Positions 1 to 64,000 of a DNA stretch of 64,000 nucleotides are shown here, piece after piece (the stretch's first letter is position 1; each line of letters starts with the position of its first letter). Source of the stretch: Polynucleobacter sinensis. Its GTDB lineage: Bacteria; Pseudomonadota; Gammaproteobacteria; Burkholderiales; Burkholderiaceae. The notes below the pieces were generated by a model, which saw only the letters and a list, made by a program, of their open reading frames with translations, was not told the origin of the DNA and did not search any database. The DNA lies in the NCBI RefSeq assembly GCF_001595985.1, contig NZ_LOJJ01000002.1, positions 248,001-312,000 on the forward strand, read 5' to 3'. A program made the translations under genes and the position numbers.

Positions 1-451
1 TGGTCTCAGTAAATGCAGGGTCCGTTACTGATAATGACCCATACACCTCATCGGTAGATACATGATGAAAACGAAATACCCCTTTAGCCGACTCGTCTAA
101 ACCATTCCAGTACTCGCGCGCGCACTCGAGAAGGTTAAAGGTGCCCACAATATTGGTGTTTACAAATTCTGCTGGGCCATGAATCGATCGATCAACATGG
201 CTCTCGGCTGCGAAATTGACGATCGCTCGGGGTTGGTACTCCTTGAGCAATTTAGTGACCAATTCTTTATCGCCAATATCGCCATGAACAAAAATATGAC
301 GCGGGTCATTCTTCAAAGACTCAAGGGTTGCTAAATTACCGGCATAGGTCAACTTATCCAAATTGATAATGCCTTCATTTGCAGGCTCTCTTAGCCAGTC
401 AAGAACAAAATTGCCACCAATAAAGCCAGCGCCACCAGTTACTAAAATCAT
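1..451 (-). CDS. rfbB: dTDP-glucose 4,6-dehydratase (partial, C-terminus outside window)
   Basis: NAD-dependent extended SDR enzyme converting dTDP-glucose to dTDP-4-keto-6-deoxyglucose, the second step of dTDP-rhamnose supply for surface polysaccharide. The first 150 codons are visible. They begin MILVTGGAGFIGGNF, the Rossmann glycine motif, continue with VNFAAESHVDRS, and reach STDEVYGSL near residue 130, which carries the catalytic Asp-Glu pair of RfbB. The ATG at 449-451 gives the canonical family start. The gene lies 63 bp downstream of the DUF5672 gene in the same direction, so it probably ends a polysaccharide operon whose remaining rml genes lie to the left. The family assignment is firm; the substrate is inferred from the family. 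Confidence 0.95.
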   Translation of the reverse strand, partial: MILVTGGAGFIGGNFVLDWLREPANEGIINLDKLTYAGNLATLESLKNDPRHIFVHGDIGDKELVTKLLKEYQPRAIVNFAAESHVDRSIHGPAEFVNTNIVGTFNLLECAREYWNGLDESAKGVFRFHHVSTDEVYGSLSVTDPAFTET

Positions 452-514
452 GATTAGCCAATAGTTATTAAGTTTAGAGCCATTTTAAAACGATTTAGAG
501 CCGCTTTAAGGCAA

Positions 515-1312
515 TCATCTACCCACCAGCGCTTTGATCTTCAGGGCGAGATATCTTTTTCTGAGCTTCCAGGTAAATTGAATACGCGCACCAATCAATG
601 TTGCAAGCTGATATTGCTGATTCGCCAGGAGATAATCCACTAGATCAAATGCATCAACCCCTTTTAAATAGGAATCTGGAAGCATGGTTAAAAATTTGAG
701 AAGCTCATCATTGCTGAGCACCCTTCCGAAATTAAAGAAACCATGAAACCCAAATGCATCATGCCACTCGGAACGCTCAACAGCAAACTGTTCAGCAATC
801 TTCATAGGCGCAATCTTGATATGACATTCAGTTTCGAGAAAATCTTTGTTGTCTACACAAATACAAAAATCTTCCGGATGCCGCTTAATAAATTCTGGGC
901 GCTTAATCGCCTGTAAAAGCTTGACTGATCGAAGAGAAAATCCACCATTACCAACCGGCGTCTTCGGGTGATGAGGCCACACCGGACCAATATAGTCATA
1001 ATCTAAAAATTCCGATCTCCAAAGCTCTGGATGGGTGATAAAACTATCCCACTGAATAATCAATACATGGGAATCCTTCACATAATGATCTATTCCAGTT
1101 AACAAGAAATCCGAATAGTCTTTGGTAGTGGAAATTGGGGGTGCTTGAACGTATTCAATTTCAGAGCGCTGACCCGAAACGCGACTCAAATCCGTAATGA
1201 GCACCACATTCTTAAAAGTTGTCTCTCTTAAGCACCGATCAATAGCCCAATGTGCTAATTGAGGATCTCGCGTTTCAACGCAAAGTAAAGTGACATTAGA
1301 GAGCTCGAGCAT
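515..1312 (-). CDS. DUF5672 family protein, putative glycan-biosynthesis enzyme
   Basis: A 265-residue soluble protein with no signal peptide. The stretch YDYIGPVWP followed by PVGNGGFSLRS (about residues 105-129) is the hallmark of DUF5672 proteins. These are found in polysaccharide clusters and are thought to be glycosyltransferase-like, but no reaction is established. QWDSFI near residue 87 could be a nucleotide-sugar metal site; this is inference. It stands 23 bp downstream of the DUF6492 gene and is followed by rfbB, all on the minus strand, so a role in O-antigen or exopolysaccharide assembly is likely. Substrate and linkage cannot be read from the sequence. Confidence 0.8.
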   Translation of the reverse strand: MLELSNVTLLCVETRDPQLAHWAIDRCLRETTFKNVVLITDLSRVSGQRSEIEYVQAPPISTTKDYSDFLLTGIDHYVKDSHVLIIQWDSFITHPELWRSEFLDYDYIGPVWPHHPKTPVGNGGFSLRSVKLLQAIKRPEFIKRHPEDFCICVDNKDFLETECHIKIAPMKIAEQFAVERSEWHDAFGFHGFFNFGRVLSNDELLKFLTMLPDSYLKGVDAFDLVDYLLANQQYQLATLIGARIQFTWKLRKRYLALKIKALVGR

Positions 1313-1335
1313 TATTTTGAGTTCTAGCTTGTGGG

Positions 1336-2256
1336 CTAGATAAAGCCCGCCAGAAGAGAGATCTTAAATTGTGCCTTCTTGAGGGCTCGCTTAATTGTTC
1401 TCCAGACCCTAGACGCCATGCTTTTGTTTGAAGGGCCAAAATCTCCCCAACTCTCCCAATTGGATTGATACACTACGCCCAAATAGTCATGGGCGAGCAA
1501 TTTCTCTTTATAACCTAGTACCTGATCGGCCCACAACTGATGTTCATAGTGGTAGTGCTTAAATAATTGCTCGCGGGGATATATAGGGATCGCGCGAAAA
1601 TGAATCAAAGACTCGCCATACCAGGTAAATTCCGAGCCACAAAGTAATACGGCATCTAAGAAGCTCATGCCATTAGGCGTTAAATAATGAACATCAAGAG
1701 ATTCCCAAACTTTGGCACTCCACAAAAACGGGGCATAGCCATAATCATAAGTAACCCCCGTGCGACCTAACGCAGCTTTGATGGGTTCACGATCTGCTAA
1801 AAAATGTTGGCGAATTCTTTTGGGACCAAAACGCTCTGTTGCCTGCAATACATCGCGCCCTTCATGAATAACGGAATACGGAATGTCATCCTTGAAAATG
1901 AAATCACTTTCATCGAAATCACGAATAAACACACAATCGGAATCGAGCACCAAATAATTTTTTGAAATCCCAAGACGCCAGAATTCAGATTTAATGACTT
2001 GCTGCCTTAATCCACCTCGAATCTGATACAGCTTTTGAATATCTAATTTTGGATTGGTAGCAAAAATATCTTTTTCATCAAAAACCTTGACGTCAAAATC
2101 CTTTAGACACTCTTCAAATAGCTCAACATCTTGAGTTGGCACAGAAATATAGAATGGAATATTGCTTTTATTATGCGCACGAATACTTTGCGCCAATTTC
2201 ACGGTTCGCAATAAATCTTTGCGAAAGGTGCAGCAATACAAAACAAAATTCAACAT
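1336..2256 (-). CDS. DUF6492 family protein, putative glycosyltransferase
   Basis: A 306-residue cytoplasmic protein opening with MLNFVLYCCTFRKDL, a typical GT-A-like first strand. YLVLDSDCVFIRDF at about residues 101-113 contains a DxD-type acidic motif as used by GT-A glycosyltransferases for metal and nucleotide-sugar binding. The overall pattern fits DUF6492, a family of uncharacterised proteins found in surface glycan loci. It lies between a GT4 glycosyltransferase (24 bp upstream) and the DUF5672 gene (23 bp downstream), all in one direction. The enzyme class is inferred from the fold-like motif and the context; donor and acceptor are unknown. Confidence 0.75.
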   Translation of the reverse strand: MLNFVLYCCTFRKDLLRTVKLAQSIRAHNKSNIPFYISVPTQDVELFEECLKDFDVKVFDEKDIFATNPKLDIQKLYQIRGGLRQQVIKSEFWRLGISKNYLVLDSDCVFIRDFDESDFIFKDDIPYSVIHEGRDVLQATERFGPKRIRQHFLADREPIKAALGRTGVTYDYGYAPFLWSAKVWESLDVHYLTPNGMSFLDAVLLCGSEFTWYGESLIHFRAIPIYPREQLFKHYHYEHQLWADQVLGYKEKLLAHDYLGVVYQSNWESWGDFGPSNKSMASRVWRTIKRALKKAQFKISLLAGFI

Positions 2257-2280
2257 TATTTTTTAACCTATCTAAAAAGA

Positions 2281-3615
2281 TTAAGCCTGTATTTTTTCTT
2301 TAGCCTCGGAAAGCATCTGATCAACCGCCTGATCAACGCCCACTGGTAACCACTTTGGCTCGATTAATTGCCGCTTTTGCCAATCTAGCCAGATTCTTTC
2401 TAAAGCCATTGCAACGGCCTGCGGATCGCTCTGCGGACTTAAATAAGCACCTCGGTCGAGCAGCATCTGATCGAGCTGCGGGTTACGATGGGTAATCCCC
2501 CAAATTGGCCTTCCGGTCCAAAGGTAGTCATAGAGCTTAGAGGGGATGTACTCAGCACACCACTCATCATTCCCATGCAACAAAATCAGCACATCAGCTG
2601 CTTGCATTCTTTCCACCACCCTTTCCCTGCCAGACTTACCAGTAGCGAGATCTTTTTCAAGGCGACCATGTGCCAACAATACATCATCAAGCTTTAGGTT
2701 TTTTAGGGCTTCCACCGTGAGTGGATCTAATGGGGCACCATAGGCATGTACCCGAATAGATTGTCTAGCCTCAGGGAATTTTTCCAAGAGAGAAATTAAG
2801 GCATTCAGAATGGTTGATAGTGAGCGGTCATTAGCTAAAGATCCAAAATGGCAGAGATTGAGTTGCTCAGTGTATTGATGAGTTCGATTGGCACTTAAAC
2901 CACCAGGGGGTTCTGCGCCGGGAGTTAATACAAAACCGTGAGCATTATTAGGCGTGTTGAGATTAGGATTACGCACCTTTGCATAGTGCAAAGCGCCATC
3001 TGTGAACCACCAAGCTAAATCAGCATAGCGACAAATCTGCTTTTCTAAATATTGCCGAAATCGAGCATCTCGATTTTGAGGCCTCTCAAAACCCTGATCA
3101 TTTGGATCCTTACGAATCACTAAAGGATCGTGAATCTCCACAATCCAAGGCAAACCTGTTTTTTTCTTTAGCCATAGGCCCGCCAAGTGTGCAGACCACG
3201 CACCGCCAGTGGAATAGATCACATCGACCTTACCCGCGCGAATCAAACGCAAACCATGCACAAATGCAGGCATTGCCCAAGACCACTGACTGGAGTAACC
3301 AAGAGTCAACTTCTCTAAAGCAATCAATGGCGCAAGCAATATGGAAACTAAGCCCGTCGATACTTTGTAGAACAAACCTCTGCCGTATTGATTGGCAATC
3401 CAGTGGCGAAAATCAAACCGAAAGGCAGCAGGCCCCCAGGCCAAAAATTGCCGGTGTGGGAAGCGCTGATCTTTGATTCCAGTAATAGCACTAAAAACCA
3501 TTGGCTTAACACCGGCCTCTAGCAAATAAGGGATCTTATCGGTGATGGTCAGACTTGATGCCCTCCCATCCATATTGAATCCATGCGACAGAATCAACCA
3601 ATTCTTTTTTTGCAT
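2281..3615 (-). CDS. glycosyltransferase, GT4-like
   Basis: A GT-B type glycosyltransferase of about 444 residues. The N-terminal half has the SHGFNMDGRAS entry seen in GT4 acceptor-binding domains and VIYSTGGAWSAHLAGLWL. The C-terminal half carries the donor-domain signature around AADVLILLHGNDEW and IPSKLYDYLWTGRPIWG, where GT4 enzymes bind the nucleotide sugar. I chose the ATG at 3613-3615. An upstream TTG at 3631-3633 would add six residues and overlap the pyrB stop. The gene follows pyrB by only 14 bp, so the glycan genes may be transcribed with the pyrimidine genes. Donor sugar unknown. Confidence 0.85.
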   Translation of the reverse strand: MQKKNWLILSHGFNMDGRASSLTITDKIPYLLEAGVKPMVFSAITGIKDQRFPHRQFLAWGPAAFRFDFRHWIANQYGRGLFYKVSTGLVSILLAPLIALEKLTLGYSSQWSWAMPAFVHGLRLIRAGKVDVIYSTGGAWSAHLAGLWLKKKTGLPWIVEIHDPLVIRKDPNDQGFERPQNRDARFRQYLEKQICRYADLAWWFTDGALHYAKVRNPNLNTPNNAHGFVLTPGAEPPGGLSANRTHQYTEQLNLCHFGSLANDRSLSTILNALISLLEKFPEARQSIRVHAYGAPLDPLTVEALKNLKLDDVLLAHGRLEKDLATGKSGRERVVERMQAADVLILLHGNDEWCAEYIPSKLYDYLWTGRPIWGITHRNPQLDQMLLDRGAYLSPQSDPQAVAMALERIWLDWQKRQLIEPKWLPVGVDQAVDQMLSEAKEKIQA

Positions 3616-3629
3616 CAGCACATTCGCAA

Positions 3630-4622
3630 TCAATTACCAGCCACTATCGACATGACTGCCATGCGTACCGCAATACCGAAAGTGACCTGATTGAGAATGA
3701 CCGATTGAGGGCCGTCTGCCACTGCTGAATCAATTTCCACACCACGATTCATCGGACCTGGATGCATCACTATGGCATCAGACTTCGCCAGCGCCAAGCG
3801 TGTTGGCGTTAAGCCGTATTGCTTAAAGAAAGCATCACCCTCGGGAACCTGCCCTACTTCCATGCGCTCTTTTTGAATCCGCAAGGTCATGACCACATCC
3901 ACGCCCTTGAGGCCCTCTTCCATACTGTGAAATACCTTCACCCCCAGCATATCTAAATCACTTGGTAGGAGGCTTTCAGGGCCAATTGCACGAATGTCTG
4001 TGCAGCCCAGAGTTCTCAAAGCGCAAATATTGGATTTGGCAACACGGCTATGCACAATGTCACCAACAATCGCGACTTTAAGACCTGAAAAATCCTTCTT
4101 AAAATGACGCATGGTGTACATATCCAATAGGCCTTGGGTGGGATGCTGATGACTGCCATCCCCAGCGTTTACGACATGGACATGGGCTGGAACATGTTGG
4201 GCAATTTCAATCGGCGCTCTCGAGACACTGTGTCGAACCACAAAAATATCTGCCTGCATTGCAACTAAGTTATCAATCGTATCTAAGAGACTCTCACCCT
4301 TGGCAGTTGATGAGGTTGAGATATCTAGATTAATGACGTCAGCCGATAAACGCTTTGCTGCGATTTCAAAAGTGGTACGCGTGCGCGTAGAGTTTTCAAA
4401 GAACAAATTAAAGACGCTCTTACCACGTAATAGTGGCACTTTTTTTACTTCTCTAGCAGGGTCTGTCACGCTCACAAACTGCTTTGCAGTATCCAAAATA
4501 TGCAAAATCTGTTCTTTTGGCAAACCCTCTAAAGTCAGTAAATGTGTGAGCTCACCAGCAGCATTAAATTGATTGACCGGGGCATTCACTAAGTTACCCG
4601 CTGAATTCTTTACTTCACTCAT
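3630..4622 (-). CDS. pyrB: aspartate carbamoyltransferase catalytic subunit
   Basis: Catalyses carbamoyl phosphate plus L-aspartate to N-carbamoyl-aspartate, the committed step of pyrimidine synthesis. The carbamoyl-phosphate loop [11 protein letters not shown] (about residues 76-86), the mobile loop [11 protein letters not shown] (105-115) and HPTQG (160-164) are all present. The length of 330 residues is slightly above the E. coli chain because of an N-terminal extension of about 20 residues. No pyrI regulatory subunit is seen. The start overlaps the pyrR stop by 4 bp, which indicates translational coupling. Instead of the pyrC homologue often seen next in related bacteria, a glycosyltransferase gene follows. 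Confidence 0.97.
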
Positions 4623-5125
4623 GCTGTACGCTCCTCTAATTGGAAGCTGAACTTGCCAGCACCATCTTTTTCCAATACTAAAATTTTATGATCTGGAATG
4701 CTCACTCGCTCACCAACAACATTTGCAGCAATAGGCAACTCCCGATTTTCACGATCAGCCAACACCATTAGCTCTACTCGCGCCGGTCTTCCAAAATCAA
4801 ATAACTCATTTAAGGCGGCACGAACAGTTCGGCCCGTTAACAAAACATCGTCGATCAAAATAATATTTGCGCCATTAACTTCAAAAGGAAGATTAGTCGG
4901 CATTGTGCTGGCTGTTCGTAGCGCAGTCATGCCCTTTTCAGCATAATCATCTCGATGAAACGCCACATTAATCACACCATATTGAGGGAGCTGTAGGTCT
5001 TTCGCTAAACGCTCTGCAATCCAAGCACCGCCCATCGCCAGGCCTGCTAATTCAAAAGCTTCATTTGCGTCTTTACGCTTTTTAATGGCCTCTAGCAATT
5101 TTAGGTAGGACTGCTCTGCATTCAT
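4619..5125 (-). CDS. pyrR: PyrR-type bifunctional pyr regulator / uracil phosphoribosyltransferase
   Basis: A 168-residue member of the type I phosphoribosyltransferase fold. The PRPP-binding loop [12 protein letters not shown] is at about residues 89-100. In Gram-positive bacteria PyrR is an RNA-binding attenuator and a uracil phosphoribosyltransferase. In betaproteobacteria the homologue sits beside pyrB but its RNA-binding role is less clear. It lies directly upstream of pyrB with a 4-bp overlap and 1 bp downstream of ruvX. I see no obvious PyrR-type anti-antiterminator leader, because the gene is embedded in a contiguous run. Regulation therefore remains open. Confidence 0.93.
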
Positions 5126-5126
5126 C

Positions 5127-5552
5127 TCAACTCATTCCATTCTTCTCAAGAAAGTACTGCTCCAAAATTAGCGCCGCAGACTCGGCATCCAAATTGTCTC
5201 GCATGTTGGGATCGCCCTCTAAAACTACCGAGGTATAGCGCTCATCCACCCAATCTACTGGCAACTGAAAGCGCCCATGGAGTTGATTTCCAAAACGGCG
5301 CGCCTTAAGGGTCATTGCATGCTCAGCACCATCGGGATGGCAGGGCAAACCGACAACCAATTGATTGGGCTGCCATTCTTGCAGTAGCGCCGCAAGCGCC
5401 TTAAAACGGGCATCCTCAGATGACTCTGAAATTGCCCTCAAAGGCTGCCCTACTTTCGTTAGGGTATTGCCAACAGCCACACCAATACGTCTCGTTCCGT
5501 AGTCAAATGCCATGACCGTTTGTACTGCAGCAGCCTTTTCTTCTTTAGGCAT
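5127..5552 (-). CDS. ruvX: RuvX/YqgF family Holliday junction resolvase-like 16S rRNA maturation nuclease
   Basis: A 141-residue RNase H-like nuclease of the YqgF family, which acts in pre-16S rRNA 5'-end processing and is related to Holliday junction resolvases. MAFDYGTRRIGVAVG gives the first catalytic Asp. LVVGLPCHPDG and VDERYTSV are the remaining family signatures. I chose the ATG at 5550-5552, which has GGAG upstream at suitable spacing and overlaps yqgE by 8 bp. An in-frame TTG at 5585 would extend it but overlaps more. The pair yqgE-ruvX next to pyrR-pyrB is a common betaproteobacterial arrangement. Confidence 0.92.
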   Translation of the reverse strand: MPKEEKAAAVQTVMAFDYGTRRIGVAVGNTLTKVGQPLRAISESSEDARFKALAALLQEWQPNQLVVGLPCHPDGAEHAMTLKARRFGNQLHGRFQLPVDWVDERYTSVVLEGDPNMRDNLDAESAALILEQYFLEKNGMS

Positions 5553-6210
5553 GCCCAGCTTCTCCAGATAGATGGGAGGGATCAAACCCCAAATGACTCA
5601 TAGTCAGCTCATAGCGTTGGCTTGAGGGGGTATCAAAAACAATCTCCATCATCTGCTCACGAGACAAGGGAACATTGATCCAGCCGTTATGGGTAATTTC
5701 CTCTTCCAACTGACCGGCACCCCAACCTGCATATCCTAAAGTCATGAGAAATTTCTGAGGGCCTGCGCCATTCGCAACGGCCTCAAGGACATCCTTAGAG
5801 GTCGTCATGGTTAGACCGCCAGGAACCACCAACGAGGAGCTGTAAGCCTTGTCTGTAATGGGCTCATGCAGTACAAATCCCCGCTCAATTTGGACTGGAC
5901 CCCCAAAATACACCGGCTGGTGTAGTAAGGGAGCAATTTCTAGTTTGAGCTCAATCTTGTCGAACAAGGTTGCCAAGTCGACTTCAGTGGGGCGATTCAC
6001 CACTAAACCCATTGCGCCGCGCTCAGTATGTTCAAACAAGTAAATCACTGAACCGGCAAAATTAGGGTCGACCATACCTGGCATCGCTATCAAAAATTGA
6101 TTTGCGAGATGATTAGCGGAATACGAAATCGCTGACCCCTCAGAAGATACCGGGGAGCTTTGGGTGGGTAATGCAGATTGACCCACAGGGGCTTTTTTAG
6201 CCGTACTCAT
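5545..6210 (-). CDS. YqgE/AlgH family protein
   Basis: A 221-residue member of the UPF0301 (YqgE/AlgH) family. The core starts at about residue 36 with NQFLIAMPGMVDPNF and continues with GAMGLVVNRPTEVDL, VYFGGPVQIERGFVLHEP and a GYAGWGAGQLEEEI stretch, all family signatures. About 30 serine- and alanine-rich residues precede the conserved start. AlgH was named from alginate regulation in Pseudomonas, but the biochemical activity is unknown. It is the first gene of the yqgE-ruvX-pyrR-pyrB run and overlaps ruvX by 8 bp. Confidence 0.92.
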   Translation of the reverse strand: MSTAKKAPVGQSALPTQSSPVSSEGSAISYSANHLANQFLIAMPGMVDPNFAGSVIYLFEHTERGAMGLVVNRPTEVDLATLFDKIELKLEIAPLLHQPVYFGGPVQIERGFVLHEPITDKAYSSSLVVPGGLTMTTSKDVLEAVANGAGPQKFLMTLGYAGWGAGQLEEEITHNGWINVPLSREQMMEIVFDTPSSQRYELTMSHLGFDPSHLSGEAGHA

Positions 6211-6235
6211 GTGGGTTTATTTTACCGAATAATTG

Positions 6236-7114
6236 TCATATCTTTCCGGTAATCCAGTATGCCAATAGACCCACTACCTCGTGCATGAGCCTATTCCAGT
6301 TTTGAGTACCATCCTCCAAGTCAAATCGACTCCAGCGCAACTGGTGCGCCGTTTGATAGTCCACTGGAACTGGGATCACATGAATACCCTGTTTTTGAAA
6401 GATTTTCAAAGACCGGTACATGTGGCTGGCCGACGTAATGAGAAGCCATGGCTTTGGTGATGCATCAGGGCCACTCACCTCGCTGCGCTCTAACTCCAAA
6501 ATCATCGGCTTCATATAAAGGATGTTTTCATAGGTATTACGAGATTGATTCTCGTAATGGGCGTTTTGGCTCGATAAACCCTGCTCAGCAATCAACTGCT
6601 TGAAAGCGTCTGCCTCAGACATTCCCTGAGGTGAGAGGCGACCAGAAAACCCGCTGAAAATAAATGGTAGCTCTGGATACTGGCGAATTAACTCAAAAGC
6701 TTTGGTAACACGCTCTGCAGATGAGTAAATCGAAATCTCGCCACGATCCATTGCGATTTCACCGCCCTCAATAGCTCCGCCCAAGATAATGATTCCACTC
6801 ACGCCATCTTTTGAAACTTGACTCAAATTGGCCTTGGGAGCCGCATTCTCCAAAGCCCTTAGAAATACCTCTGAGCTTGGCAACCAGCCAAGCAACAATA
6901 GATCTGCCAAAGCTAGCAATAAAAATCGCTTACACAGATGGGGCTTTCTGAGCCCAAGGAACAAAAGGCTTAACACCACAAAGACAATGACCCAATTTAA
7001 GGGTTCAATACAAAACTGTCCGATTTTTGACAAGATAAAAAAGAGGGTATCCATAAATTCCAGTGGGCTATTTACAAACCAAATGTTAACCGCAAGATCA
7101 GCGTAATACGGCAA
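6236..7114 (-). CDS. YdcF/ElyC/SanA family membrane protein (DUF218)
   Basis: Two hydrophobic segments near the N-terminus (around PLNWVIVFVVLSLLFLGL and FLLLALADLLLLGWL) anchor the protein. They are followed by a DUF218 domain with GIIILGGAIEGGE, NTYENILYMKP and LLITSASHMYRS. The family includes ElyC and SanA of E. coli, implicated in envelope and peptidoglycan precursor metabolism; the activity is not defined. The length is 292 residues from the first possible start. A start at MDTLFFIL (7054) is also plausible and would leave about 80 bp for promoters shared with divergent phrB. Confidence 0.85.
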   Translation of the reverse strand: MPYYADLAVNIWFVNSPLEFMDTLFFILSKIGQFCIEPLNWVIVFVVLSLLFLGLRKPHLCKRFLLLALADLLLLGWLPSSEVFLRALENAAPKANLSQVSKDGVSGIIILGGAIEGGEIAMDRGEISIYSSAERVTKAFELIRQYPELPFIFSGFSGRLSPQGMSEADAFKQLIAEQGLSSQNAHYENQSRNTYENILYMKPMILELERSEVSGPDASPKPWLLITSASHMYRSLKIFQKQGIHVIPVPVDYQTAHQLRWSRFDLEDGTQNWNRLMHEVVGLLAYWITGKI

Positions 7115-7121
7115 TAAGCCC

Positions 7122-7127
7122 TAATAT
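7122..7127 (+). promoter_or_regulatory. -10-like hexamer next to the phrB start
   Basis: TAATAT ends 7 nt before the phrB ATG at 7135. No Shine-Dalgarno sequence is visible. If this is the -10 element the mRNA would start at or within a base or two of the ATG. No good -35 is seen, so confidence is limited. Confidence 0.4.
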
Positions 7128-7134
7128 AGAGCTT

Positions 7135-8625
7135 ATGAAAAAAGCACTAGTTTGGCTCCGTCGCGATCTCCGTCTTTATGACAATGCAGCACTACACCAT
7201 GCACTTACTCAGCATGATCAAGTTTGGCTTACCTTTATCTTTGATGAAGATATCCTAGCGCCTTTGCGCACAGAAGATCTCGATGAGAATGGACTCAAAC
7301 ACGATCGCCGAGTAGATTTTATTTGGCAAGGTCTCCAGCAGATCGACCAAGAATTACGCCATCAAGGAGGCGGCCTCATTGTTCAGGTGGGTAAACCAAC
7401 TCAGTGCATCCCAAAGATAGCTCAAGCGCTCGGCGTAGACACTGTTTTGACTAACCATGACTATGAACCATCGGCTATTGAGCGTGATGCGTCCGTTGAG
7501 GCATCACTTAATCAACTCAACATCGGATTTGAGACCTTCAAAGACCAGGTCATTTTTGAGAAAAAAGAAATACTGACCAACTCAAACACCGTATTTTCTA
7601 TCTTTACCCCATACAAAAATAACTGGTTAAAGAGCTTAAAAGAAAGTGATATCGCAGCATACGATTGCTCTGCAAAAAGAGGGCAATATGCCCAAATTCC
7701 CCAAGCATTACAGACAACATTCCCCAGCCTAGAATCTATGGGATTTACGCCCACCGGTATTGAAACCTACCTACCGCCAGGCTCAGAGGGGGGGCAACAC
7801 TTTCTAGAAGATTTTCTACATCGCATTGATAACTACCAAATCGGTAGAGACTTTCCCGCCATCAAGGGTGTCAGCTATCTCTCGACCCATCTTCGCTTTG
7901 GCATGCTATCCATTCGTGGCTTAGTGCGCGAAGCACATCGCCGCATGCTTGCAGGCAGTATGGGTGCCACTATCTGGCTTAGTGAACTCATTTGGCGAGA
8001 TTTTTATTTCATGATTCTTGCCAATCACCCTCGACTGGCAAGCGGAGCATCCTTTAAGCCGGACTATGACAATATTGAATGGGAGAGTGGCGCCCATGCT
8101 CAAAAATTATTTAAGGCTTGGTGCGAAGGGAAAACAGGTTATCCCCTAGTAGACGCGGCGATGCATCAGTTGAATCAAAGTGGCTATATGCATAATCGCT
8201 TACGCATGGTTGTTGCTAGCTTTTTGACCAAAGACCTCGGAATCGATTGGCGTTGGGGCGAAACTTACTTTGCAAAACATCTAAATGATTTTGAGTTGTC
8301 TTCCAATAATGGAGGTTGGCAATGGGCTTCCTCCTCTGGCTGCGATGCACAACCTTATTTCAGGATTTTTAATCCCGTCACTCAATCTCAGAAGTTTGAC
8401 CCCGAGGGGAAATTTATCCGTCGCTACTTACCGCAACTAGAAAAGCTGTCCAAGAAATCCATCCATGCCCCCTGGGAGGCTGGGCATATTGAACTCGAGG
8501 CCGCCGGAGTGCTGCTGGGCAGGGACTACCCTCTCCCCATCATCAACCACGATGAGGCTCGCAAGAAAACTTTGGTTCGCTATAGCGTAGTCAAAAAAAT
8601 CAGCCCCGAAGATCCTAAGATTTAA
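7135..8625 (+). CDS. phrB: deoxyribodipyrimidine photo-lyase, CPD class I
   Basis: Light-driven repair of cyclobutane pyrimidine dimers. The N-terminal photolyase domain begins KALVWLRRDLRLYDNAAL, the antenna-chromophore domain of class I enzymes. The C-terminal FAD domain contains ELIWRDFYFMIL, GYPLVDAAMHQLNQSG, MHNRLRMVVASFLTKDL and the run ELSSNNGGWQWASSSGCD, which contacts FAD and the lesion. At 496 residues it is close to the usual 470-490. It is monocistronic in appearance, divergent from the ydcF-like gene. A photolyase suits a bacterium of sunlit surface water, but that ecological link is inference. Confidence 0.95.
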   Translation: MKKALVWLRRDLRLYDNAALHHALTQHDQVWLTFIFDEDILAPLRTEDLDENGLKHDRRVDFIWQGLQQIDQELRHQGGGLIVQVGKPTQCIPKIAQALGVDTVLTNHDYEPSAIERDASVEASLNQLNIGFETFKDQVIFEKKEILTNSNTVFSIFTPYKNNWLKSLKESDIAAYDCSAKRGQYAQIPQALQTTFPSLESMGFTPTGIETYLPPGSEGGQHFLEDFLHRIDNYQIGRDFPAIKGVSYLSTHLRFGMLSIRGLVREAHRRMLAGSMGATIWLSELIWRDFYFMILANHPRLASGASFKPDYDNIEWESGAHAQKLFKAWCEGKTGYPLVDAAMHQLNQSGYMHNRLRMVVASFLTKDLGIDWRWGETYFAKHLNDFELSSNNGGWQWASSSGCDAQPYFRIFNPVTQSQKFDPEGKFIRRYLPQLEKLSKKSIHAPWEAGHIELEAAGVLLGRDYPLPIINHDEARKKTLVRYSVVKKISPEDPKI

Positions 8626-8651
8626 ATACATAGATGTCATGCATTCCGCTT

Positions 8652-8657
8652 TAAGAT
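8652..8657 (+). promoter_or_regulatory. -10-like hexamer next to the apaH start
   Basis: TAAGAT is followed by AGGGT and then the apaH ATG at 8663. The same layout, TAAAAT-AGGGT-ATG, precedes thiL at 27906-27919. The spacing fits transcription starting at the ATG, i.e. a leaderless mRNA. No -35 consensus is evident. Confidence 0.4.
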
Positions 8658-8662
8658 AGGGT

Positions 8663-9502
8663 ATGAGCAAGATCTACGCAGTAGGGGATATTCAGGGATG
8701 CGCGCCATCCCTGAAGAACCTCGTCAAAAAAATTCCGAAAAAATCAAAGATGATTTTCTTGGGCGATCTCGTTAATCGAGGCCCTGACTCTTTGGGCACT
8801 TTGCGATACCTCAAACAACTTCAAGAAGACCAACGTATTGAGTGCATCTTAGGTAATCACGATTTGCATCTACTCGCGGTCGATGCCGGGATACGCAAGC
8901 CTAAAAACTTAGATACCATTCAATCGATTTTGAAGGCTCCAGATAGAGCGGAATTGATCGACTGGTTGCGTCATAGACCAATGGCATTAAGCAATGGGAA
9001 AATATTAACCGTCCATGCAGGCGTACTACCCCAATGGGATCTTCAGCAAACCATTGAATGTGCCCAGGAAGTGGAAAGAGCGCTACGCAAAAAATCCTAT
9101 AAAGATTTTTTAGGAAATATGTATGGCAATACACCGAACAAGTGGAGTCACTCGCTAAAAGGCTATGAGCGTTTACGCGTCATCACCAACGCCCTGACTC
9201 GCATTCGCTTTTGTACGCCGTCTGGAACGATGGAGTTTGATAGTAAGGAAGGTTTCGAGAGTGGCCCAAAGGGATACATCCCTTGGTTTAAAGCTCCTAA
9301 GCGAAAAACTCAAGACACGCTTATCTACTTTGGTCACTGGTCGACCTTAGGACTCTTACGAGATCAAAATGTGATCAGCCTAGATACGGGATGCGTATGG
9401 GGCGGAAAATTAACTGCAATGGAAATCCCTGATTCTGGAAAAGCCAGCAAAAATCTAGAGATTATCCAAGTGGATGGCTATGAACACCCACTTAAGATGT
9501 AG
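8663..9502 (+). CDS. apaH: symmetrical bis(5'-nucleosyl)-tetraphosphatase
   Basis: Hydrolyses Ap4A to two ADP, and removes Np4 caps from RNA in E. coli. The metallophosphatase motifs are complete: GDIQGC near the N-terminus, GDLVNRGPDS, GNHDLHLL, VHAGVLPQW, and FGHWSTLGL toward the C-terminus. The length of 279 residues matches the family (about 280). It stands 37 bp after phrB in the same direction and could be read from it, but a -10-like hexamer also lies right before its ATG. The dephosphorylating activity links it functionally to rppH elsewhere in the window (54573). Confidence 0.95.
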   Translation: MSKIYAVGDIQGCAPSLKNLVKKIPKKSKMIFLGDLVNRGPDSLGTLRYLKQLQEDQRIECILGNHDLHLLAVDAGIRKPKNLDTIQSILKAPDRAELIDWLRHRPMALSNGKILTVHAGVLPQWDLQQTIECAQEVERALRKKSYKDFLGNMYGNTPNKWSHSLKGYERLRVITNALTRIRFCTPSGTMEFDSKEGFESGPKGYIPWFKAPKRKTQDTLIYFGHWSTLGLLRDQNVISLDTGCVWGGKLTAMEIPDSGKASKNLEIIQVDGYEHPLKM

Positions 9503-9525
9503 CCAACCATCCACACTTTAAAAAT

Positions 9526-10818
9526 TTATAGCTTCTTAAACGCGATCTTTGCCGCAGCAATAATTTCATCAAGAATGGCATTGTCATGGGCAATCGAAGT
9601 AAAACCAGCCTCATAAGCAGAAGGTGCAAGATAAATGCCTTGATCTAGCATCAGGTGGAAGAATGTCTTAAATGCATCAATGTTGGTTTTGGTCACCTCT
9701 TCAAAAGAGGTGGGTACCTGATTGGCAAAGTAGAAACCAAACATACCGCCAACACTATCGACTGCAAATGGAATATGAGCTTCATCTGCCGCCTGCTTTA
9801 AACCTGCCATGAGCTTCTCTGTTTGACCCGTTAAACACTCATAAAAACCTTCACGAGAAACGATCTCCAAGGTCTTGAGCCCTGCAGCAACAGCCACGGG
9901 GTTGCCTGATAAAGTGCCTGCTTGGTAAACATTACCCAAGGGCGCCAATTTGGACATGATTTCCTTCTTGCCGCCAAAAGCCGCCATAGGCATACCGCCG
10001 CCCATGACCTTTCCAAGACAAGTAAGGTCAGGAGTAATTCCCTGCAAAGACTGGGCACCACCTAGCGCCACCCTAAACCCTGTCATGACTTCGTCGTAAA
10101 TCAAGACACTGCCATATTGAGTGGTGAGGCTACGCATTGCCGTGAGAAATGCTTTGGACGGCTTAATCAAGTTCATATTCCCAGCGATAGGCTCCAAGAT
10201 TACAGCGGCAATCTGATTACCCTGCTTCTTAAAGACCTCCTCAAGCGCAGCAACATCGTTGTATGGCAAAACTAAAGTGTGCTTCACCAAGTCATAAGGA
10301 ACGCCGCCAGAAGAGGGTGCATTCTGAGTCGAATCGGCAAAGGTCAAGAGACCTGAGCCCGCCTTGACCAAAAGACTATCGGCATGACCGTGATAACAAC
10401 CTTCAAATTTAATGATGAGATCGCGACCCGTGTAACCACGCGCGAGGCGCAAAGCGCTCATAGTTGCCTCTGTACCGCTCGATACCATGCGAACCTGCTC
10501 GATGCTCGGTATGAGCTGGCAAATACGCTCAGCTAACTCAATCTCACCTTCAGTGGGTGCGCCATAACTAAAGCTGGTTTCAGCCGCCTTTTTAACCGCC
10601 TCAACAACTTCTGGATGCGCGTGACCCACAATCATTGGGCCCCAGGACATAATTAAATCGATATAGCGCTTATCGTCTGCATCCCAGAAAAATGGCCCCT
10701 TGGCTTTTGTGACAAAACGGGGTGTGCCACCAACCTGGCGAAAGGCACGCACTGGAGAATTCACACCCCCAGGAATTGTCTTTTGCGCCCGCTCAAATAA
10801 GATGTCGTTTTGTCCCAA
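9526..10818 (-). CDS. hemL: glutamate-1-semialdehyde 2,1-aminomutase
   Basis: PLP enzyme converting glutamate-1-semialdehyde to 5-aminolevulinate in the C5 tetrapyrrole route. The sequence has the family start ([12 protein letters not shown]), [18 protein letters not shown], the cofactor Asp in [16 protein letters not shown], and the Schiff-base lysine in [11 protein letters not shown] near residue 267. The length of 430 residues is standard. It follows the rubredoxin gene by 63 bp on the same strand and faces apaH tail to tail. hemJ lies 2 kb away, so two haem-pathway genes are close together. Confidence 0.97.
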
Positions 10819-10881
10819 GATACTCTTCCTGCTTTCGGTAATGACTTTAATGTTGCTAAATAGAATGATAGAAGTAGATGA

Positions 10882-11052
10882 TTAAATCGCCATCATTTCA
10901 AAATCTTCTTTACGCGCCCCACACTCAGGACACGTCCAGTTCATGGGCACATCTTTCCATAAGGTGCCTGGTGCAATGCCCTCTTCAGGCAATCCAGCGG
11001 CTTCATCGTAGACCCAGCCACAAATTAAACACATATAGGTTTTGAATTCCAT
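10882..11052 (-). CDS. rubredoxin
   Basis: A 56-residue mononuclear iron electron carrier. Both Cys knuckles are present: CLICGW (C8, C11) and CPECGA (C41, C44), with the aromatic core YVYDE-like stretch GWVYDEAAG and the terminal RKEDFEM. AAGGA lies a suitable distance upstream of the ATG at 11050-11052. The gene precedes hemL on the same strand. Rubredoxins donate electrons to alkane hydroxylases or act in redox defence; no partner is encoded here, so its job in this organism is unknown. Confidence 0.95.
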   Translation of the reverse strand: MEFKTYMCLICGWVYDEAAGLPEEGIAPGTLWKDVPMNWTCPECGARKEDFEMMAI

Positions 11053-11088
11053 TTCCGTCTTCCTTAATCATTCTTACTAAATTCAGTT

Positions 11089-12543
11089 TTATTTTAGATC
11101 TGGCGTACCAACTCTTTTTTGATGCATCTCAAACTTAAATAGCCTACATTCCAATGGCCCATTAAATAATGGAGTGCGTTTTGATTCTTTAATACGTAAC
11201 TGGCCTGGCAACGCCATATCTGCCGTCAAAACAAATACATTCCAGCCACCAAAAGCATCTTTTAAACGTTGGCCAAACTGACGCAAAAATTCAACGAACT
11301 GAGGATCCTGTTCCTCTTGCGCTTGGAGCTTTTTTAATGATTCGCGACTAGAACGCTTGGCGCTTTGACGGCCAGTTTCTAGGTTCTGCGCAAAACGATC
11401 TTCGGGCTCTAGCGCCTCGTCATATCCATCCCCACTCACTTCTTTATCCCTACCGCGACCACCCTTAATCACTAGACGCTCACCATATGGCGGGTTTAAC
11501 AACATCACCCCATCTTTAGCATTTTCGGGAGGCTTACTAGCTAATGCATCAATTTGACGGGCTACGGGCAAACCAGGCAACTGGGCACGCTGCCAATTGC
11601 CCTTGAACATCGCCACCAATCTCTCGTTAATATCGCCACCACTTATTCCCAAGGACTGCGCATCAGGAAACTGCTGGCGCTTTGCCATCATTTCAATGTG
11701 GGCCGCTTCTTTTAAAGCAGTCCAGCGCTTTTGCTCGGCAGCTTCATTAAATGGCTTGAGCCTCTGAAATCCAAACCCATGGGCTGAAGTTACTAGGGGA
11801 CGATAAGCAAGACGTGATGGTTTAGCATCATCGCCATACATTCCCGCACGAATCGCGCCCGGCGGAATCCCTAAAGCTATTTGCGCCGCCTCAATCAAAA
11901 AAGTTCCACTACCACACATCGGATCAAATAGCGTTTGCGTTGGCTTCCAACCTGTCATTGACAAAATACCAGCCGCCAGATTCTCTTTGAGTGGGGCGTC
12001 ACCCTTTTCATCACGCCAACCACGCTTAAATAAAGCCTCACCAGAGGTATCAAGATAAATCGTGACTTGGGTTGCCGTAAGATGCGCCTGAACTCGCACA
12101 TCGGGGAAGGCTGTATCAATACTGGGACGATCGCCAGTCACATCACGCAAACGATCAACAATTGCATCTTTAATTTTCAGAGTCGCAAAATTCAAACTCT
12201 TTAAAGGTGAGCGATGTGCGGTCACATCCACGCGTAAAGTTTGTTTTGAGGAAAACCAGTCTTCCCATGCTAAGCCACTCGCCAATTTATATAAATCCTC
12301 TTCCTGACGATATGGCGCCTGCGCCATCTGCAATAAGACACGGCTAGCAATGCGTGAATGCAAATTCAATGCCATTGCCGCAGAAATCGGCGCGGCAAGA
12401 CCAACGCCTCCAGTAGGGCTTGTTGGAGTTGGATCAATCACCCAAGCACCTAGAGCCTTAGAGTCAGGGCGAGCTGTAATAGCTGCCAACTCTTGGGCCA
12501 AGGGCACCTCTAGTCCGCCTGGACAAACAACAAAAAATCTCAT
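11089..12543 (-). CDS. THUMP-domain class I SAM-dependent RNA methyltransferase (RlmL N-terminal-like)
   Basis: A 484-residue protein with an N-terminal THUMP RNA-binding region (about residues 1-160) and a Rossmann methyltransferase domain. LFDPMCGSGTFLIEAA binds SAM, and LLNPPYGERL is the NPPY catalytic motif of N2-guanine methyltransferases. This matches the first half of E. coli RlmL (23S m2G2445) and stand-alone YcbY-like proteins of betaproteobacteria. An insertion rich in charged residues (around EVSGDGYDEALEPEDR) interrupts the C-terminal part. Target base is inferred from the family. It lies 39 bp downstream of hemJ. Confidence 0.88.
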   Translation of the reverse strand: MRFFVVCPGGLEVPLAQELAAITARPDSKALGAWVIDPTPTSPTGGVGLAAPISAAMALNLHSRIASRVLLQMAQAPYRQEEDLYKLASGLAWEDWFSSKQTLRVDVTAHRSPLKSLNFATLKIKDAIVDRLRDVTGDRPSIDTAFPDVRVQAHLTATQVTIYLDTSGEALFKRGWRDEKGDAPLKENLAAGILSMTGWKPTQTLFDPMCGSGTFLIEAAQIALGIPPGAIRAGMYGDDAKPSRLAYRPLVTSAHGFGFQRLKPFNEAAEQKRWTALKEAAHIEMMAKRQQFPDAQSLGISGGDINERLVAMFKGNWQRAQLPGLPVARQIDALASKPPENAKDGVMLLNPPYGERLVIKGGRGRDKEVSGDGYDEALEPEDRFAQNLETGRQSAKRSSRESLKKLQAQEEQDPQFVEFLRQFGQRLKDAFGGWNVFVLTADMALPGQLRIKESKRTPLFNGPLECRLFKFEMHQKRVGTPDLK

Positions 12544-12582
12544 GGGACTAACAATCTATAAAGGGTAAACAATAGGGATGCA

Positions 12583-13008
12583 TTAAGGCTTAATTACTAC
12601 TAAAGCAGTAACGACCAGCAATAAAATAACGGGCACTTCATTAAACCAGCGATACCAAACGCCTGAACGGGTATTAGTTCCAAGACGAAACTTTTTTAGC
12701 AGGCTTAAGCAGGCGTGGTGATAGCCTATAACTAAAAGGACTAAAAAAACTTTAGCGTGCATCCACACTTCGCCAGCGCCGATCTTGAAGTGCAACCAAA
12801 GCGTTAATCCTAACAAGACTGCCGGCACTGCCAAAATTGTCATAAAACGAAAGAGTCGATTAGCCATCCCCAAAAGACGAGCATAGACTTCGGGATTCTT
12901 CTCGTCTGCCAAATTAACAAAAATGCGTGGGAGATAAAACAGGCCTGCAAACCATGAGGCAATCAAGACAATATGTAGTGTCTTAGTCCATAAATAGGCG
13001 TTACCCAT
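12583..13008 (-). CDS. hemJ: protoporphyrinogen IX oxidase HemJ-like (CopD/UPF0093 family)
   Basis: A 141-residue integral membrane protein with about four helices. The family signatures are clear: LWTKTLHIVLIASWFAGLF with the conserved His, VWMHAKVFLVLLVIGYHH, and WYRWFNEVPVILLLVV ending in VVIKP. HemJ oxidises protoporphyrinogen IX in many proteobacteria lacking HemG and HemY. Annotation pipelines often call it simply CopD family. It ends the bamE-to-proA run and precedes the RNA methyltransferase. The haem role agrees with hemL nearby. Confidence 0.85.
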   Translation of the reverse strand: MGNAYLWTKTLHIVLIASWFAGLFYLPRIFVNLADEKNPEVYARLLGMANRLFRFMTILAVPAVLLGLTLWLHFKIGAGEVWMHAKVFLVLLVIGYHHACLSLLKKFRLGTNTRSGVWYRWFNEVPVILLLVVTALVVIKP

Positions 13009-13050
13009 AATTTAATTCCATTCTATAAATGAGTGCTAATTCAATCCGCA

Positions 13051-14346
13051 TTAAGTACGGATTTCGCCATGACCCATGACAATGTATTTCAGTGAGGTCA
13101 AACCATCAAGCCCAACTGGTCCACGAGCATGTAGTTTGTCATTAGAAATTCCAATCTCTGCACCAAGACCGTATTCAAAGCCATCAGCAAAACGTGTGCT
13201 GGCATTGACCATTACGCTTGCACTGTCTACTTCACGCAAGAAGCGATTCGCCTGAGACTGATTATTGGTAATGATGGCATCGGTATGTTTACTACCGTAT
13301 TGCTCAATATGATTCATTGCCTCATCAATATCTGCAACTGTCTTAATCGACAAAATTGGTGCTAAATATTCTGTTTGCCAATCTTCTTCAGTGGCATTCA
13401 CTAAATTCTTGAACCCTGCGTCTTCTAGCGTTTTACGAGTGATCGGATCAACCCGCAATTCAACACCTTTGTCTTGATAAATTTTGCATAGAGCTGGTAA
13501 CACCTGAGGGGCAATGGCTTGATTGACTAATAAAGTCTCCATCGCATTACAGGGCGCATAGCGCTGAGTCTTCGCGTTATCACAGACCTTAATTGCCATT
13601 GCGATATCAGCATCTGCATCAATATAGGTATGGCAAATGCCATCAAGATGCTTAATCATAGGAACGCGAGCCTCTGCCATCAAGCGCGCAATCAAACTCT
13701 TGCCGCCGCGCGGCACTATCACATCAATATATTCAGTCATGGTGATCATTTCACCGACGGCACTTCGATCGGTTGTTGTGACAACCTGTACGGCGTCCAT
13801 CGGCAAATTAGCAGCATCTAAGCCCTCTTGGATTAACTGCGCTAATAAGGTATTAGAGTCGATCGCCTCAGAACCGCCACGCAAAATGACGGCATTGCCA
13901 GACTTCAAACAGAGAGCAGCAGCATCAATCGTAACATTGGGACGGGACTCATAAATGATTCCAATAACGCCCAAGGGTACCCGCATTTGCCCTAATTCAA
14001 TACCAGAGGATTGCTTTTTCAACGCGCTAATTTTTCCAATAGGATCGTCTAAGGAGACGATCTGCTCCAAACCCAGAGCCATCGACTCTATGGTTTTTGG
14101 TGTCATCGTCAAGCGATCAATGAATGCCGCGTCTTGACCATTCGCTTGCGCACGGGCGACATCGAGCTGATTCACTCTTTGAATCTCATCGGCCTTTTGT
14201 CGAATCAATTTTGCAATATGGGTCAATGCGGTATTTTTTTGCTCGCTCGATGCACGCGCCATAGCGCGTGAGGCATGGCGAGCACGCTCACCAATCCCTT
14301 GCATCATCTGCACAATAGCCTTATTTGCTTTATTTTCATTACTCAT
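13051..14346 (-). CDS. proA: gamma-glutamyl phosphate reductase (glutamate-5-semialdehyde dehydrogenase)
   Basis: NADPH-dependent reduction of glutamyl-5-phosphate in proline synthesis. The ALDH-like fold shows [44 protein letters not shown], the catalytic Cys in [14 protein letters not shown] near residue 265, and [20 protein letters not shown]. The length is 431, normal for the family. It is separated from proB (55732) by 41 kb, so the two proline genes are not one operon here. It lies 42 bp downstream of holA. Confidence 0.97.
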
Positions 14347-14388
14347 AGTTCAATTCGCTATTTAATCAATTTCAATATCTTCGGTCGC

Positions 14389-15450
14389 CTAGCGCAACAA
14401 ATTACCCACTAAACGCAATCCATCCCAAGGGTCAGCAGGTAGATCCGCAACATGCAACCCCTTCACTTGACGATCCAATCCGGCAGCAAGTTGCATAGCT
14501 CTACGCAATCTCAAAGGCTGTACTCGTCTTAAGGCTAGTGGATAGAGGCGCTCTTTGTTTCCCCAAATGCGATTGGCACGCATTAACTGCTGCACCGGCT
14601 CGCCAGCATCACTGGCAGCTTTCAATTTCGACAGTATCCGCAGCTCTTCTGTAACACTCCACAAAATCAAAACGAGCGGCTCACCCTCACCCTTCAAGCC
14701 ATCTAGCATGCGATTTAATCGCGATACATCACCGGCTAACATCGCTTCCGTTAACTCAAATACGTTATAACGAGCAACTTTCAAAATTGCCGATCGGATT
14801 TGTTCCTCCGTTAGCACTCCCTGTGGATACAGTAAACCCAACTTTTGAATCTCTTGATGCGCCGCGATCAGGTTTCCCTCCACCTGCTCTGCAATAAAGC
14901 TCAAAGCACGCTGACCTTCAGGACCTGCCTCCACCTCTTGACCCTGCTTCTTAAGACGTCCCGCAATCCAGTGTGGTAATTGCGTCCGATCCAAAGAATC
15001 TAATTGAATCGCCATTCCGGCCTGATCTAGGGCAGTAAACCACGCTGAAGTTTTTGTCTTGCCATCTAACTTAGGCAAGATGATGCAAACAATCGTATCG
15101 GGGCCATCGGAATTAATCGCTTGAGACTCAATTTGAGCCGCGAATTGTTTTAGGGCCTCAGCGCCATCGCGACCTGGCTTACCCGTAGGAATTCGTAATT
15201 CAACCCAACGCCTATCCCCAAATAAAGACATAGTTTGTCCAGCATTGAGTAGCGCACTCCAATCAAAACCGCGCTCTTGCAAGAGCACCTCACGCTCGGT
15301 GTAGCCCAATTTCTTGGCAATAGCACGCAACTGATCCATCGCTTCCATCATTAACAGAGGCTCATCGCCACTAAAAATATAGAGGGGCTTTAACGAAGCC
15401 GCAGAGCTACAAGACTTCAAATGGGTCTGTAGTGCATCGCTCTTAACCAT
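14389..15450 (-). CDS. holA: DNA polymerase III subunit delta
   Basis: Clamp-loader delta subunit that opens the beta clamp. The 353-residue chain begins with the family entry LKPLYIFSGDEPLLMMEAMDQ (domain I), contains QIESQAIN...PKLDGKTK in the AAA-like core, and closes with the DnaX-oligomerising helical domain (LILWSVTEELRIL, LPADPWDGLRLVGNLL). It is 17 bp downstream of lptE in the typical lptE-holA order after leuS, which supports both neighbours. Confidence 0.94.
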   Translation of the reverse strand: MVKSDALQTHLKSCSSAASLKPLYIFSGDEPLLMMEAMDQLRAIAKKLGYTEREVLLQERGFDWSALLNAGQTMSLFGDRRWVELRIPTGKPGRDGAEALKQFAAQIESQAINSDGPDTIVCIILPKLDGKTKTSAWFTALDQAGMAIQLDSLDRTQLPHWIAGRLKKQGQEVEAGPEGQRALSFIAEQVEGNLIAAHQEIQKLGLLYPQGVLTEEQIRSAILKVARYNVFELTEAMLAGDVSRLNRMLDGLKGEGEPLVLILWSVTEELRILSKLKAASDAGEPVQQLMRANRIWGNKERLYPLALRRVQPLRLRRAMQLAAGLDRQVKGLHVADLPADPWDGLRLVGNLLR

Positions 15451-15467
15451 GCGCGTACCGTAATCCC

Positions 15468-15995
15468 TTAAAAACTTTTTACCTGCGGGGCCCGTGCCGA
15501 AGCGGCTACCCGACGCAAAATCTGTACAGCTAAATCTCTACGCATTAATGATAGAAATTGCTGCATTTGTACATCTGTTGCCAGAACTGTAGATACCGAG
15601 AAATCCATATCTCGGGTCATATAAATTTCAGCCTCAGGAACTATATCGACGCCAGTATTATCGTAGGCCCTAAAACCAACTCGCATATTCAAGCGATATG
15701 CGGATACCTGACCCTTAGCGTTATAAGCAAGGATCTCGCGGCCATTAAGATCGCTCGTAATATCTAAAATAAGATCAGCTTCTTTTGGATTAATCGCCAC
15801 CTTCGCATCAGTACCCGTCAAAATTGCTGTCTGCAAATCAGTGCGCAAAGGAGGCGAAGGAACGCCGGTGATCGTAATCACCTTAAATGGTAAATCCACC
15901 ATTCCACGCAGACGATATCCGCAAGCGACCAAGCCGCCAATAGGGGCTAAAGCAAACAAACCAAGCATGGCACGTCGAAGGGAATTTACGCTCAT
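15468..15995 (-). CDS. lptE: LPS-assembly lipoprotein LptE
   Basis: Outer-membrane lipoprotein that plugs the LptD barrel and inserts LPS. The signal peptide runs from MSVNSLRRAML to the lipobox LVAC, so the mature chain starts at the Cys near residue 25 (CGYRLRGMVDLP), the standard LptE entry. The 175-residue length is typical. It sits between leuS (32 bp upstream) and holA, the classic proteobacterial order. Confidence 0.93.
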   Translation of the reverse strand: MSVNSLRRAMLGLFALAPIGGLVACGYRLRGMVDLPFKVITITGVPSPPLRTDLQTAILTGTDAKVAINPKEADLILDITSDLNGREILAYNAKGQVSAYRLNMRVGFRAYDNTGVDIVPEAEIYMTRDMDFSVSTVLATDVQMQQFLSLMRRDLAVQILRRVAASARAPQVKSF

Positions 15996-16027
15996 GTCTT
16001 TAGTTTCTTTTTAAGTAGTCAGGTAAT

Positions 16028-18700
<2,673 letters not shown>

Positions 18701-18736
18701 TCAATACAACTCTTTTCTTCTATTTGTACTAGTTAA

Positions 18737-19549
18737 TTATTTGCGTAAACCAAGAACATCTTGCATGTCGTATAAACCAGAATTCTGGTTTTTCAAGAAG
18801 CGTGCTGCACGCAAAGCTCCTTGGGCATAAGACTGACGGCTAGATGATTTATGGCTGATCTCAATGCGCTCGCCCTCACCGGCGAATAAGACGGTGTGGT
18901 CACCAACAATATCCCCACCACGAATCGTTGCAAAACCAATGGAGCCCGCCTTACGCTCGCCGGTATGGCCTTCACGAGCATATACAGCGACATCATCCAA
19001 TTTTTCACCAAGAGCGTCAGCAATCACTTCGCCCATTCTCAGTGCCGTACCCGAAGGTGCATCAACCTTATGACGATGATGGGCTTCAATAATTTCGATG
19101 TCATAGCCTTCGTTGAGCATTTTGGCAGCAATCTCTAACAACTTGAAAGTTGCATTGACGCCCACGCTCATATTGGGAGCAAAAACAATTGCTAAATTGG
19201 TAGATGCCTTTTTAAGACCATCAATTTGATCAGCGCTAAGACCGGTGGTACCAATGATCATTTTGCTACCAGTCTTTTGTGCCGCCGCCAAATGGGTCAT
19301 CGTGCCTTCTGGACGCGTAAAGTCAATCAGAAATTCCGCTTCGCTCAAAACCTTGGCAATATCAGCAGTAATTACAACGCCAGTTTTTTTACCCAAGAAT
19401 GCGCCGGCATCTTCGCCTAACTGAGGGCAAGCACTATGCTCTAGCGCACCCACCAATTGAGTATCTGGACTATTTAGGACAGCCTCGATTAGCATTTTTC
19501 CCATACGCCCGGTTGCACCGGCAATTGCGATTTTCATCATTTGACTCAT
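18737..19549 (-). CDS. dapB: 4-hydroxy-tetrahydrodipicolinate reductase
   Basis: NAD(P)H-dependent step in lysine and meso-diaminopimelate synthesis. [15 protein letters not shown] is the cofactor motif. [34 protein letters not shown] (catalytic His-His and the Lys) and HTGERK are present. I start at the ATG at 19547-19549; a GTG lies one codon upstream and ATGs at 19540 and 19537 are possible. It lies between bamE and leuS in the same direction. Confidence 0.96.
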
Positions 19550-19627
19550 CACTTCTTATTTAAAAATTGAGAATTTCTTAAACCCTAAAAAACATCATCG
19601 CCACATCACGATCAATGGCAATGCCTT

Positions 19628-20221
19628 TTATTTTGTGCTGACAGCTCCGCTAGTTGGAGCGGATGCACCAACCGGTAAATTATCTGTTGGGCTAGGCACT
19701 AATAACTCGGGCTGTTGAAGAGGTGGCGTTACAGGCGGCTTATTCGACCCAGTCATAACATCCCAAAAAGATCTCTTTGATTTGGCATAGCCATCAATTT
19801 CAGCTACTAGCTCAATTTCGGTTGGCAAAGCATCACCTTGGAACTTCACCAACTTATCGCCCTCGAAAAATACCGTCACACGACGCTCTTTACCGATGGG
19901 TCGACCTGCACGCTTAAATTCAAACACGTAGTCCCAGCGATTGGCGTGGAAGTAACTAGCCAATAGTGGCGTTCCTAAGATCTGACGAACCTGCTCACGA
20001 CTTTGTCCAACTTGTAATTTGGCGTACTGCTCGCTTGAAATAAAGTTGCCCTGCACCACATCTGGCACATAAGGTTGAAAAACCTTATTCATCCACGCGC
20101 GCTGAGTTTCATCTACTGCGCTTGTGCATCCGGTGACCACCATGAGCCCCCCGACCGAAGCAATCACCAGACCTACGCGGACATGACGAAAAACCCCAAA
20201 AATGGAATGGAAATAACTCAT
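19628..20221 (-). CDS. bamE: outer membrane assembly lipoprotein BamE
   Basis: Small lipoprotein of the BAM complex that inserts beta-barrel proteins. The signal peptide ends in the lipobox VVTGC. The SmpA/OmlA domain follows with SSEQYAKLQVGQSREQVRQI, LGTPLLASYFHANRWDYVF and KERRVTVFFEGDKL. A proline-rich tail of about 40 residues follows the domain. Start choice is uncertain: ATGs at 20221 and 20245 both give a good signal peptide, and still longer in-frame reading would run into divergent fur. bamE divergent from fur is a widespread proteobacterial arrangement. Confidence 0.9.
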   Translation of the reverse strand: MSYFHSIFGVFRHVRVGLVIASVGGLMVVTGCTSAVDETQRAWMNKVFQPYVPDVVQGNFISSEQYAKLQVGQSREQVRQILGTPLLASYFHANRWDYVFEFKRAGRPIGKERRVTVFFEGDKLVKFQGDALPTEIELVAEIDGYAKSKRSFWDVMTGSNKPPVTPPLQQPELLVPSPTDNLPVGASAPTSGAVSTK

Positions 20222-20288
20222 AAAAAGTTGGAGGCAATTTTGCATGGCAGGCCGTATCATTAAGACATTGATTTTAGCTCGCAAACCC

Positions 20289-20744
20289 ATGAATATGAAC
20301 CAAAACCCCACTCCTGCAGATTTACGCGATATTGGCCTAAAAGCCACTGGTCCCCGCATGAAAATATTGGACTTTTTTCATCAAAATGGTGGTACCCACT
20401 TCAGCGCAGAAGATGTCTTTATGGCGCTAGCCAAAGACGACAAGGAAATTGGTTTAGCAACGGTTTATCGAGTGCTGACCCAGTTTGAGCAAGCAGGGCT
20501 GTTATTGCGTAGCCATTTTGAGTCCAGCAAAGGGGATAGCCGGGCTATTTACGAACTTAATGAGGGTCAACACCATGACCACCTCGTTTGCCTAGATTGC
20601 GGGCATGTTGAGGAATTTGTTGATGAGGCAATCGAAAAGCGGCAGCGGGATATCGCTAAAAACCTGGGTTTTGCGCTCCAGGAGCATTCTTTGGCGATGT
20701 ACGGCCACTGCCAAAAGAAGAATTGTCGTAATAAAAAATCCTGA
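20289..20744 (+). CDS. fur: ferric uptake regulator
   Basis: Iron-responsive repressor. The winged-helix part includes LKATGPRMKILDFF, HFSAEDVF and IGLATVYRVLTQFEQAGLL. The metal-binding part includes HHDHLVCLDCGHVEEF and a C-terminal GHCQKKNC pair of Cys. It is 151 residues from the ATG at 20289 or 149 from the ATG at 20295; neither has a clear Shine-Dalgarno sequence. It is divergent from bamE and ends at a strong terminator. Confidence 0.95.
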   Translation: MNMNQNPTPADLRDIGLKATGPRMKILDFFHQNGGTHFSAEDVFMALAKDDKEIGLATVYRVLTQFEQAGLLLRSHFESSKGDSRAIYELNEGQHHDHLVCLDCGHVEEFVDEAIEKRQRDIAKNLGFALQEHSLAMYGHCQKKNCRNKKS

Positions 20745-20762
20745 TTTTTAGTGAAGATAATG

Positions 20763-20790
20763 AAAAAAGACCTCAATTGAGGTCTTTTTT
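20763..20790. terminator. bidirectional rho-independent terminator between fur and gap
   Basis: A perfect 28-bp palindrome: an A run, GACCTC, AATT centre, GAGGTC, T run. It has an A tract on one side and a T tract on the other, so it can end both fur (+) and the tkt-gap transcript (-). Confidence 0.9.
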
Positions 20791-20853
20791 GCATAAAAAG
20801 CAGTAATTTAGCGATATTTAATCAAAAAAATCCTGCCCCCTGCTTTACAAGTC

Positions 20854-21882
20854 CTACTTAACGGCCATTAGTGCTTCGGCAGCATTGAGCATCTGGACTG
20901 AGTAGCCCCACTCGTTGTCATACCAGGCCAATACCTTCACAAGCTTGCCATCTGCTGAAACGCGCGTCTGGGAAGCATCATAAATACTTGGACGAGGATC
21001 ATGATTAAAGTCGATCGAAACCAAAGGCAAGGTATTGAAACCCAAAATACCCTTCAACTCTCCCTCGCTAGCTGCTTTGAGGATGGAATTCACTTCATCC
21101 ACACTAGTCGCACGACTAGCGGCAAAAGTTAAATCCACCACAGAAACGTTAATCACTGGAACGCGCATTGCAAAACCATCAAAGCGCCCAGCCAATGCGG
21201 GCAATACCAAACCAACTGCTTTTGCAGCGCCAGTCTTAGTAGGAATCATACTGGTCACAGCAGAGCGCGCACGGCGCATATCTTTGTGATACACGTCAGT
21301 TAATACTTGATCATTAGTAAAAGCATGAATGGTTGTCATCAAGCCAGACTCAATGCCAATCTTCTCCAACAAAGGTTTAACTAGTGGCGCTAAACAGTTC
21401 GTTGTACAGCTAGCATTAGAAACCACGATGTCGCTAGGCTTAAGCACCTGTTGATTAACACCGTAAACAATCGTCGCATCCACATCTTTCTCACCAGGAG
21501 CCGAGATCAAGACCTTTTTCGCACCCTGAGAAATATGCACCATCGCTTTTTCTTTAGAGGTGAACTTGCCTGAACACTCTAAAACTAAATCAACACCCAG
21601 CTCTCCCCAAGGAGTCTCCAAAGGATTACGTGTAGAGAACATCTTAATGCGATCGCCATTCACTACCATGCAATCACCATCTACTTTGACTTCAGCAGGG
21701 AAGCGACCATGCGCAGAATCATATTGCGTGAGGTGGGCGTTGATATCGATATCACCCATGGCATTAATTGCGACGATTTTGATATCTCGTCTTGGTTTGC
21801 CATTGACTTGATCTTCGTATAAAGCACGTAACACCATACGTCCAATACGACCATAACCATTAATTGCGACACGAATTGTCAT
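20854..21882 (-). CDS. gap: type I glyceraldehyde-3-phosphate dehydrogenase
   Basis: NAD-dependent oxidation of glyceraldehyde-3-phosphate. [17 protein letters not shown] is the Rossmann motif, [13 protein letters not shown] holds the catalytic Cys159, and [12 protein letters not shown] closes the chain (342 residues). Some positions ([33 protein letters not shown]) recall the subgroup that also contains erythrose-4-phosphate dehydrogenase, so Epd activity cannot be excluded. It lies 25 bp downstream of tkt; pgk is not next to it in this window. Confidence 0.93.
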
Positions 21883-21907
21883 TCCATTCCCCTTGCTAAT
21901 ATTGAAT

Positions 21908-23902
21908 TTATTTCTTGGCGATGCATTGCTTTACTGTCTTGGCAATTTGATCCACCGTTAAACCAAAATACTCATATAACTGCGGCGCTGGTGCTGACTC
22001 ACCAAAGGTATCAACACCATGCACAGCTGCACAGCCATACTTCCACCAGAAATCACTGACGCCCGCTTCAACAGCAACGCGAGGAATATTGGCAGGCAAT
22101 ACTTTTGTTTTATATGCTACATCTTGTTGATCAAATACCGTAGTAGATGGCATTGATACGACGCGAACACCCAAACCTTCAACTTCCAAGCGCTCGGCTG
22201 TTTGCAATGCCAAGGCAATTTCTGAACCAGTGGCAATAATCACTGCATCTATTTTTGCTTTCTTTGGATCACGCAATACATAGCCACCGCGAGCAATGTC
22301 TTTAATCTGCTGACTATTACGCGAAACAAATGGACAATTCTGACGACTAAAGATGAGTGCACTTGGCCCCTGCTTGCGCTCCACTGCCGCACCCCACGCA
22401 ACCGCACTCTCTGTAGTGTCGCAAGGACGCCAGACCATTAAATTGGGGATGAGGCGCAAGCTTGCTACGTGCTCAACAGATTGATGAGTAGGGCCATCCT
22501 CTCCCAAGCCAATCGAGTCATGTGTAAAGACAAAAATGCTACGTAACTTCATCAACGCAGCCATACGCAATGCATTGCGGCTGTAATCAGAGAAGGTTAA
22601 GAAAGTGCCGCCAAATGGAATGTATCCACCATGCAAAGCAATGCCATTCATGATGGCACTCATACCAAACTCACGCACACCGTAATTAATGTGATTACCC
22701 CATTGATCAGCACGCACAGGTTTGCATGCAGACCAATTGGTTAAGTTCGAACCCGTTAAGTCAGCAGAACCGCCCATAAACTCTGGCAATGCAGGAGCGA
22801 GTGCTTCGATTGCATTTTGACTTGCTTTACGAGTCGCAATAGTTTCCGCTTTAGACTGACAAGTCTTGAGATAGGTGTCGAGCGTTGATGAAAAATCTTT
22901 CGACAAATCTCCTTGCATACGACGCTGCAATTCAGAAGCAAGTTCTGGATATTTATTTTTGTACGCCTGGAATTCTTTATTCCACTCATGTTCGGCAGCT
23001 TGACCGCGCTTCTTAAAGTCCCAAGCCTCATAAATGTCCTTGGGGATTTCAAAAGGAGCGTAGGGCCAGTTCAACGCCACACGAGTTGCAGCAATTTCCG
23101 CTGCGCCCAATGGTGAGCCATGCACCTTATCGCTACCCGCCATATTAGGAGAGCCTTGACCAATTGCAGTTTTACAGCAAATTAAACTTGGCTTATCACT
23201 CTTCTTCGCTTTTGCAATCGCACTTGATACCGCCTCGGCATCGTGGCCATCCACATCACGGATGACATTCCAGCCATAAGCTTCAAAACGCTTCGGTGTG
23301 TCTTCATTAAACCAAGAAACAACTTTGCCATCAATTGAGATGCCATTGTCATCCCACAAGGCGATTAATTTATTGAGCTTGAGTGTGCCTGCTAATGAAC
23401 ACACCTCATGACTGATGCCTTCCATCAAACAACCATCACCTAAAAATACATAGGTGTAGTGGTCGACAATTTGATGGCCAGGACGATTAAATTCTTCTGC
23501 CAATAATTTTTCAGCAAGTGCCATACCTACTGCATTTGAAATACCTTGACCCAAAGGGCCGGTGGTTGTTTCCACACCTGCAGTAATTCCATACTCAGGG
23601 TGCCCTGGTGTTTTGCTATGTAATTGTCGGAAATTTTTCAACTCGCCAATCGGCAAGTCATAGCCCGTTAAATGCAATAAGGAATACAACAACATCGATC
23701 CGTGACCGTTAGACAAAACAAAGCGGTCGCGATTGATCCAATGCGGATCAGTTGGGTTGTGCTGCAAATGCTCATTCCAAAGACCGACTGCAATATCTGC
23801 CATACCCATTGGCATTCCAGGGTGACCGGAATTGGCTTGTTGAACTGCATCCATGGATAGGGCGCGAATGGCGTTAGCCATGCGAATTTGAAGATTTGAC
23901 AT
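21908..23902 (-). CDS. tkt: transketolase
   Basis: Thiamine-diphosphate enzyme of the pentose phosphate pathway. The N-terminal PP domain has [14 protein letters not shown] and the ThDP motif [12 protein letters not shown] through [10 protein letters not shown]. The middle Pyr domain shows [15 protein letters not shown] and [14 protein letters not shown]. The C-terminal domain ends [18 protein letters not shown]. At 664 residues it has the usual length. It forms an operon with gap and is divergent from rsmE across 44 bp. Confidence 0.97.
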
Positions 23903-23934
23903 CGTAATTTTGGTCTCGAGGAAAATAAATTAGC

Positions 23935-23940
23935 TATATT
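23935..23940 (+). promoter_or_regulatory. -10-like hexamer next to the rsmE start
   Basis: TATATT ends 6 nt before the rsmE ATG at 23947 and no Shine-Dalgarno sequence is seen. This fits a leaderless transcript. The -35 is weak. Confidence 0.35.
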
Positions 23941-23946
23941 TCAGTA

Positions 23947-24705
23947 ATGCCCCAATTTTATCTTCCCGGCCCGTGGGAAACCGAAAAGCCAAATACCCTC
24001 CCCCCTGAGCTCGTCCACCATTTACGAGTACGCCGGATTCAGGTCGGTGACCTCTTCCCCATCTTCGACGGAAAAGGGCAGATTGCACAAGCAAAGCTCT
24101 TATCCCTGAGCAATAAGACTGGTGAGGCCCAATTGAGTAATATTCGCCCTGATACCCACCGAGAGAGCCCCTATACGATTACCTTAGCCCAAGGACTCGC
24201 TGGTGGCGACAAGATGGACTGGATTGTTGAAAAGGCTATTGAGACCGGTGCACAGGTCATTGCACCCCTACAATGCGAACGTTCAGTTATTAAATTAACC
24301 CGCCCTAACGATCTAGAGAGGGCTCAGAAACGCGTTTCTCATTGGGAGGCGATTGTTCAAGCAGCCTGCGAGCAATGTGACAGAACTGTCCTTGCAACAG
24401 TAGAACCAATACAGGTTTTTGATAAATACCTACAAAAGCAGCAAAAAGCGGAACTTAAGCTACTTTTAAGCCCTGATACCGACAAAAGTCTATATTCCAT
24501 CTTGATCAATACTCCGCCACAAGATGTGATTTTGATGATTGGACCAGAGGGAGGCCACTCGCCCGAAGAAGAAGCAATGGCAGAAGCGGCGGGCTACCAA
24601 ATCGTCTCTTTAGGAGATCGAGTCTTGCGCACTGAGACGGCCGGAGTCGTAGCAATTACCGCCGTCCATAGTATTTGGGATCCAGAAATACAAAAGCGCC
24701 TCTAA
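23947..24705 (+). CDS. rsmE: 16S rRNA (uracil-1498-N3)-methyltransferase
   Basis: SPOUT-class methyltransferase modifying U1498 of 16S rRNA. An N-terminal PUA-like part (HHLRVRRIQVGDLFPIFDGKG) is followed by the trefoil-knot domain with GGDKMDWIVEKAIETGAQ, ERS, MIGPEGGHSPEEEAMAEAAG and LGDRVLRTETAGVVA, which bind SAM. The length is 252 residues. Its stop codon lies in the loop of its own terminator. Confidence 0.95.
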   Translation: MPQFYLPGPWETEKPNTLPPELVHHLRVRRIQVGDLFPIFDGKGQIAQAKLLSLSNKTGEAQLSNIRPDTHRESPYTITLAQGLAGGDKMDWIVEKAIETGAQVIAPLQCERSVIKLTRPNDLERAQKRVSHWEAIVQAACEQCDRTVLATVEPIQVFDKYLQKQQKAELKLLLSPDTDKSLYSILINTPPQDVILMIGPEGGHSPEEEAMAEAAGYQIVSLGDRVLRTETAGVVAITAVHSIWDPEIQKRL

Positions 24706-24718
24706 TTGAGGCGCTTTT
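24692..24718. terminator. terminator overlapping the end of rsmE
   Basis: An 11-bp stem AAAAGCGCCTC / GAGGCGCTTTT with a 5-nt loop TAATT. The loop contains the rsmE stop TAA (24703-24705). The flanking A and T runs make it usable from both strands, so it can also end the barstar-like gene. Confidence 0.88.
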
Positions 24719-24748
24719 TACCGACATGCTTCCTGCTAAGTTCGCTAC

Positions 24749-25366
24749 TTATGCAAAGGAGTAAAACACGCGGTATGGCGTGCGACGCTCTGACCAAAAG
24801 TCCACTGCATCTCGGAAAACATCTAAAAGCGTTTCGCGAGCCTCTTTGTCAAACTTTTGAGTACAAGGCAAGCCTTCTAAGACCACAACAAAACCAGGCT
24901 GTGGGCCAGATTTATCTACAGTTGTAGTTAAGGCATCTAATAAAGGATCAAAATTCTTAGCCTGTTGCTTTGTAAAGGTGTATGCAATCGCAATCGCCTC
25001 TAAAACCTCACCTTTAGTCATTGCATTAGAGCAATTGGCATAAATGAAGTGCTGACCAAGCTCTGTCGCCGCTTCCTGCAAATCAGGAGTGCGGAAAGCG
25101 CGAATTGATTGGACGATATTAGGGCGCACACTGCGCAACATTGCCGGCGGTCCGGCATCGCGAACGGCCAAAGCGGCACGCCAAGAAGCTGTCACTTTTT
25201 TTCCCGAAACTTGATTTGCTGCATAGGTTTGTAAGCGAGATAAACCACCCTCGGCATAGATGTTGGCTGCAGATGACTCAGTTTCAAGTCGATCATTACT
25301 ATCCCAACTTTCAGCGCGACTGTGTTCTTCGAATCCGGTAGTGCTGTTTTCAGAGCGATTATTCAT
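24749..25366 (-). CDS. barstar family protein (barnase-inhibitor-like)
   Basis: A 205-residue protein. The last 100 residues resemble barstar: HFIYANCSNAMTKGEVLEAIAIAY, FGLP-like core KNFDPLLDALTTTV, GFVVVLEGLP, and DVFRDAVDFWSERRTPYRVF. Barstar binds and blocks the RNase barnase. The first 100 residues are polar and low in conserved features, possibly disordered. No barnase-like RNase gene is adjacent. In betaproteobacteria such orphan genes are common, so the protein may have another partner. It is single, between rsmE and maeB. Confidence 0.75.
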   Translation of the reverse strand: MNNRSENSTTGFEEHSRAESWDSNDRLETESSAANIYAEGGLSRLQTYAANQVSGKKVTASWRAALAVRDAGPPAMLRSVRPNIVQSIRAFRTPDLQEAATELGQHFIYANCSNAMTKGEVLEAIAIAYTFTKQQAKNFDPLLDALTTTVDKSGPQPGFVVVLEGLPCTQKFDKEARETLLDVFRDAVDFWSERRTPYRVFYSFA

Positions 25367-25451
25367 GATGGGTGCTAGGTTACCCTTAACACGCCATCAA
25401 ATCAAGCCCAATTAGAGTACTTTTTGTCTAAACTATTGATTTGTATAGTAA

Positions 25452-25487
25452 TTATTTATGTTAGTTATTGCTAACTAACATAAATAA
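25452..25487 (-). other. AT-rich perfect hairpin downstream of maeB
   Basis: TTATTTATGTTAGTTA (25452-25467) and its exact reverse complement (25472-25487) flank a 4-nt centre. Read in the maeB direction the loop is GCAA, a GNRA tetraloop, which argues for an RNA structure. No T run follows, so it may be a 3' stabiliser or a weak terminator. A DNA operator for the barstar-like gene, 86 bp from its start, is an alternative. Confidence 0.55.
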
Positions 25488-25504
25488 AAGCACTCATTTA
25501 CCGA

Positions 25505-27844
25505 TTAAGCGATGCCTCTAGCATTACTGGCGGCCTCTACCACTGCCAAAGTGGTGACATTCACAATCCGGCGAACCGTTGCTGCTGGAGTCAGAATGTG
25601 AATCGGTTTAGCAACACCTAACAGTAGCGGCCCAATTGCAATTCCGTTACCTGCTGCAGTCTTAAGCAGGTTATAAGAAATATTCGCTGCATCGATATTT
25701 GGCAAGACCAATAAATTTGCATCACCCTTCAATGGTGAAGATGTCACAGCGCCAGCTCGAATAGTTGCATCTAAAGCGCTGTCACCATGCATCTCGCCGT
25801 CAACCTCAAGCGTAGGATCCGCTTTTTGAATCAAAGCCAACACTTCACGCATTTTGACTGCTGAAGGTGCGCTACTCGACCCAAAATTTGAATGCGACAA
25901 GAGCGCCACCTTTGGAGCTAGGCCTAATTTGCGCATTTCGCTTGCAGCCATTAAGGTCAGTTCAGTCAACTGCTCAGCGGTTGGATCAATGTTCACATGG
26001 GTATCAACCAAAAATACTTGGCGGCCTGGCAAGATCAAACCAGACATGGCGCCATAAACATTGGCACCAGGCTCTCGACCGACTACTTCATCGATATATT
26101 TCAGATGGGTTGCAGAATTTCCAACCGTTCCGCAAATCATGCCATCAGCCATGCCCTTACTAATCATGACTGAACCAATCAAGCTATTACGACGACGCAT
26201 TTCTAGTTTGGCAAAGGATTCTGTAACACCCTTGCGCTCAGTCAATGCTAAGTAGCTTTGCCAGAAATCACGGTAACGAGAATCATTTTCCGGATTCACA
26301 ATTTCAAAATCTTCGCCTGCTTTGATGCGTAAACCAAATTTACCTATGCGATGCTCGATGACTGCTGGGCGACCAATCAGAATTGGAGTAGCCAGATGCT
26401 CGTCAATAATAATTTGTACAGCGCGCAATACGCGCTCATCTTCACCCTCAGCAAATACAATCCGCTTCTGAGCTGCGGGCACACGTTTAGCAATGCTAAA
26501 CAATGGCTTCATCAAAGTACCGGAGTGATAGACAAATTGTTGTAACTGGTTACGATAAGCATCAAAGTCCTTAATTGGACGTTGCGCTACGCCATCATCC
26601 ATTGCTGCTTGAGCTACCGCAGGCGCGATCACAGTAATTAAACGCGGATCAAATGGTTTTGGAATTAAATACTCTGGACCAAAGGAGAGGTTCTCAATGC
26701 CATAAACCGAGGTCACTACTTCGCTTTGTTCAGCTTGAGCCAGTTCAGCAACAGCCTTAACAGCAGCAACTTCCATGCCTCGAGTAATCGTAGTGGCACC
26801 TACGTCTAACGCGCCACGGAAGATGAATGGAAAGCACAACACATTGTTTACTTGGTTTGGATAATCAGTACGACCAGTGGCCATGACAGCGTCGGGACGA
26901 ACTTCTTTTACTTCCTCAGGCAGAATCTCTGGCGTTGGATTTGCTAAGGCATAAATCAATGGCTTATCCGCCATCCTCTTGACCATATCTTGCTTTAGAA
27001 CGCCACCAGCGGAAAGACCTAAGAAAATATCAGCGCCCTCAATCACTTGGTCCAAAGTGCGTAAGTCGGTTTCTTGGCAGAATGGCTCCTTCTCTGGATC
27101 CATCAATTCTTTACGGCCCTTATAAGCCACACCGGCCAAATCTGTTACCCAAATATTTTTACGTGGAATACCAAGATCAACTAATAAATCCAAACAGGCC
27201 AATGCAGCAGCGCCAGCACCTGATGTCACCAACTTCACATTGCCCACATCTTTGCCAACCACTTTTAAACCATTCAAGATAGCAGCGGCAACTACAATCG
27301 CAGTTCCATGCTGGTCATCATGAAAGACTGGAATCTTCATTCGCGCCTGCAACTTGCGCTCGACTACAAAGCAATCTGGCGCCTTAATATCTTCTAAGTT
27401 GATGCCGCCAAAAGTGGGCTCGAGCGCTGCGATAATTTCAACCAACTTATCTGGATCGTTTTCATTGACTTCAATATCAAAAACATCGATACCAGCAAAC
27501 TTCTTAAATAGAACAGCCTTTCCTTCCATCACTGGCTTACTAGCCAATGGCCCAATATTTCCCAAGCCCAGTACCGCGGTACCGTTAGTAATCACGCCCA
27601 CTAAATTACCGCGCGCGGTGTAGCGGAATGCATTCGCGGGATCTTTCGCGATCTCTTCACATGCCGCTGCTACACCAGGCGTATAAGCTAAAGCTAGGTC
27701 TCGCTGATTGGTTAGCTGTTTGGTGGGAGCAATTTCGATTTTTCCTGGAACTGGAAACTCGTGATAGTGGAGAGCGGCCGCTCTTAAATCCGCTATTTGC
27801 TGTTCTTTGCTGCTAGAAGTTGGTTTGCTCATCAGTTCACTCAT
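25505..27844 (-). CDS. maeB: NADP-dependent malic enzyme with phosphotransacetylase-like C-terminal domain
   Basis: Oxidative decarboxylation of malate to pyruvate, providing NADPH. Residues 1 to about 430 are the malic enzyme ([64 protein letters not shown]). Residues from about 445 form the phosphate acetyltransferase-like domain ([36 protein letters not shown]), which is regulatory in E. coli MaeB. The length of 779 is close to the E. coli 759. A second start four codons in (MSKPTSS) is possible. Divergent from thiL. Confidence 0.96.
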
Positions 27845-27905
27845 TAATAAGACGTATTCAAGCCTCCAATTCTATTCCTCTCGGATGTAAGACTTCCAAG
27901 AGCCA

Positions 27906-27911
27906 TAAAAT
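27906..27911 (+). promoter_or_regulatory. -10-like hexamer next to the thiL start
   Basis: TAAAAT, then AGGGT, then the thiL ATG at 27917. The layout equals that of apaH. Transcription would start at about the ATG, giving a leaderless thiL-pgpA-pncC mRNA. No clear -35. Confidence 0.45.
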
Positions 27912-27916
27912 AGGGT

Positions 27917-28939
27917 ATGTATTCTCAATCTCAGCGCTTAGGTGAATTCGACTTAATTCAACGTTTTTTTAAAACGCAGTCGGAATCCATGCTTACCAAA
28001 GACCCTCACTCCATTGCCCTGGGAATTGGCGATGATTGCGCTCTATTAAAAACCGCTCCAAACGAAGAAATTGCAATCACGAGCGATATGCTGGTTGAGG
28101 GAAGACATTTTTTTGTCGGCGCAAATCCCTTGTGGCTCGGCTGGAAAGCCTTGGCCGTTAACCTCTCAGACCTTGCAGCAATGGGCGCCAAGCCCCTCGG
28201 CTTTACTCTGGCCCTCTCGCTACCCCAAGCAAATGCGGCATGGCTTGAGGCGTTCAGTAATGGCTTATTTGCGATTGCAAATCACTACAACTGCCCCCTC
28301 ATCGGTGGAGACACTACCGCGGGCCCCTTAAATATTTGTATTACAGCGTTTGGTAGCGTACCCAATGGAAAAGCCATTCGAAGATCAGGGGCATTGGAGA
28401 ATGACGATATTTGGATTTCAGGAAATGTCGGTGATGCCAGACTTGCGCTTGCTGCACTGCGTCATGAAATTAAATTACCTTCGGGTGATCTTCAAATGAT
28501 TGAGGCGCGCCTGCACCAACCCACACCTAGAATTGAATTAGGCATCGCCTTGAGAGAGATTGCCAGCTCAGCACTAGATATATCCGATGGGCTATTGGGT
28601 GACTTAAAGCATATCCTCAAACAATCCAACAGAGATGCCGAAGTCTTCCTCAACGATATTCCCAAATCGCCAACACTTTTAAAACAAAGTGCTCTACTGC
28701 AAAATCAATATGCTGCCTGCGGTGGAGATGATTATGAATTGTGCTTTACAGCACCAATAGGTAAGCGAGAGATGATTGAAAACATTGCCACTGAACTAAA
28801 CATCTCCCTCACCCGTATTGGAAAAGTACTGCAAATGCAAAATACCCTGCCAAACATCAAACTCATGGGTAGCAACGGCTTGCAACTGGGAAAGTCAGAA
28901 ACGGATGCGCTTCTCCAATCTTTTGACCATTTCGCATGA
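27917..28939 (+). CDS. thiL: thiamine-monophosphate kinase
   Basis: ATP-dependent conversion of thiamine phosphate to thiamine diphosphate, the cofactor of transketolase in this window. GEFDLIQRFF, GIGDDCAL, SDMLVEGRHF, LAVNLSDLAAMGAKPLG, LIGGDTTAGP, LDISDGLLGDL and GGDDYELCF are the ATP, metal and substrate motifs of the PurM-like fold. The length of 340 residues is typical. The stop overlaps the pgpA start (ATGA), so the three genes thiL-pgpA-pncC are translationally coupled. Confidence 0.96.
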   Translation: MYSQSQRLGEFDLIQRFFKTQSESMLTKDPHSIALGIGDDCALLKTAPNEEIAITSDMLVEGRHFFVGANPLWLGWKALAVNLSDLAAMGAKPLGFTLALSLPQANAAWLEAFSNGLFAIANHYNCPLIGGDTTAGPLNICITAFGSVPNGKAIRRSGALENDDIWISGNVGDARLALAALRHEIKLPSGDLQMIEARLHQPTPRIELGIALREIASSALDISDGLLGDLKHILKQSNRDAEVFLNDIPKSPTLLKQSALLQNQYAACGGDDYELCFTAPIGKREMIENIATELNISLTRIGKVLQMQNTLPNIKLMGSNGLQLGKSETDALLQSFDHFA

Positions 28940-29511
28940 ACAATCCCAAACAACAAGCGTCCACAGTAAAGCCCAATTTCAAATGGGTATTTAGCTCTCC
29001 AAGTCGGGTAATTGCATTTGGCTTTGGTAGCGGTCTTGCCCCAATCGCTCCTGGCACAGTAGGCACGCTCTGGGCATGGGCGGCATATCTCATAGCCGAA
29101 TATTTTTTAAGCAACCAAGAACTGCTTTGGGTCATTGGAGGCGGAGTGTTGCTGGGCTGCTGGATCTGTGGACAGGTCAGCGAAGAATTGGGTAAAAAAG
29201 ATTTTGGCGGAATTGTTTGGGATGAAATCATGGCCTTCTGGCTAGTGATGAGCCTGATCATGCCGACCAATATCTGGATGCAAATAATTGCATTTGCACT
29301 TTTCCGCTTCTTTGATGCTGCTAAACCAGGGCCTATCGGGATGATTGATCGCTACTTCAAAAATACGGAAGGCAATCATCACTCGTCCCGCTCAAGTCTT
29401 GCAGAAATTCTGTGGCGAGGATTTGGGATCATTGCCGATGATTTTGCTGCTGCATTCTTTACTCTTCTAACAATGACACTCGTACAAACTGGGCTCCAAT
29501 ATTTCTCATGA
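28936..29511 (+). CDS. pgpA: phosphatidylglycerophosphatase A
   Basis: Inner-membrane phosphatase making phosphatidylglycerol. The PgpA signatures are GFGSGLAPIAPGTVGTLWA, KKDFGGIVWDEIMAFW and FFDAAKPGPIGMIDRYF with acidic residues at the active site. Several hydrophobic helices are evident over 191 residues, with a hydrophilic start of about 20 residues. It overlaps thiL by 4 bp and pncC by 4 bp, the common proteobacterial thiL-pgpA-pncC order. Confidence 0.95.
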   Translation: MNNPKQQASTVKPNFKWVFSSPSRVIAFGFGSGLAPIAPGTVGTLWAWAAYLIAEYFLSNQELLWVIGGGVLLGCWICGQVSEELGKKDFGGIVWDEIMAFWLVMSLIMPTNIWMQIIAFALFRFFDAAKPGPIGMIDRYFKNTEGNHHSSRSSLAEILWRGFGIIADDFAAAFFTLLTMTLVQTGLQYFS

Positions 29512-30032
29512 AAAATAATATTGATCCGCAACACGAGCATGCAAAAGCAATCGCTAATGTCTTACTCGGTCGAGGCTGGAAAGTCGCACTGGCTGAGTCT
29601 TGCACAGGTGGCTTGGTATGCGCCAGCCTGACCGATCTAGCTGGCTCCAGTGATTGGTTTGAACGTGGCTACATTACGTACAGCAATGAAGCTAAAACGA
29701 AATGCTTAGATGTCCCTATAGAAACGATCCAATCATTTGGAGCGGTGAGTGAGGAAGTGGCTAGAGCCATGGCATTAGGAGCTCTCAACAATGCCAAAGT
29801 GGATACCGCAATCTCGATCACTGGGATTGCAGGACCCAGCGGTGGCTCTGCAGAAAAACCTGTCGGTACCGTTTGCTTTGCTTGGGTGATTAAAGAACGT
29901 GGTCAAGAGCATATTAGCGAAATCCTCACCATAACGAAGCACTTTAAAGGGGATCGCCAAACTGTTCGCGAGCAAGCGCGCGATTACGCACTCTCTCAAT
30001 TTTTGGAGCTACTGAAACCGAGAAACGCTTAG
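29508..30032 (+). CDS. pncC: nicotinamide-nucleotide amidohydrolase (CinA C-terminal family)
   Basis: Deamidates nicotinamide mononucleotide to nicotinate mononucleotide in pyridine nucleotide recycling. The 174-residue stand-alone CinA C-terminal domain shows VALAESCTGGLVCASLTDLAGSS with the catalytic Ser, FERGYITYSNEAK, FGAVSEEVARAMA and SITGIAGPSGGSAEKPVGTV. It is the last gene of the thiL-pgpA-pncC operon and faces corA tail to tail 17 bp away. Confidence 0.93.
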   Translation: MKNNIDPQHEHAKAIANVLLGRGWKVALAESCTGGLVCASLTDLAGSSDWFERGYITYSNEAKTKCLDVPIETIQSFGAVSEEVARAMALGALNNAKVDTAISITGIAGPSGGSAEKPVGTVCFAWVIKERGQEHISEILTITKHFKGDRQTVREQARDYALSQFLELLKPRNA

Positions 30033-30049
30033 CACTCAAAGCGCAACTG

Positions 30050-31021
30050 TTAACGCGAGCTCAACCAACCTTTGTGACGGAAGTACCACAACGGAATCAT
30101 CGCTGAAATCACCATCGAGAGGATGGCAACTGGATAACCCCAAGTCTCCTCTAGTTCAGGCATGTAGCGGAAGTTCATACCCCAAACGCTTGCCAATAAG
30201 GTCGGTGGCATTAAGGCAACCGATACCACCGAGAAGATCTTAATAATCTTACTTTGGTTCAAGTTAATAAAACCCACTGTCGCATCCATTAAGAAGTTGA
30301 TCTTGTCGAATAAGAACGCGGTATGGTTTTCTAATGAATCAATATCCCGCAAAATCTGACGAGCCTCTTCTTGCTGCTCATCAGACAATAATTTGCTGCG
30401 CATTAGGAATGACAATGCACGGCGTGTATCCATTACATTGCGACGAATACGTCCGTTTGTATCCTCTTCCTTAGCGATAGTCTCAAGCACTTCTTCCGCA
30501 TCATTATCAGTAATGTCGTCTTGAAGTACTCGCTTACCAGCCTGCTCGAGATTCTCATAAACCTCTTCTAACGCATCAGCGGAATACTCAGCATCGGTTG
30601 AATAAAGATCTAACAAAACATCCTTTGCATTGCTTACTGAACCTGGACGCAAACGCGCACGTAAACGTACTAAGCGAAAGACTGGTAAATCCTCATCATG
30701 AATCGAGAATAAGACCTGCTTGGTCATCACAAAAGCGACTCGCACGTTACGCGAGGTCTCTTCTTCATCTAACAAGAAATCGGTACGGATATGAAGATGG
30801 CCATCATCAGCCTCGAAATAACGCGCAGACGCCTCAAGGTCACCCAAATCATCTAATTCAGGTAGAAGCACACCGAAGGCCTCTTTAATCCAGACGAGCT
30901 CTTCCTCCTCTGGATCTACTACATCGATCCAGATTGGATTTGAGTATTGCAACAATTCATTGCGATCTTCCACTTGCTCTTGAGAGAGGCGGCCATTTTG
31001 CAGGACGAACAAGTTGATCAT
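30050..31021 (-). CDS. corA: magnesium/cobalt transporter CorA family
   Basis: Pentameric Mg2+ channel. A long cytoplasmic domain with acidic helices (VDPEEEELVWIKEAF, DNDAEEVLETI) precedes two C-terminal membrane helices. The first ends in the signature GMNF (near residue 281, VWGMNFRYMPELEE) and the second is YPVAILSMVISAMIPLWYF, followed by a basic tail. The length is 323. AGGAG lies just upstream of the ATG. The gene is divergent from pyrF and appears single. Confidence 0.94.
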   Translation of the reverse strand: MINLFVLQNGRLSQEQVEDRNELLQYSNPIWIDVVDPEEEELVWIKEAFGVLLPELDDLGDLEASARYFEADDGHLHIRTDFLLDEEETSRNVRVAFVMTKQVLFSIHDEDLPVFRLVRLRARLRPGSVSNAKDVLLDLYSTDAEYSADALEEVYENLEQAGKRVLQDDITDNDAEEVLETIAKEEDTNGRIRRNVMDTRRALSFLMRSKLLSDEQQEEARQILRDIDSLENHTAFLFDKINFLMDATVGFINLNQSKIIKIFSVVSVALMPPTLLASVWGMNFRYMPELEETWGYPVAILSMVISAMIPLWYFRHKGWLSSR

Positions 31022-31095
31022 GGTGAACTCCTAAGGAATGTGCGCTAGTTTATCCTATAGAACATGACAGTTTCACGAAAATAAGCCCAAATCCA

Positions 31096-31941
31096 ATGAA
31101 CTCCAGCTCAAATACCTTTACCCAGCAACTCCAGTCTGCATGGGCTTCCCAAGGCAGTATGTTGTGTGTGGGCTTTGACCCAGACCCTAAGCGCCTACCC
31201 GAAGCCTTTCAAGGCAAGCCGGACGGTATTTTTGAGTTTTGCCGAGAAATTGCTGATGCGACCGCAGATCTAGTCTGTTCCTTCAAGCCTCAATTTGCCT
31301 ATTTCGCATCCCAAAGGGCTGAGGCTCAACTGGAAAAGCTCACCCGCTACCTTAAAAATCAATACCCCCATATCCCCGTCATCCTTGACTCTAAGCGCGG
31401 GGATATTGGCAGTACCGCCGACCACTACGCCCTCGAGGCTTTTGAGCGCTATGGAGCGGATGCAGTTACCGTCAACCCCTATATGGGCTTTGACACTATC
31501 GAGCCTTACCTTAAGCATGCTGGCAAAGGGGTAATTGTTTTATGCCGCACCTCAAACCCTGGTGGCTCCGATCTACAGTTTCTTCAAGTATCGCCAAATG
31601 GTGAACCGCTCTATCTTCATGTCGCAAAGTTGGCTGCGCAACAATGGAATGCATCCGGACAGCTCAGCCTGGTAGTAGGTGCCACCTTCCCAGAAGAGAT
31701 TGCTAAGGTACGCTCGATTGTTGGCAGTATGCCTTTACTCATTCCCGGCATCGGAGCTCAAGGGGGTGATATTGATGCCACCGTAAAAGCAGGCAACATT
31801 CCCAATCATCCGGGTACCGGAATGATGATCAACTCCTCCAGAGCCATCTTATATGCAAGCGCAGGCAATGATTTTGCGCAGGCTGCTAGAAAAGTGGCTA
31901 TCAACACTAGAGATGTGTTAAGGACTGCGGCCAGTAAATAA
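31096..31941 (+). CDS. pyrF: orotidine 5'-phosphate decarboxylase (PyrF type 2)
   Basis: Last step of UMP synthesis. [39 protein letters not shown] (catalytic Lys-Asp array), [26 protein letters not shown] and [10 protein letters not shown] are characteristic of the longer, type 2 enzymes (281 residues). A single gene, far from pyrR-pyrB, between corA and mtgA. Confidence 0.96.
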
Positions 31942-31956
31942 CAGTGTTTTACAGAA

Positions 31957-32697
31957 TTAACGGGCCTTTGGTTTCAGAGTTGGCACCAAAGCCACCCGAT
32001 CCATATTTTCTAGAATGAAGTCTTGGCGAGTAGGGAAATGAATATTAGCCTTGCGGCAGTACTGGGCTTTATCAAAACACTTTGGCGCAGGTAAGGCAGA
32101 AGCTAATGCTGCAGCCTGCTCACGACTCAGAAGTGCTGGCTTAATGCCGTAATAGTGCTCAGATGCAGCACCAATACCAAAGATTCCCTCGCCCCACTCC
32201 ACCGAGTTCAAATAGATTTCATAAAGACGCTCCTTGGAGAGCATTGTCTCGAGTAAAGCTGTAATGATGAGTTCCTGCCCCTTACGAAAGTAGTTTTGCT
32301 CTGAGGACAAAAATAGATTCTTAGCCAACTGCTGGGTAATTGTGGAGCCGCCGCGCAAGGCGGTATTCGATTTTGGTGAGCCAGACTGTTGGCGCTGATT
32401 CTTTTCCCAGGCCTTGCGCATATCTTCTAAGCGCACCCCCTGGTGCTGAAAGAAGATATCGTCTTCGCTGACTAAAACAGCGCGCTTCACATTGACAGAA
32501 ATTTTTTCATAAGGAACCCAGGTTGACTGAATTGGGCAAGACCAATTCAAACCGCAAAGACGCCAGCGTTCCGCCCGCTGAAACGAAGTGCTTCCTGGAT
32601 TAACAACTGCCCAAATACCCACCTGAATAATGAAATAAATTTGCATGGCGATGAAACCACCTAACAAACATTTCAGAAAATATCGAAGCCAGCGCAT
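31957..32697 (-). CDS. mtgA: monofunctional biosynthetic peptidoglycan transglycosylase
   Basis: GT51 enzyme that polymerises lipid II. An N-terminal membrane anchor (CLLGGFIAMQIYFIIQVGIWAVV) precedes the catalytic domain with SEDDIFFQHQGV (the catalytic Glu), GGSTITQQLAKNLFLS, FRKGQELIITALLE and ERLYEIYLNSVEWG. The 246 residues match the family. It is the last gene of the run from mpl and lies 17 bp after aroE. Confidence 0.95.
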   Translation of the reverse strand: MRWLRYFLKCLLGGFIAMQIYFIIQVGIWAVVNPGSTSFQRAERWRLCGLNWSCPIQSTWVPYEKISVNVKRAVLVSEDDIFFQHQGVRLEDMRKAWEKNQRQQSGSPKSNTALRGGSTITQQLAKNLFLSSEQNYFRKGQELIITALLETMLSKERLYEIYLNSVEWGEGIFGIGAASEHYYGIKPALLSREQAAALASALPAPKCFDKAQYCRKANIHFPTRQDFILENMDRVALVPTLKPKAR

Positions 32698-32714
32698 CGA
32701 AGTTCGCTTTTGAA

Positions 32715-33644
32715 CTAGGCGCTACGAAGTTCCGCCAATACGGCGCGCGGATCAATTGATTGACTTAACTCTGTACCGCGCCAGATTAAAAACGCATCCG
32801 CAGCTTGCTCTACCAACATCCCCAAACCGTCGCTTACACGAGCACCTCGATATAGGGCCTGCTGCATAAATGCAGTGGGTTTACCGTAGACCATTTCATA
32901 AGCAAACGATTTGGGTGTAAATATCTTATCCGCTGCTAAATTACTGATTGGCGATTCATCACCTAGACCCGCGGCAGTTGCATTGATGACCAAATCAAAA
33001 GCATGTGAAGTGATTACAGAATCCTCTAGCTGAGCCATTGCGCGGGACTCCAGCGTAACCTGATTAGCAGCAGCAAGTCCAGCAAAGAGTCCCACTAATT
33101 CATCAGCTTTTGCGCTCGATCGATTGGCTATCACCAAGCACTTGGGGGCGTGCTCCAATAAGGGTCCAATCACACCGCGGGCTGCGCCACCTGCACCCAA
33201 AAGCAATATACGCGCCCCATGGAGGGCGATTCCTTGCGCCAATAAATCACGCACCAAGCCTGCTCCATCGGTATTGTCACCAAAGATTTTCCCGCCCTCA
33301 ATGCGCAATGTGTTTACTGCACCCGCCAATTGAGCGCGTGGAGTTAAGACATCAGCCAGTTCCTGCGCATCCAACTTAAATGGAACGGTGACATTCATGC
33401 CCTTTCCACCCGCGGCAAAAAAGTTTTTAACTACATTCTTAAACTCACCGAGTTCTGGCTGTAAGCGGCCATAGTGCATTTTTTGTTGAGCCTGCGCCGC
33501 AAACTGCGCATGAATTAAGGGAGATTTACTGTGATTAATCGGGTTTCCAGCAACCGCATAGACATCGATCCCTGCAAAATCAGCAGGATCAGTATGAAGA
33601 TTGAGGGATTGCGGAGTATTCATATTCAGTACAGGATAAGCCAA
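32715..33644 (-). CDS. aroE: shikimate dehydrogenase
   Basis: NADPH-dependent reduction of 3-dehydroshikimate. YAVAGNPINHSKSPLIHAQF gives the substrate site, GMNVTVPFK the catalytic Lys, TDGAGLVRDL, LLLGAGGAARGV the cofactor loop, and ANRSSAKADEL the NADP-selecting region. At 309 residues it is longer than E. coli AroE (272) by an N-terminal extension of about 23 residues, so a later start is possible. aroQ is at 39448. Confidence 0.94.
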   Translation of the reverse strand: MAYPVLNMNTPQSLNLHTDPADFAGIDVYAVAGNPINHSKSPLIHAQFAAQAQQKMHYGRLQPELGEFKNVVKNFFAAGGKGMNVTVPFKLDAQELADVLTPRAQLAGAVNTLRIEGGKIFGDNTDGAGLVRDLLAQGIALHGARILLLGAGGAARGVIGPLLEHAPKCLVIANRSSAKADELVGLFAGLAAANQVTLESRAMAQLEDSVITSHAFDLVINATAAGLGDESPISNLAADKIFTPKSFAYEMVYGKPTAFMQQALYRGARVSDGLGMLVEQAADAFLIWRGTELSQSIDPRAVLAELRSA

Positions 33645-33669
33645 ATTGACTCGTCGTTATTAAATCAGA

Positions 33670-34530
33670 TTAACGTCTTAATTCCAGACGATCTGAACCC
33701 TCTCTTGCGAATTCAAAAGTAGAAATCCAGTCCAGAATATCAATTTGCTTGGCCATCTCTACCGGAAATGGACCAAAGGGAGCGGATGCTCGAACAATCG
33801 CTAAAGCCTGCCTATCCAACTCTGGGTTCCCAGAACTACGTCCAATACTCAGGCCATCTTTCCCCTGTGCATTATTGGCAATGCGGCCTTGAGCGTCAAC
33901 ACTCACTACAATCACCAGACTTCCATACAAAGGCCTGCCATTGACGCGAGGGAAGAAAGCGCTTCCATAAGCTTCAATTTTTTGGCGCATAGCATCGTAA
34001 TATTGCGCAAAGGCAACCGCCTTAGTACTAGCGCCAGTCAATACTTTGCGACGGGGCTCTCGTCCATTAATTTGCAGTCGTTTAGCTAACTCGGCCTCCA
34101 AAGAATTTAATTGCTGAGTCACCTTTTGATCATCACCACTCTTCCGACCTCCGGCAAGAGCGCGCTCAGCATCCAACTTCGCTAACATTTGCTTTTGTTG
34201 CTTCTCAAGCAATTCAATGCGGGCATCCACACCTAATCTTGCTCGATGTATTGCTGTTGCATCTTGATGAACACTGGTGCCGCCGCCATGCAAGTCAGCT
34301 TGCGCTAATTTATTGGCTTGTTTAGGCGCCACCGGATTACTTGAGTTAACCAACACCACACTTAGAGGTGTATTTAAACGTCGACTCTGAATCTCTCCAA
34401 GCCCCCAGCGAAAAGATAAAAAAATCAGGTGCACCATAATCGAAACGCATAAAGCGAAACGAAACGGGTAGCGTCGCCAAGTCTTCCGCAAATATTCTTG
34501 AGACCGAACCAGTTTAGGTGGGAGTTCCAT
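33670..34530 (-). CDS. TonB C-terminal-domain protein
   Basis: About 286 residues with one N-terminal membrane helix (FALCVSIMVHLIFLSFRWGL), a periplasmic coiled-coil-like stretch (ARIELLEKQQKQMLAKLDAE), and a C-terminal TonB/TolA-like domain (GSLVIVVSVDAQGRI, LDRQALAIVRASAPFGPFP). This is the TonB-like protein found between rnb and aroE in betaproteobacteria; whether it energises receptors is unknown, and no ExbB/ExbD lie nearby. I start at the second ATG (34530); the first at 34539 adds three residues. It overlaps the ribonuclease gene by 17 bp. Confidence 0.82.
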   Translation of the reverse strand: MELPPKLVRSQEYLRKTWRRYPFRFALCVSIMVHLIFLSFRWGLGEIQSRRLNTPLSVVLVNSSNPVAPKQANKLAQADLHGGGTSVHQDATAIHRARLGVDARIELLEKQQKQMLAKLDAERALAGGRKSGDDQKVTQQLNSLEAELAKRLQINGREPRRKVLTGASTKAVAFAQYYDAMRQKIEAYGSAFFPRVNGRPLYGSLVIVVSVDAQGRIANNAQGKDGLSIGRSSGNPELDRQALAIVRASAPFGPFPVEMAKQIDILDWISTFEFAREGSDRLELRR

Positions 34531-36502
34531 CACTCTCAATCACTTCCGGGGTTTCTATCTGAAGCACTCTTACCGCGGCACTTAATTGCAAAAGATCGAC
34601 ATCCGAGATACTCACTTGAGCACGCGTCATGCGCGGATGAGTAGCCAACTCTGGCACGGGTAAATGCAAAGGAATAGGCTCGACTCTGGAGCTTCCCTCT
34701 TTAAGATGTCTAACGAATACCTGCTTTGGTAATGTATCTTGTGAAATCCAACGTAGACACCAATATTTTTCAAGTCGATCTTGATACTCGCCATACGCTT
34801 GGTAGCAAGCCTCAAAGTCAGCAGCAATTCCCATTAGGCTAGCATCGCGTGGCGGAAATGGTGCAACCATCTTTGCGGTGATGCCATGCTTAGCTAGGGC
34901 AATTAACTGCCATTGATTTACCAAATCAGAATAGCGACGCAGCGGAGACGTACACCAAGCGTAGTAATCTAGACCTAAGCCTTCATGAGGCCCCGGGGTA
35001 GTTTGCATACGCGTACGTAGCGGCCCCCAACCTTTTTGGGTCCGGAAAAGGCCTGGCAAACCATGGTCCGCTAGCAATCGCCCGGATGCGCTGTTGCAGT
35101 AAATCATCCATTCAGCAACGATCGTATCCAAAATAGAGCCTCGTTGACGAGGTGTAATCTCAACACGTTCTACACCATCAAGCTCTTGAATTTGAAAATG
35201 AAAATCTCTCGCCAAAGCATTAGGGTCGATTACTCCTAGCTGCTCTGCACGGAGTCCATTAGCAACCCGCTGCTCCTGGCGGCTCGCATGCAATCGCTTA
35301 GCAGCCATCCACAAGATACCCAACTCTCGATGAAAGGCGAAGTCAGAAAGCTCGTTGACTAGACTTTCTTCTGTAACTTTATCTTCTAAGTGCTCTAAAC
35401 GAAGATTGGCACTCATAGGAACGAGCTCTGCACGCAATTGCAGAGAGTCCTTATTGATATTTCCCAAGTCATCGATGTCAACATAAATAGATAAAGCGGG
35501 ACGAGCCGCACCCTCATCTAAAGAGAATTGCTGAATGACAGCATCTGGCAACATCGTAATCTTGTCGCCAGGAAAATATACCGTTGACATACGCTCTCGA
35601 GCAACGCGATCTAAAGCATCATCTTTTTCTATCGCTAAACCAGGAGCTGCAATATGAATACCGATGCGATACCCACCGTCTTCAAGGGTCGTGACGGATA
35701 AGGCATCATCAATTTCTGTTGTCCCAGAATCATCAATGGAGAATGCAAGCACCTTAGCCAAAGGTAATTCTGAAATGGCGGCATCTAACACCGCCTGCTC
35801 TACCGCCAAACCATCTTGGTGAGCTGATCCGCGGGGGAAATGCGACTTTAAAAACATTCCCTGGTGGTAATCCAATGGCGAATCAATTGCTCCACAACGA
35901 ATCATTAATTGCGCAGACGATTCCCCTGACTGCGTGCAAGCCGCAATTAAAGCTTTATAAGCCGATGTATTTTTATCTGGGGAAAATAACAACTGATTTG
36001 CTTGTGACTGTAAGACTTCTGGAAACCTTCCTGCCACTAACTCTTGTTGCCAGATGGCTTGTTGCTCTAGTTCTTTTTGCTTGCGCTCTAATGCGGCAAG
36101 CCCAGCTTGTAACTGCTCTAGTGGTGCACGTTGAAAACGTCCACGCCCTTTGCGACGAAAAAATACTGGTGCGCCCTGCAAGGCAATGGCCAATGCCGTC
36201 TGCTGGGCAATCGTCACCTGATCACCAAAATACTCATGAGCAACATCAATCAAACCAAATTCTTCATCAGGGGCACAGTCCCATAAGAATTGCAGATCGA
36301 TTTCCTTCGATAAGGCGCTCGCTTCGTCCATTAAAGCTTGTGGCTCTGGCTTTTCAAAGCGCAACCAAACCTCTTTAGCCTTTAACTTGATCTTCTTGCC
36401 GGATAAGCTAGTCGCTTGCCATGACTCAGTATCTCCAGAGCCTGAGGCAGACTGGACCGTGGCAACCTTGATGTCACCACCCTCTTCATATAAAAGATGC
36501 AT
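34514..36502 (-). CDS. RNB-domain 3'-5' exoribonuclease (RNase II/R family)
   Basis: A 662-residue ribonuclease. The RNB catalytic centre reads VLAFSIDDSGTTEIDDALSV with the metal-binding Asp cluster, followed by GYRIGIHIAAPGLAI, VYFPGDKITMLP and, later, WCTSPLRRYSDLVNQWQL. The N-terminal part is diverged from the usual cold-shock domains, and the C-terminal S1-like part is short. It therefore resembles the shorter betaproteobacterial RNB proteins more than E. coli RNase R. It lies 2 bp downstream of fabG. Confidence 0.9.
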   Translation of the reverse strand: MHLLYEEGGDIKVATVQSASGSGDTESWQATSLSGKKIKLKAKEVWLRFEKPEPQALMDEASALSKEIDLQFLWDCAPDEEFGLIDVAHEYFGDQVTIAQQTALAIALQGAPVFFRRKGRGRFQRAPLEQLQAGLAALERKQKELEQQAIWQQELVAGRFPEVLQSQANQLLFSPDKNTSAYKALIAACTQSGESSAQLMIRCGAIDSPLDYHQGMFLKSHFPRGSAHQDGLAVEQAVLDAAISELPLAKVLAFSIDDSGTTEIDDALSVTTLEDGGYRIGIHIAAPGLAIEKDDALDRVARERMSTVYFPGDKITMLPDAVIQQFSLDEGAARPALSIYVDIDDLGNINKDSLQLRAELVPMSANLRLEHLEDKVTEESLVNELSDFAFHRELGILWMAAKRLHASRQEQRVANGLRAEQLGVIDPNALARDFHFQIQELDGVERVEITPRQRGSILDTIVAEWMIYCNSASGRLLADHGLPGLFRTQKGWGPLRTRMQTTPGPHEGLGLDYYAWCTSPLRRYSDLVNQWQLIALAKHGITAKMVAPFPPRDASLMGIAADFEACYQAYGEYQDRLEKYWCLRWISQDTLPKQVFVRHLKEGSSRVEPIPLHLPVPELATHPRMTRAQVSISDVDLLQLSAAVRVLQIETPEVIESDGTPT

Positions 36503-36504
36503 TC

Positions 36505-37233
36505 TTAGAGAGAGATCCCGCCGCTGGCCTCAAGTGCAACGCCATTCACATAACTCGCTTCATCGCTAGCTAAGAATAAGTACACATTAGCCATCTCTTC
36601 GGGCGTACCCAAGCGACCTAGCCAGCTACGCTTTTCGATATCTTGCAAAATATTTTCAGGCATCGCTTTGACCATCTCAGTAGCGATAAATCCTGGGCAA
36701 ACTGCATTCACACGAATCCCTTTTGCACCTAATTCACGCGCCCAAGTTTTTGTGAAACCAATCACGCCAAACTTGGTAGCGGAATAATTGGTTTGGCCAA
36801 AGTTTCCATAAATCCCAACAACACTTGAGGCATTAACCACCGAACCCTTACCTGCCTCTAACATATGAGGGACAACTAGCTGAGTGCAATTAAAAACACC
36901 TTTGAGATTGACGTCGATGACACTATCAAACTGCGCTTCTGTCATTTTGATTAAGCGCGCATCTTGGGTGATCCCCGCATTGTTAATCAAGATATCAATT
37001 CGCCCATGACGTTGTATGATTTGATCAACTGCCGCTTCAATGCTCGCGCGATCAGTGACATTCATCACATAGGATTCAGAGCCCGGGATAAGCTCAACCG
37101 CAGCTTTGACTGCGGCAGGATTGATGTCGGCAATCATGACTTTTGCGCCCTCCTGTGCAAAACGTTTCGCTGTTGCAAAACCAATGCCTTTTGCCGCGCC
37201 AGTAATGATGGCTACCTTATCTTTTAATCTCAT
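36505..37233 (-). CDS. fabG: SDR-family 3-oxoacyl-ACP reductase (FabG-like)
   Basis: NADPH-dependent short-chain dehydrogenase of 242 residues. [20 protein letters not shown] is the cofactor motif, [14 protein letters not shown] follows, [22 protein letters not shown] holds the Ser-Tyr-Lys catalytic residues, and [10 protein letters not shown] closes the site. It is a FabG paralogue outside a fab cluster, so acetoacetyl-CoA or another oxoacyl substrate is also possible. It lies 4 bp from mpl and 2 bp from the ribonuclease gene. Confidence 0.85.
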
Positions 37234-37237
37234 GTAA

Positions 37238-38644
37238 TCACTTTGCCCTGTCTTGAATTGCCGTCAATATCTTCTGATGAACGCCACCAAACCCGCCATT
37301 ACTCATCACTAAAATATGGTCGCCTGGTTTTGCTTCCTGAGCAACCGCCTTTACCAGCGTATTTAAATCATCAAAAGCCATAGCACGATCTTTTTGTTTT
37401 GCATTAAGCGGTAACAAAACCTCGCTTAAATCCCAGCCTAAGGATTCCTTGCCAGCACTAGCCCCATAGGCAAAGATCTGATCTGCCGCCTCTAAGCTGC
37501 CAGGGAGTTGCGCTTTCATCACACCCAACTTCATCGTATTCGAACGTGGCTCAAGCACCGCCAAGATACGCGCTTTTCCAATGCGACGTCGCAAGCCATC
37601 TACCGTAGTAGTAATAGCAGTTGGGTGATGCGCAAAATCATCATAAACCGTGATGCCATTGGCAAAACCAATCGTTTCTAAGCGCCGCTTCACATTTTTA
37701 AATTCCGCTAAAGCGCGTGCCGCATCGACCGGAGAAATACCGATGTGATTTGCACAAGCAATCGCCGCCAATGCATTAAGTTGATTGTGTCGACCCATCA
37801 CTCCCGAATCGAATGCCCACTCGACTGTCGCTACCTCATGGCCATCCTTCAGAACAGTAAAACCATCACCCGCTTGAGAAATGAGAGACCAAGCATTTTT
37901 TGCATCGTGACCAAATGTCTCAACGGGCGCCCATGCACCGCACGCAATCACTCGCTCCAATGCGCTCTCTTCACCATTTACAACCAATAGGCCATCGCCT
38001 GGAACGGTACGCACGAGATGATGAAACTGAGTTTCGATTGCAGCCAAATCCGCAAAAATATCGGCGTGATCAAACTCTAGATTGTTTAGCAAGGCTGTAC
38101 GTGGTCGATAGTGAACAAACTTACTGCGCTTATCAAAGAACGCAGTGTCGTATTCATCAGCCTCGATCACAAAATACTGCCCCTCACCCAAACGTGCGGA
38201 TACCGTGAAATTGAGTGGCACGCCACCAATCAGATAGCCCGGCTTGTATCCATTAAATTCCAGAATCCAAGTCAGCATGGCTGAAGTGGTTGTCTTTCCG
38301 TGAGTGCCAGCCACCGCCAGAACATGTCGACCGTATAAGACTTGCTCACCTAACCATTGCGGACCAGAAATATAAGACAAGCCTTGATTAAGAATGGCCT
38401 CCATTAAAGGATTGCCTCTTGAAACCACATTACCGATCACAAATAAATCAGGCATCGTCTCAAACTGTAATAATTGATCTGGCGAGAATCCCTCAATGAG
38501 TTTGATGCCTTGCGCCTCAAGTTGAGTACTCATTGGTGGATAAACGTTGGCATCACAGCCAGTAACGCGATGTCCGGCCTGCCGAGCGATTGCGGCAATG
38601 CCGCCCATGAAAGTACCGCAAATGCCCAAGATATGAATATGCAT
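37238..38644 (-). CDS. mpl: UDP-N-acetylmuramate:L-alanyl-gamma-D-glutamyl-meso-diaminopimelate ligase
   Basis: Recycles murein tripeptide by ligating it to UDP-MurNAc. The Mur-ligase signatures are [35 protein letters not shown] (P loop), [16 protein letters not shown] and [12 protein letters not shown]. The chain of 468 residues is normal. It heads the mpl-fabG-rnb-tonB-aroE-mtgA run. ampD (49678), which also belongs to murein recycling, is 11 kb away. Its ATG is 6 nt behind a -10-like hexamer. Confidence 0.95.
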
Positions 38645-38650
38645 TGGGGA

Positions 38651-38656
38651 ATTTTA
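38651..38656 (-). promoter_or_regulatory. -10-like hexamer next to the mpl start
   Basis: On the minus strand TAAAAT is followed by TCCCCA and the mpl ATG (38644-38642). No Shine-Dalgarno sequence lies between, suggesting a leaderless mRNA. The divergent TlpA-like gene, by contrast, has an AAGGAG in the same 26-bp gap. Confidence 0.45.
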
Positions 38657-38670
38657 GCTAAGGAGCTGCA

Positions 38671-39198
38671 ATGAATCGAAGACAGTGGATTTATATCTCT
38701 GGAATTAGCGTAGTAGCCCTGATATTAGGCATCCTCACATCACAGTGGATCTACAGAACTGGCCTTGCAAACGATCCCGCGATTAAAGCTTTTTTTTCAA
38801 ATGACTGGAAAACACCCGATGGAAAATCAGTCAATGCCGAGGCTTGGCGTGGAAAAGTCCTCGTTGTGAACTTTTGGGCCTCCTGGTGCCCTCCTTGTGT
38901 TGAAGAAATGCCTACTTTAGATAAATTACAACAAGAATTCTCTGCACAAAATGTGCTATTTGTTGGCATTGGCATCGATTCACCCTCTAATATTCGCCAA
39001 TTTCTCGAAAATACCCCCGTTTCCTACCCAATCGTCATTGGTGGACTTGAGGGCAGCAGTCTCTCAAAGCAAATGGGGAACACCCAGGGAGCATTGCCCT
39101 ACACCATCATCATTGATGCAAGAGGAAAGTCTACTAGCAGTAAATTAGGGAAGATAAGCGAAGATGAGCTTAGAAAAGCGATTAAAGCAGCTTTATAA
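38671..39198 (+). CDS. TlpA-like thioredoxin-fold thiol-disulfide oxidoreductase
   Basis: A 175-residue membrane-anchored periplasmic thioredoxin. One N-terminal helix (GISVVALILGILTSQWI) is followed by the domain with VVNFWASWCPPCVEEMPTL, a CPPC active site, and GALPYTIIIDARGK with the cis-Pro. Such proteins reduce disulfides, for example in cytochrome c maturation; ccsA lies 12 kb away but no direct link is shown. AAGGAG at 38659-38664 fixes the ATG start. Confidence 0.9.
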   Translation: MNRRQWIYISGISVVALILGILTSQWIYRTGLANDPAIKAFFSNDWKTPDGKSVNAEAWRGKVLVVNFWASWCPPCVEEMPTLDKLQQEFSAQNVLFVGIGIDSPSNIRQFLENTPVSYPIVIGGLEGSSLSKQMGNTQGALPYTIIIDARGKSTSSKLGKISEDELRKAIKAAL

Positions 39199-39447
39199 GA
39201 GATTTTATGTGCAATAAAAATTTTCTGGCACCCCATAAATAACCCATTTTTAGGCTGTATTTTTACGTATTTGCTGTTAAAAGCATCAAATTTGGGCAAT
39301 TTGATCTCTATTTCCGGCCTCTCCAAAAACTTCTAGAGGTATACTTCTCTCGTGCTTGGTGAAGAATTTATTTCATGAAGTAAGCAGTTTTAGAGAAAAA
39401 GCTTTATTTACCTATTTAAACCTAACTGCCTCTAAAAATATCGATCT

Positions 39448-39897
39448 ATGTCGAAAAATACTTCAATTCTCGTAATTCAAGGCCCAAACCTCAATCTACT
39501 AGGGACTCGTGAACCAGAGGTTTACGGCAAAACTACCCTAGAAGATATTCATACAAAACTTGGCGCAATCGCCAAGGCCCAATCGGTTGATCTATCTACT
39601 TTCCAAAGCAATCATGAGGGTGAGCTTATTGACCGCATTCAGAAGGCAAAACAAGATGGGGTGGATTTCATCATCATCAATCCGGGTGCTTTTACTCATA
39701 CTAGCGTCGCTCTTCGTGATGCCCTGGCGGGAGTTGCCATTCCATTCACTGAAATTCACCTATCCAATATTCATCAACGTGAAGAATTCCGCAAGCATTC
39801 CTACCTATCAGACATTGCGACTGGAGTGATTTGCGGATTAGGTGCAATTGGCTATGAATTAGCTCTACAAGCGGCAATTGCTCGCTTGCATAAATAA
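39448..39897 (+). CDS. aroQ: 3-dehydroquinate dehydratase type II
   Basis: Dodecameric type II dehydroquinase of the shikimate pathway, 149 residues. [21 protein letters not shown] carries the flexible catalytic loop with Arg and Tyr, [32 protein letters not shown] and [18 protein letters not shown] complete the active site. It precedes accB by 37 bp, the common aroQ-accB-accC order. There is no evident Shine-Dalgarno sequence. The 249 bp upstream contain no gene I can support. Confidence 0.96.
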
Positions 39898-39934
39898 ATA
39901 ATTAATTAAGAATTACTAGAAAGGGACACTTTCC

Positions 39935-40399
39935 ATGGATCTCAGAAAACTCAAAACACTCATCGACCTAGTTTCCGAATCAGGCATCTCTGAATTAGAG
40001 GTGAATGAAGGTGAAGACCGTGTTCGCATTGTGAATGCAGGTTCATCTGCGCCCGCTGGGCAGGTAGTGTATGCCGCCGCCCCAGCACCAGCGCAAGCAG
40101 CCCCTGCGGTAAATGCTGCACCAGTAGCAACCGCTCCAGCAACCGAGGAAGCGCCGGCCGAAAGTGGATTTGTGGCGCGCTCACCAATGGTAGGCACTTT
40201 TTATCGCGCACCAAACCCAGAGTCTCCTAACTTCGTCAATGTTGGTGACACTGTAAAAGTAGGTCAGACACTGTGCATTATTGAAGCCATGAAGCTTCTC
40301 AATGAGATTGAATCTGAAAAAGATGGTGTCATTAAGCAAATTCTCTGTGAAAACGGTCAAGGCGTTGAATTTGATCAGCCACTTTTCATCATCGCTTAA
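39935..40399 (+). CDS. accB: acetyl-CoA carboxylase biotin carboxyl carrier protein
   Basis: Carries biotin between the two half reactions of acetyl-CoA carboxylase. The 154-residue chain has the N-terminal helix [21 protein letters not shown], a long Ala/Pro linker (residues about 45-80), and the biotinyl domain with [11 protein letters not shown], where Lys120 is biotinylated. AAGGGA precedes the ATG. In operon with aroQ and accC. Confidence 0.97.
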
Positions 40400-40464
40400 T
40401 TGATCTTTAATCAATTTTGCTAGTACCACTCCACTCCACCGTTACCACTTAACTCAGAGCCGAC

Positions 40465-41829
40465 ATGTTCGATAAGATTCTGATTGCCAATCGCGGAGAA
40501 ATTGCTCTCCGCATCCAACGCGCATGTCGCGAGTTGGGAATTAAAACTGTAGTGGTGTACTCCACAGCAGATAAGGAAGCGAAGTACGTCAAGCTCGCAG
40601 ACGAGGCTGTCTGTATTGGGCCTGCGCCATCGCCATTGAGCTATCTCAATATGCCCGCTATTATTTCTGCGGCTGAAGTCACTGATGCTGAGGCGATTCA
40701 CCCAGGCTATGGTTTTCTCTCTGAGAATGCTGACTTTGCAGAACGTGTAGAAAAGTCTGGCTTTGCTTTTATTGGTCCAACTGCCGCGTCTATCCGCCTC
40801 ATGGGCGACAAGGTTTCGGCCAAGCGCGCCATGATCAAGGCTGGCGTACCCTGCGTTCCAGGATCTGAAGGCGCTCTGCCAGATAATCCTAAAGAAATTA
40901 TTGCTACTGCAAAACGGGTTGGCTATCCAGTCATTATTAAAGCCGCCGGAGGTGGTGGTGGACGAGGAATGCGTGTCGTACATACTGAAGCCGCCCTCCT
41001 GAATGCTGTCAACATGACCAAAGAAGAAGCCGGTCGCGCTTTTGGTAACCCAGAAGTCTATATGGAGAAGTTTTTAGAGAAGCCTCGCCATGTAGAAATT
41101 CAAATCTTGGCAGACACTCATGGTAATGCCATTTGGCTCGGTGAGCGCGATTGCTCCATGCAGCGTCGCCACCAAAAAGTAATTGAAGAAGCTCCAGCAC
41201 CAGGCATTGATCGTCGTTTAATTGCCAAAATTGGTGAGCGTTGCGCTGAAGCCTGCAGAAAAATTGGCTATCGTGGCGCTGGTACCTTTGAATTCCTTTA
41301 TGAGGATGGTGAATTCTTCTTTATTGAGATGAATACCCGAGTTCAAGTTGAGCATCCAGTGACAGAAATGATTACTGGCGTCGATATTGTGCAAGAACAA
41401 ATTCGTATCGCAGCTGGCTTGAAGTTGAGCTACCGCCAAAAAGATATCGTTTTCCGTGGCCACGCTATTGAGTGTCGCCTCAATGCGGAAGACCCTTTTA
41501 AGTTCACGCCAAGCCCAGGTCGTATTGGTTCATTCCATATGCCGGGAGGACCTGGCATTCGAGTCGACTCGCATGCTTATAGCGGCTACATGGTTCCATC
41601 TAACTATGACTCCATGATTGGCAAGTTGATTTCTTATGGCAATACCCGAGAGCAAGCGATTCGCCGCATGCAAATTGCACTCTCTGAGATGGTGATTGAT
41701 GGAATTACTACCAATGTTCCGCTACATCGCGAACTCATGCTTGATCCCAACTTCATTGAAGGCGGCACCAGCATTCATTACCTAGAGCATCGTCTTGAAG
41801 AGCAAGCTGCAAGTCGCGGCAAACCCTAA
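40465..41829 (+). CDS. accC: acetyl-CoA carboxylase biotin carboxylase subunit
   Basis: ATP-grasp enzyme carboxylating the biotin of Acc[31 protein letters not shown], the ATP loop [48 protein letters not shown] and [10 protein letters not shown] are all present. The length of 454 residues is as in E. coli (449). Placed 65 bp after accB and 34 bp before prmA. Confidence 0.98.
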
Positions 41830-41863
41830 GACTCCGATCCATTAATGCAGATACTGAGCACGC

Positions 41864-43405
41864 ATGTCCTATCGTGAACTCGTTTTCACGGTACCTGCTG
41901 AAATCGCAGAGCCCCTAGGTGATGCGTTGTTGGAGGTGGGCGCCCTTTCAGTCACAGTAGAAGACGATGCCGCTGGTGGTTACGATGAGAACCCGCTCTA
42001 TGGTGAACCAGGCCTCTCTCCAGAGGTGCAAGCTTGGGATCGCTCCGCTGTTACCGCGCTTTTCAACCCTGAAGTTGACGACTCTGATGCCGAGAATTTT
42101 GTTTCAGAGCTACTGACTAGCCTCAAAGAACTTGGATTTCATCTCCCCAAGCCTCAAGAGAAGATTGTTGAAGAGCAAGATTGGGTGCGCTTAACCCAAA
42201 GTCAATTTGCACCAATTCAAATTGGTGAACGTATTTGGGTAGTACCGTCATGGCATGAAGCGCCGACTGATCCCAATGCTATTTGTTTGGCAGTAGATCC
42301 TGGGCTTGCCTTTGGTACCGGTAGCCACCCAACTACCCACCTTTGCTTGCTTTGGCTGGAACAAAATACCCAACTACAAAATCAAAGCCTACTTGATTAC
42401 GGTTGCGGATCTGGAATTTTGGCTATTGCTGCTGCGAAATTAGGCTGCAATCCCGTAGTTGGAACTGATATTGATCCCCAAGCGATGGTTGCAGCGCGGA
42501 GCAATGCCGAAATCAATCACACAGTGATTCGTTTTGTATTGCCCAATGAGAATGCGCCAGAACTTGCAGCAGAAACTAAATACGACATCGTGATGGCAAA
42601 TATTTTGGCCAACCCACTGCAAGTGCTTGCACCCGCCCTGGTCAATAAGATGCGCCCTGGTGGAAAAATTGTGCTGTCTGGAGTGCTCGCACGACAAGCT
42701 GAAGAGGTAATCGAAACCTATAGCCAATGGCTCAAGCTCTCCGTTTGGAAAGAGAGTGAAGGCTGGGTATGTCTGCATGGCACCTTAACGATCGATAGAG
42801 ATCAAGATCAGAAAGCAACTAAAAGCACAAACTCCCCTGTGCCGGCTCAAAAAAAAAGTCTTAAATTCATTCTCCTGAGTCTATTTTTCTTAGTGCTCCT
42901 TATTTTTGGTGAGCATCTATCCAGAAACTCTCTATTACCAATGCTTGCCACACGTGTTGATGGCAGTTCTCATTCAATGGCAACAACTGCTTTTGCACTT
43001 TTGCAGAAACTAGATGAAAAACTTTGTCACGCACTAGGGTGCATCAATCGCCCTGTAAGCGATTTTTCCGCGTGGAAAATAACTGCGGTCACTCTTGCAC
43101 CTGAAAACGCGCGAGAGGCCCTTAAAAACGCTTCAAATCAATCAACGCTGCAAGTTGAAATACAAAATCGCCTAGCAATTCCCGTTTTATTCCCAAATTT
43201 AGAAATTTCCCTCACAGATACCGACGAATCTGAGATCAAAATCATTCAACTTGCCCCTGATGAGTGGTTACCAAATATCTGGAAAGAGGCCAATCCTGAT
43301 TTTTTACGCCAAGGCGCACCCTCAGGTGAAATATTTCAATCGGAACTCAAGCTTTTACTCCCGCAAAATGCTGCAGGCTACCGTGTCAGAATTTTTTATC
43401 CCTAA
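41864..43405 (+). CDS. prmA: PrmA ribosomal protein L11 methyltransferase fused to a membrane/DUF3426 domain
   Basis: Residues 1 to about 305 are PrmA, which trimethylates ribosomal protein L11: VDPGLAFGTGSHPTTHLCL, LLDYGCGSGILAIAAAKLG (SAM motif near 176) and VMANILANPLQ. After a Lys/Ser linker comes a membrane helix at about 333-349 (LKFILLSLFFLVLLIFGE) and a DUF3426-like domain (CHALGCINRP, LFPNLEISLTDTDE, PDEWLPN). In relatives DUF3426 is usually a separate protein starting with a zinc ribbon, and the ribbon is absent here. A nine-A run (42849-42857) lies at the junction. The 513-residue length is far above ordinary PrmA (about 295). Confidence 0.88.
   Translation: MSYRELVFTVPAEIAEPLGDALLEVGALSVTVEDDAAGGYDENPLYGEPGLSPEVQAWDRSAVTALFNPEVDDSDAENFVSELLTSLKELGFHLPKPQEKIVEEQDWVRLTQSQFAPIQIGERIWVVPSWHEAPTDPNAICLAVDPGLAFGTGSHPTTHLCLLWLEQNTQLQNQSLLDYGCGSGILAIAAAKLGCNPVVGTDIDPQAMVAARSNAEINHTVIRFVLPNENAPELAAETKYDIVMANILANPLQVLAPALVNKMRPGGKIVLSGVLARQAEEVIETYSQWLKLSVWKESEGWVCLHGTLTIDRDQDQKATKSTNSPVPAQKKSLKFILLSLFFLVLLIFGEHLSRNSLLPMLATRVDGSSHSMATTAFALLQKLDEKLCHALGCINRPVSDFSAWKITAVTLAPENAREALKNASNQSTLQVEIQNRLAIPVLFPNLEISLTDTDESEIKIIQLAPDEWLPNIWKEANPDFLRQGAPSGEIFQSELKLLLPQNAAGYRVRIFYP
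42848..42864 (+). other. slippery nine-A tract at the PrmA/DUF3426 junction
   Basis: Codons 329-331 are CAA AAA AAA, so the in-frame heptamer A AAA AAA is present. A -1 slip would read AAG TCT TAA and stop at 42862-42864, giving a 333-residue PrmA that ends exactly before the membrane helix. No convincing stem-loop is visible downstream. The alternative product is inference. Confidence 0.4.
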
Positions 43406-43458
43406 AAAACACTTCATTAGCAACTTCATTTCATTTTTTTATTAGAAAGTCACAATTT

Positions 43459-44418
43459 ATGGCCAGTTTGATCTGCGGCTCTATCGCTTACGACACCATC
43501 ATGAACTTTGAGGGCAAATTTGCCGATCAGATTCTGCCCGAGCAAATTCATATTTTGAATGTCGCCTTCCTGGTTCCAACGATGCGCCGCGAATTTGGTG
43601 GCTGCGCCGGGAATATTGCTTATAACCTTAGCTTGCTTGGTGGCGACCCCATCATCATGGCTACTGTAGGCGGCGATGCAGCACCTTACTTCAACCGACT
43701 TCAAGAACTCAAGATTGATGCAACGCATATTCGCCAAATTGAGCAAGCATTCACAGCTCAAGCCATGATCACAACCGATCAAGCAAATAATCAAATTACT
43801 GCCTTTCACCCTGGAGCAATGGGTGAATCTCACCTCAACCAAGTATCTGCAGTAATAGCAGAGCGTAGCAAGAATGGAAAAGGCGCCGCAAAGTTTGGAA
43901 TTGTTGCGCCAGATGGCCGCCAAGGTATGTGGGAACATTGCCATCAACTAGCGCAAGCAGGTATTCCATTTGTGTTTGATCCAGGCCAAGGCTTACCCAT
44001 GTTTAATGGTTCCGAATTATTGGAGCTCGTTGAAATGGCCAGTTATTTAGCCGTCAATGACTATGAAGGCGAAATGCTTTCCCAAAGAACGGGCCTAAGC
44101 TTGGCAAAAGTAGCTGAAAGAGTGAAGGCCTTAATCGTCACCAAGGGAGCTGAGGGCGCAGATATCTACTTTGAAGGTAAATGCATCGCAATTCCGCCCG
44201 TCCCAGCGGCAAAAGTAGTTGATCCAACCGGTTGCGGTGATGCATTCCGCGGTGGATTACTGTTTGGACTTGAAAACGGCATGGATTGGGAAACTACCGG
44301 TCGTCTCGCCAGCTTGATGGGTTCGATCAAAATCACCCATCAGGGACCACAAAATCATCAAATCAGCAAAGAAGAGATTGCCACCCAATTTAAATCCGCT
44401 TTTGGGTTTGCGCTCTAA
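43459..44418 (+). CDS. PfkB-family carbohydrate/nucleoside kinase
   Basis: A 319-residue ribokinase-fold kinase. FGGCAGNIAYNLSLLGGDP is the substrate side, and VVDPTGCGDAFRGGLLFGL near residue 253 is the second PfkB signature with the catalytic Asp in GCGDAF. LIVTKGAEGADIYFEGK precedes it. Betaproteobacterial homologues at the accC-prmA locus are often annotated as adenosine kinase or sugar kinase; the substrate cannot be decided from sequence. It ends the aroQ-accB-accC-prmA run. Confidence 0.88.
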   Translation: MASLICGSIAYDTIMNFEGKFADQILPEQIHILNVAFLVPTMRREFGGCAGNIAYNLSLLGGDPIIMATVGGDAAPYFNRLQELKIDATHIRQIEQAFTAQAMITTDQANNQITAFHPGAMGESHLNQVSAVIAERSKNGKGAAKFGIVAPDGRQGMWEHCHQLAQAGIPFVFDPGQGLPMFNGSELLELVEMASYLAVNDYEGEMLSQRTGLSLAKVAERVKALIVTKGAEGADIYFEGKCIAIPPVPAAKVVDPTGCGDAFRGGLLFGLENGMDWETTGRLASLMGSIKITHQGPQNHQISKEEIATQFKSAFGFAL

Positions 44419-44445
44419 AAACAATCCATTTGAGAGATAGGCAAT

Positions 44446-44474
44446 AAAAAAGGGATCTCGTGAGAGATCCCTTT
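44446..44474. terminator. terminator between the PfkB-family gene and the histone-like gene
   Basis: GGGATCTC-GTGA-GAGATCCC with an A run (44446-44451) on the left and TTT on the right. The long U tract arises on the minus strand, so its main client is the histone H1-like gene. It lies 26 bp after the -1-frame stop at 44501-44503 but 148 bp after the zero-frame stop. Confidence 0.88.
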
Positions 44475-44500
44475 GAACTTCACCCGTCTATAAGCAGAGC

Positions 44501-44865
44501 TTAAGGACGTGTGCCAGTTGGGAAGGGCCAAGCAGCGGCTGGATTCAACGTAGTTGAAGCGGCAGCTTTTTTAGCCACGGGCTTTTTTACAGCTTTGCCC
44601 GCTTTCTTCGCAGCAGGCTTACTTACTTTTTTTTTGCAGCTGGACGCTTTTTAGCAGCAGCTTTTTTAGCAGCAGGACGCTTCTTAGCTACTTTTTTAGC
44701 AGCAGGCTTCTTAGCAGCAGCTTTTTTAGCAGCAGGACGCTTCTTAGCTACTTTTTTAGCAGCAGGCTTCTTAGCAGCAGCTTTTTTAGCAGCAGGCTTC
44801 TTAGCAGCTACTTTTTTCTTTGCAGCTGGTTTCTTTGCAGCAACTTTTTTCTTGGCGATTGCCAT
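44501..44865 (-). CDS. histone H1-like Lys/Ala-rich DNA-binding protein, frame changes at a poly-A tract
   Basis: The zero frame (44623-44865) gives 80 residues, MAIAKKKVAAKKPAAKK and then repeats of the AAKKPAAKK type, ending in AAKKK and a TAA. This composition is that of bacterial H1-like nucleoid proteins. The -1 frame continues from the poly-A tract for 41 residues (VSKPAAKKAGKAVKKP, then ASTTLNPAAAWPFPTGTRP) to a TAA at 44501-44503, just before a terminator. The full protein would have 121 residues. AAGGAG precedes the ATG. Either a -1 frameshift is used or one A is missing in the sequence, or the locus is phase variable. Both products could be made. Confidence 0.8.
44597..44632 (-). 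promoter_or_regulatory. candidate -1 programmed frameshift signal
   Basis: On the minus strand: slippery heptamer A AAA AAG in the zero frame (44632-44626), a 7-nt spacer TAAGTAA containing the zero-frame stop, then stem GCCTGCT, 8-nt loop, stem AGCGGGC (44618-44597; seven pairs, one of them G-U). The heptamer is the one used by E. coli dnaX, and the spacing is in the usual 5-9 nt range. Confidence 0.6.
44651..44796 (-). repeat. 60-bp tandem repeat inside the histone-like gene
   Basis: Positions 44651-44710 and 44711-44770 are identical 60-bp units, followed by the first 26 bases of a third (44771-44796). Each unit encodes 20 residues of Lys/Ala/Pro repeat. Copy number is therefore free to change in frame. 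Confidence 0.92.
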
Positions 44866-45197
44866 AGTAATGCTCCTTCACGTGAGGATTAGTACAAACT
44901 ACCGATTAAGAAGACCCGACCATTCATTTCCGCCTGATTTTGCAACCGTTTGGATACGACGAGCGAGCCATTCATCGGCGCGCGGCTTGATGCTAAGTGC
45001 TGCACGCTAATGAATCCTGGAAAAAAAGCCGTGGCCCCAAAGGGCAACGGCTTCTTAAATTTGCTGGAAAAAACAGAGAGAATAGCCCAGACGCCCTTGG
45101 ACAAGGGTTTTCGGATTTGAGTCTGGTTTTGCTGACTTTTAAAACTGTCCAACCGTCTAATCTCCTATTTAGCCGGCTGTGCGCTGTTAACTAATAA
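44866..45197. other. 332-bp gap between the histone-like gene and nrdB
   Basis: Holds the histone gene's ribosome-binding site (AAGGAG on the minus strand, 44874-44879), presumably its promoter, and the nrdB terminator at 45021-45055. An 87-codon minus-strand frame across the gap runs through the terminator and is not credible. A 35-codon stretch (44899-45006) without a start codon has protein-like composition and may be a remnant. Confidence 0.6.
45021..45055 (-). terminator. terminator downstream of nrdB
   Basis: On the minus strand GCCGTTGCCC, TTTG loop, GGGCCACGGC (nine pairs with one mismatch), then seven T. It lies about 145 bp beyond the nrdB stop and ends nrdAB. Confidence 0.85.
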
Positions 45198-46382
45198 CTA
45201 CTCCCAACTTAGCGCACCACCGGTTTGATACTCAATAACGCGTGTCTCAAAAAAGTTTCGTTCTTTTTTCAGATCAATCATTTCTGACATCCATGGGAAT
45301 GGATTCTCTTCATTTGGGAACATCGCGTCAAGTCCTATTTGCAAACATCTGCGATTACAGATGTATCTTAGGTAACCTTTGAACATGGGCGCGTTCAATC
45401 CGAGCACTCCACGAGGCATCGTATCTTCGGCATAACGGTACTCTAATTCAACCGCTTTTTCGAAGATAGATTTAATCTCATCTTTGAACGCAGAAGTCCA
45501 TAACTGCGGGTTCTCCAGCTTGATTTGATTAATTAAATCGATACCAAAATTACAGTGCATCGACTCGTCACGAAGGATGTATTGATACTGCTCAGCAGCA
45601 CCCGTCATTTTGTTTTGACGACCCATTGCAAGTATTTGCGTAAAACCAACATAAAAGAACAAACCTTCCATCACGCAAGCAAAAACAATGAGTGAACGAA
45701 GTAATTTTTGATCGTTTTCTAAAGTACCAGTCTTAAATGTTGGATCAGTTAGAACGTCAATAAATGGAATAAGGAACTCATCTTTGGCGCGAATTGATTC
45801 AATCTCGTGATACGCATTGAAGATCTCACCCTGATCTAAACCCAAAGATTCGACAATATATTGGTATGCATGGGTATGAATCGCTTCTTCAAAAGCCTGA
45901 CGTAATAGATATTGACGGCACTCTGGAGCTGTAATTTGGCGATATGTACCCAAAACGATATTATTTGCCGCCAAAGAATCGGCTGTAGTGAAGAAGCCCA
46001 GATTGCGTTTAATAATACGACGCTCATCTTCCGTTAAGCCATTTGGATCTTTCCAAAGCGCGATATCGCGATTCATATTGATCTCTTGTGGCATCCAATG
46101 ATTTGCGCAACCTGCTAAATATTTCTCCCAAGCCCACTTGTATTTAAATGGTACTAACTGATTTACGTCAGTTTTTGCATTAATCACACGCTTATCGGCC
46201 ACATTGACACGACGCGCTTCACTGCCTGTCGATGAAACGGGTGCCTCTTGTGCAGGTGCAGCAACTTGCGGCGCAATCGCCACTTGATCTGGTTGCGGGC
46301 GCTGTGGTTCAACCGCCACTGGTTGGGGTGCAAGACCAGCTTTCGCTAGTGCTGGAGCAACTTCTTCTTCCCAATTCAACAT
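45198..46382 (-). CDS. nrdB: ribonucleoside-diphosphate reductase subunit beta, class Ia
   Basis: Radical-generating subunit of ribonucleotide reductase. Iron ligands and the Tyr radical are visible in [24 protein letters not shown] (Glu, His and the Tyr at the expected distance) and [13 protein letters not shown]. The catalytic domain starts near residue 75; before it lies an Ala/Pro/Gln-rich extension of about 60 residues that is probably flexible. The C-terminus GGALSWE is the peptide that docks to NrdA. 47 bp downstream of nrdA. Confidence 0.96.
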
Positions 46383-46429
46383 AACTCTCTCCTAAATTCT
46401 TCTCTTCTATTAGTCAGCAAGCAAATGGC

Positions 46430-49402
46430 TTACTGACATGCTTCACATTCTTCAAAGCCAGCATCACCAGGACGCATTGTGCAAACTGGGCCATCTGCTT
46501 CTTGCGCTGCAGCGGCAGCTGCATCAGTGCCGTTAACACCGCCACCACTTGAAACTGAATTCAACTGGCCGCTAGCTACAGTAGATTTCTCTACGTGGGT
46601 TGCAGCCATGGTGCGGAGGTAATAGGTTGTCTTCAAACCACGCAACCATGCCAACTTATACGTGTCATCCAACTTCTTACCAGATGCTCCAGCCATGTAG
46701 ATGTTGAGGGACTGCGCTTGGTCAATCCACTTCTGGCGACGTGAAGCGGCTTCCACCAACCAACTTGGCTCAACTTCAAATGCGGTGGCATACAAATCAC
46801 GCAAATCTTGTGGAACGCGATCAATTTTGGACAAAGTGCCATCAAAGTATTTCAAATCGGCAATCATGACCTCATCCCATAGACCGCGATCCTTCAAATC
46901 GCGAACCAAATACTCATTCACTACTGTGAACTCACCAGAGAGATTAGATTTCACGAATAAGTTCTGGAAGGTAGGCTCGATACAAGCTGAAACACCAATA
47001 ATGTTTGAAATCGTTGCAGTTGGAGCAATCGCGACGCAATTGGAATTGCGCATGCCGTGCTGCTTGATACGGGCGCGCAGACCACTCCAATCCATAGTAG
47101 AGGAATTATCAACCTCCACATAACCACCACGCTCTGCAGCCAACATTGCTACTGAATCCTGCGGGAGAATGCCGCGATCCCACAATGAGCCTTTGTATGT
47201 GCTGTACACGCCACGCTCTTCAGCCAGCTCATTTGAAGCTTGGTATGCGTAGTAGCAAACTGCTTCCATAGAAGAATCGGCAAACTTCACAGCCTCTTCA
47301 CTTGCATATGGGATACGCTGCATGTGTAAGCAATCCTGGAAGCCCATAATGCCCATACCTACTGGACGATGCTTCAAGTTCGAATTACGCGCTTTAGCAA
47401 CAGCATAGTAATTAATGTCAATCACGTTATCCAACATACGCATTGCAGTACGAATGGTTCTTTGGAGCTTTTCGTGATCCAAAATCATCTTGCCAGAAGC
47501 ATCGGTAGTCATATGCGCGGTTAAATTGACGGAACCTAAGTTACATACTGCAATCTCGCTCTCATTAGTATTGAGGGTAATCTCAGTACACAGGTTAGAT
47601 GAGTGAACAACGCCAATATGTTGCTGTGGACTACGGATGTTGCAAGGATCTTTGAAGGTAATCCATGGGTGACCAGTTTCAAACAACATACCCAACATCT
47701 TGCGCCACAGTTGTTGCGCAGGAATACGACGGAATGGTTTCAACTCACCTGCATCAGCCTTCTTCTCATAGGCAACATACGCCTCTTCAAAAGCCTTGCC
47801 GTATTTGTCATGCAAATCAGGCGTATTGGATGGGGAGAATAATGTCCATTCGCCACCCTCCATGACACGCTTCATAAACAAATCAGGAATCCAGTTAGAG
47901 GTATTCATGTCATGCGTGCGGCGGCGATCATCACCAGTGTTCTTACGCAACTCGAGGAACTCTTCAATATCTAAGTGCCATGTTTCAAGATAGGCACAAA
48001 CTGCACCTTTACGCTTACCACCTTGGTTCACGGCAACTGCTGTATCGTTCACGACCTTCAAGAAAGGCACTACACCTTGTGATTTACCGTTAGTACCTTT
48101 GATATGACTTCCCAAGGCGCGCACGTTTGTCCAGTCATTACCCAAGCCGCCAGCAAACTTAGATAAGAGCGCATTCTCTTTCAAGGCTTCGTAGATGCCA
48201 TCCAGATCATCATCCACTGTTGTTAAGTAGCAGCTTGATAACTGAGGACGTGTTGTCGCGGAGTTAAACAAGGTTGGTGTACTGGACATGAAATCAAATG
48301 TAGAAAGAATTTCATAGAACTCGATAGCACGACGCTCACGATCCAACTCATTTAAAGACAAGCCCATAGCAACGCGCATGAAGAATGCTTGCGGCATCTC
48401 AATGCGACGATCCTCAATGTGCAAGAAATAACGGTCATACAAAGTTTGCAAACCAAGATAGTTAAACTGCAAATCACGGCTTGCATTCAAAGCTGCGGCT
48501 AAGCGCGGAAGATCGAATTCACGCATGCGTGGATCCAACAATTCTGCAGAAATACCCTCATTGATGTACTTGGCGAAATAAGTGCTGTACTCCGCCTGCA
48601 TGTCACCTTGCAATACTTCGCGACCCAAAATTTCTTTACGAATCACATGCATCAGAATACGCGCAGTAACTTGGCTATACGCAGGATCTTTTTCAATCAA
48701 TGTGCGTGATGCCAAGATTGCTGAGTCATACACTTGCGCCATCGGAACACCATCGTACAAATTCTTGATGGTTTCAGTGATGATCGGAGTTGCATCGATA
48801 TGCGTACCCAAACCCTCGCAAGCAGCTTCAATGATGGTGCGTAGTGCAGCCATATCTAGCCACTTCTCCACACCGTTATCAGTCACCTTGAGACCAGATT
48901 CACCAGTTTGAGTAGCCTCTTGAGTTTCTTGCGCAATCCCCTGTTGTGTGGCGCGCTCTTGGTTACGCTTTTCACGATAAAGAACATAAGCACGAGCAAC
49001 GTTATGCTCACCGCTGCGCATTAAGGCCAGCTCAACCTGGTCTTGAATATCTTCAATGTGGAAAGTACCGCCATTTGGACGGCTACGTAACAATGCGCGA
49101 ACAACTGAGTGAGTTAATTGCTCAACTTGCTCACGCACACGTGCAGAAGCAGCGCCTTGACCGCCATTAACCGCCAAAAATGCTTTTGTTACCGCAATCG
49201 CGATTTTGGATGGCTCAAATGCCACCACCGACCCATTGCGACGAATAATTTTGTAATCAGATAATTGGGTAGCTTGATTACCGCCAACTCCACCAGCAAC
49301 AAAGCCGGCAGAAGGGGTTTGATTCATGGCTTCGGAGGGATTCATTCCTGGGTTATTTGTGCCGGCAGTCTGTCCTGCTGTCTGAGGGTTGGCATATGTC
49401 AT
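46430..49402 (-). CDS. nrdA: ribonucleoside-diphosphate reductase subunit alpha, class Ia
   Basis: Catalytic subunit reducing NDPs. After about 45 Gly/Asn-rich residues comes an ATP-cone (IIRRNGSVVAFEPSKIAIAV), which allows dATP feedback. The barrel has CYLTTVDDDLDG, GGLGNDWTNVRALGS, FHIEDIQDQVE in the cone region, and VCNLGSVNLTAHM. The finger loop is NSNCVAIAPTATISNIIG. The C-terminal CEACQ carries the shuttle Cys pair. The 990-residue length is longer than E. coli (761), as is common for betaproteobacterial NrdA. It heads nrdAB and is preceded by NrdR-like sites. Confidence 0.97.
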   Translation of the reverse strand: MTYANPQTAGQTAGTNNPGMNPSEAMNQTPSAGFVAGGVGGNQATQLSDYKIIRRNGSVVAFEPSKIAIAVTKAFLAVNGGQGAASARVREQVEQLTHSVVRALLRSRPNGGTFHIEDIQDQVELALMRSGEHNVARAYVLYREKRNQERATQQGIAQETQEATQTGESGLKVTDNGVEKWLDMAALRTIIEAACEGLGTHIDATPIITETIKNLYDGVPMAQVYDSAILASRTLIEKDPAYSQVTARILMHVIRKEILGREVLQGDMQAEYSTYFAKYINEGISAELLDPRMREFDLPRLAAALNASRDLQFNYLGLQTLYDRYFLHIEDRRIEMPQAFFMRVAMGLSLNELDRERRAIEFYEILSTFDFMSSTPTLFNSATTRPQLSSCYLTTVDDDLDGIYEALKENALLSKFAGGLGNDWTNVRALGSHIKGTNGKSQGVVPFLKVVNDTAVAVNQGGKRKGAVCAYLETWHLDIEEFLELRKNTGDDRRRTHDMNTSNWIPDLFMKRVMEGGEWTLFSPSNTPDLHDKYGKAFEEAYVAYEKKADAGELKPFRRIPAQQLWRKMLGMLFETGHPWITFKDPCNIRSPQQHIGVVHSSNLCTEITLNTNESEIAVCNLGSVNLTAHMTTDASGKMILDHEKLQRTIRTAMRMLDNVIDINYYAVAKARNSNLKHRPVGMGIMGFQDCLHMQRIPYASEEAVKFADSSMEAVCYYAYQASNELAEERGVYSTYKGSLWDRGILPQDSVAMLAAERGGYVEVDNSSTMDWSGLRARIKQHGMRNSNCVAIAPTATISNIIGVSACIEPTFQNLFVKSNLSGEFTVVNEYLVRDLKDRGLWDEVMIADLKYFDGTLSKIDRVPQDLRDLYATAFEVEPSWLVEAASRRQKWIDQAQSLNIYMAGASGKKLDDTYKLAWLRGLKTTYYLRTMAATHVEKSTVASGQLNSVSSGGGVNGTDAAAAAAQEADGPVCTMRPGDAGFEECEACQ

Positions 49403-49411
49403 ATTTTTTCC

Positions 49412-49427
49412 TGCTTATATATAGTTA
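49412..49427 (-). promoter_or_regulatory. possible second NrdR box
   Basis: TGCTTATATATAGTTA matches the AT-rich core of the NrdR box but not the outer bases. Its centre is 63 bp from that of the strong box, about six helical turns. It lies only 10 bp from the nrdA start, so a chance match is possible. Confidence 0.35.
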
Positions 49428-49474
49428 TTTGGACAAAAAATCGTTAAAAAACAATGGGGTATTGCTATATTCAA

Positions 49475-49490
49475 ACACTACATCTAGTGT
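49475..49490 (-). promoter_or_regulatory. NrdR box upstream of nrdA
   Basis: ACACTACATCTAGTGT is a near-palindrome that fits the known NrdR consensus (ACACwATATATwGTGT) at 14 of 16 positions. NrdR represses ribonucleotide reductase genes. On the minus strand it lies between GAGACA and TATAGC, a possible weak promoter with an 18-bp spacer. nrdR itself is not in the window. Confidence 0.75.
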
Positions 49491-49637
49491 CTCGAAGTGC
49501 ATTTGGTACTAAGTATAGGGAAATATTCGGAAATTAGTAAGACATTTCTGATGAATATTTATAAGTATTTTTCCTAGGTTTTCCAGTAATTTAGGGGCTA
49601 TTTTGGTGCGGATTTTTTAGCCCTTTTCAACTAAAGG

Positions 49638-49661
49638 GGAAGAAAGTGAGCGTATGCTCAC
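49638..49661 (-). terminator. hairpin downstream of ampD fusion gene
   Basis: GTGAGC-ATAC-GCTCAC on the minus strand followed by TTTCTTCCCC, 17 bp after the stop codon. A second hairpin (CCCTTT / AAAGGG, 49621-49639) follows. Together they form a plausible terminator. Confidence 0.6.
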
Positions 49662-49677
49662 ATACTAATTTCTCACC

Positions 49678-50487
49678 CTAACGGGAGTGCAAGCCGAAGG
49701 GGAATTTCTCAGCAGGAATGTTGCTTTTGGACTGTAGCTTTTGCCAATCAAACTGAATCCCTGGATCTGTTTTTCTTCCAGGAGCAATGTCACTGTGACC
49801 AGCAAAGTGAAGATCTGAATAAACCGCTTGTAGTTGGGTGCTTAATTTCGCTAGCACCTGATACTGAATTTCCTCAAAAGGATGCTCACTATCACCCTCT
49901 AATTCAATGCCAATAGAAAAATCATTGCACTTTTCCCTTCCCTGAAAAGTGGATAAGCCAGCGTGCCAGGCTTTATTTTGGGTAGAAACAAACTGATATA
50001 CATCGCCGTTGCGAGAAATCAAAAAATGGCTAGAAACCTTTTGATCGGCAATCTCTTCAAAATAAGGGTGGGAAGATGGATCAAGCTTATTTTGGAAAAA
50101 ATCTACGATGTATTGGGTGCAATGACGATTTACAAAGTCACCAGGCGGTAGGCTGATGTGATGAATCACCAATAGATCAGGCATTTGACCCTCTGCTCGA
50201 CTGTCTTGGTTGGGCGAAATTCGCCATACAGCAGAGCCCAACCAACCATTTGGGTCTAGCGTCTGAAGATGTTGTTCGGAACAATAAAACCGGTTTTCTT
50301 TAGCAATTGCCTCGGACTGTGGCAAATGCACCGAGCAATGTTGGCATTGCACCATCACCTCTGGTTCGAGAATCTGGGTTTGCTTTTCTTTTGGAGCCCG
50401 CTCTGCATCGAGCTTTACCCGTTTCTTACCCTTTAACCACAGATAAAAAAAGGCTGCTCCAGCAAACAATAAGAGCCACTTAATCAA
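49678..50487 (-). CDS. ampD: PP0621-like zinc-ribbon domain fused to AmpD N-acetylmuramoyl-L-alanine amidase
   Basis: One 269-residue chain. Residues 1-20 are a membrane helix (MIKWLLLFAGAAFFYLWLKG). CQHC (48-51) with FYCSEQH (Cys69, His73) is the zinc site of the PP0621 family. From about residue 100 follows AmpD: LLVIHHISLPPG (His109), GIELEGDSEHPFEEIQY, and FAGHSDIAPGRKTDPG (His231, Asp241) with the three zinc ligands. AmpD cleaves anhydro-muropeptides. PP0621 and ampD are normally separate neighbours. The start is a TTG 5 nt after the ccsA stop; the next in-frame ATG is at residue 45. Confidence 0.87.
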   Translation of the reverse strand: MIKWLLLFAGAAFFYLWLKGKKRVKLDAERAPKEKQTQILEPEVMVQCQHCSVHLPQSEAIAKENRFYCSEQHLQTLDPNGWLGSAVWRISPNQDSRAEGQMPDLLVIHHISLPPGDFVNRHCTQYIVDFFQNKLDPSSHPYFEEIADQKVSSHFLISRNGDVYQFVSTQNKAWHAGLSTFQGREKCNDFSIGIELEGDSEHPFEEIQYQVLAKLSTQLQAVYSDLHFAGHSDIAPGRKTDPGIQFDWQKLQSKSNIPAEKFPFGLHSR

Positions 50488-50491
50488 GACG

Positions 50492-51340
50492 TCACACTCG
50501 CTGCAAAATTACTTCTAAAACAAAGCGGCTGCCCACATAAGCCAATAACAAAGCAGTGTAGGCACTTAGCACCCAGCGCACAGCTACGCGTCCGCGAAGA
50601 CCGACACGCCAGCGAGCAACGATCAGCCCAGCAAATAAAAACCAGGAGATTAAGGCAAAGATAGTCTTATGATCAAAGACAAAGGGTTTACCAAACAAGG
50701 TCTGTGAGAACAGTAGTCCCGAAAATACCGTCAAACTTAATAACGCAAAGCCGACGTACAGCAAATTAAACAATAGGCTTTCCATTGTCATCAATGGGGG
50801 CAGGTCCTCAAGCCAATGGGCAATACGGCTATTAGGAAGAATGGCTAACTGACGATGCAAGGCTCGGTCTTGGACGCTCATTAACATCGCATGCATCGCC
50901 GCCAGACTCAACAACCCCACAGAAATAGTCGCAACAATAAAATGCCCCTTGAACCAAGGGTCGGAGACTGCCGTTGGAGAAATCAGCGTACCAGAAAACA
51001 AAGTTGGCAATGCAGAACAAATCAGCGCGAAGAATAAAACAAGCCAACGCAAGCTAGCAATCGGCAAAAACCAAGATTGAAACCAATAAAAAGCCAGGCC
51101 CACCCAAGCTATCAATGAAAGGTCCTGAGCAAACCCAAACACGAAGCCTTGTGGCGTAAAGACAGAATCATGGAGCTGAACTCCATGAATCACCAAAATA
51201 AGAAAAATTGCCGTCTGAATGAGGCCAGAAAATGTAGCAGACTCGACTTTTTCCTTCGGTCTTGAGCTTAAAAAGATCAAAAGAAGCAAATAAAGTGTGG
51301 ATGGAAGCCATCCGAAGCCTGAGTAACCTAAAATATCCAT
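50492..51340 (-). CDS. CcsA/YpjD-type cytochrome c assembly membrane protein
   Basis: A 282-residue protein with about eight membrane helices. The family region GHFIVATISVGLLSLAAMHAM contains the His expected to ligate haem, and FVFDHKTIFALISWFLFAGLI follows. It belongs to the CcsA/CcmC/YpjD group. The gene is always divergent from ffh in related genomes and is not near other cytochrome c genes, so a role in haem handling is an inference. 20 bp separate it from ffh. Confidence 0.88.
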   Translation of the reverse strand: MDILGYSGFGWLPSTLYLLLLIFLSSRPKEKVESATFSGLIQTAIFLILVIHGVQLHDSVFTPQGFVFGFAQDLSLIAWVGLAFYWFQSWFLPIASLRWLVLFFALICSALPTLFSGTLISPTAVSDPWFKGHFIVATISVGLLSLAAMHAMLMSVQDRALHRQLAILPNSRIAHWLEDLPPLMTMESLLFNLLYVGFALLSLTVFSGLLFSQTLFGKPFVFDHKTIFALISWFLFAGLIVARWRVGLRGRVAVRWVLSAYTALLLAYVGSRFVLEVILQRV

Positions 51341-51360
51341 CTAGAAAGTCTAATCGATAA

Positions 51361-52743
51361 ATGCTTGAGAATCTCACCGACCGCCTATCACGTGTTGTGA
51401 AAACAATGCGAGGGCAAGCTCGCCTCACTGAAAGTAATACTGCGGAGATGCTGCGGGAGATCCGTCTGGCCTTGCTAGAAGCTGACGTTGCCCTACCAGT
51501 AGTTAAATCCCTGCTCGAGCAAATTAAATTTAAAGCCCTTGGCGAGGAAGTGGTTGGCAGCTTAAGTCCTGGCCAAGCGCTGGTTGGAGTTGTCCAGCGC
51601 GAACTTGCTCAAGTGATGCGCGGTGATACTAATCAAAGTGGTGAGCTCAATTTAGCTACCCAGCCACCCGCAGTCATTTTGATGGCGGGCCTACAGGGTG
51701 CTGGTAAAACTACCTCTGTAGGAAAGTTGGCCAAATTTCTTCAGGAAAAAAAGAAAAAAAAGGTTCTTACCGTTTCTTGCGACATTTACCGTCCAGCGGC
51801 TATTGAGCAGCTGGAAACTGTCACCAAGCAAGTAGGCGCAGAATTTTTCCCTAGCAACATCAATCAAAAGCCAAGTGAAATCGCTGCAGCGGCACTTGAT
51901 TGGGCGCGCCGTCACTACTTTGATATTTTATTGGTTGATACGGCGGGACGCCTTGGTATTGATGAAGCACTTATGCAAGAAATTAAAACCTTGCACGAGA
52001 ACCTCAAACCGATTGAAACTCTATTTGTCGTTGATGCGATGCTAGGACAAGATGCCGTCAACACAGCTAAAGCCTTCCACGAAGCCCTACCACTAACGGG
52101 CGTGATCCTCACCAAATTAGATGGTGACTCACGAGGTGGTGCCGCACTCTCTGTTCGTCAAGTCACCGGAGTACCACTGAAATTTATTGGTATTGCTGAA
52201 AAAATGGATGGCCTTGAGGCATTCGATGCAGAGCGTATGGCCAATCGAATTTTAGGTATGGGCGATATCCTTGCCCTCGTAGAGCAAGCCCAGCAAAACG
52301 TAGATGTCGCAAAAGCAGAAAAATTAGCGCAGAAAATCTCTAAAGGGGGATTTGATCTCGGAGACTTTAGGGATCAGTTGGCTCAGATGCAACAAATGGG
52401 TGGTATGGCTAGCCTCATGGATAAATTGCCCAGCCATATGGCGCAAGCAGCTTCCAAAACCAATCTCAGTGCCGCAGATAAACAAACGAAGCGCATGCGC
52501 GGCATTATTGATAGCATGACACCGCAAGAGCGTGCAAAACCTGAAATACTCAAAGCCACTCGGAAGCGACGCATTGCCGCTGGCGCTGGCGTTGAAGTTC
52601 AAGAAGTGAATCGCCTACTTGCCCAGTTTGAGCAAATGCAAACAATGATGAAACAATTTAAAGGCGGCAAGATGGCTCGCACCATGGCATCCATGGCAGC
52701 AAAAGGAGCCGCCAAAGGACTTGGCGGACTCTTTAAAAAATAA
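51361..52743 (+). CDS. ffh: signal recognition particle protein Ffh
   Basis: SRP GTPase that targets membrane proteins. The N domain (MLENLTDRLSRVVKTMRGQARL) is followed by the G domain with GLQGAGKTTSVGKLA (P loop near 110), DTAGRLGIDEALM, TKLDGDSRGGAAL, and by the Met-rich M domain (QMQQMGGMASLMDKLP, KRIAAGAGVEVQEVNRLL) that binds 4.5S RNA and signal peptides. The length of 460 residues is standard. The start codon is 6 nt behind TCTAAT (51349-51354) and no Shine-Dalgarno sequence is seen. Confidence 0.97.
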   Translation: MLENLTDRLSRVVKTMRGQARLTESNTAEMLREIRLALLEADVALPVVKSLLEQIKFKALGEEVVGSLSPGQALVGVVQRELAQVMRGDTNQSGELNLATQPPAVILMAGLQGAGKTTSVGKLAKFLQEKKKKKVLTVSCDIYRPAAIEQLETVTKQVGAEFFPSNINQKPSEIAAAALDWARRHYFDILLVDTAGRLGIDEALMQEIKTLHENLKPIETLFVVDAMLGQDAVNTAKAFHEALPLTGVILTKLDGDSRGGAALSVRQVTGVPLKFIGIAEKMDGLEAFDAERMANRILGMGDILALVEQAQQNVDVAKAEKLAQKISKGGFDLGDFRDQLAQMQQMGGMASLMDKLPSHMAQAASKTNLSAADKQTKRMRGIIDSMTPQERAKPEILKATRKRRIAAGAGVEVQEVNRLLAQFEQMQTMMKQFKGGKMARTMASMAAKGAAKGLGGLFKK

Positions 52744-52781
52744 TTACTTCAACCTACAGAGACTGATTAGGAGTAGTGAAT

Positions 52782-54524
52782 TTAAGAAATTAATTTCTTA
52801 GCAGCCTCTACTGCAGCAATCACTTTTGCTTTAATTTCTGACAGTAGAATATTTTGTGACTCGGAGTCAGTGCGACCCTTAAATTCAACTTGAGAATCTG
52901 CCAGACCACGGTCACCAATCACTACGCGGAATGGCACCCCAATCAACTCCCAATCAGCAAACATCGCGCCCGGGCGTTCATTACGGTCATCCAAAATAAC
53001 ATCAATACCTGCAGACAATAACTCTTCATGGAGCTGATCACAGGCTGCTTTCACTGCCTCCGACTTCTCGTAACCCATTGGACAAATCACTACCTCAAAT
53101 GGAGCCATGGAAATAGGCCAAATAATGCCGCGCTCATCGTTACCCTGCTCAATAGCGGCTCCTAGCAATCGAGTCACACCGATACCATAACAACCCATCA
53201 CCATCGGTTGCGCTTTACCTTGTTGATCGAGGTATGTGCAACCCATCGCCTCAGAGTAACGCGTACCCAATTGAAATACGTGGCCCACTTCAATGCCACG
53301 ACAGATGTCTACAACACCTTTTCCGTCAGGAGAAGCATCACCTATAACCGCATTACGCAAATCCATCACCAATGGCTCGGGCAAATCTCGACCCCAATTC
53401 ACACCAGTCAAATGATGGCCAGACTCATTCGCACCGCAGACAAAGTCCGACATATTCGCAACCGTTCGATCGGCAACTACTGTGACATTGGCATTCACAC
53501 CAACCGGACCTAAATAACCTGCAGGCGCATTACAAGCTTGCTTAATCTCCGCCTCAGTAGCAAAACGAGACTCAGCCATTCCAGGGATCTTGCTCGCCTT
53601 GATTTCATTGAGCTCATGATCACCGCGAACCAACAGCATAAATAATTTTGCCGGCCCATCTTCTTGATCAGCCGCAAACAATAAAGACTTCACGGTTTTC
53701 TCAAGGGGCAAGCTCAGGAACTTAGCCACATCCGCGCAATTTGTTTTATCAGGAGTTGGAGCCTTAGCCATTGCCTGCGTAGCAGCAGCACGTTCCGCAA
53801 TTAAAGAAAGTGACTCGGCAGCCTCCAGATTGGCGGCGTAATCAGAGTTTGGACAATATACAATCGCATCCTCACCAGTATCTGCGATGACATGAAACTC
53901 TTGACTTCCTGATCCACCAATAGCACCGTTGTCTGCCGTTACCGCACGGAACTCCAAACCCATACGCTTAAAGATGCGGGTGTAGGCATCAAACATTGTT
54001 TGATAAGACTTCTTTAGGCCCTCAGTATCACGATCAAATGAATAGGCATCTTTCATGCTGAATTCACGCCCACGCATAATGCCAAAACGTGGACGACGCT
54101 CGTCGCGGAACTTGGTTTGAATTTGATAAAAATTTACTGGCAGCTGTTTATAGCTTTTGATTTCATTTCTTGCAAGATCAGTAATCACCTCTTCAGACGT
54201 GGGCTGAATTAAAAAATCGCGATCATGGCGATCTTTAATACGCAACAATTCTGGCCCCATCTTTTCCCAGCGTCCGGTCTCCTGCCACAACTCCGCAGGC
54301 TGAATCATCGGCATAAGCAGCTCAATTGCGCCAGCACGGTTCATCTCCTCGCGAATAATATTTTCTACTTTGCGAATGACCTTCAAACCCAGTGGCAGAT
54401 AGTTGTAAACCCCTGCACTAAGCTTGCGTATTAAACCGGCGCGCACCATGAGTTTGTGCGATATCACCTCAGCATCAGAGGGGGCTTCTTTTAACGTAGC
54501 GAGAAATGATTGTGAGGCTTTCAT
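52782..54524 (-). CDS. proS: prolyl-tRNA synthetase (bacterial type)
   Basis: Class II synthetase charging tRNA-Pro. Motif 2 is in [21 protein letters not shown], motif 3 in [17 protein letters not shown]. An editing (INS) domain is inserted between them ([25 protein letters not shown]). The C-terminal anticodon domain ends the 580-residue chain. It faces ffh tail to tail and is divergent from rppH over 48 bp. Confidence 0.97.
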
Positions 54525-54537
54525 GTATGGATATAAT
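54510..54537 (+). promoter_or_regulatory. putative sigma-70 promoter of rppH
   Basis: TTGTGA (54510-54515), 16-bp spacer, TATAAT (54532-54537). The -35 lies inside the proS start region. Start of transcription would be about 30 nt before the rppH ATG, leaving room for GAGG as ribosome-binding site. Confidence 0.6.
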
Positions 54538-54572
54538 CAAATCATTGATTTTAAAGGATTTGAGGCACGATC

Positions 54573-55169
54573 ATGCTTGACCGTGAAGGGTATCGACCCA
54601 ATGTCGGCATAGTCCTCCTGAATAGCCACAACGAGGTTTTCTGGGGAAAACGCGTTGGGCAGCATTCGTGGCAGTTCCCGCAGGGCGGGATTCAGCATGG
54701 TGAAAGCCCTGAACAGGCCATGTACCGCGAATTGCACGAGGAAGTTGGCTTGCTGCCAGAACATGTCCAAATTATTGGGCGAACTAGGGATTGGCTTCGT
54801 TATGACGTCCCTGAGGAATTCTTGCGCCGTCAGCATGCCACTAAATCTCACAGAGCCAGTTATCGCGGACAAAAACAAATTTGGTTTTTATTGCGTCTAG
54901 TAGGTCTAGATAGCGATATCCACTTACGAGCCTCAGAACACCCTGAATTCGATGCTTGGCGCTGGGTTCCGTTCTGGATTCAATTAGATGCAGTGATTGA
55001 TTTCAAACGCGAGGTCTATCAGCTAGCCCTTTCTGAGCTAGCGAGATATCTCACCCGCGGCATTCGCATGCAACAGCTGACGTGGGGAACCCCCCTTGAT
55101 CTGATGCAGGCCTTTTATGCCAACGACGAAGATCAACCCCAAGAAGCAAAACCCACGGACAAACCATGA
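54573..55169 (+). CDS. rppH: RNA pyrophosphohydrolase
   Basis: Nudix hydrolase that converts 5'-triphosphate or diphosphate RNA ends to monophosphate and so starts mRNA decay. The Nudix box [20 protein letters not shown] plus VGL fits Gx5Ex7REUxEExGU. The entry [14 protein letters not shown] and RHSW-like [10 protein letters not shown] are RppH features. The length of 198 residues includes a C-terminal tail of about 30. GAGG precedes the ATG. It overlaps the CNP1-like gene by 4 bp. Confidence 0.94.
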
Positions 55170-55735
55170 CTGAGCATTTGAACCGCCGTATTTCGCTGTA
55201 TTCGATCGCCCTTGCATGTGGTCTTTCATTGCTAGCCTGCGCTGGAGATCCGCTGGAAAGTGGGGTAGACCCATTTGCGCCCATGGTGTTTAAGGAAGGT
55301 TCGACCGCAATGCCTTTGAATCCACCCAATAAAGCTGCCACTATCCCCTTCTATGTCTCACAGGGAACTGTGTTTAAATTTTCAATAGATACAGATTCGA
55401 TCTTAATTGGGGCGGATGGAATTACACGTTATATCGTCATCATCACTAGCCCGAGTGGTAGCCAGCAAATCCAATATGAAGGTATTCGTTGTGACTCAAA
55501 TCAGTGGCGCCTATATGGCACATTTGATAATGGAACTTGGAAAGAAAATCCATTAGGCAGTTGGAATAAAATTCAATCTAAAGTTGTTAATCGCTACCAA
55601 GATTCATTAGCCTCTGGGGCATTCTGTAACATTAATTCGCAAGAAAAAAATATTACCGCTATTTTGAAGTCTCTAAATCCGAATGGCTTTACTGGCGGCG
55701 CTAAACCGAGCAACTCCTTCGGAGAAATTCTCTAA
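55166..55735 (+). CDS. CNP1-like family lipoprotein
   Basis: A 189-residue exported protein. The signal peptide [18 protein letters not shown] ends in a lipobox-like LLAC, so a lipidated Cys near residue 25 is likely. The mature part ([50 protein letters not shown]) matches the CNP1-like family, known from betaproteobacteria and without assigned function. It starts within the rppH stop (ATGA) and ends 4 bp inside proB on the other strand. Confidence 0.85.
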
Positions 55736-56514
55736 CTAGCAGCGAGACGAGTGCCGATTTTTTCGCCATCCATAAGACGGATAAGTACATTTGGTTCGCG
55801 GCCTGAAGCAATCACGGTGGCAGCACCCGTTTTAGCCGCAACCTTCGCAGCTAAAACTTTAGTGAGCATACCGCCCTTGCTCAATTCGCTTGCCGCTCCG
55901 CCTGCCATTTTCTCCAAAAGTGGATCGCCCGCTAGCGCATCACTTAATAAAGTGGCAGAAGTGTCCTGACGAGGATCTGCAGTAAATAAACCACCTTGAT
56001 CAGTCAAAATAACTAATAAATCCGCATGAATTAAATTCGTCACCAATGCAGCTAGACTGTCGTTATCACCAAACTTAATTTCATCAGTAACTACCGTGTC
56101 ATTCTCATTGATGATGGGGACAACGCCTAACTTCAACAAAGTATCTAGTGTTGCTTTCGCATTCGCATTGCGCTCTGCGTTTGCCAAATCCGCATTGGTT
56201 AATAAAACCTGTGCACTGCGCAAATTAAAGCGCGCAAAACAGCTTTCATAAACCTGCACCAAGCCCATTTGTCCTACTGCAGCAGCAGCTTGTAACTGAT
56301 GAATTTCTTGTGGACGCTTAGTCCAACCGAGACGTTGCATACCTTCTGCGATTGCCCCAGAGCTCACCATTAATACTTGATGGCCAGCGCCTAATAAAGC
56401 AGCCATTTGCTCAGCCCACAAAGCGATCGCAGCATGATCCAAACCAGCGCCATTGTTGGTAACAAGACTAGATCCTACTTTGACAACAATGCGTTTTGCT
56501 TTCTGAGTATTCAT
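55732..56514 (-). CDS. proB: glutamate 5-kinase lacking the PUA domain
   Basis: Phosphorylates glutamate in proline synthesis. The amino-acid kinase domain is complete: [66 protein letters not shown] and [18 protein letters not shown]. The chain stops at [11 protein letters not shown] after 260 residues. E. coli ProB has 367 with a C-terminal PUA domain, which is absent here. The DNA beyond codes for the CNP1-like protein on the other strand. It lies 15 bp downstream of obgE. Confidence 0.93.
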
Positions 56515-56529
56515 ATCAAATGACAGTTT

Positions 56530-57624
56530 TTAATCTGGGGCTTTATCTTCTGGTAATACTTGATCTTGATAACGAGGATCTGCTGCTCGCTCATCAGCAT
56601 CATCTCGATCTTTACGAACGGAATCCAAATAATCTTGCAAGGCATAGCAAAGCTTATCGCAACCCATGCCCGTCAAAGCAGAGATCTCAAATACAGGACC
56701 CTTCCACTTAAACTTTTTAATAAAGTCAGCTACAACCTTTTTACGATCCTCTTCTGGGATCATGTCTACTTTATTGAGAACCAACCAACGGGGCTTCTCA
56801 ACCAAGGCTTCATCATATTTACGCAACTCGTTAACGATGGCATTTGCATCCGCAACAGGATCAACATTCTCATCAAATGGCGCAATATCCACTAAATGCA
56901 ACAGTACCCCTGTTCGCTGTAAATGTCGCAAGAAGCGATGACCCAGCCCAGCACCCTCAGCGGCGCCCTCGATTAAACCGGGAATATCTGCAATGACAAA
57001 ACTGCGCTCGCTACCAACACGAACCACACCCAAATTCGGATGCAAAGTAGTAAATGGATAGTCTGCGATCTTGGGGCGCGCATTAGATACCGCAGTAATC
57101 AACGTGGACTTGCCTGCATTAGGCATGCCCAGCAAACCGACATCGGCTAGGACCTTGAGCTCTAACTTTAGTTTGCGACGCTCGCCGGGCTTGCCATTCG
57201 TTTTTTGACGAGGCGCCCTATTAGTACTGCTCTTAAAGTGAATATTTCCCCAACCACCAACGCCACCTTGCGCCAGGCAAAGCCGTTCGCCATGGGTCGT
57301 TAAGTCAGCAATAGGTTCACCGGTTTCATAATCGGAAATAATGGTGCCAACCGGCATACGTAATTCAATATCGTCGCCAGCGCGACCATAACAATCAGCT
57401 CCGCGCCCAGGCTCACCATTTTTCGCAGTATGTGTTTTGGCATAGCGATAGTCAATCAGCGTGTTGATATTGCGATCCGCAGTGGCCCAAACACTCCCAC
57501 CTTTACCGCCGTCACCGCCATCAGGTCCGCCAAACTCAATAAACTTTTCGCGGCGCATAGAGGCACTCCCGGCACCGCCTTGGCCAGCTATGACTTCAAT
57601 ACGAGCTTCGTCTATAAATTTCAT
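56530..57624 (-). CDS. obgE: Obg family GTPase (CgtA)
   Basis: Essential GTPase that binds the 50S subunit. The Gly-rich Obg fold ([21 protein letters not shown]-type stretch, residues about 13-35, and GGVGGWGN) precedes the G domain with [11 protein letters not shown] near residue 167, [23 protein letters not shown] and NKVDMI. The length of 364 residues is normal, with a charged tail. Its ribosome-binding region lies inside the terminator of rplU-rpmA (57629-57654). Confidence 0.97.
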
Positions 57625-57628
57625 GAAT

Positions 57629-57654
57629 AAAAAAGGCCTCGCTAGTGCGAGGCC
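57629..57654 (-). terminator. terminator of rplU-rpmA, overlapping the obgE leader
   Basis: GGCCTCGC-ACTA-GCGAGGCC on the minus strand followed by TTTTTTATT. The obgE ATG (57624) comes 4 nt after the T run. The only GAGG available as obgE ribosome-binding site is in the second stem arm. Confidence 0.9.
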
Positions 57655-57712
57655 TGTTCCTAAGAGTTAAATTCGGAATAAATCTGAATCAAACGTTTCT
57701 CAGTCAGGCGCC

Positions 57713-57973
57713 TTATGAACGCGGGAGGACTGAAACCTGGGCCTTCTTCAAAGCACCCTTAACGCCAAACTCCACTTGTCCGTCAACTAAGGCGAACAAA
57801 GTGTGATCTTTACCAATACCAACGTTTGCACCTGGATGTACTCGTGTGCCACGTTGACGAATGATGATGCTGCCAGCGTTGATTTGCTCGCCGCCAAATA
57901 CCTTAACGCCTAGACGTTTCGATTCTGAGTCGCGGCCATTTCGTGTCGAGCCGCCGCCTTTTTTCTGTGCCAT
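57713..57973 (-). CDS. rpmA: 50S ribosomal protein L27
   Basis: Ribosomal protein L27, 86 residues, reaching toward the peptidyl transferase centre. [19 protein letters not shown] and [11 protein letters not shown], then IIVRQRGT-like [13 protein letters not shown], are diagnostic. No N-terminal cleavable extension is present. AGGAG precedes the ATG. Second gene of rplU-rpmA, 33 bp from rplU. Confidence 0.98.
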
Positions 57974-58006
57974 ATCTTTCTCCTGCTATTTAGCCGTTAG
58001 CCTAAA

Positions 58007-58318
58007 TTAGGCTTTAATCGTGTTAATCAGAATTTCTGTGTAATTCTGACGATGGCCTTGGTGCTTTTGATAATGCTTGCGACGGCGCATCTTAAAGATT
58101 GTCACTTTATCGTGACGTCCCTGGGAGACGACAGTGGCCATCACAGCTGCACCATTAACCAATGGATCACCCAACTTCAGTGAAGCGCCTTCGCCTACGG
58201 CTAAGACTTGGTCAAGAGTGATTTCGCTGCCGATTTCCGCTGGTATCTGTTCTATTTTCAATTTTTCGCCTGCAGCAACTTTATACTGTTTGCCACCGGT
58301 TTTTATGACCGCGTACAT
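58007..58318 (-). CDS. rplU: 50S ribosomal protein L21
   Basis: Ribosomal protein L21, 103 residues. [14 protein letters not shown] at the start and [20 protein letters not shown] near the end are the family signatures. I start at the ATG at 58316-58318, which has GAGG upstream; an in-frame TTG five codons earlier is not needed. It heads rplU-rpmA behind a consensus promoter. Confidence 0.98.
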
Positions 58319-58349
58319 GGTTTGAAACCTCAATTAATATCTACATTTA

Positions 58350-58372
58350 AGCTAATCCACCCTGGATGAGCT
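58350..58372 (-). other. possible hairpin in the rplU leader
   Basis: On the minus strand AGCT-C-ATCC, AGGGT loop, GGAT-T-AGCT: eight pairs with one mismatch, starting right after the predicted transcription start. It could be an autoregulatory site for L21, as leaders of ribosomal operons often are, but no known motif is matched. Confidence 0.35.
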
Positions 58373-58381
58373 AAGCCCATT

Positions 58382-58410
58382 ATTATATCTTGCATGACGA
58401 GCACTGTCAA
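58382..58410 (-). promoter_or_regulatory. consensus sigma-70 promoter of rplU-rpmA
   Basis: On the minus strand TTGACA (58410-58405), a 17-bp spacer and TATAAT (58387-58382): a perfect match at ideal spacing. The -35 lies within the ispB coding start. The leader would be about 57 nt. On the plus strand the same bases read TATTAT (58381-58386), 7 nt before the ispB ATG. Confidence 0.85.
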
Positions 58411-59398
58411 AACCAATGAGTTAAGCCAAATTTTGGCCCCAATTTCCTTAGATTTCAAGGCATTAGATGAGGTTATTCGTCTAAAACTAGCCTCAAAAGT
58501 CACCTTAATTGACCAAATATCGTCCTACATCATCCAGGCCGGTGGAAAACGGGTCAGACCCGCCCTTTTGCTCCTTATAAGCAAAGCCCTGGCCGATGGC
58601 AAAAATATCCCTCATACACTCGAGCTGGCTGCTGTGGTCGAGTTCATTCACACCGCAACCCTCCTTCATGATGATGTTGTTGATGAATCTACCCTCAGAA
58701 GGGGAAGAGAAACCGCAAATGCTGCTTTTGGAAATGCTGCTAGCGTGCTCGTTGGGGACTTCCTGTACTCCAGAGCATTCCAGATGATGGTTGGACCTGG
58801 TAATTTGCAAGTCATGGAAATCCTCTCGGACGCAACTAATACGATTGCTGAGGGCGAGGTTTTGCAGCTACTTAATATGAATGATCCTGAAGTGGATGAA
58901 GAAAGCTATCTTCAAGTCATTCGCTACAAAACCGCCCGCTTATTTGAAGCCTCAGCCCAGCTTGGTGCAATTCTTGCCAAGGCTAATAGTGAGCAGCAAA
59001 AACAAGCCGCAGCTTTTGGCCGTCATATTGGAACCGCATTTCAATTGATGGATGATCTTCTTGATTACACAGCCGATGCCGCTCAAATGGGGAAAAATGC
59101 TGGGGATGACTTAAGAGAGGGCAAACCCACTCTTCCACTAATTCATCTCCTTGAGAATGGCAATACTGAAGAGCGTCTACTAGTACGCGCCGCCATTGAG
59201 CAAAATCAAGATTTACCAGATGATGTTTTTGCACAAATTCTCAGCGCTGTACAAAACTCCGGGGCGCTAGATTACACCCATGCAGCAGCAAAGCGGGAAG
59301 TACATCTTGCTATTGAATGTATTCAAGACTTCCCGAAAAATGATGCCACTGAAGCGCTCCACGCACTTTGTCAATACTCACTCTCTAGACGGGCTTAG
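58394..59398 (+). CDS. ispB: polyprenyl (octaprenyl) diphosphate synthase
   Basis: Trans-prenyltransferase making the ubiquinone side chain. The two Asp-rich motifs are LLHDDVVDESTLRRG and FQLMDDLLDYT. GGKRVRPALLLL and GDFLYSRAFQMM are further family marks. The 334-residue length is typical; product chain length is inferred, with eight units usual in this group. Divergent from rplU. The 3' end overlaps the GrdB-like gene by 14 bp. Confidence 0.93.
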   Translation: MTSTVKTNELSQILAPISLDFKALDEVIRLKLASKVTLIDQISSYIIQAGGKRVRPALLLLISKALADGKNIPHTLELAAVVEFIHTATLLHDDVVDESTLRRGRETANAAFGNAASVLVGDFLYSRAFQMMVGPGNLQVMEILSDATNTIAEGEVLQLLNMNDPEVDEESYLQVIRYKTARLFEASAQLGAILAKANSEQQKQAAAFGRHIGTAFQLMDDLLDYTADAAQMGKNAGDDLREGKPTLPLIHLLENGNTEERLLVRAAIEQNQDLPDDVFAQILSAVQNSGALDYTHAAAKREVHLAIECIQDFPKNDATEALHALCQYSLSRRA

Positions 59399-60329
59399 CA
59401 CCTACACTCTTCATCCTGAGTTCACGTGCCGTAATGCGAGCAACTTCCGCCTCCTCTCGCAAACGCGCAATTTCATCTGCCGACAACTTTTCTAAGTTCG
59501 CATAGTCCAGTTTCCAAGCTGGGTCATTGGACCACAACAGGGGGGACTGAACTGTTGTGCGAGGAGTGGGTGCACTTTCCAAAACGCGCAAAGCCATTTC
59601 AAAATTAATATCTTGCGATTCCAAATTATTGGGTAAAGCTGCAGCATTTCCTAAGGGAAAATCACTGAATAGAAAACGAGGTACCCCACAGTACTCAACA
59701 ATATCTTTCGCAGACCCCATCACCACTGTAGAAATACCATGCTCCTCCAAATAACGTGCCAGCAAGCTTTGACTTTGATGACAAATTGGGCAGTTTGGAA
59801 TTAACACGGCAACATCCACATTGTCCGCACGTATCTTTTCTAGAATTAAAGGCGCATCAACCTCAAGAGTATGGCGTTGACTACGATTTGTTGGCAGGCC
59901 ATAGAAATTTTTCGACAAGGATTGAATGCGTCCATTGGCAACAGCACGTTTAGCCGCACTAATTGGAAACCAACAATTACTATCTTCCATATTTGCATTG
60001 CGTCGATCGATGCCAACATGAGCAATCCGCAAATCAATATCGCCCTCAACTGATTTCTCATAAGGCTTATAAAATTTTGCAGCAGCGTTGTATGGCGCTC
60101 CAGCACCCTGCAGACCCTTGCTTGAATCAAATGGCACAGCGGTAGTCACTAAACCCAGAATAGATTTTGCTAAAGGCTTTTGTAAGGGCAAAAAGGGGAC
60201 GTCAATGTAGTGCGCCCAAACATAGGGCGTCTCATACCCTAAGCCCAAGTAGTAATTACGCGTTCTTTCAATGTAACGAACCGGTTGATCGTATTCAGGC
60301 GCAAAGATTAATTCTGGGTTCGGAGTCAT
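59385..60329 (-). CDS. glycine/sarcosine/betaine reductase component B-like protein
   Basis: A 314-residue protein related to the selenoprotein B (GrdB/PrdB) family. The start FAPEYDQPVRYIERTR is unusual for anaerobe GrdB, but LRIAHVGIDRR, CWFPISAAKRAVANGRI and VLIPNCPICHQSQSLLARYLE-type segments fit. CPIC gives a Cys pair where selenocysteine enzymes carry UxxC-like sites; no in-frame TGA is evident. No grdA or grdC homologue is near. In aerobic proteobacteria the function is unknown. Confidence 0.7.
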   Translation of the reverse strand: MTPNPELIFAPEYDQPVRYIERTRNYYLGLGYETPYVWAHYIDVPFLPLQKPLAKSILGLVTTAVPFDSSKGLQGAGAPYNAAAKFYKPYEKSVEGDIDLRIAHVGIDRRNANMEDSNCWFPISAAKRAVANGRIQSLSKNFYGLPTNRSQRHTLEVDAPLILEKIRADNVDVAVLIPNCPICHQSQSLLARYLEEHGISTVVMGSAKDIVEYCGVPRFLFSDFPLGNAAALPNNLESQDINFEMALRVLESAPTPRTTVQSPLLWSNDPAWKLDYANLEKLSADEIARLREEAEVARITARELRMKSVGAKPV

Positions 60330-60385
60330 TCAGGCTTCCCTGTAAGATATTGCTTATTAAAAATTTACTATTAGGAAAATTCATT

Positions 60386-61153
60386 ATGACTCAATGGCTC
60401 AGATTTCAACACCAAGGCAAAACAGGCTTAGGTCAAGTACAAGGCGATCAAATTGCCATCTATTCGGGCGATATTTTTAACAATCCCCAAGCAACTGGGG
60501 AAACCTTAAAACTAGCCGATGTCACTATTGACATTCCCTGCATTCCATCCAAGATGGTTGCAATGGTCGATAATTTTCACGCACTGGTTACTAAGCTAGA
60601 ACATGCTGTACCAACAGAACCTTTGTACTTTCTCAAAGGAAATAATTCTTTCTTGGCCGCAAATCAAACCATTCGCACTCCAAAGTCATATTCCGGAAAG
60701 GTCGTCTATGAAGGGGAGCTAGGGATTGTGATTGGCAAGCCTTGTCACGAGTTAAGTGAAGCAGAAGCAGCAAAAGCAATTTTTGGTTACACCTGCATTA
60801 ATGATGTCACTGCTATTGAAATACTCAATCGCGATCCAGGCTATGCGCAATGGACTCGCTCCAAAAGCTTTAATACCTTTGGTGTATTTGGCCCCTACAT
60901 CACCACCGATGTTGATCCAAGCAAACTCATAATCAAAACTATATTGAATGATCAGGAGCGTCAAAACTACCCCGTCGCCGATATGATCTTCCCCCCAGCA
61001 AAATTAGTCAGTCTGATCTCTCAGGACTTGCCATTGCTGCCTGGCGACATTATCGCCTGCGGAACCTCCGTCGGAGTTGGCTCCATGAAGCCAGGTAGTA
61101 GTATCAGCATCATCATTGAAGGTGTTGGACGTTTAGACAATCGCTTCGAGTAA
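60386..61153 (+). CDS. fumarylacetoacetate hydrolase family protein
   Basis: A 255-residue member of the FAH superfamily (isomerases, hydratases, hydrolases on diketo acids). The core has FLKGNNSFLAANQTI, VYEGELGIVIGKPCHEL with the metal-binding Glu pair, GYTCINDVTAIE, SFNTFGVFGPYI and PLLPGDIIACGTSVGVG. The start is the ATG at 60386 with AGGA upstream; the open frame continues further upstream into the divergent GrdB-like gene but is not credible there. Substrate unknown. Confidence 0.88.
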   Translation: MTQWLRFQHQGKTGLGQVQGDQIAIYSGDIFNNPQATGETLKLADVTIDIPCIPSKMVAMVDNFHALVTKLEHAVPTEPLYFLKGNNSFLAANQTIRTPKSYSGKVVYEGELGIVIGKPCHELSEAEAAKAIFGYTCINDVTAIEILNRDPGYAQWTRSKSFNTFGVFGPYITTDVDPSKLIIKTILNDQERQNYPVADMIFPPAKLVSLISQDLPLLPGDIIACGTSVGVGSMKPGSSISIIIEGVGRLDNRFE

Positions 61154-61174
61154 ATTAACGACCATCTCAAAATA

Positions 61175-61208
61175 AAAAACCCTCACCATATTAGTGGCGA
61201 GGGTTTTT
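61175..61208. terminator. bidirectional terminator between the FAH-family gene and panE
   Basis: ACCCTCACCA, TATTAG loop region, TGGCGAGGGT with one mismatch, flanked by an A run and a T run. It can end transcription from both convergent genes. Confidence 0.88.
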
Positions 61209-61243
61209 AATGCCGATGGCTCTAAAAAGTTTTTATACTTCTT

Positions 61244-62263
61244 TTAATAACCCGACACAGATGGCAATGCCAAGCTTCCTTTAGAAGCTTGAACGTTCTC
61301 ATCAAGATATTTAGTCAATGCAAAAACTGTATTGAGGCACGGCGTTGGGGTTTCAGTAATTTTTCCTAACTCAATTACTGAACCTAGCAAAGCATCAATC
61401 TCTAAACTACGACCCGCTTCCAAGTCTTGCAGCATCGATGTTTTATGTTTGCCCACTTTTTCAGCGCCAGCAATACGACGCTCAATATCCACACGGAATG
61501 TCACACCCAACTTTTCAGCAATCGTTTGTGCTTCAGCCATCATGTTGCGTGCCAACTCTTTGGTCAATGGATACTGGCAAATACCCTCCAAAGTACCGTG
61601 GGTTAGAGAGCTGATCGGGTTAAATGTCATATTGCCCCATAACTTCAACCAGATTTCCGAACGAATATCATCCAAGACTGGAGACTTAAATCCCGCAGCA
61701 GCCATCATTTCAGACATCTTCTGAACGCGCTCACTCTGCTTGCCATCCAACTCGCCCAATGGAAAGCGATTGCCTTCTACGTGACGAATCACGCCTGGAG
61801 CTTGTGTAAAGGTGGCGGGATAAACTACACAACCAATAATGTTGTTGGGGTTAATTTTTTGTTTTGCGACACCACCAGCATCAACCGTCTCAACAGCATG
61901 ATCTTGATACTGGCCACCCAACTTCTGGAAATACCACCAAGGAATTCCGTTTTGCATTGGAATCAGGATAGTCTCAGGACCCATAATTGCCGCAAGATCA
62001 TCAATGATCGGCTCAACCTGATGGGCCTTTACGGCCAAAATGACAACATCCGGAGTTTCGGCATCTCTTATTTTTTCAACCGCTTTTACCTGCGCGACTA
62101 AAGGCTCAGGCTGGTCATCCATAATTAATGCGAGGCCGCGCTCTTTGATAGCTGATAAAGTGGCGCCCCGCGCTACTACCGTTACCTCATTGCCGGCTCG
62201 TGCCAACATGACAGCAAGATAACCGCCAATGGCGCCCCCTCCACCGATCACACAGATTTTCAT
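61244..62263 (-). CDS. panE: 2-dehydropantoate 2-reductase family (PanE/ApbA)
   Basis: NADPH-dependent ketopantoate reductase of pantothenate synthesis. KICVIGGGGAIGGYLAVMLA is the cofactor motif, VILAVKAHQVEPII and PMQNGIPWWYF follow, and EIWLKLWGNMTFNPISSLT with the catalytic Lys and Asn is present. The 339-residue length is slightly above E. coli PanE (303). Paralogues acting on other 2-oxo acids exist, so the exact substrate is not certain. It follows the symporter gene by 114 bp. Confidence 0.85.
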   Translation of the reverse strand: MKICVIGGGGAIGGYLAVMLARAGNEVTVVARGATLSAIKERGLALIMDDQPEPLVAQVKAVEKIRDAETPDVVILAVKAHQVEPIIDDLAAIMGPETILIPMQNGIPWWYFQKLGGQYQDHAVETVDAGGVAKQKINPNNIIGCVVYPATFTQAPGVIRHVEGNRFPLGELDGKQSERVQKMSEMMAAAGFKSPVLDDIRSEIWLKLWGNMTFNPISSLTHGTLEGICQYPLTKELARNMMAEAQTIAEKLGVTFRVDIERRIAGAEKVGKHKTSMLQDLEAGRSLEIDALLGSVIELGKITETPTPCLNTVFALTKYLDENVQASKGSLALPSVSGY

Positions 62264-62338
62264 AAAAACTCCACAAAGATAAAAAATTCTGAATTAGCGT
62301 CATATTAGAGGAGATTATTTTGCGGTGCAACAAAATAT

Positions 62339-62359
62339 TTTGCCTAAAATTTAGGCAAA
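62339..62359. other. 21-bp perfect palindrome between the symporter gene and panE
   Basis: Arms TTTGCCTAAA and TTTAGGCAAA around a single A. It lies 76 bp upstream of the panE start and 19 bp after the symporter stop. No U tract follows, so an operator is as likely as a terminator. Confidence 0.5.
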
Positions 62360-62377
62360 TCTTATCTCAATCCTCGC

Positions 62378-63793
62378 TCAAGGCGCCCTTAATTGAGCCC
62401 TTGGGACAAGTCCGCCAAGTAGCATGCCTGTGATGCTTGCCATTAAACCTGCCAACTGCGGCGGAAGGATTGCATTGGGGGCCAAAACCTCGCAACTAAT
62501 CCAAACCGTGAGACCGCCAACAACCGCCAATAGGCCCCCTAAAGAGTTGGCTTTAGACCAATACACTCCAAATGCAAGCGGCACAAAAGCCGCTACCAAA
62601 GTGACCTTGTAGGCGTTCTCCACCATCTTAAAAATGGATAGATGGGAGTTAATCGCAAAAAAAGTTACCACTACTGCAAAACACAGCACGGTAATTCTCA
62701 TGACCTTTAATAAAGCCCGATCTGTTAAATGCTTAAAAAAGCCTCTCACAATATTCTCGGCAAAAGTGACGGAGGGAGCGAGCAAGGTCGCACTTGCACA
62801 ACTCTTAATTGCAGAAAGCAAGGCTCCAAAAAACATCACCTGAGCAATGATAGGGGCATGATTCAAAATCAACTTCGGCAAAATCATTTGCGGATCGGTA
62901 TTCAAATATTGCTTTACCAAGTCTGGACTGATGATTGTTGCCGAGTAAGCAAGGTATAGAGGAACAAAAGCGAAAATGAAATACAACACGCCGCCCAGAA
63001 GCGCAGCTTGTACTGCAATGTTGACGTTTTTAGATGATGTGATGCGCTGAAAAACATCTTGCTGCGGAATGGATCCCAACATCATGGTGCATAGAGCAGC
63101 TATAAAGCCTAGGATAGAGGCTAGATTCATATCTGGCCAAAAATTAGAAAATTGTCCAGCGGCAGCGGCATGCTCCAGCACAACCCCTACCCCACCAGTT
63201 TGCAACGTCATTTCACCGCCGATGTAGAGCATACCCAGCACAATAATGATCATCTGAATAAAGTCGGTAATAGCAACAGACCACATACCGCCAAACAAGG
63301 TGTAAATCAACACACTACCTGCGCCAATCAACATGCCACCAGTCTGAGAAATGCTGCCTTCAGATACGACATTAAAGACGAGTCCCAGAGCTTTAATCTG
63401 CGCTGCTACCCAACCCAGATAGGAAACTACAATACATAGCGTCACCAAAACTTCAACGGTACGACCATATTTTTCTCTAAAGAAATCACCGATGGTCAGC
63501 ATCCGGCGGTTGTAGAGATGGCGCGCAAAAAACAGGCCTACCAATATAAGACACATGGAGGATCCAAAAGGATCTGACACAATCCCGCCAAGCCCTTCTT
63601 TTAAGAAGGTCGCTGGGATACCCAAAACCGTTTCAGAACCAAACCAGGTAGCAAATACCGTAGCAGTCACAATGGGCAGGGGCAGGCTATGACCAGCCGC
63701 AGCAAAATCAGCCGTATTTTTAACCCGTAGCGCAGCCCAAAGGCCGATACCTACAGATACCACCCAATAGATGATGACAAACCAAATCAACAT
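62378..63793 (-). CDS. sodium:solute symporter family protein
   Basis: A 471-residue membrane transporter of the SSF family with about 13 helices. WVVSVGIGLWAALRV at the start, FATWFGSETVLGIPATF, FREKYGRTVEVLVTL, LIYTLFGGMWSVAITDFIQ and PQQDVFQRITSSKN are SSF signatures. The transported solute cannot be read from the sequence; the subgroup contains proline, pantothenate and carboxylate carriers. Location before panE makes pantothenate or a keto acid conceivable, which is only a guess. Confidence 0.9.
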   Translation of the reverse strand: MLIWFVIIYWVVSVGIGLWAALRVKNTADFAAAGHSLPLPIVTATVFATWFGSETVLGIPATFLKEGLGGIVSDPFGSSMCLILVGLFFARHLYNRRMLTIGDFFREKYGRTVEVLVTLCIVVSYLGWVAAQIKALGLVFNVVSEGSISQTGGMLIGAGSVLIYTLFGGMWSVAITDFIQMIIIVLGMLYIGGEMTLQTGGVGVVLEHAAAAGQFSNFWPDMNLASILGFIAALCTMMLGSIPQQDVFQRITSSKNVNIAVQAALLGGVLYFIFAFVPLYLAYSATIISPDLVKQYLNTDPQMILPKLILNHAPIIAQVMFFGALLSAIKSCASATLLAPSVTFAENIVRGFFKHLTDRALLKVMRITVLCFAVVVTFFAINSHLSIFKMVENAYKVTLVAAFVPLAFGVYWSKANSLGGLLAVVGGLTVWISCEVLAPNAILPPQLAGLMASITGMLLGGLVPRAQLRAP

Positions 63794-63898
63794 CGCCCAA
63801 TATCTCCAGAAGGAATTTGCACAAATTATATGGCCTTGTCACTTATGTCATTAAGTGAGGGGCGTAATTTGAGTGGAATGGTCTGACATAATTCATGG

Positions 63899-64000
63899 GT
63901 GAATTCCCCATTACCAGACCTCAGCGCAGATCTAGCCTACCAAAAGGCTATTTTGAGTTCTGTTTCGCGTACGTTCGCGCTCACAATCCCCCTCCTGCCC
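63899..64000 (+). CDS. squalene/phytoene synthase family protein (partial)
   Basis: The first 34 codons are visible, from a GTG at 63899 (an in-frame stop lies 13 bp upstream, so no earlier start fits). YQKAILSSVSRTFALTIPLLP is the typical entry of trans-isoprenyl diphosphate synthases of the squalene/phytoene synthase type, as used for squalene and hopanoids or carotenoids. An ATG in another frame at 63895 is not used. The rest lies outside. Confidence 0.75.
   Translation, partial: MNSPLPDLSADLAYQKAILSSVSRTFALTIPLLP

Follow-up and report, generated by a model that had tools for sequence, protein, structure and literature searches.

Among the described systems closest to the site reported here is the dnaX gene of Thermus thermophilus (tau/gamma), in which, according to the available parts of PMC1088944 and PMC5009743, one intact open reading frame carries a late run of nine A's (A9) with nearby stops in the other frames, and slippage at the run yields a shorter product. 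The available text of PMC1088944 holds that where all homologues keep such a run at nine, purposeful slippage is very likely. Another layout is that of tssM1 of Citrobacter rodentium, where, in the accessible part of PMC4256274, a run of eleven A's precedes a stop and transcriptional frameshifting restores a long membrane protein, both forms being needed. In Escherichia coli dnaX, a slippery lysine tract, A_AAA_AAG, directs a -1 ribosomal shift to a short form (PMC3711429, sections available). On the protein side, ZitP-type zinc-ribbon proteins combine a cytoplasmic N-terminal part, one helix and a DUF3426 domain predicted to be periplasmic, and the DUF3426 of ZitP matters for pilus biogenesis (PMC5182063, portion available).

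Examination of the window, the whole stretch of 64,000 nucleotides analysed here, revealed a gene of the genus Polynucleobacter in which prmA, coding for the ribosomal protein L11 methyltransferase, is fused to DUF3426 with nine A's at the junction. The likeness to Thermus dnaX lies in the intact reading frame, the A9 in the coding strand, the nearby stops in both other frames (seen over 105 relatives) and a shorter product; slippage has been demonstrated in Thermus and is predicted here, and the two differ in that the gene is another one, whose short form would lose a membrane helix and the outer domain. We consider it probable that programmed slippage, mainly by RNA polymerase, gives both soluble and membrane-anchored PrmA from this gene. 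The features concerned are the following.

41864..43405, plus strand: prmA-DUF3426 fusion gene, 513 amino acids (open reading frame; PF06325, PF11906 and TIGR00406 matches)
42849..42857, plus strand: nine-A run (CAA AAA AAA A), candidate slippage site (sequence, junctions of relatives, codon control)
42856..42864, plus strand: -1 frame past the run, AAG TCT TAA; the TAA at 42862-42864 closes a 333-residue product
42866..42922, plus strand: predicted membrane helix, residues 335-353 (hydropathy; a single helix, 329-361, in the structure model)
42977..43390, plus strand: DUF3426 domain (PF11906; residues 372-509), lacking the zinc ribbon that relatives outside the genus carry
44623..44865, minus strand: histone HC2-like gene whose 3' end holds a second conserved A9 (T9 on the plus strand, 44627-44635); HC2 match below the Pfam cut-off

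The PrmA part matches PF06325 above the cut-off at residues 3-307 and the prmA equivalog TIGR00406 with 232.8 bits (cut-off 183.15), while residues 372-509 match PF11906 with 39.1 bits (cut-off 27.7). Between them, the best 19-residue hydropathy window falls at residues 335-353. An AlphaFold2 model of the DUF3426 part (mean pLDDT 86.4) consists of helices and a strand-rich domain, with residues 329-361 forming one helix; a fold search found no PDB match for it at E 0.001 or better. The arrangement resembles that of the ZitP-type proteins, except that a Pfam search found no zinc ribbon in the fusion protein, PrmA standing in its place. Plasmid records gave 40 matches, none with 80% query cover, and among the matches listed (the best 5 of 40) it was the PrmA part that matched.

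Over the run the frame reads CAA AAA AAA AGT CTT AAA. The initial annotation had placed the nine A's in the CAA AAA AAA codons of the fused gene, and had read from them that a -1 slip passes to AAG TCT TAA and ends a 333-residue protein ahead of the membrane helix; sequence and in-silico transcripts bear this out. A transcript with ten A's codes for the 333-residue product, and those with eight and eleven A's code for 337 and 338 residues with a few out-of-frame residues at the C-terminal end, the hydrophobic stretch being lost in all three. An internal promoter or terminator as the cause of the run was rejected: no sigma-70-like match occurs in 42600-43500, and the single weak terminator-like match, on the minus strand at 42824-42843, adjoins the run without using it as its T tract and is of a kind of which 1.0 is expected by shuffling.

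Relatives outside the genus carry prmA and DUF3426 as two genes. At the junction, the eight outgroup loci have no run of six A's or more, and the six downstream genes read among them all start, by eye, with CxxC pairs. The deepest lineages assigned to the genus have a separate short gene after prmA, coding for a membrane helix and DUF3426-like sequence without the zinc ribbon (four read), and the remaining members are mostly fused. Parsimony on the DNA tree requires three changes between the fused and separate states and eight changes in the A9 state, or nine of the latter on the protein tree.

A locus search at E 1e-15 found a match in 182 of 186 genomes of the genus, and the junction survey covered 191 loci with 151 distinct junctions. 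These counts exclude ten outgroup loci (L039-L046, L120, L121) and skip 13 others, namely five on truncated contigs, seven from separate-gene species, and L189, which was read separately. Seventy-five loci came from a named collection, in which the isolates are Polynucleobacter except one of two outgroups; many of the others are metagenome bins. The criterion for a fused gene was the absence of a stop over 100 codons from the GWV motif, and L026, L199 and L145, with later breaks, and L154, at a contig end, are accordingly scored as fused; the tree set (n=149) leaves out L145 and L170.

Alignment of the junction in related strains, which the initial annotation had proposed as a check, showed the run kept as A9 (118) or A10 (1) in 119 of the 151 distinct junctions, that is in most though not all homologues. 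Of these, 116 are fused and three have a stop right after the run. Length is almost constant, the only other runs of at least eight A's being two of A8, whereas the linker around the run varies in length and sequence. In the fused genes the run starts at the second codon base in 105 cases, the third in six and the first in five (four A9 and the A10), and the versions in the two rarer phases encode other residues. The sequences are related, and the species are not independent events.

Since a set of genes picked by A9 is circular for the run codons, the codon analysis was repeated on 113 rows defined by a protein motif, [QE]K[KR] with S, T, R, G or V as the next residue. In these rows Gln is CAA in 112/112, the first Lys AAA in 113/113 and the second AAA in 107/112, with 0, 0 and 4 synonymous changes, respectively. 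On the same rows and tree, 68 two-fold control columns in PrmA have 5 or more synonymous changes each (median 16.5), the three Lys columns having 6, 9 and 16. Per base, we counted 0-1 changes at offsets 0-7, then 5 and 4 at offsets 8-9, against 15-36 upstream at offsets -24 to -3; the flanking bases are slow too (7 and 5 changes at offsets -2 and -1, 6 at offset 10). Serine after the lysines is always AGY (78/78; background 0.38) and arginine always AGR (11/11; background 0.13), which keeps the ninth A. Judged by the synonymous-change, per-base and AGY/AGR counts, the run is constrained at the nucleotide level, and nine A's are kept, beyond what two lysines ask for.

The -1 stop is close as well. 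Among the 105 A9-bearing genes in the predominant phase, the first -1 stop lies at a median of 5 nt, compared with 53 nt in synonymous shuffles; it is found at exactly 5 nt in 85 genes (30% of shuffles have it no farther off than 5 nt) and within 25 nt in 94% (38% of shuffles). Codon +4, just before this stop, ends in T in 90/105 while its residue varies between Leu, Phe, Pro, Ile, Val, Ser and Thr. In the +1 frame the enrichment is modest, with a stop within 25 nt in 88% against 69% of shuffles, and stops at 5 nt or less are rarer than expected (9% versus 41%). Five of the 116 A9-bearing fused genes have their -1 stop 68-154 nt off. On this comparative evidence, the run, the close -1 stop and the domain boundary are constrained across most of the genus.

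These runs stand in a genome otherwise poor in them. The 2,318,061 bases hold seven A9 places, 13-16 fold fewer than the 90-115 expected under Markov models of order 1-5 of the window, and comparably few are present in most other genomes of the genus apart from the deep branches, G075 (98) and G086 (30) being among the exceptions. In G075, 87 of the matches are forward and 11 reverse, possibly an assembly or insert effect. Another coding A9 of the same genome served as control, in a gene presumably akin to 5-formyltetrahydrofolate cyclo-ligase: none of 29 orthologues read (30 found) has A9, and three have A8. A further A9 of the genome lies near the start of a regulator gene (G000:C5:136963-136971, L220), which we take to be FNR/CRP-like; this gene was dropped as a second control, as it has no clear orthologue in 30 congeners, matches in other genomes having 32-40% identity.

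The initial annotation had held that homologues with a broken A run would argue against a function; such genes do occur, A9 being absent from 23 of 139 distinct fused junctions and from L189, and the other 116 keep it. Fusion is therefore possible without A9. The genes lacking it fall into three early-branching groups (L182-L185; L170, L186, L188 and L190; L191-L193, L195 and L196), one subclade with AQKKG at the junction (L072, L075, L079, L107, L111, L112 and L116), two single species whose sisters have A9 (L177 and L180) and one broken gene (L145 of G085), so the claim is confined to the larger part of the genus. The seven genes of the AQKKG subclade have their -1 stop 50-53 nt off and their +1 stop at 4 nt, or in one of them at 10 nt; five of the seven read CAA AAA AAG, i.e. 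A_AAA_AAG. The DUF3426 part is broken by stops or frame breaks in G017 (L027, L037), G023 (L026, L038) and G085 (L145, L194), all single-contig genomes of 1.6-1.9 Mb, and in G085 PrmA is broken too.

Three species (L033, L156 and L157 of G005, G078 and G084) have a reversed default frame: PrmA, reading QLKKKLLN, terminates just past the A9, and it is the -1 frame that opens 197 DUF3426 codons. The dN/dS of that frame is 0.10, 0.13 and 0.20 over the three pairs, dS being saturated in the first two; by these ratios, DUF3426 of the reversed species is under purifying selection. Like the fused relatives, that frame retains AQKKT, the shift having taken place in the linker upstream. Their sister L030 has A10 and is fused in frame. 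The layout resembles that of Citrobacter tssM1 as far as PMC4256274 describes it, with the differences that the window species has the opposite default frame and that the run has nine A's, not eleven. DUF3426 may alternatively have an internal start in the reversed species: TTG codons overlap the PrmA GWVC codons in all three, and the interval from run to helix holds a GTG in L033 and a TTG in L157, and in L156 no ATG, GTG or TTG.

The initial annotation had suggested that slippage could serve to make soluble enzyme from the fusion gene, a suggestion strengthened by the constraint on the run, the close -1 stop and the three species with the short form as default. The A9 in prmA would serve programmed slippage, most likely by RNA polymerase. 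A transcript that keeps nine A's would give the PrmA-helix-DUF3426 fusion, and one with an A more or less would leave the frame and meet a stop a few codons on, ahead of the helix, giving soluble PrmA; the slippage rate would then set the ratio of cytosolic to membrane-anchored L11 methyltransferase from one gene. That slippage occurs, its rate, the existence of both products and the role of the membrane form we infer from the DNA sequence.

The same two products could come from ribosomal -1 frameshifting at A_AAA_AAA, an X_XXY_YYZ heptamer that is in frame in every phase seen, and the A_AAA_AAG of five of the seven AQKKG-subclade genes is that of E. coli dnaX. We regard this as rather unlikely. 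Seven A's would do for ribosomes, yet nine are held, including bases beyond the heptamer, and the stimulators of frameshifting are scarce over 105 relatives: Shine-Dalgarno-like 4-mers within 20 nt upstream occur in just two, and downstream structures other than pseudoknots are weak (mean z -0.59; 16/105 below -2). In these respects, and in its nine A's, prmA departs from E. coli dnaX. In the window itself, where the initial annotation had seen no strong downstream stem-loop, z is -1.71 and 13 of 200 shuffles are equally good, so that reading stands. E. coli heptamers without stimulators gave 2.1-10 times the 0.055% background, and some proven frameshift sites have no known stimulator (both from the available part of PMC4066793). 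The direction of the shift speaks against transcriptional slippage, being -1 throughout, in fused and reversed species alike; a -1-only direction is a mark of ribosomal frameshifting in the accessible text of PMC3711429 (section 10), and the modest +1 enrichment, with stops scarce at 5 nt or less, argues against two-way transcriptional slippage, which predicts more. The direction is not decisive, however, because the -1 frame corresponds to one A added to the transcript, and according to the available text of PMC5574713 80% of the insertions made during transcription in E. coli and Buchnera add one nucleotide, with A or T runs as the place of those in homopolymers. The initial annotation had called transcriptional slippage as likely as ribosomal; with nine A's held where ribosomes need seven, and stimulators lacking, we lean somewhat further to the transcriptional side, although a constant -1 shift would suit ribosomes as well.

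It is quite improbable that selection plays no part and slippage is tolerated, the run having arisen by chance and rescuing indels in the linker as poly-A tracts do in insect endosymbionts (PMC5009743, part available). The frame difference between the sisters L030 (A10, fused) and L033, L156 and L157 (A9, stop) would suit such a history, as would G017, where an A8 run goes with a decayed DUF3426 containing further stops; left unexplained are the run and close -1 stop in more than 100 in-frame fusions in a genome otherwise poor in A9. A requirement for Gln-Lys-Lys ahead of the membrane helix, combined with shared ancestry, is a very unlikely source of the run. QKK is indeed frequent in the linker among the surveyed junctions, and lysines ahead of a helix suit the positive-inside rule, but the changes at the three codons are all below the lowest control column, and genes with the run in the other two phases hold nine A's though encoding other residues. 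Least credible of all is phase variation at the DNA level, with replication slippage toggling the anchor within a population: homopolymers are classic contingency sequences (PMC3711429, as available), yet the run is near constant in length, whereas drift in length would put roughly two cases in three out of frame.

A second A9 closes the neighbouring histone gene, and the parallel between the two sites drawn by the initial annotation is upheld. The gene's last codons are GCA AAA AAA AAG TAA; shifted by -1 there, the frame runs on into a conserved tail that contains AAAWPFPTG. A9 or more occurs in 58 of 67 distinct loci with a Lys-rich open reading frame at this place, and 99 loci located by WPFPTG, a set without the early-branching fused species that have no prmA run, comprise 86 A9, 2 A10, 10 A8 and 1 A6. 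The tail of L021 already lies in the zero frame. Both the prmA and the histone run have at least nine A's in 88 of the 99 and both are shorter in seven; the discordant loci are three with A9 in prmA and A8 in the histone gene and one with A9 and A6, respectively, and none is short in prmA alone. The A8 loci are L020, L069, L072, L075, L079, L105, L107, L111, L112 and L116, seven of them also without the prmA A9; they belong mostly to one subclade and hence represent few independent events. This joint change of the two runs lends the prmA site further weight, with most of the signal coming from one subclade. The co-varying lengths hint at a lineage-wide setting of RNA polymerase slippage or at joint control. 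That prmA and the histone gene, 1.8 kb apart, form a linked pair of slippage switches in an A9-poor genome is a speculative idea that we think unlikely to hold; if it does, the prmA switch would split a ribosome-modifying enzyme between cytosol and membrane, and the histone switch would add or omit a conserved tail.

Few cases of programmed slippage are known in ordinary bacterial genes. Screens for broken frames would by design miss an intact reading frame such as the prmA fusion. The open-access literature on Polynucleobacter slippage, transcriptional slippage in Burkholderiales, prmA slippage and frameshifting, and DUF3426, including the available part of PMC9227772, yielded no report of the prmA site, and no prior report was found there of a ribosomal-protein methyltransferase split between cytosol and membrane in this way; prmA, L11, DUF3426 and Polynucleobacter are not mentioned in the accessible sections of PMC3711429. 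The more than 100 related genes form a natural series of A9, A10, A8 and interrupted runs, of both default frames and of loss, with which transcriptional slippage could be tested against ribosomal slippage in species that grow in culture. The finding in prmA also points to the second conserved site, in the neighbouring histone gene.
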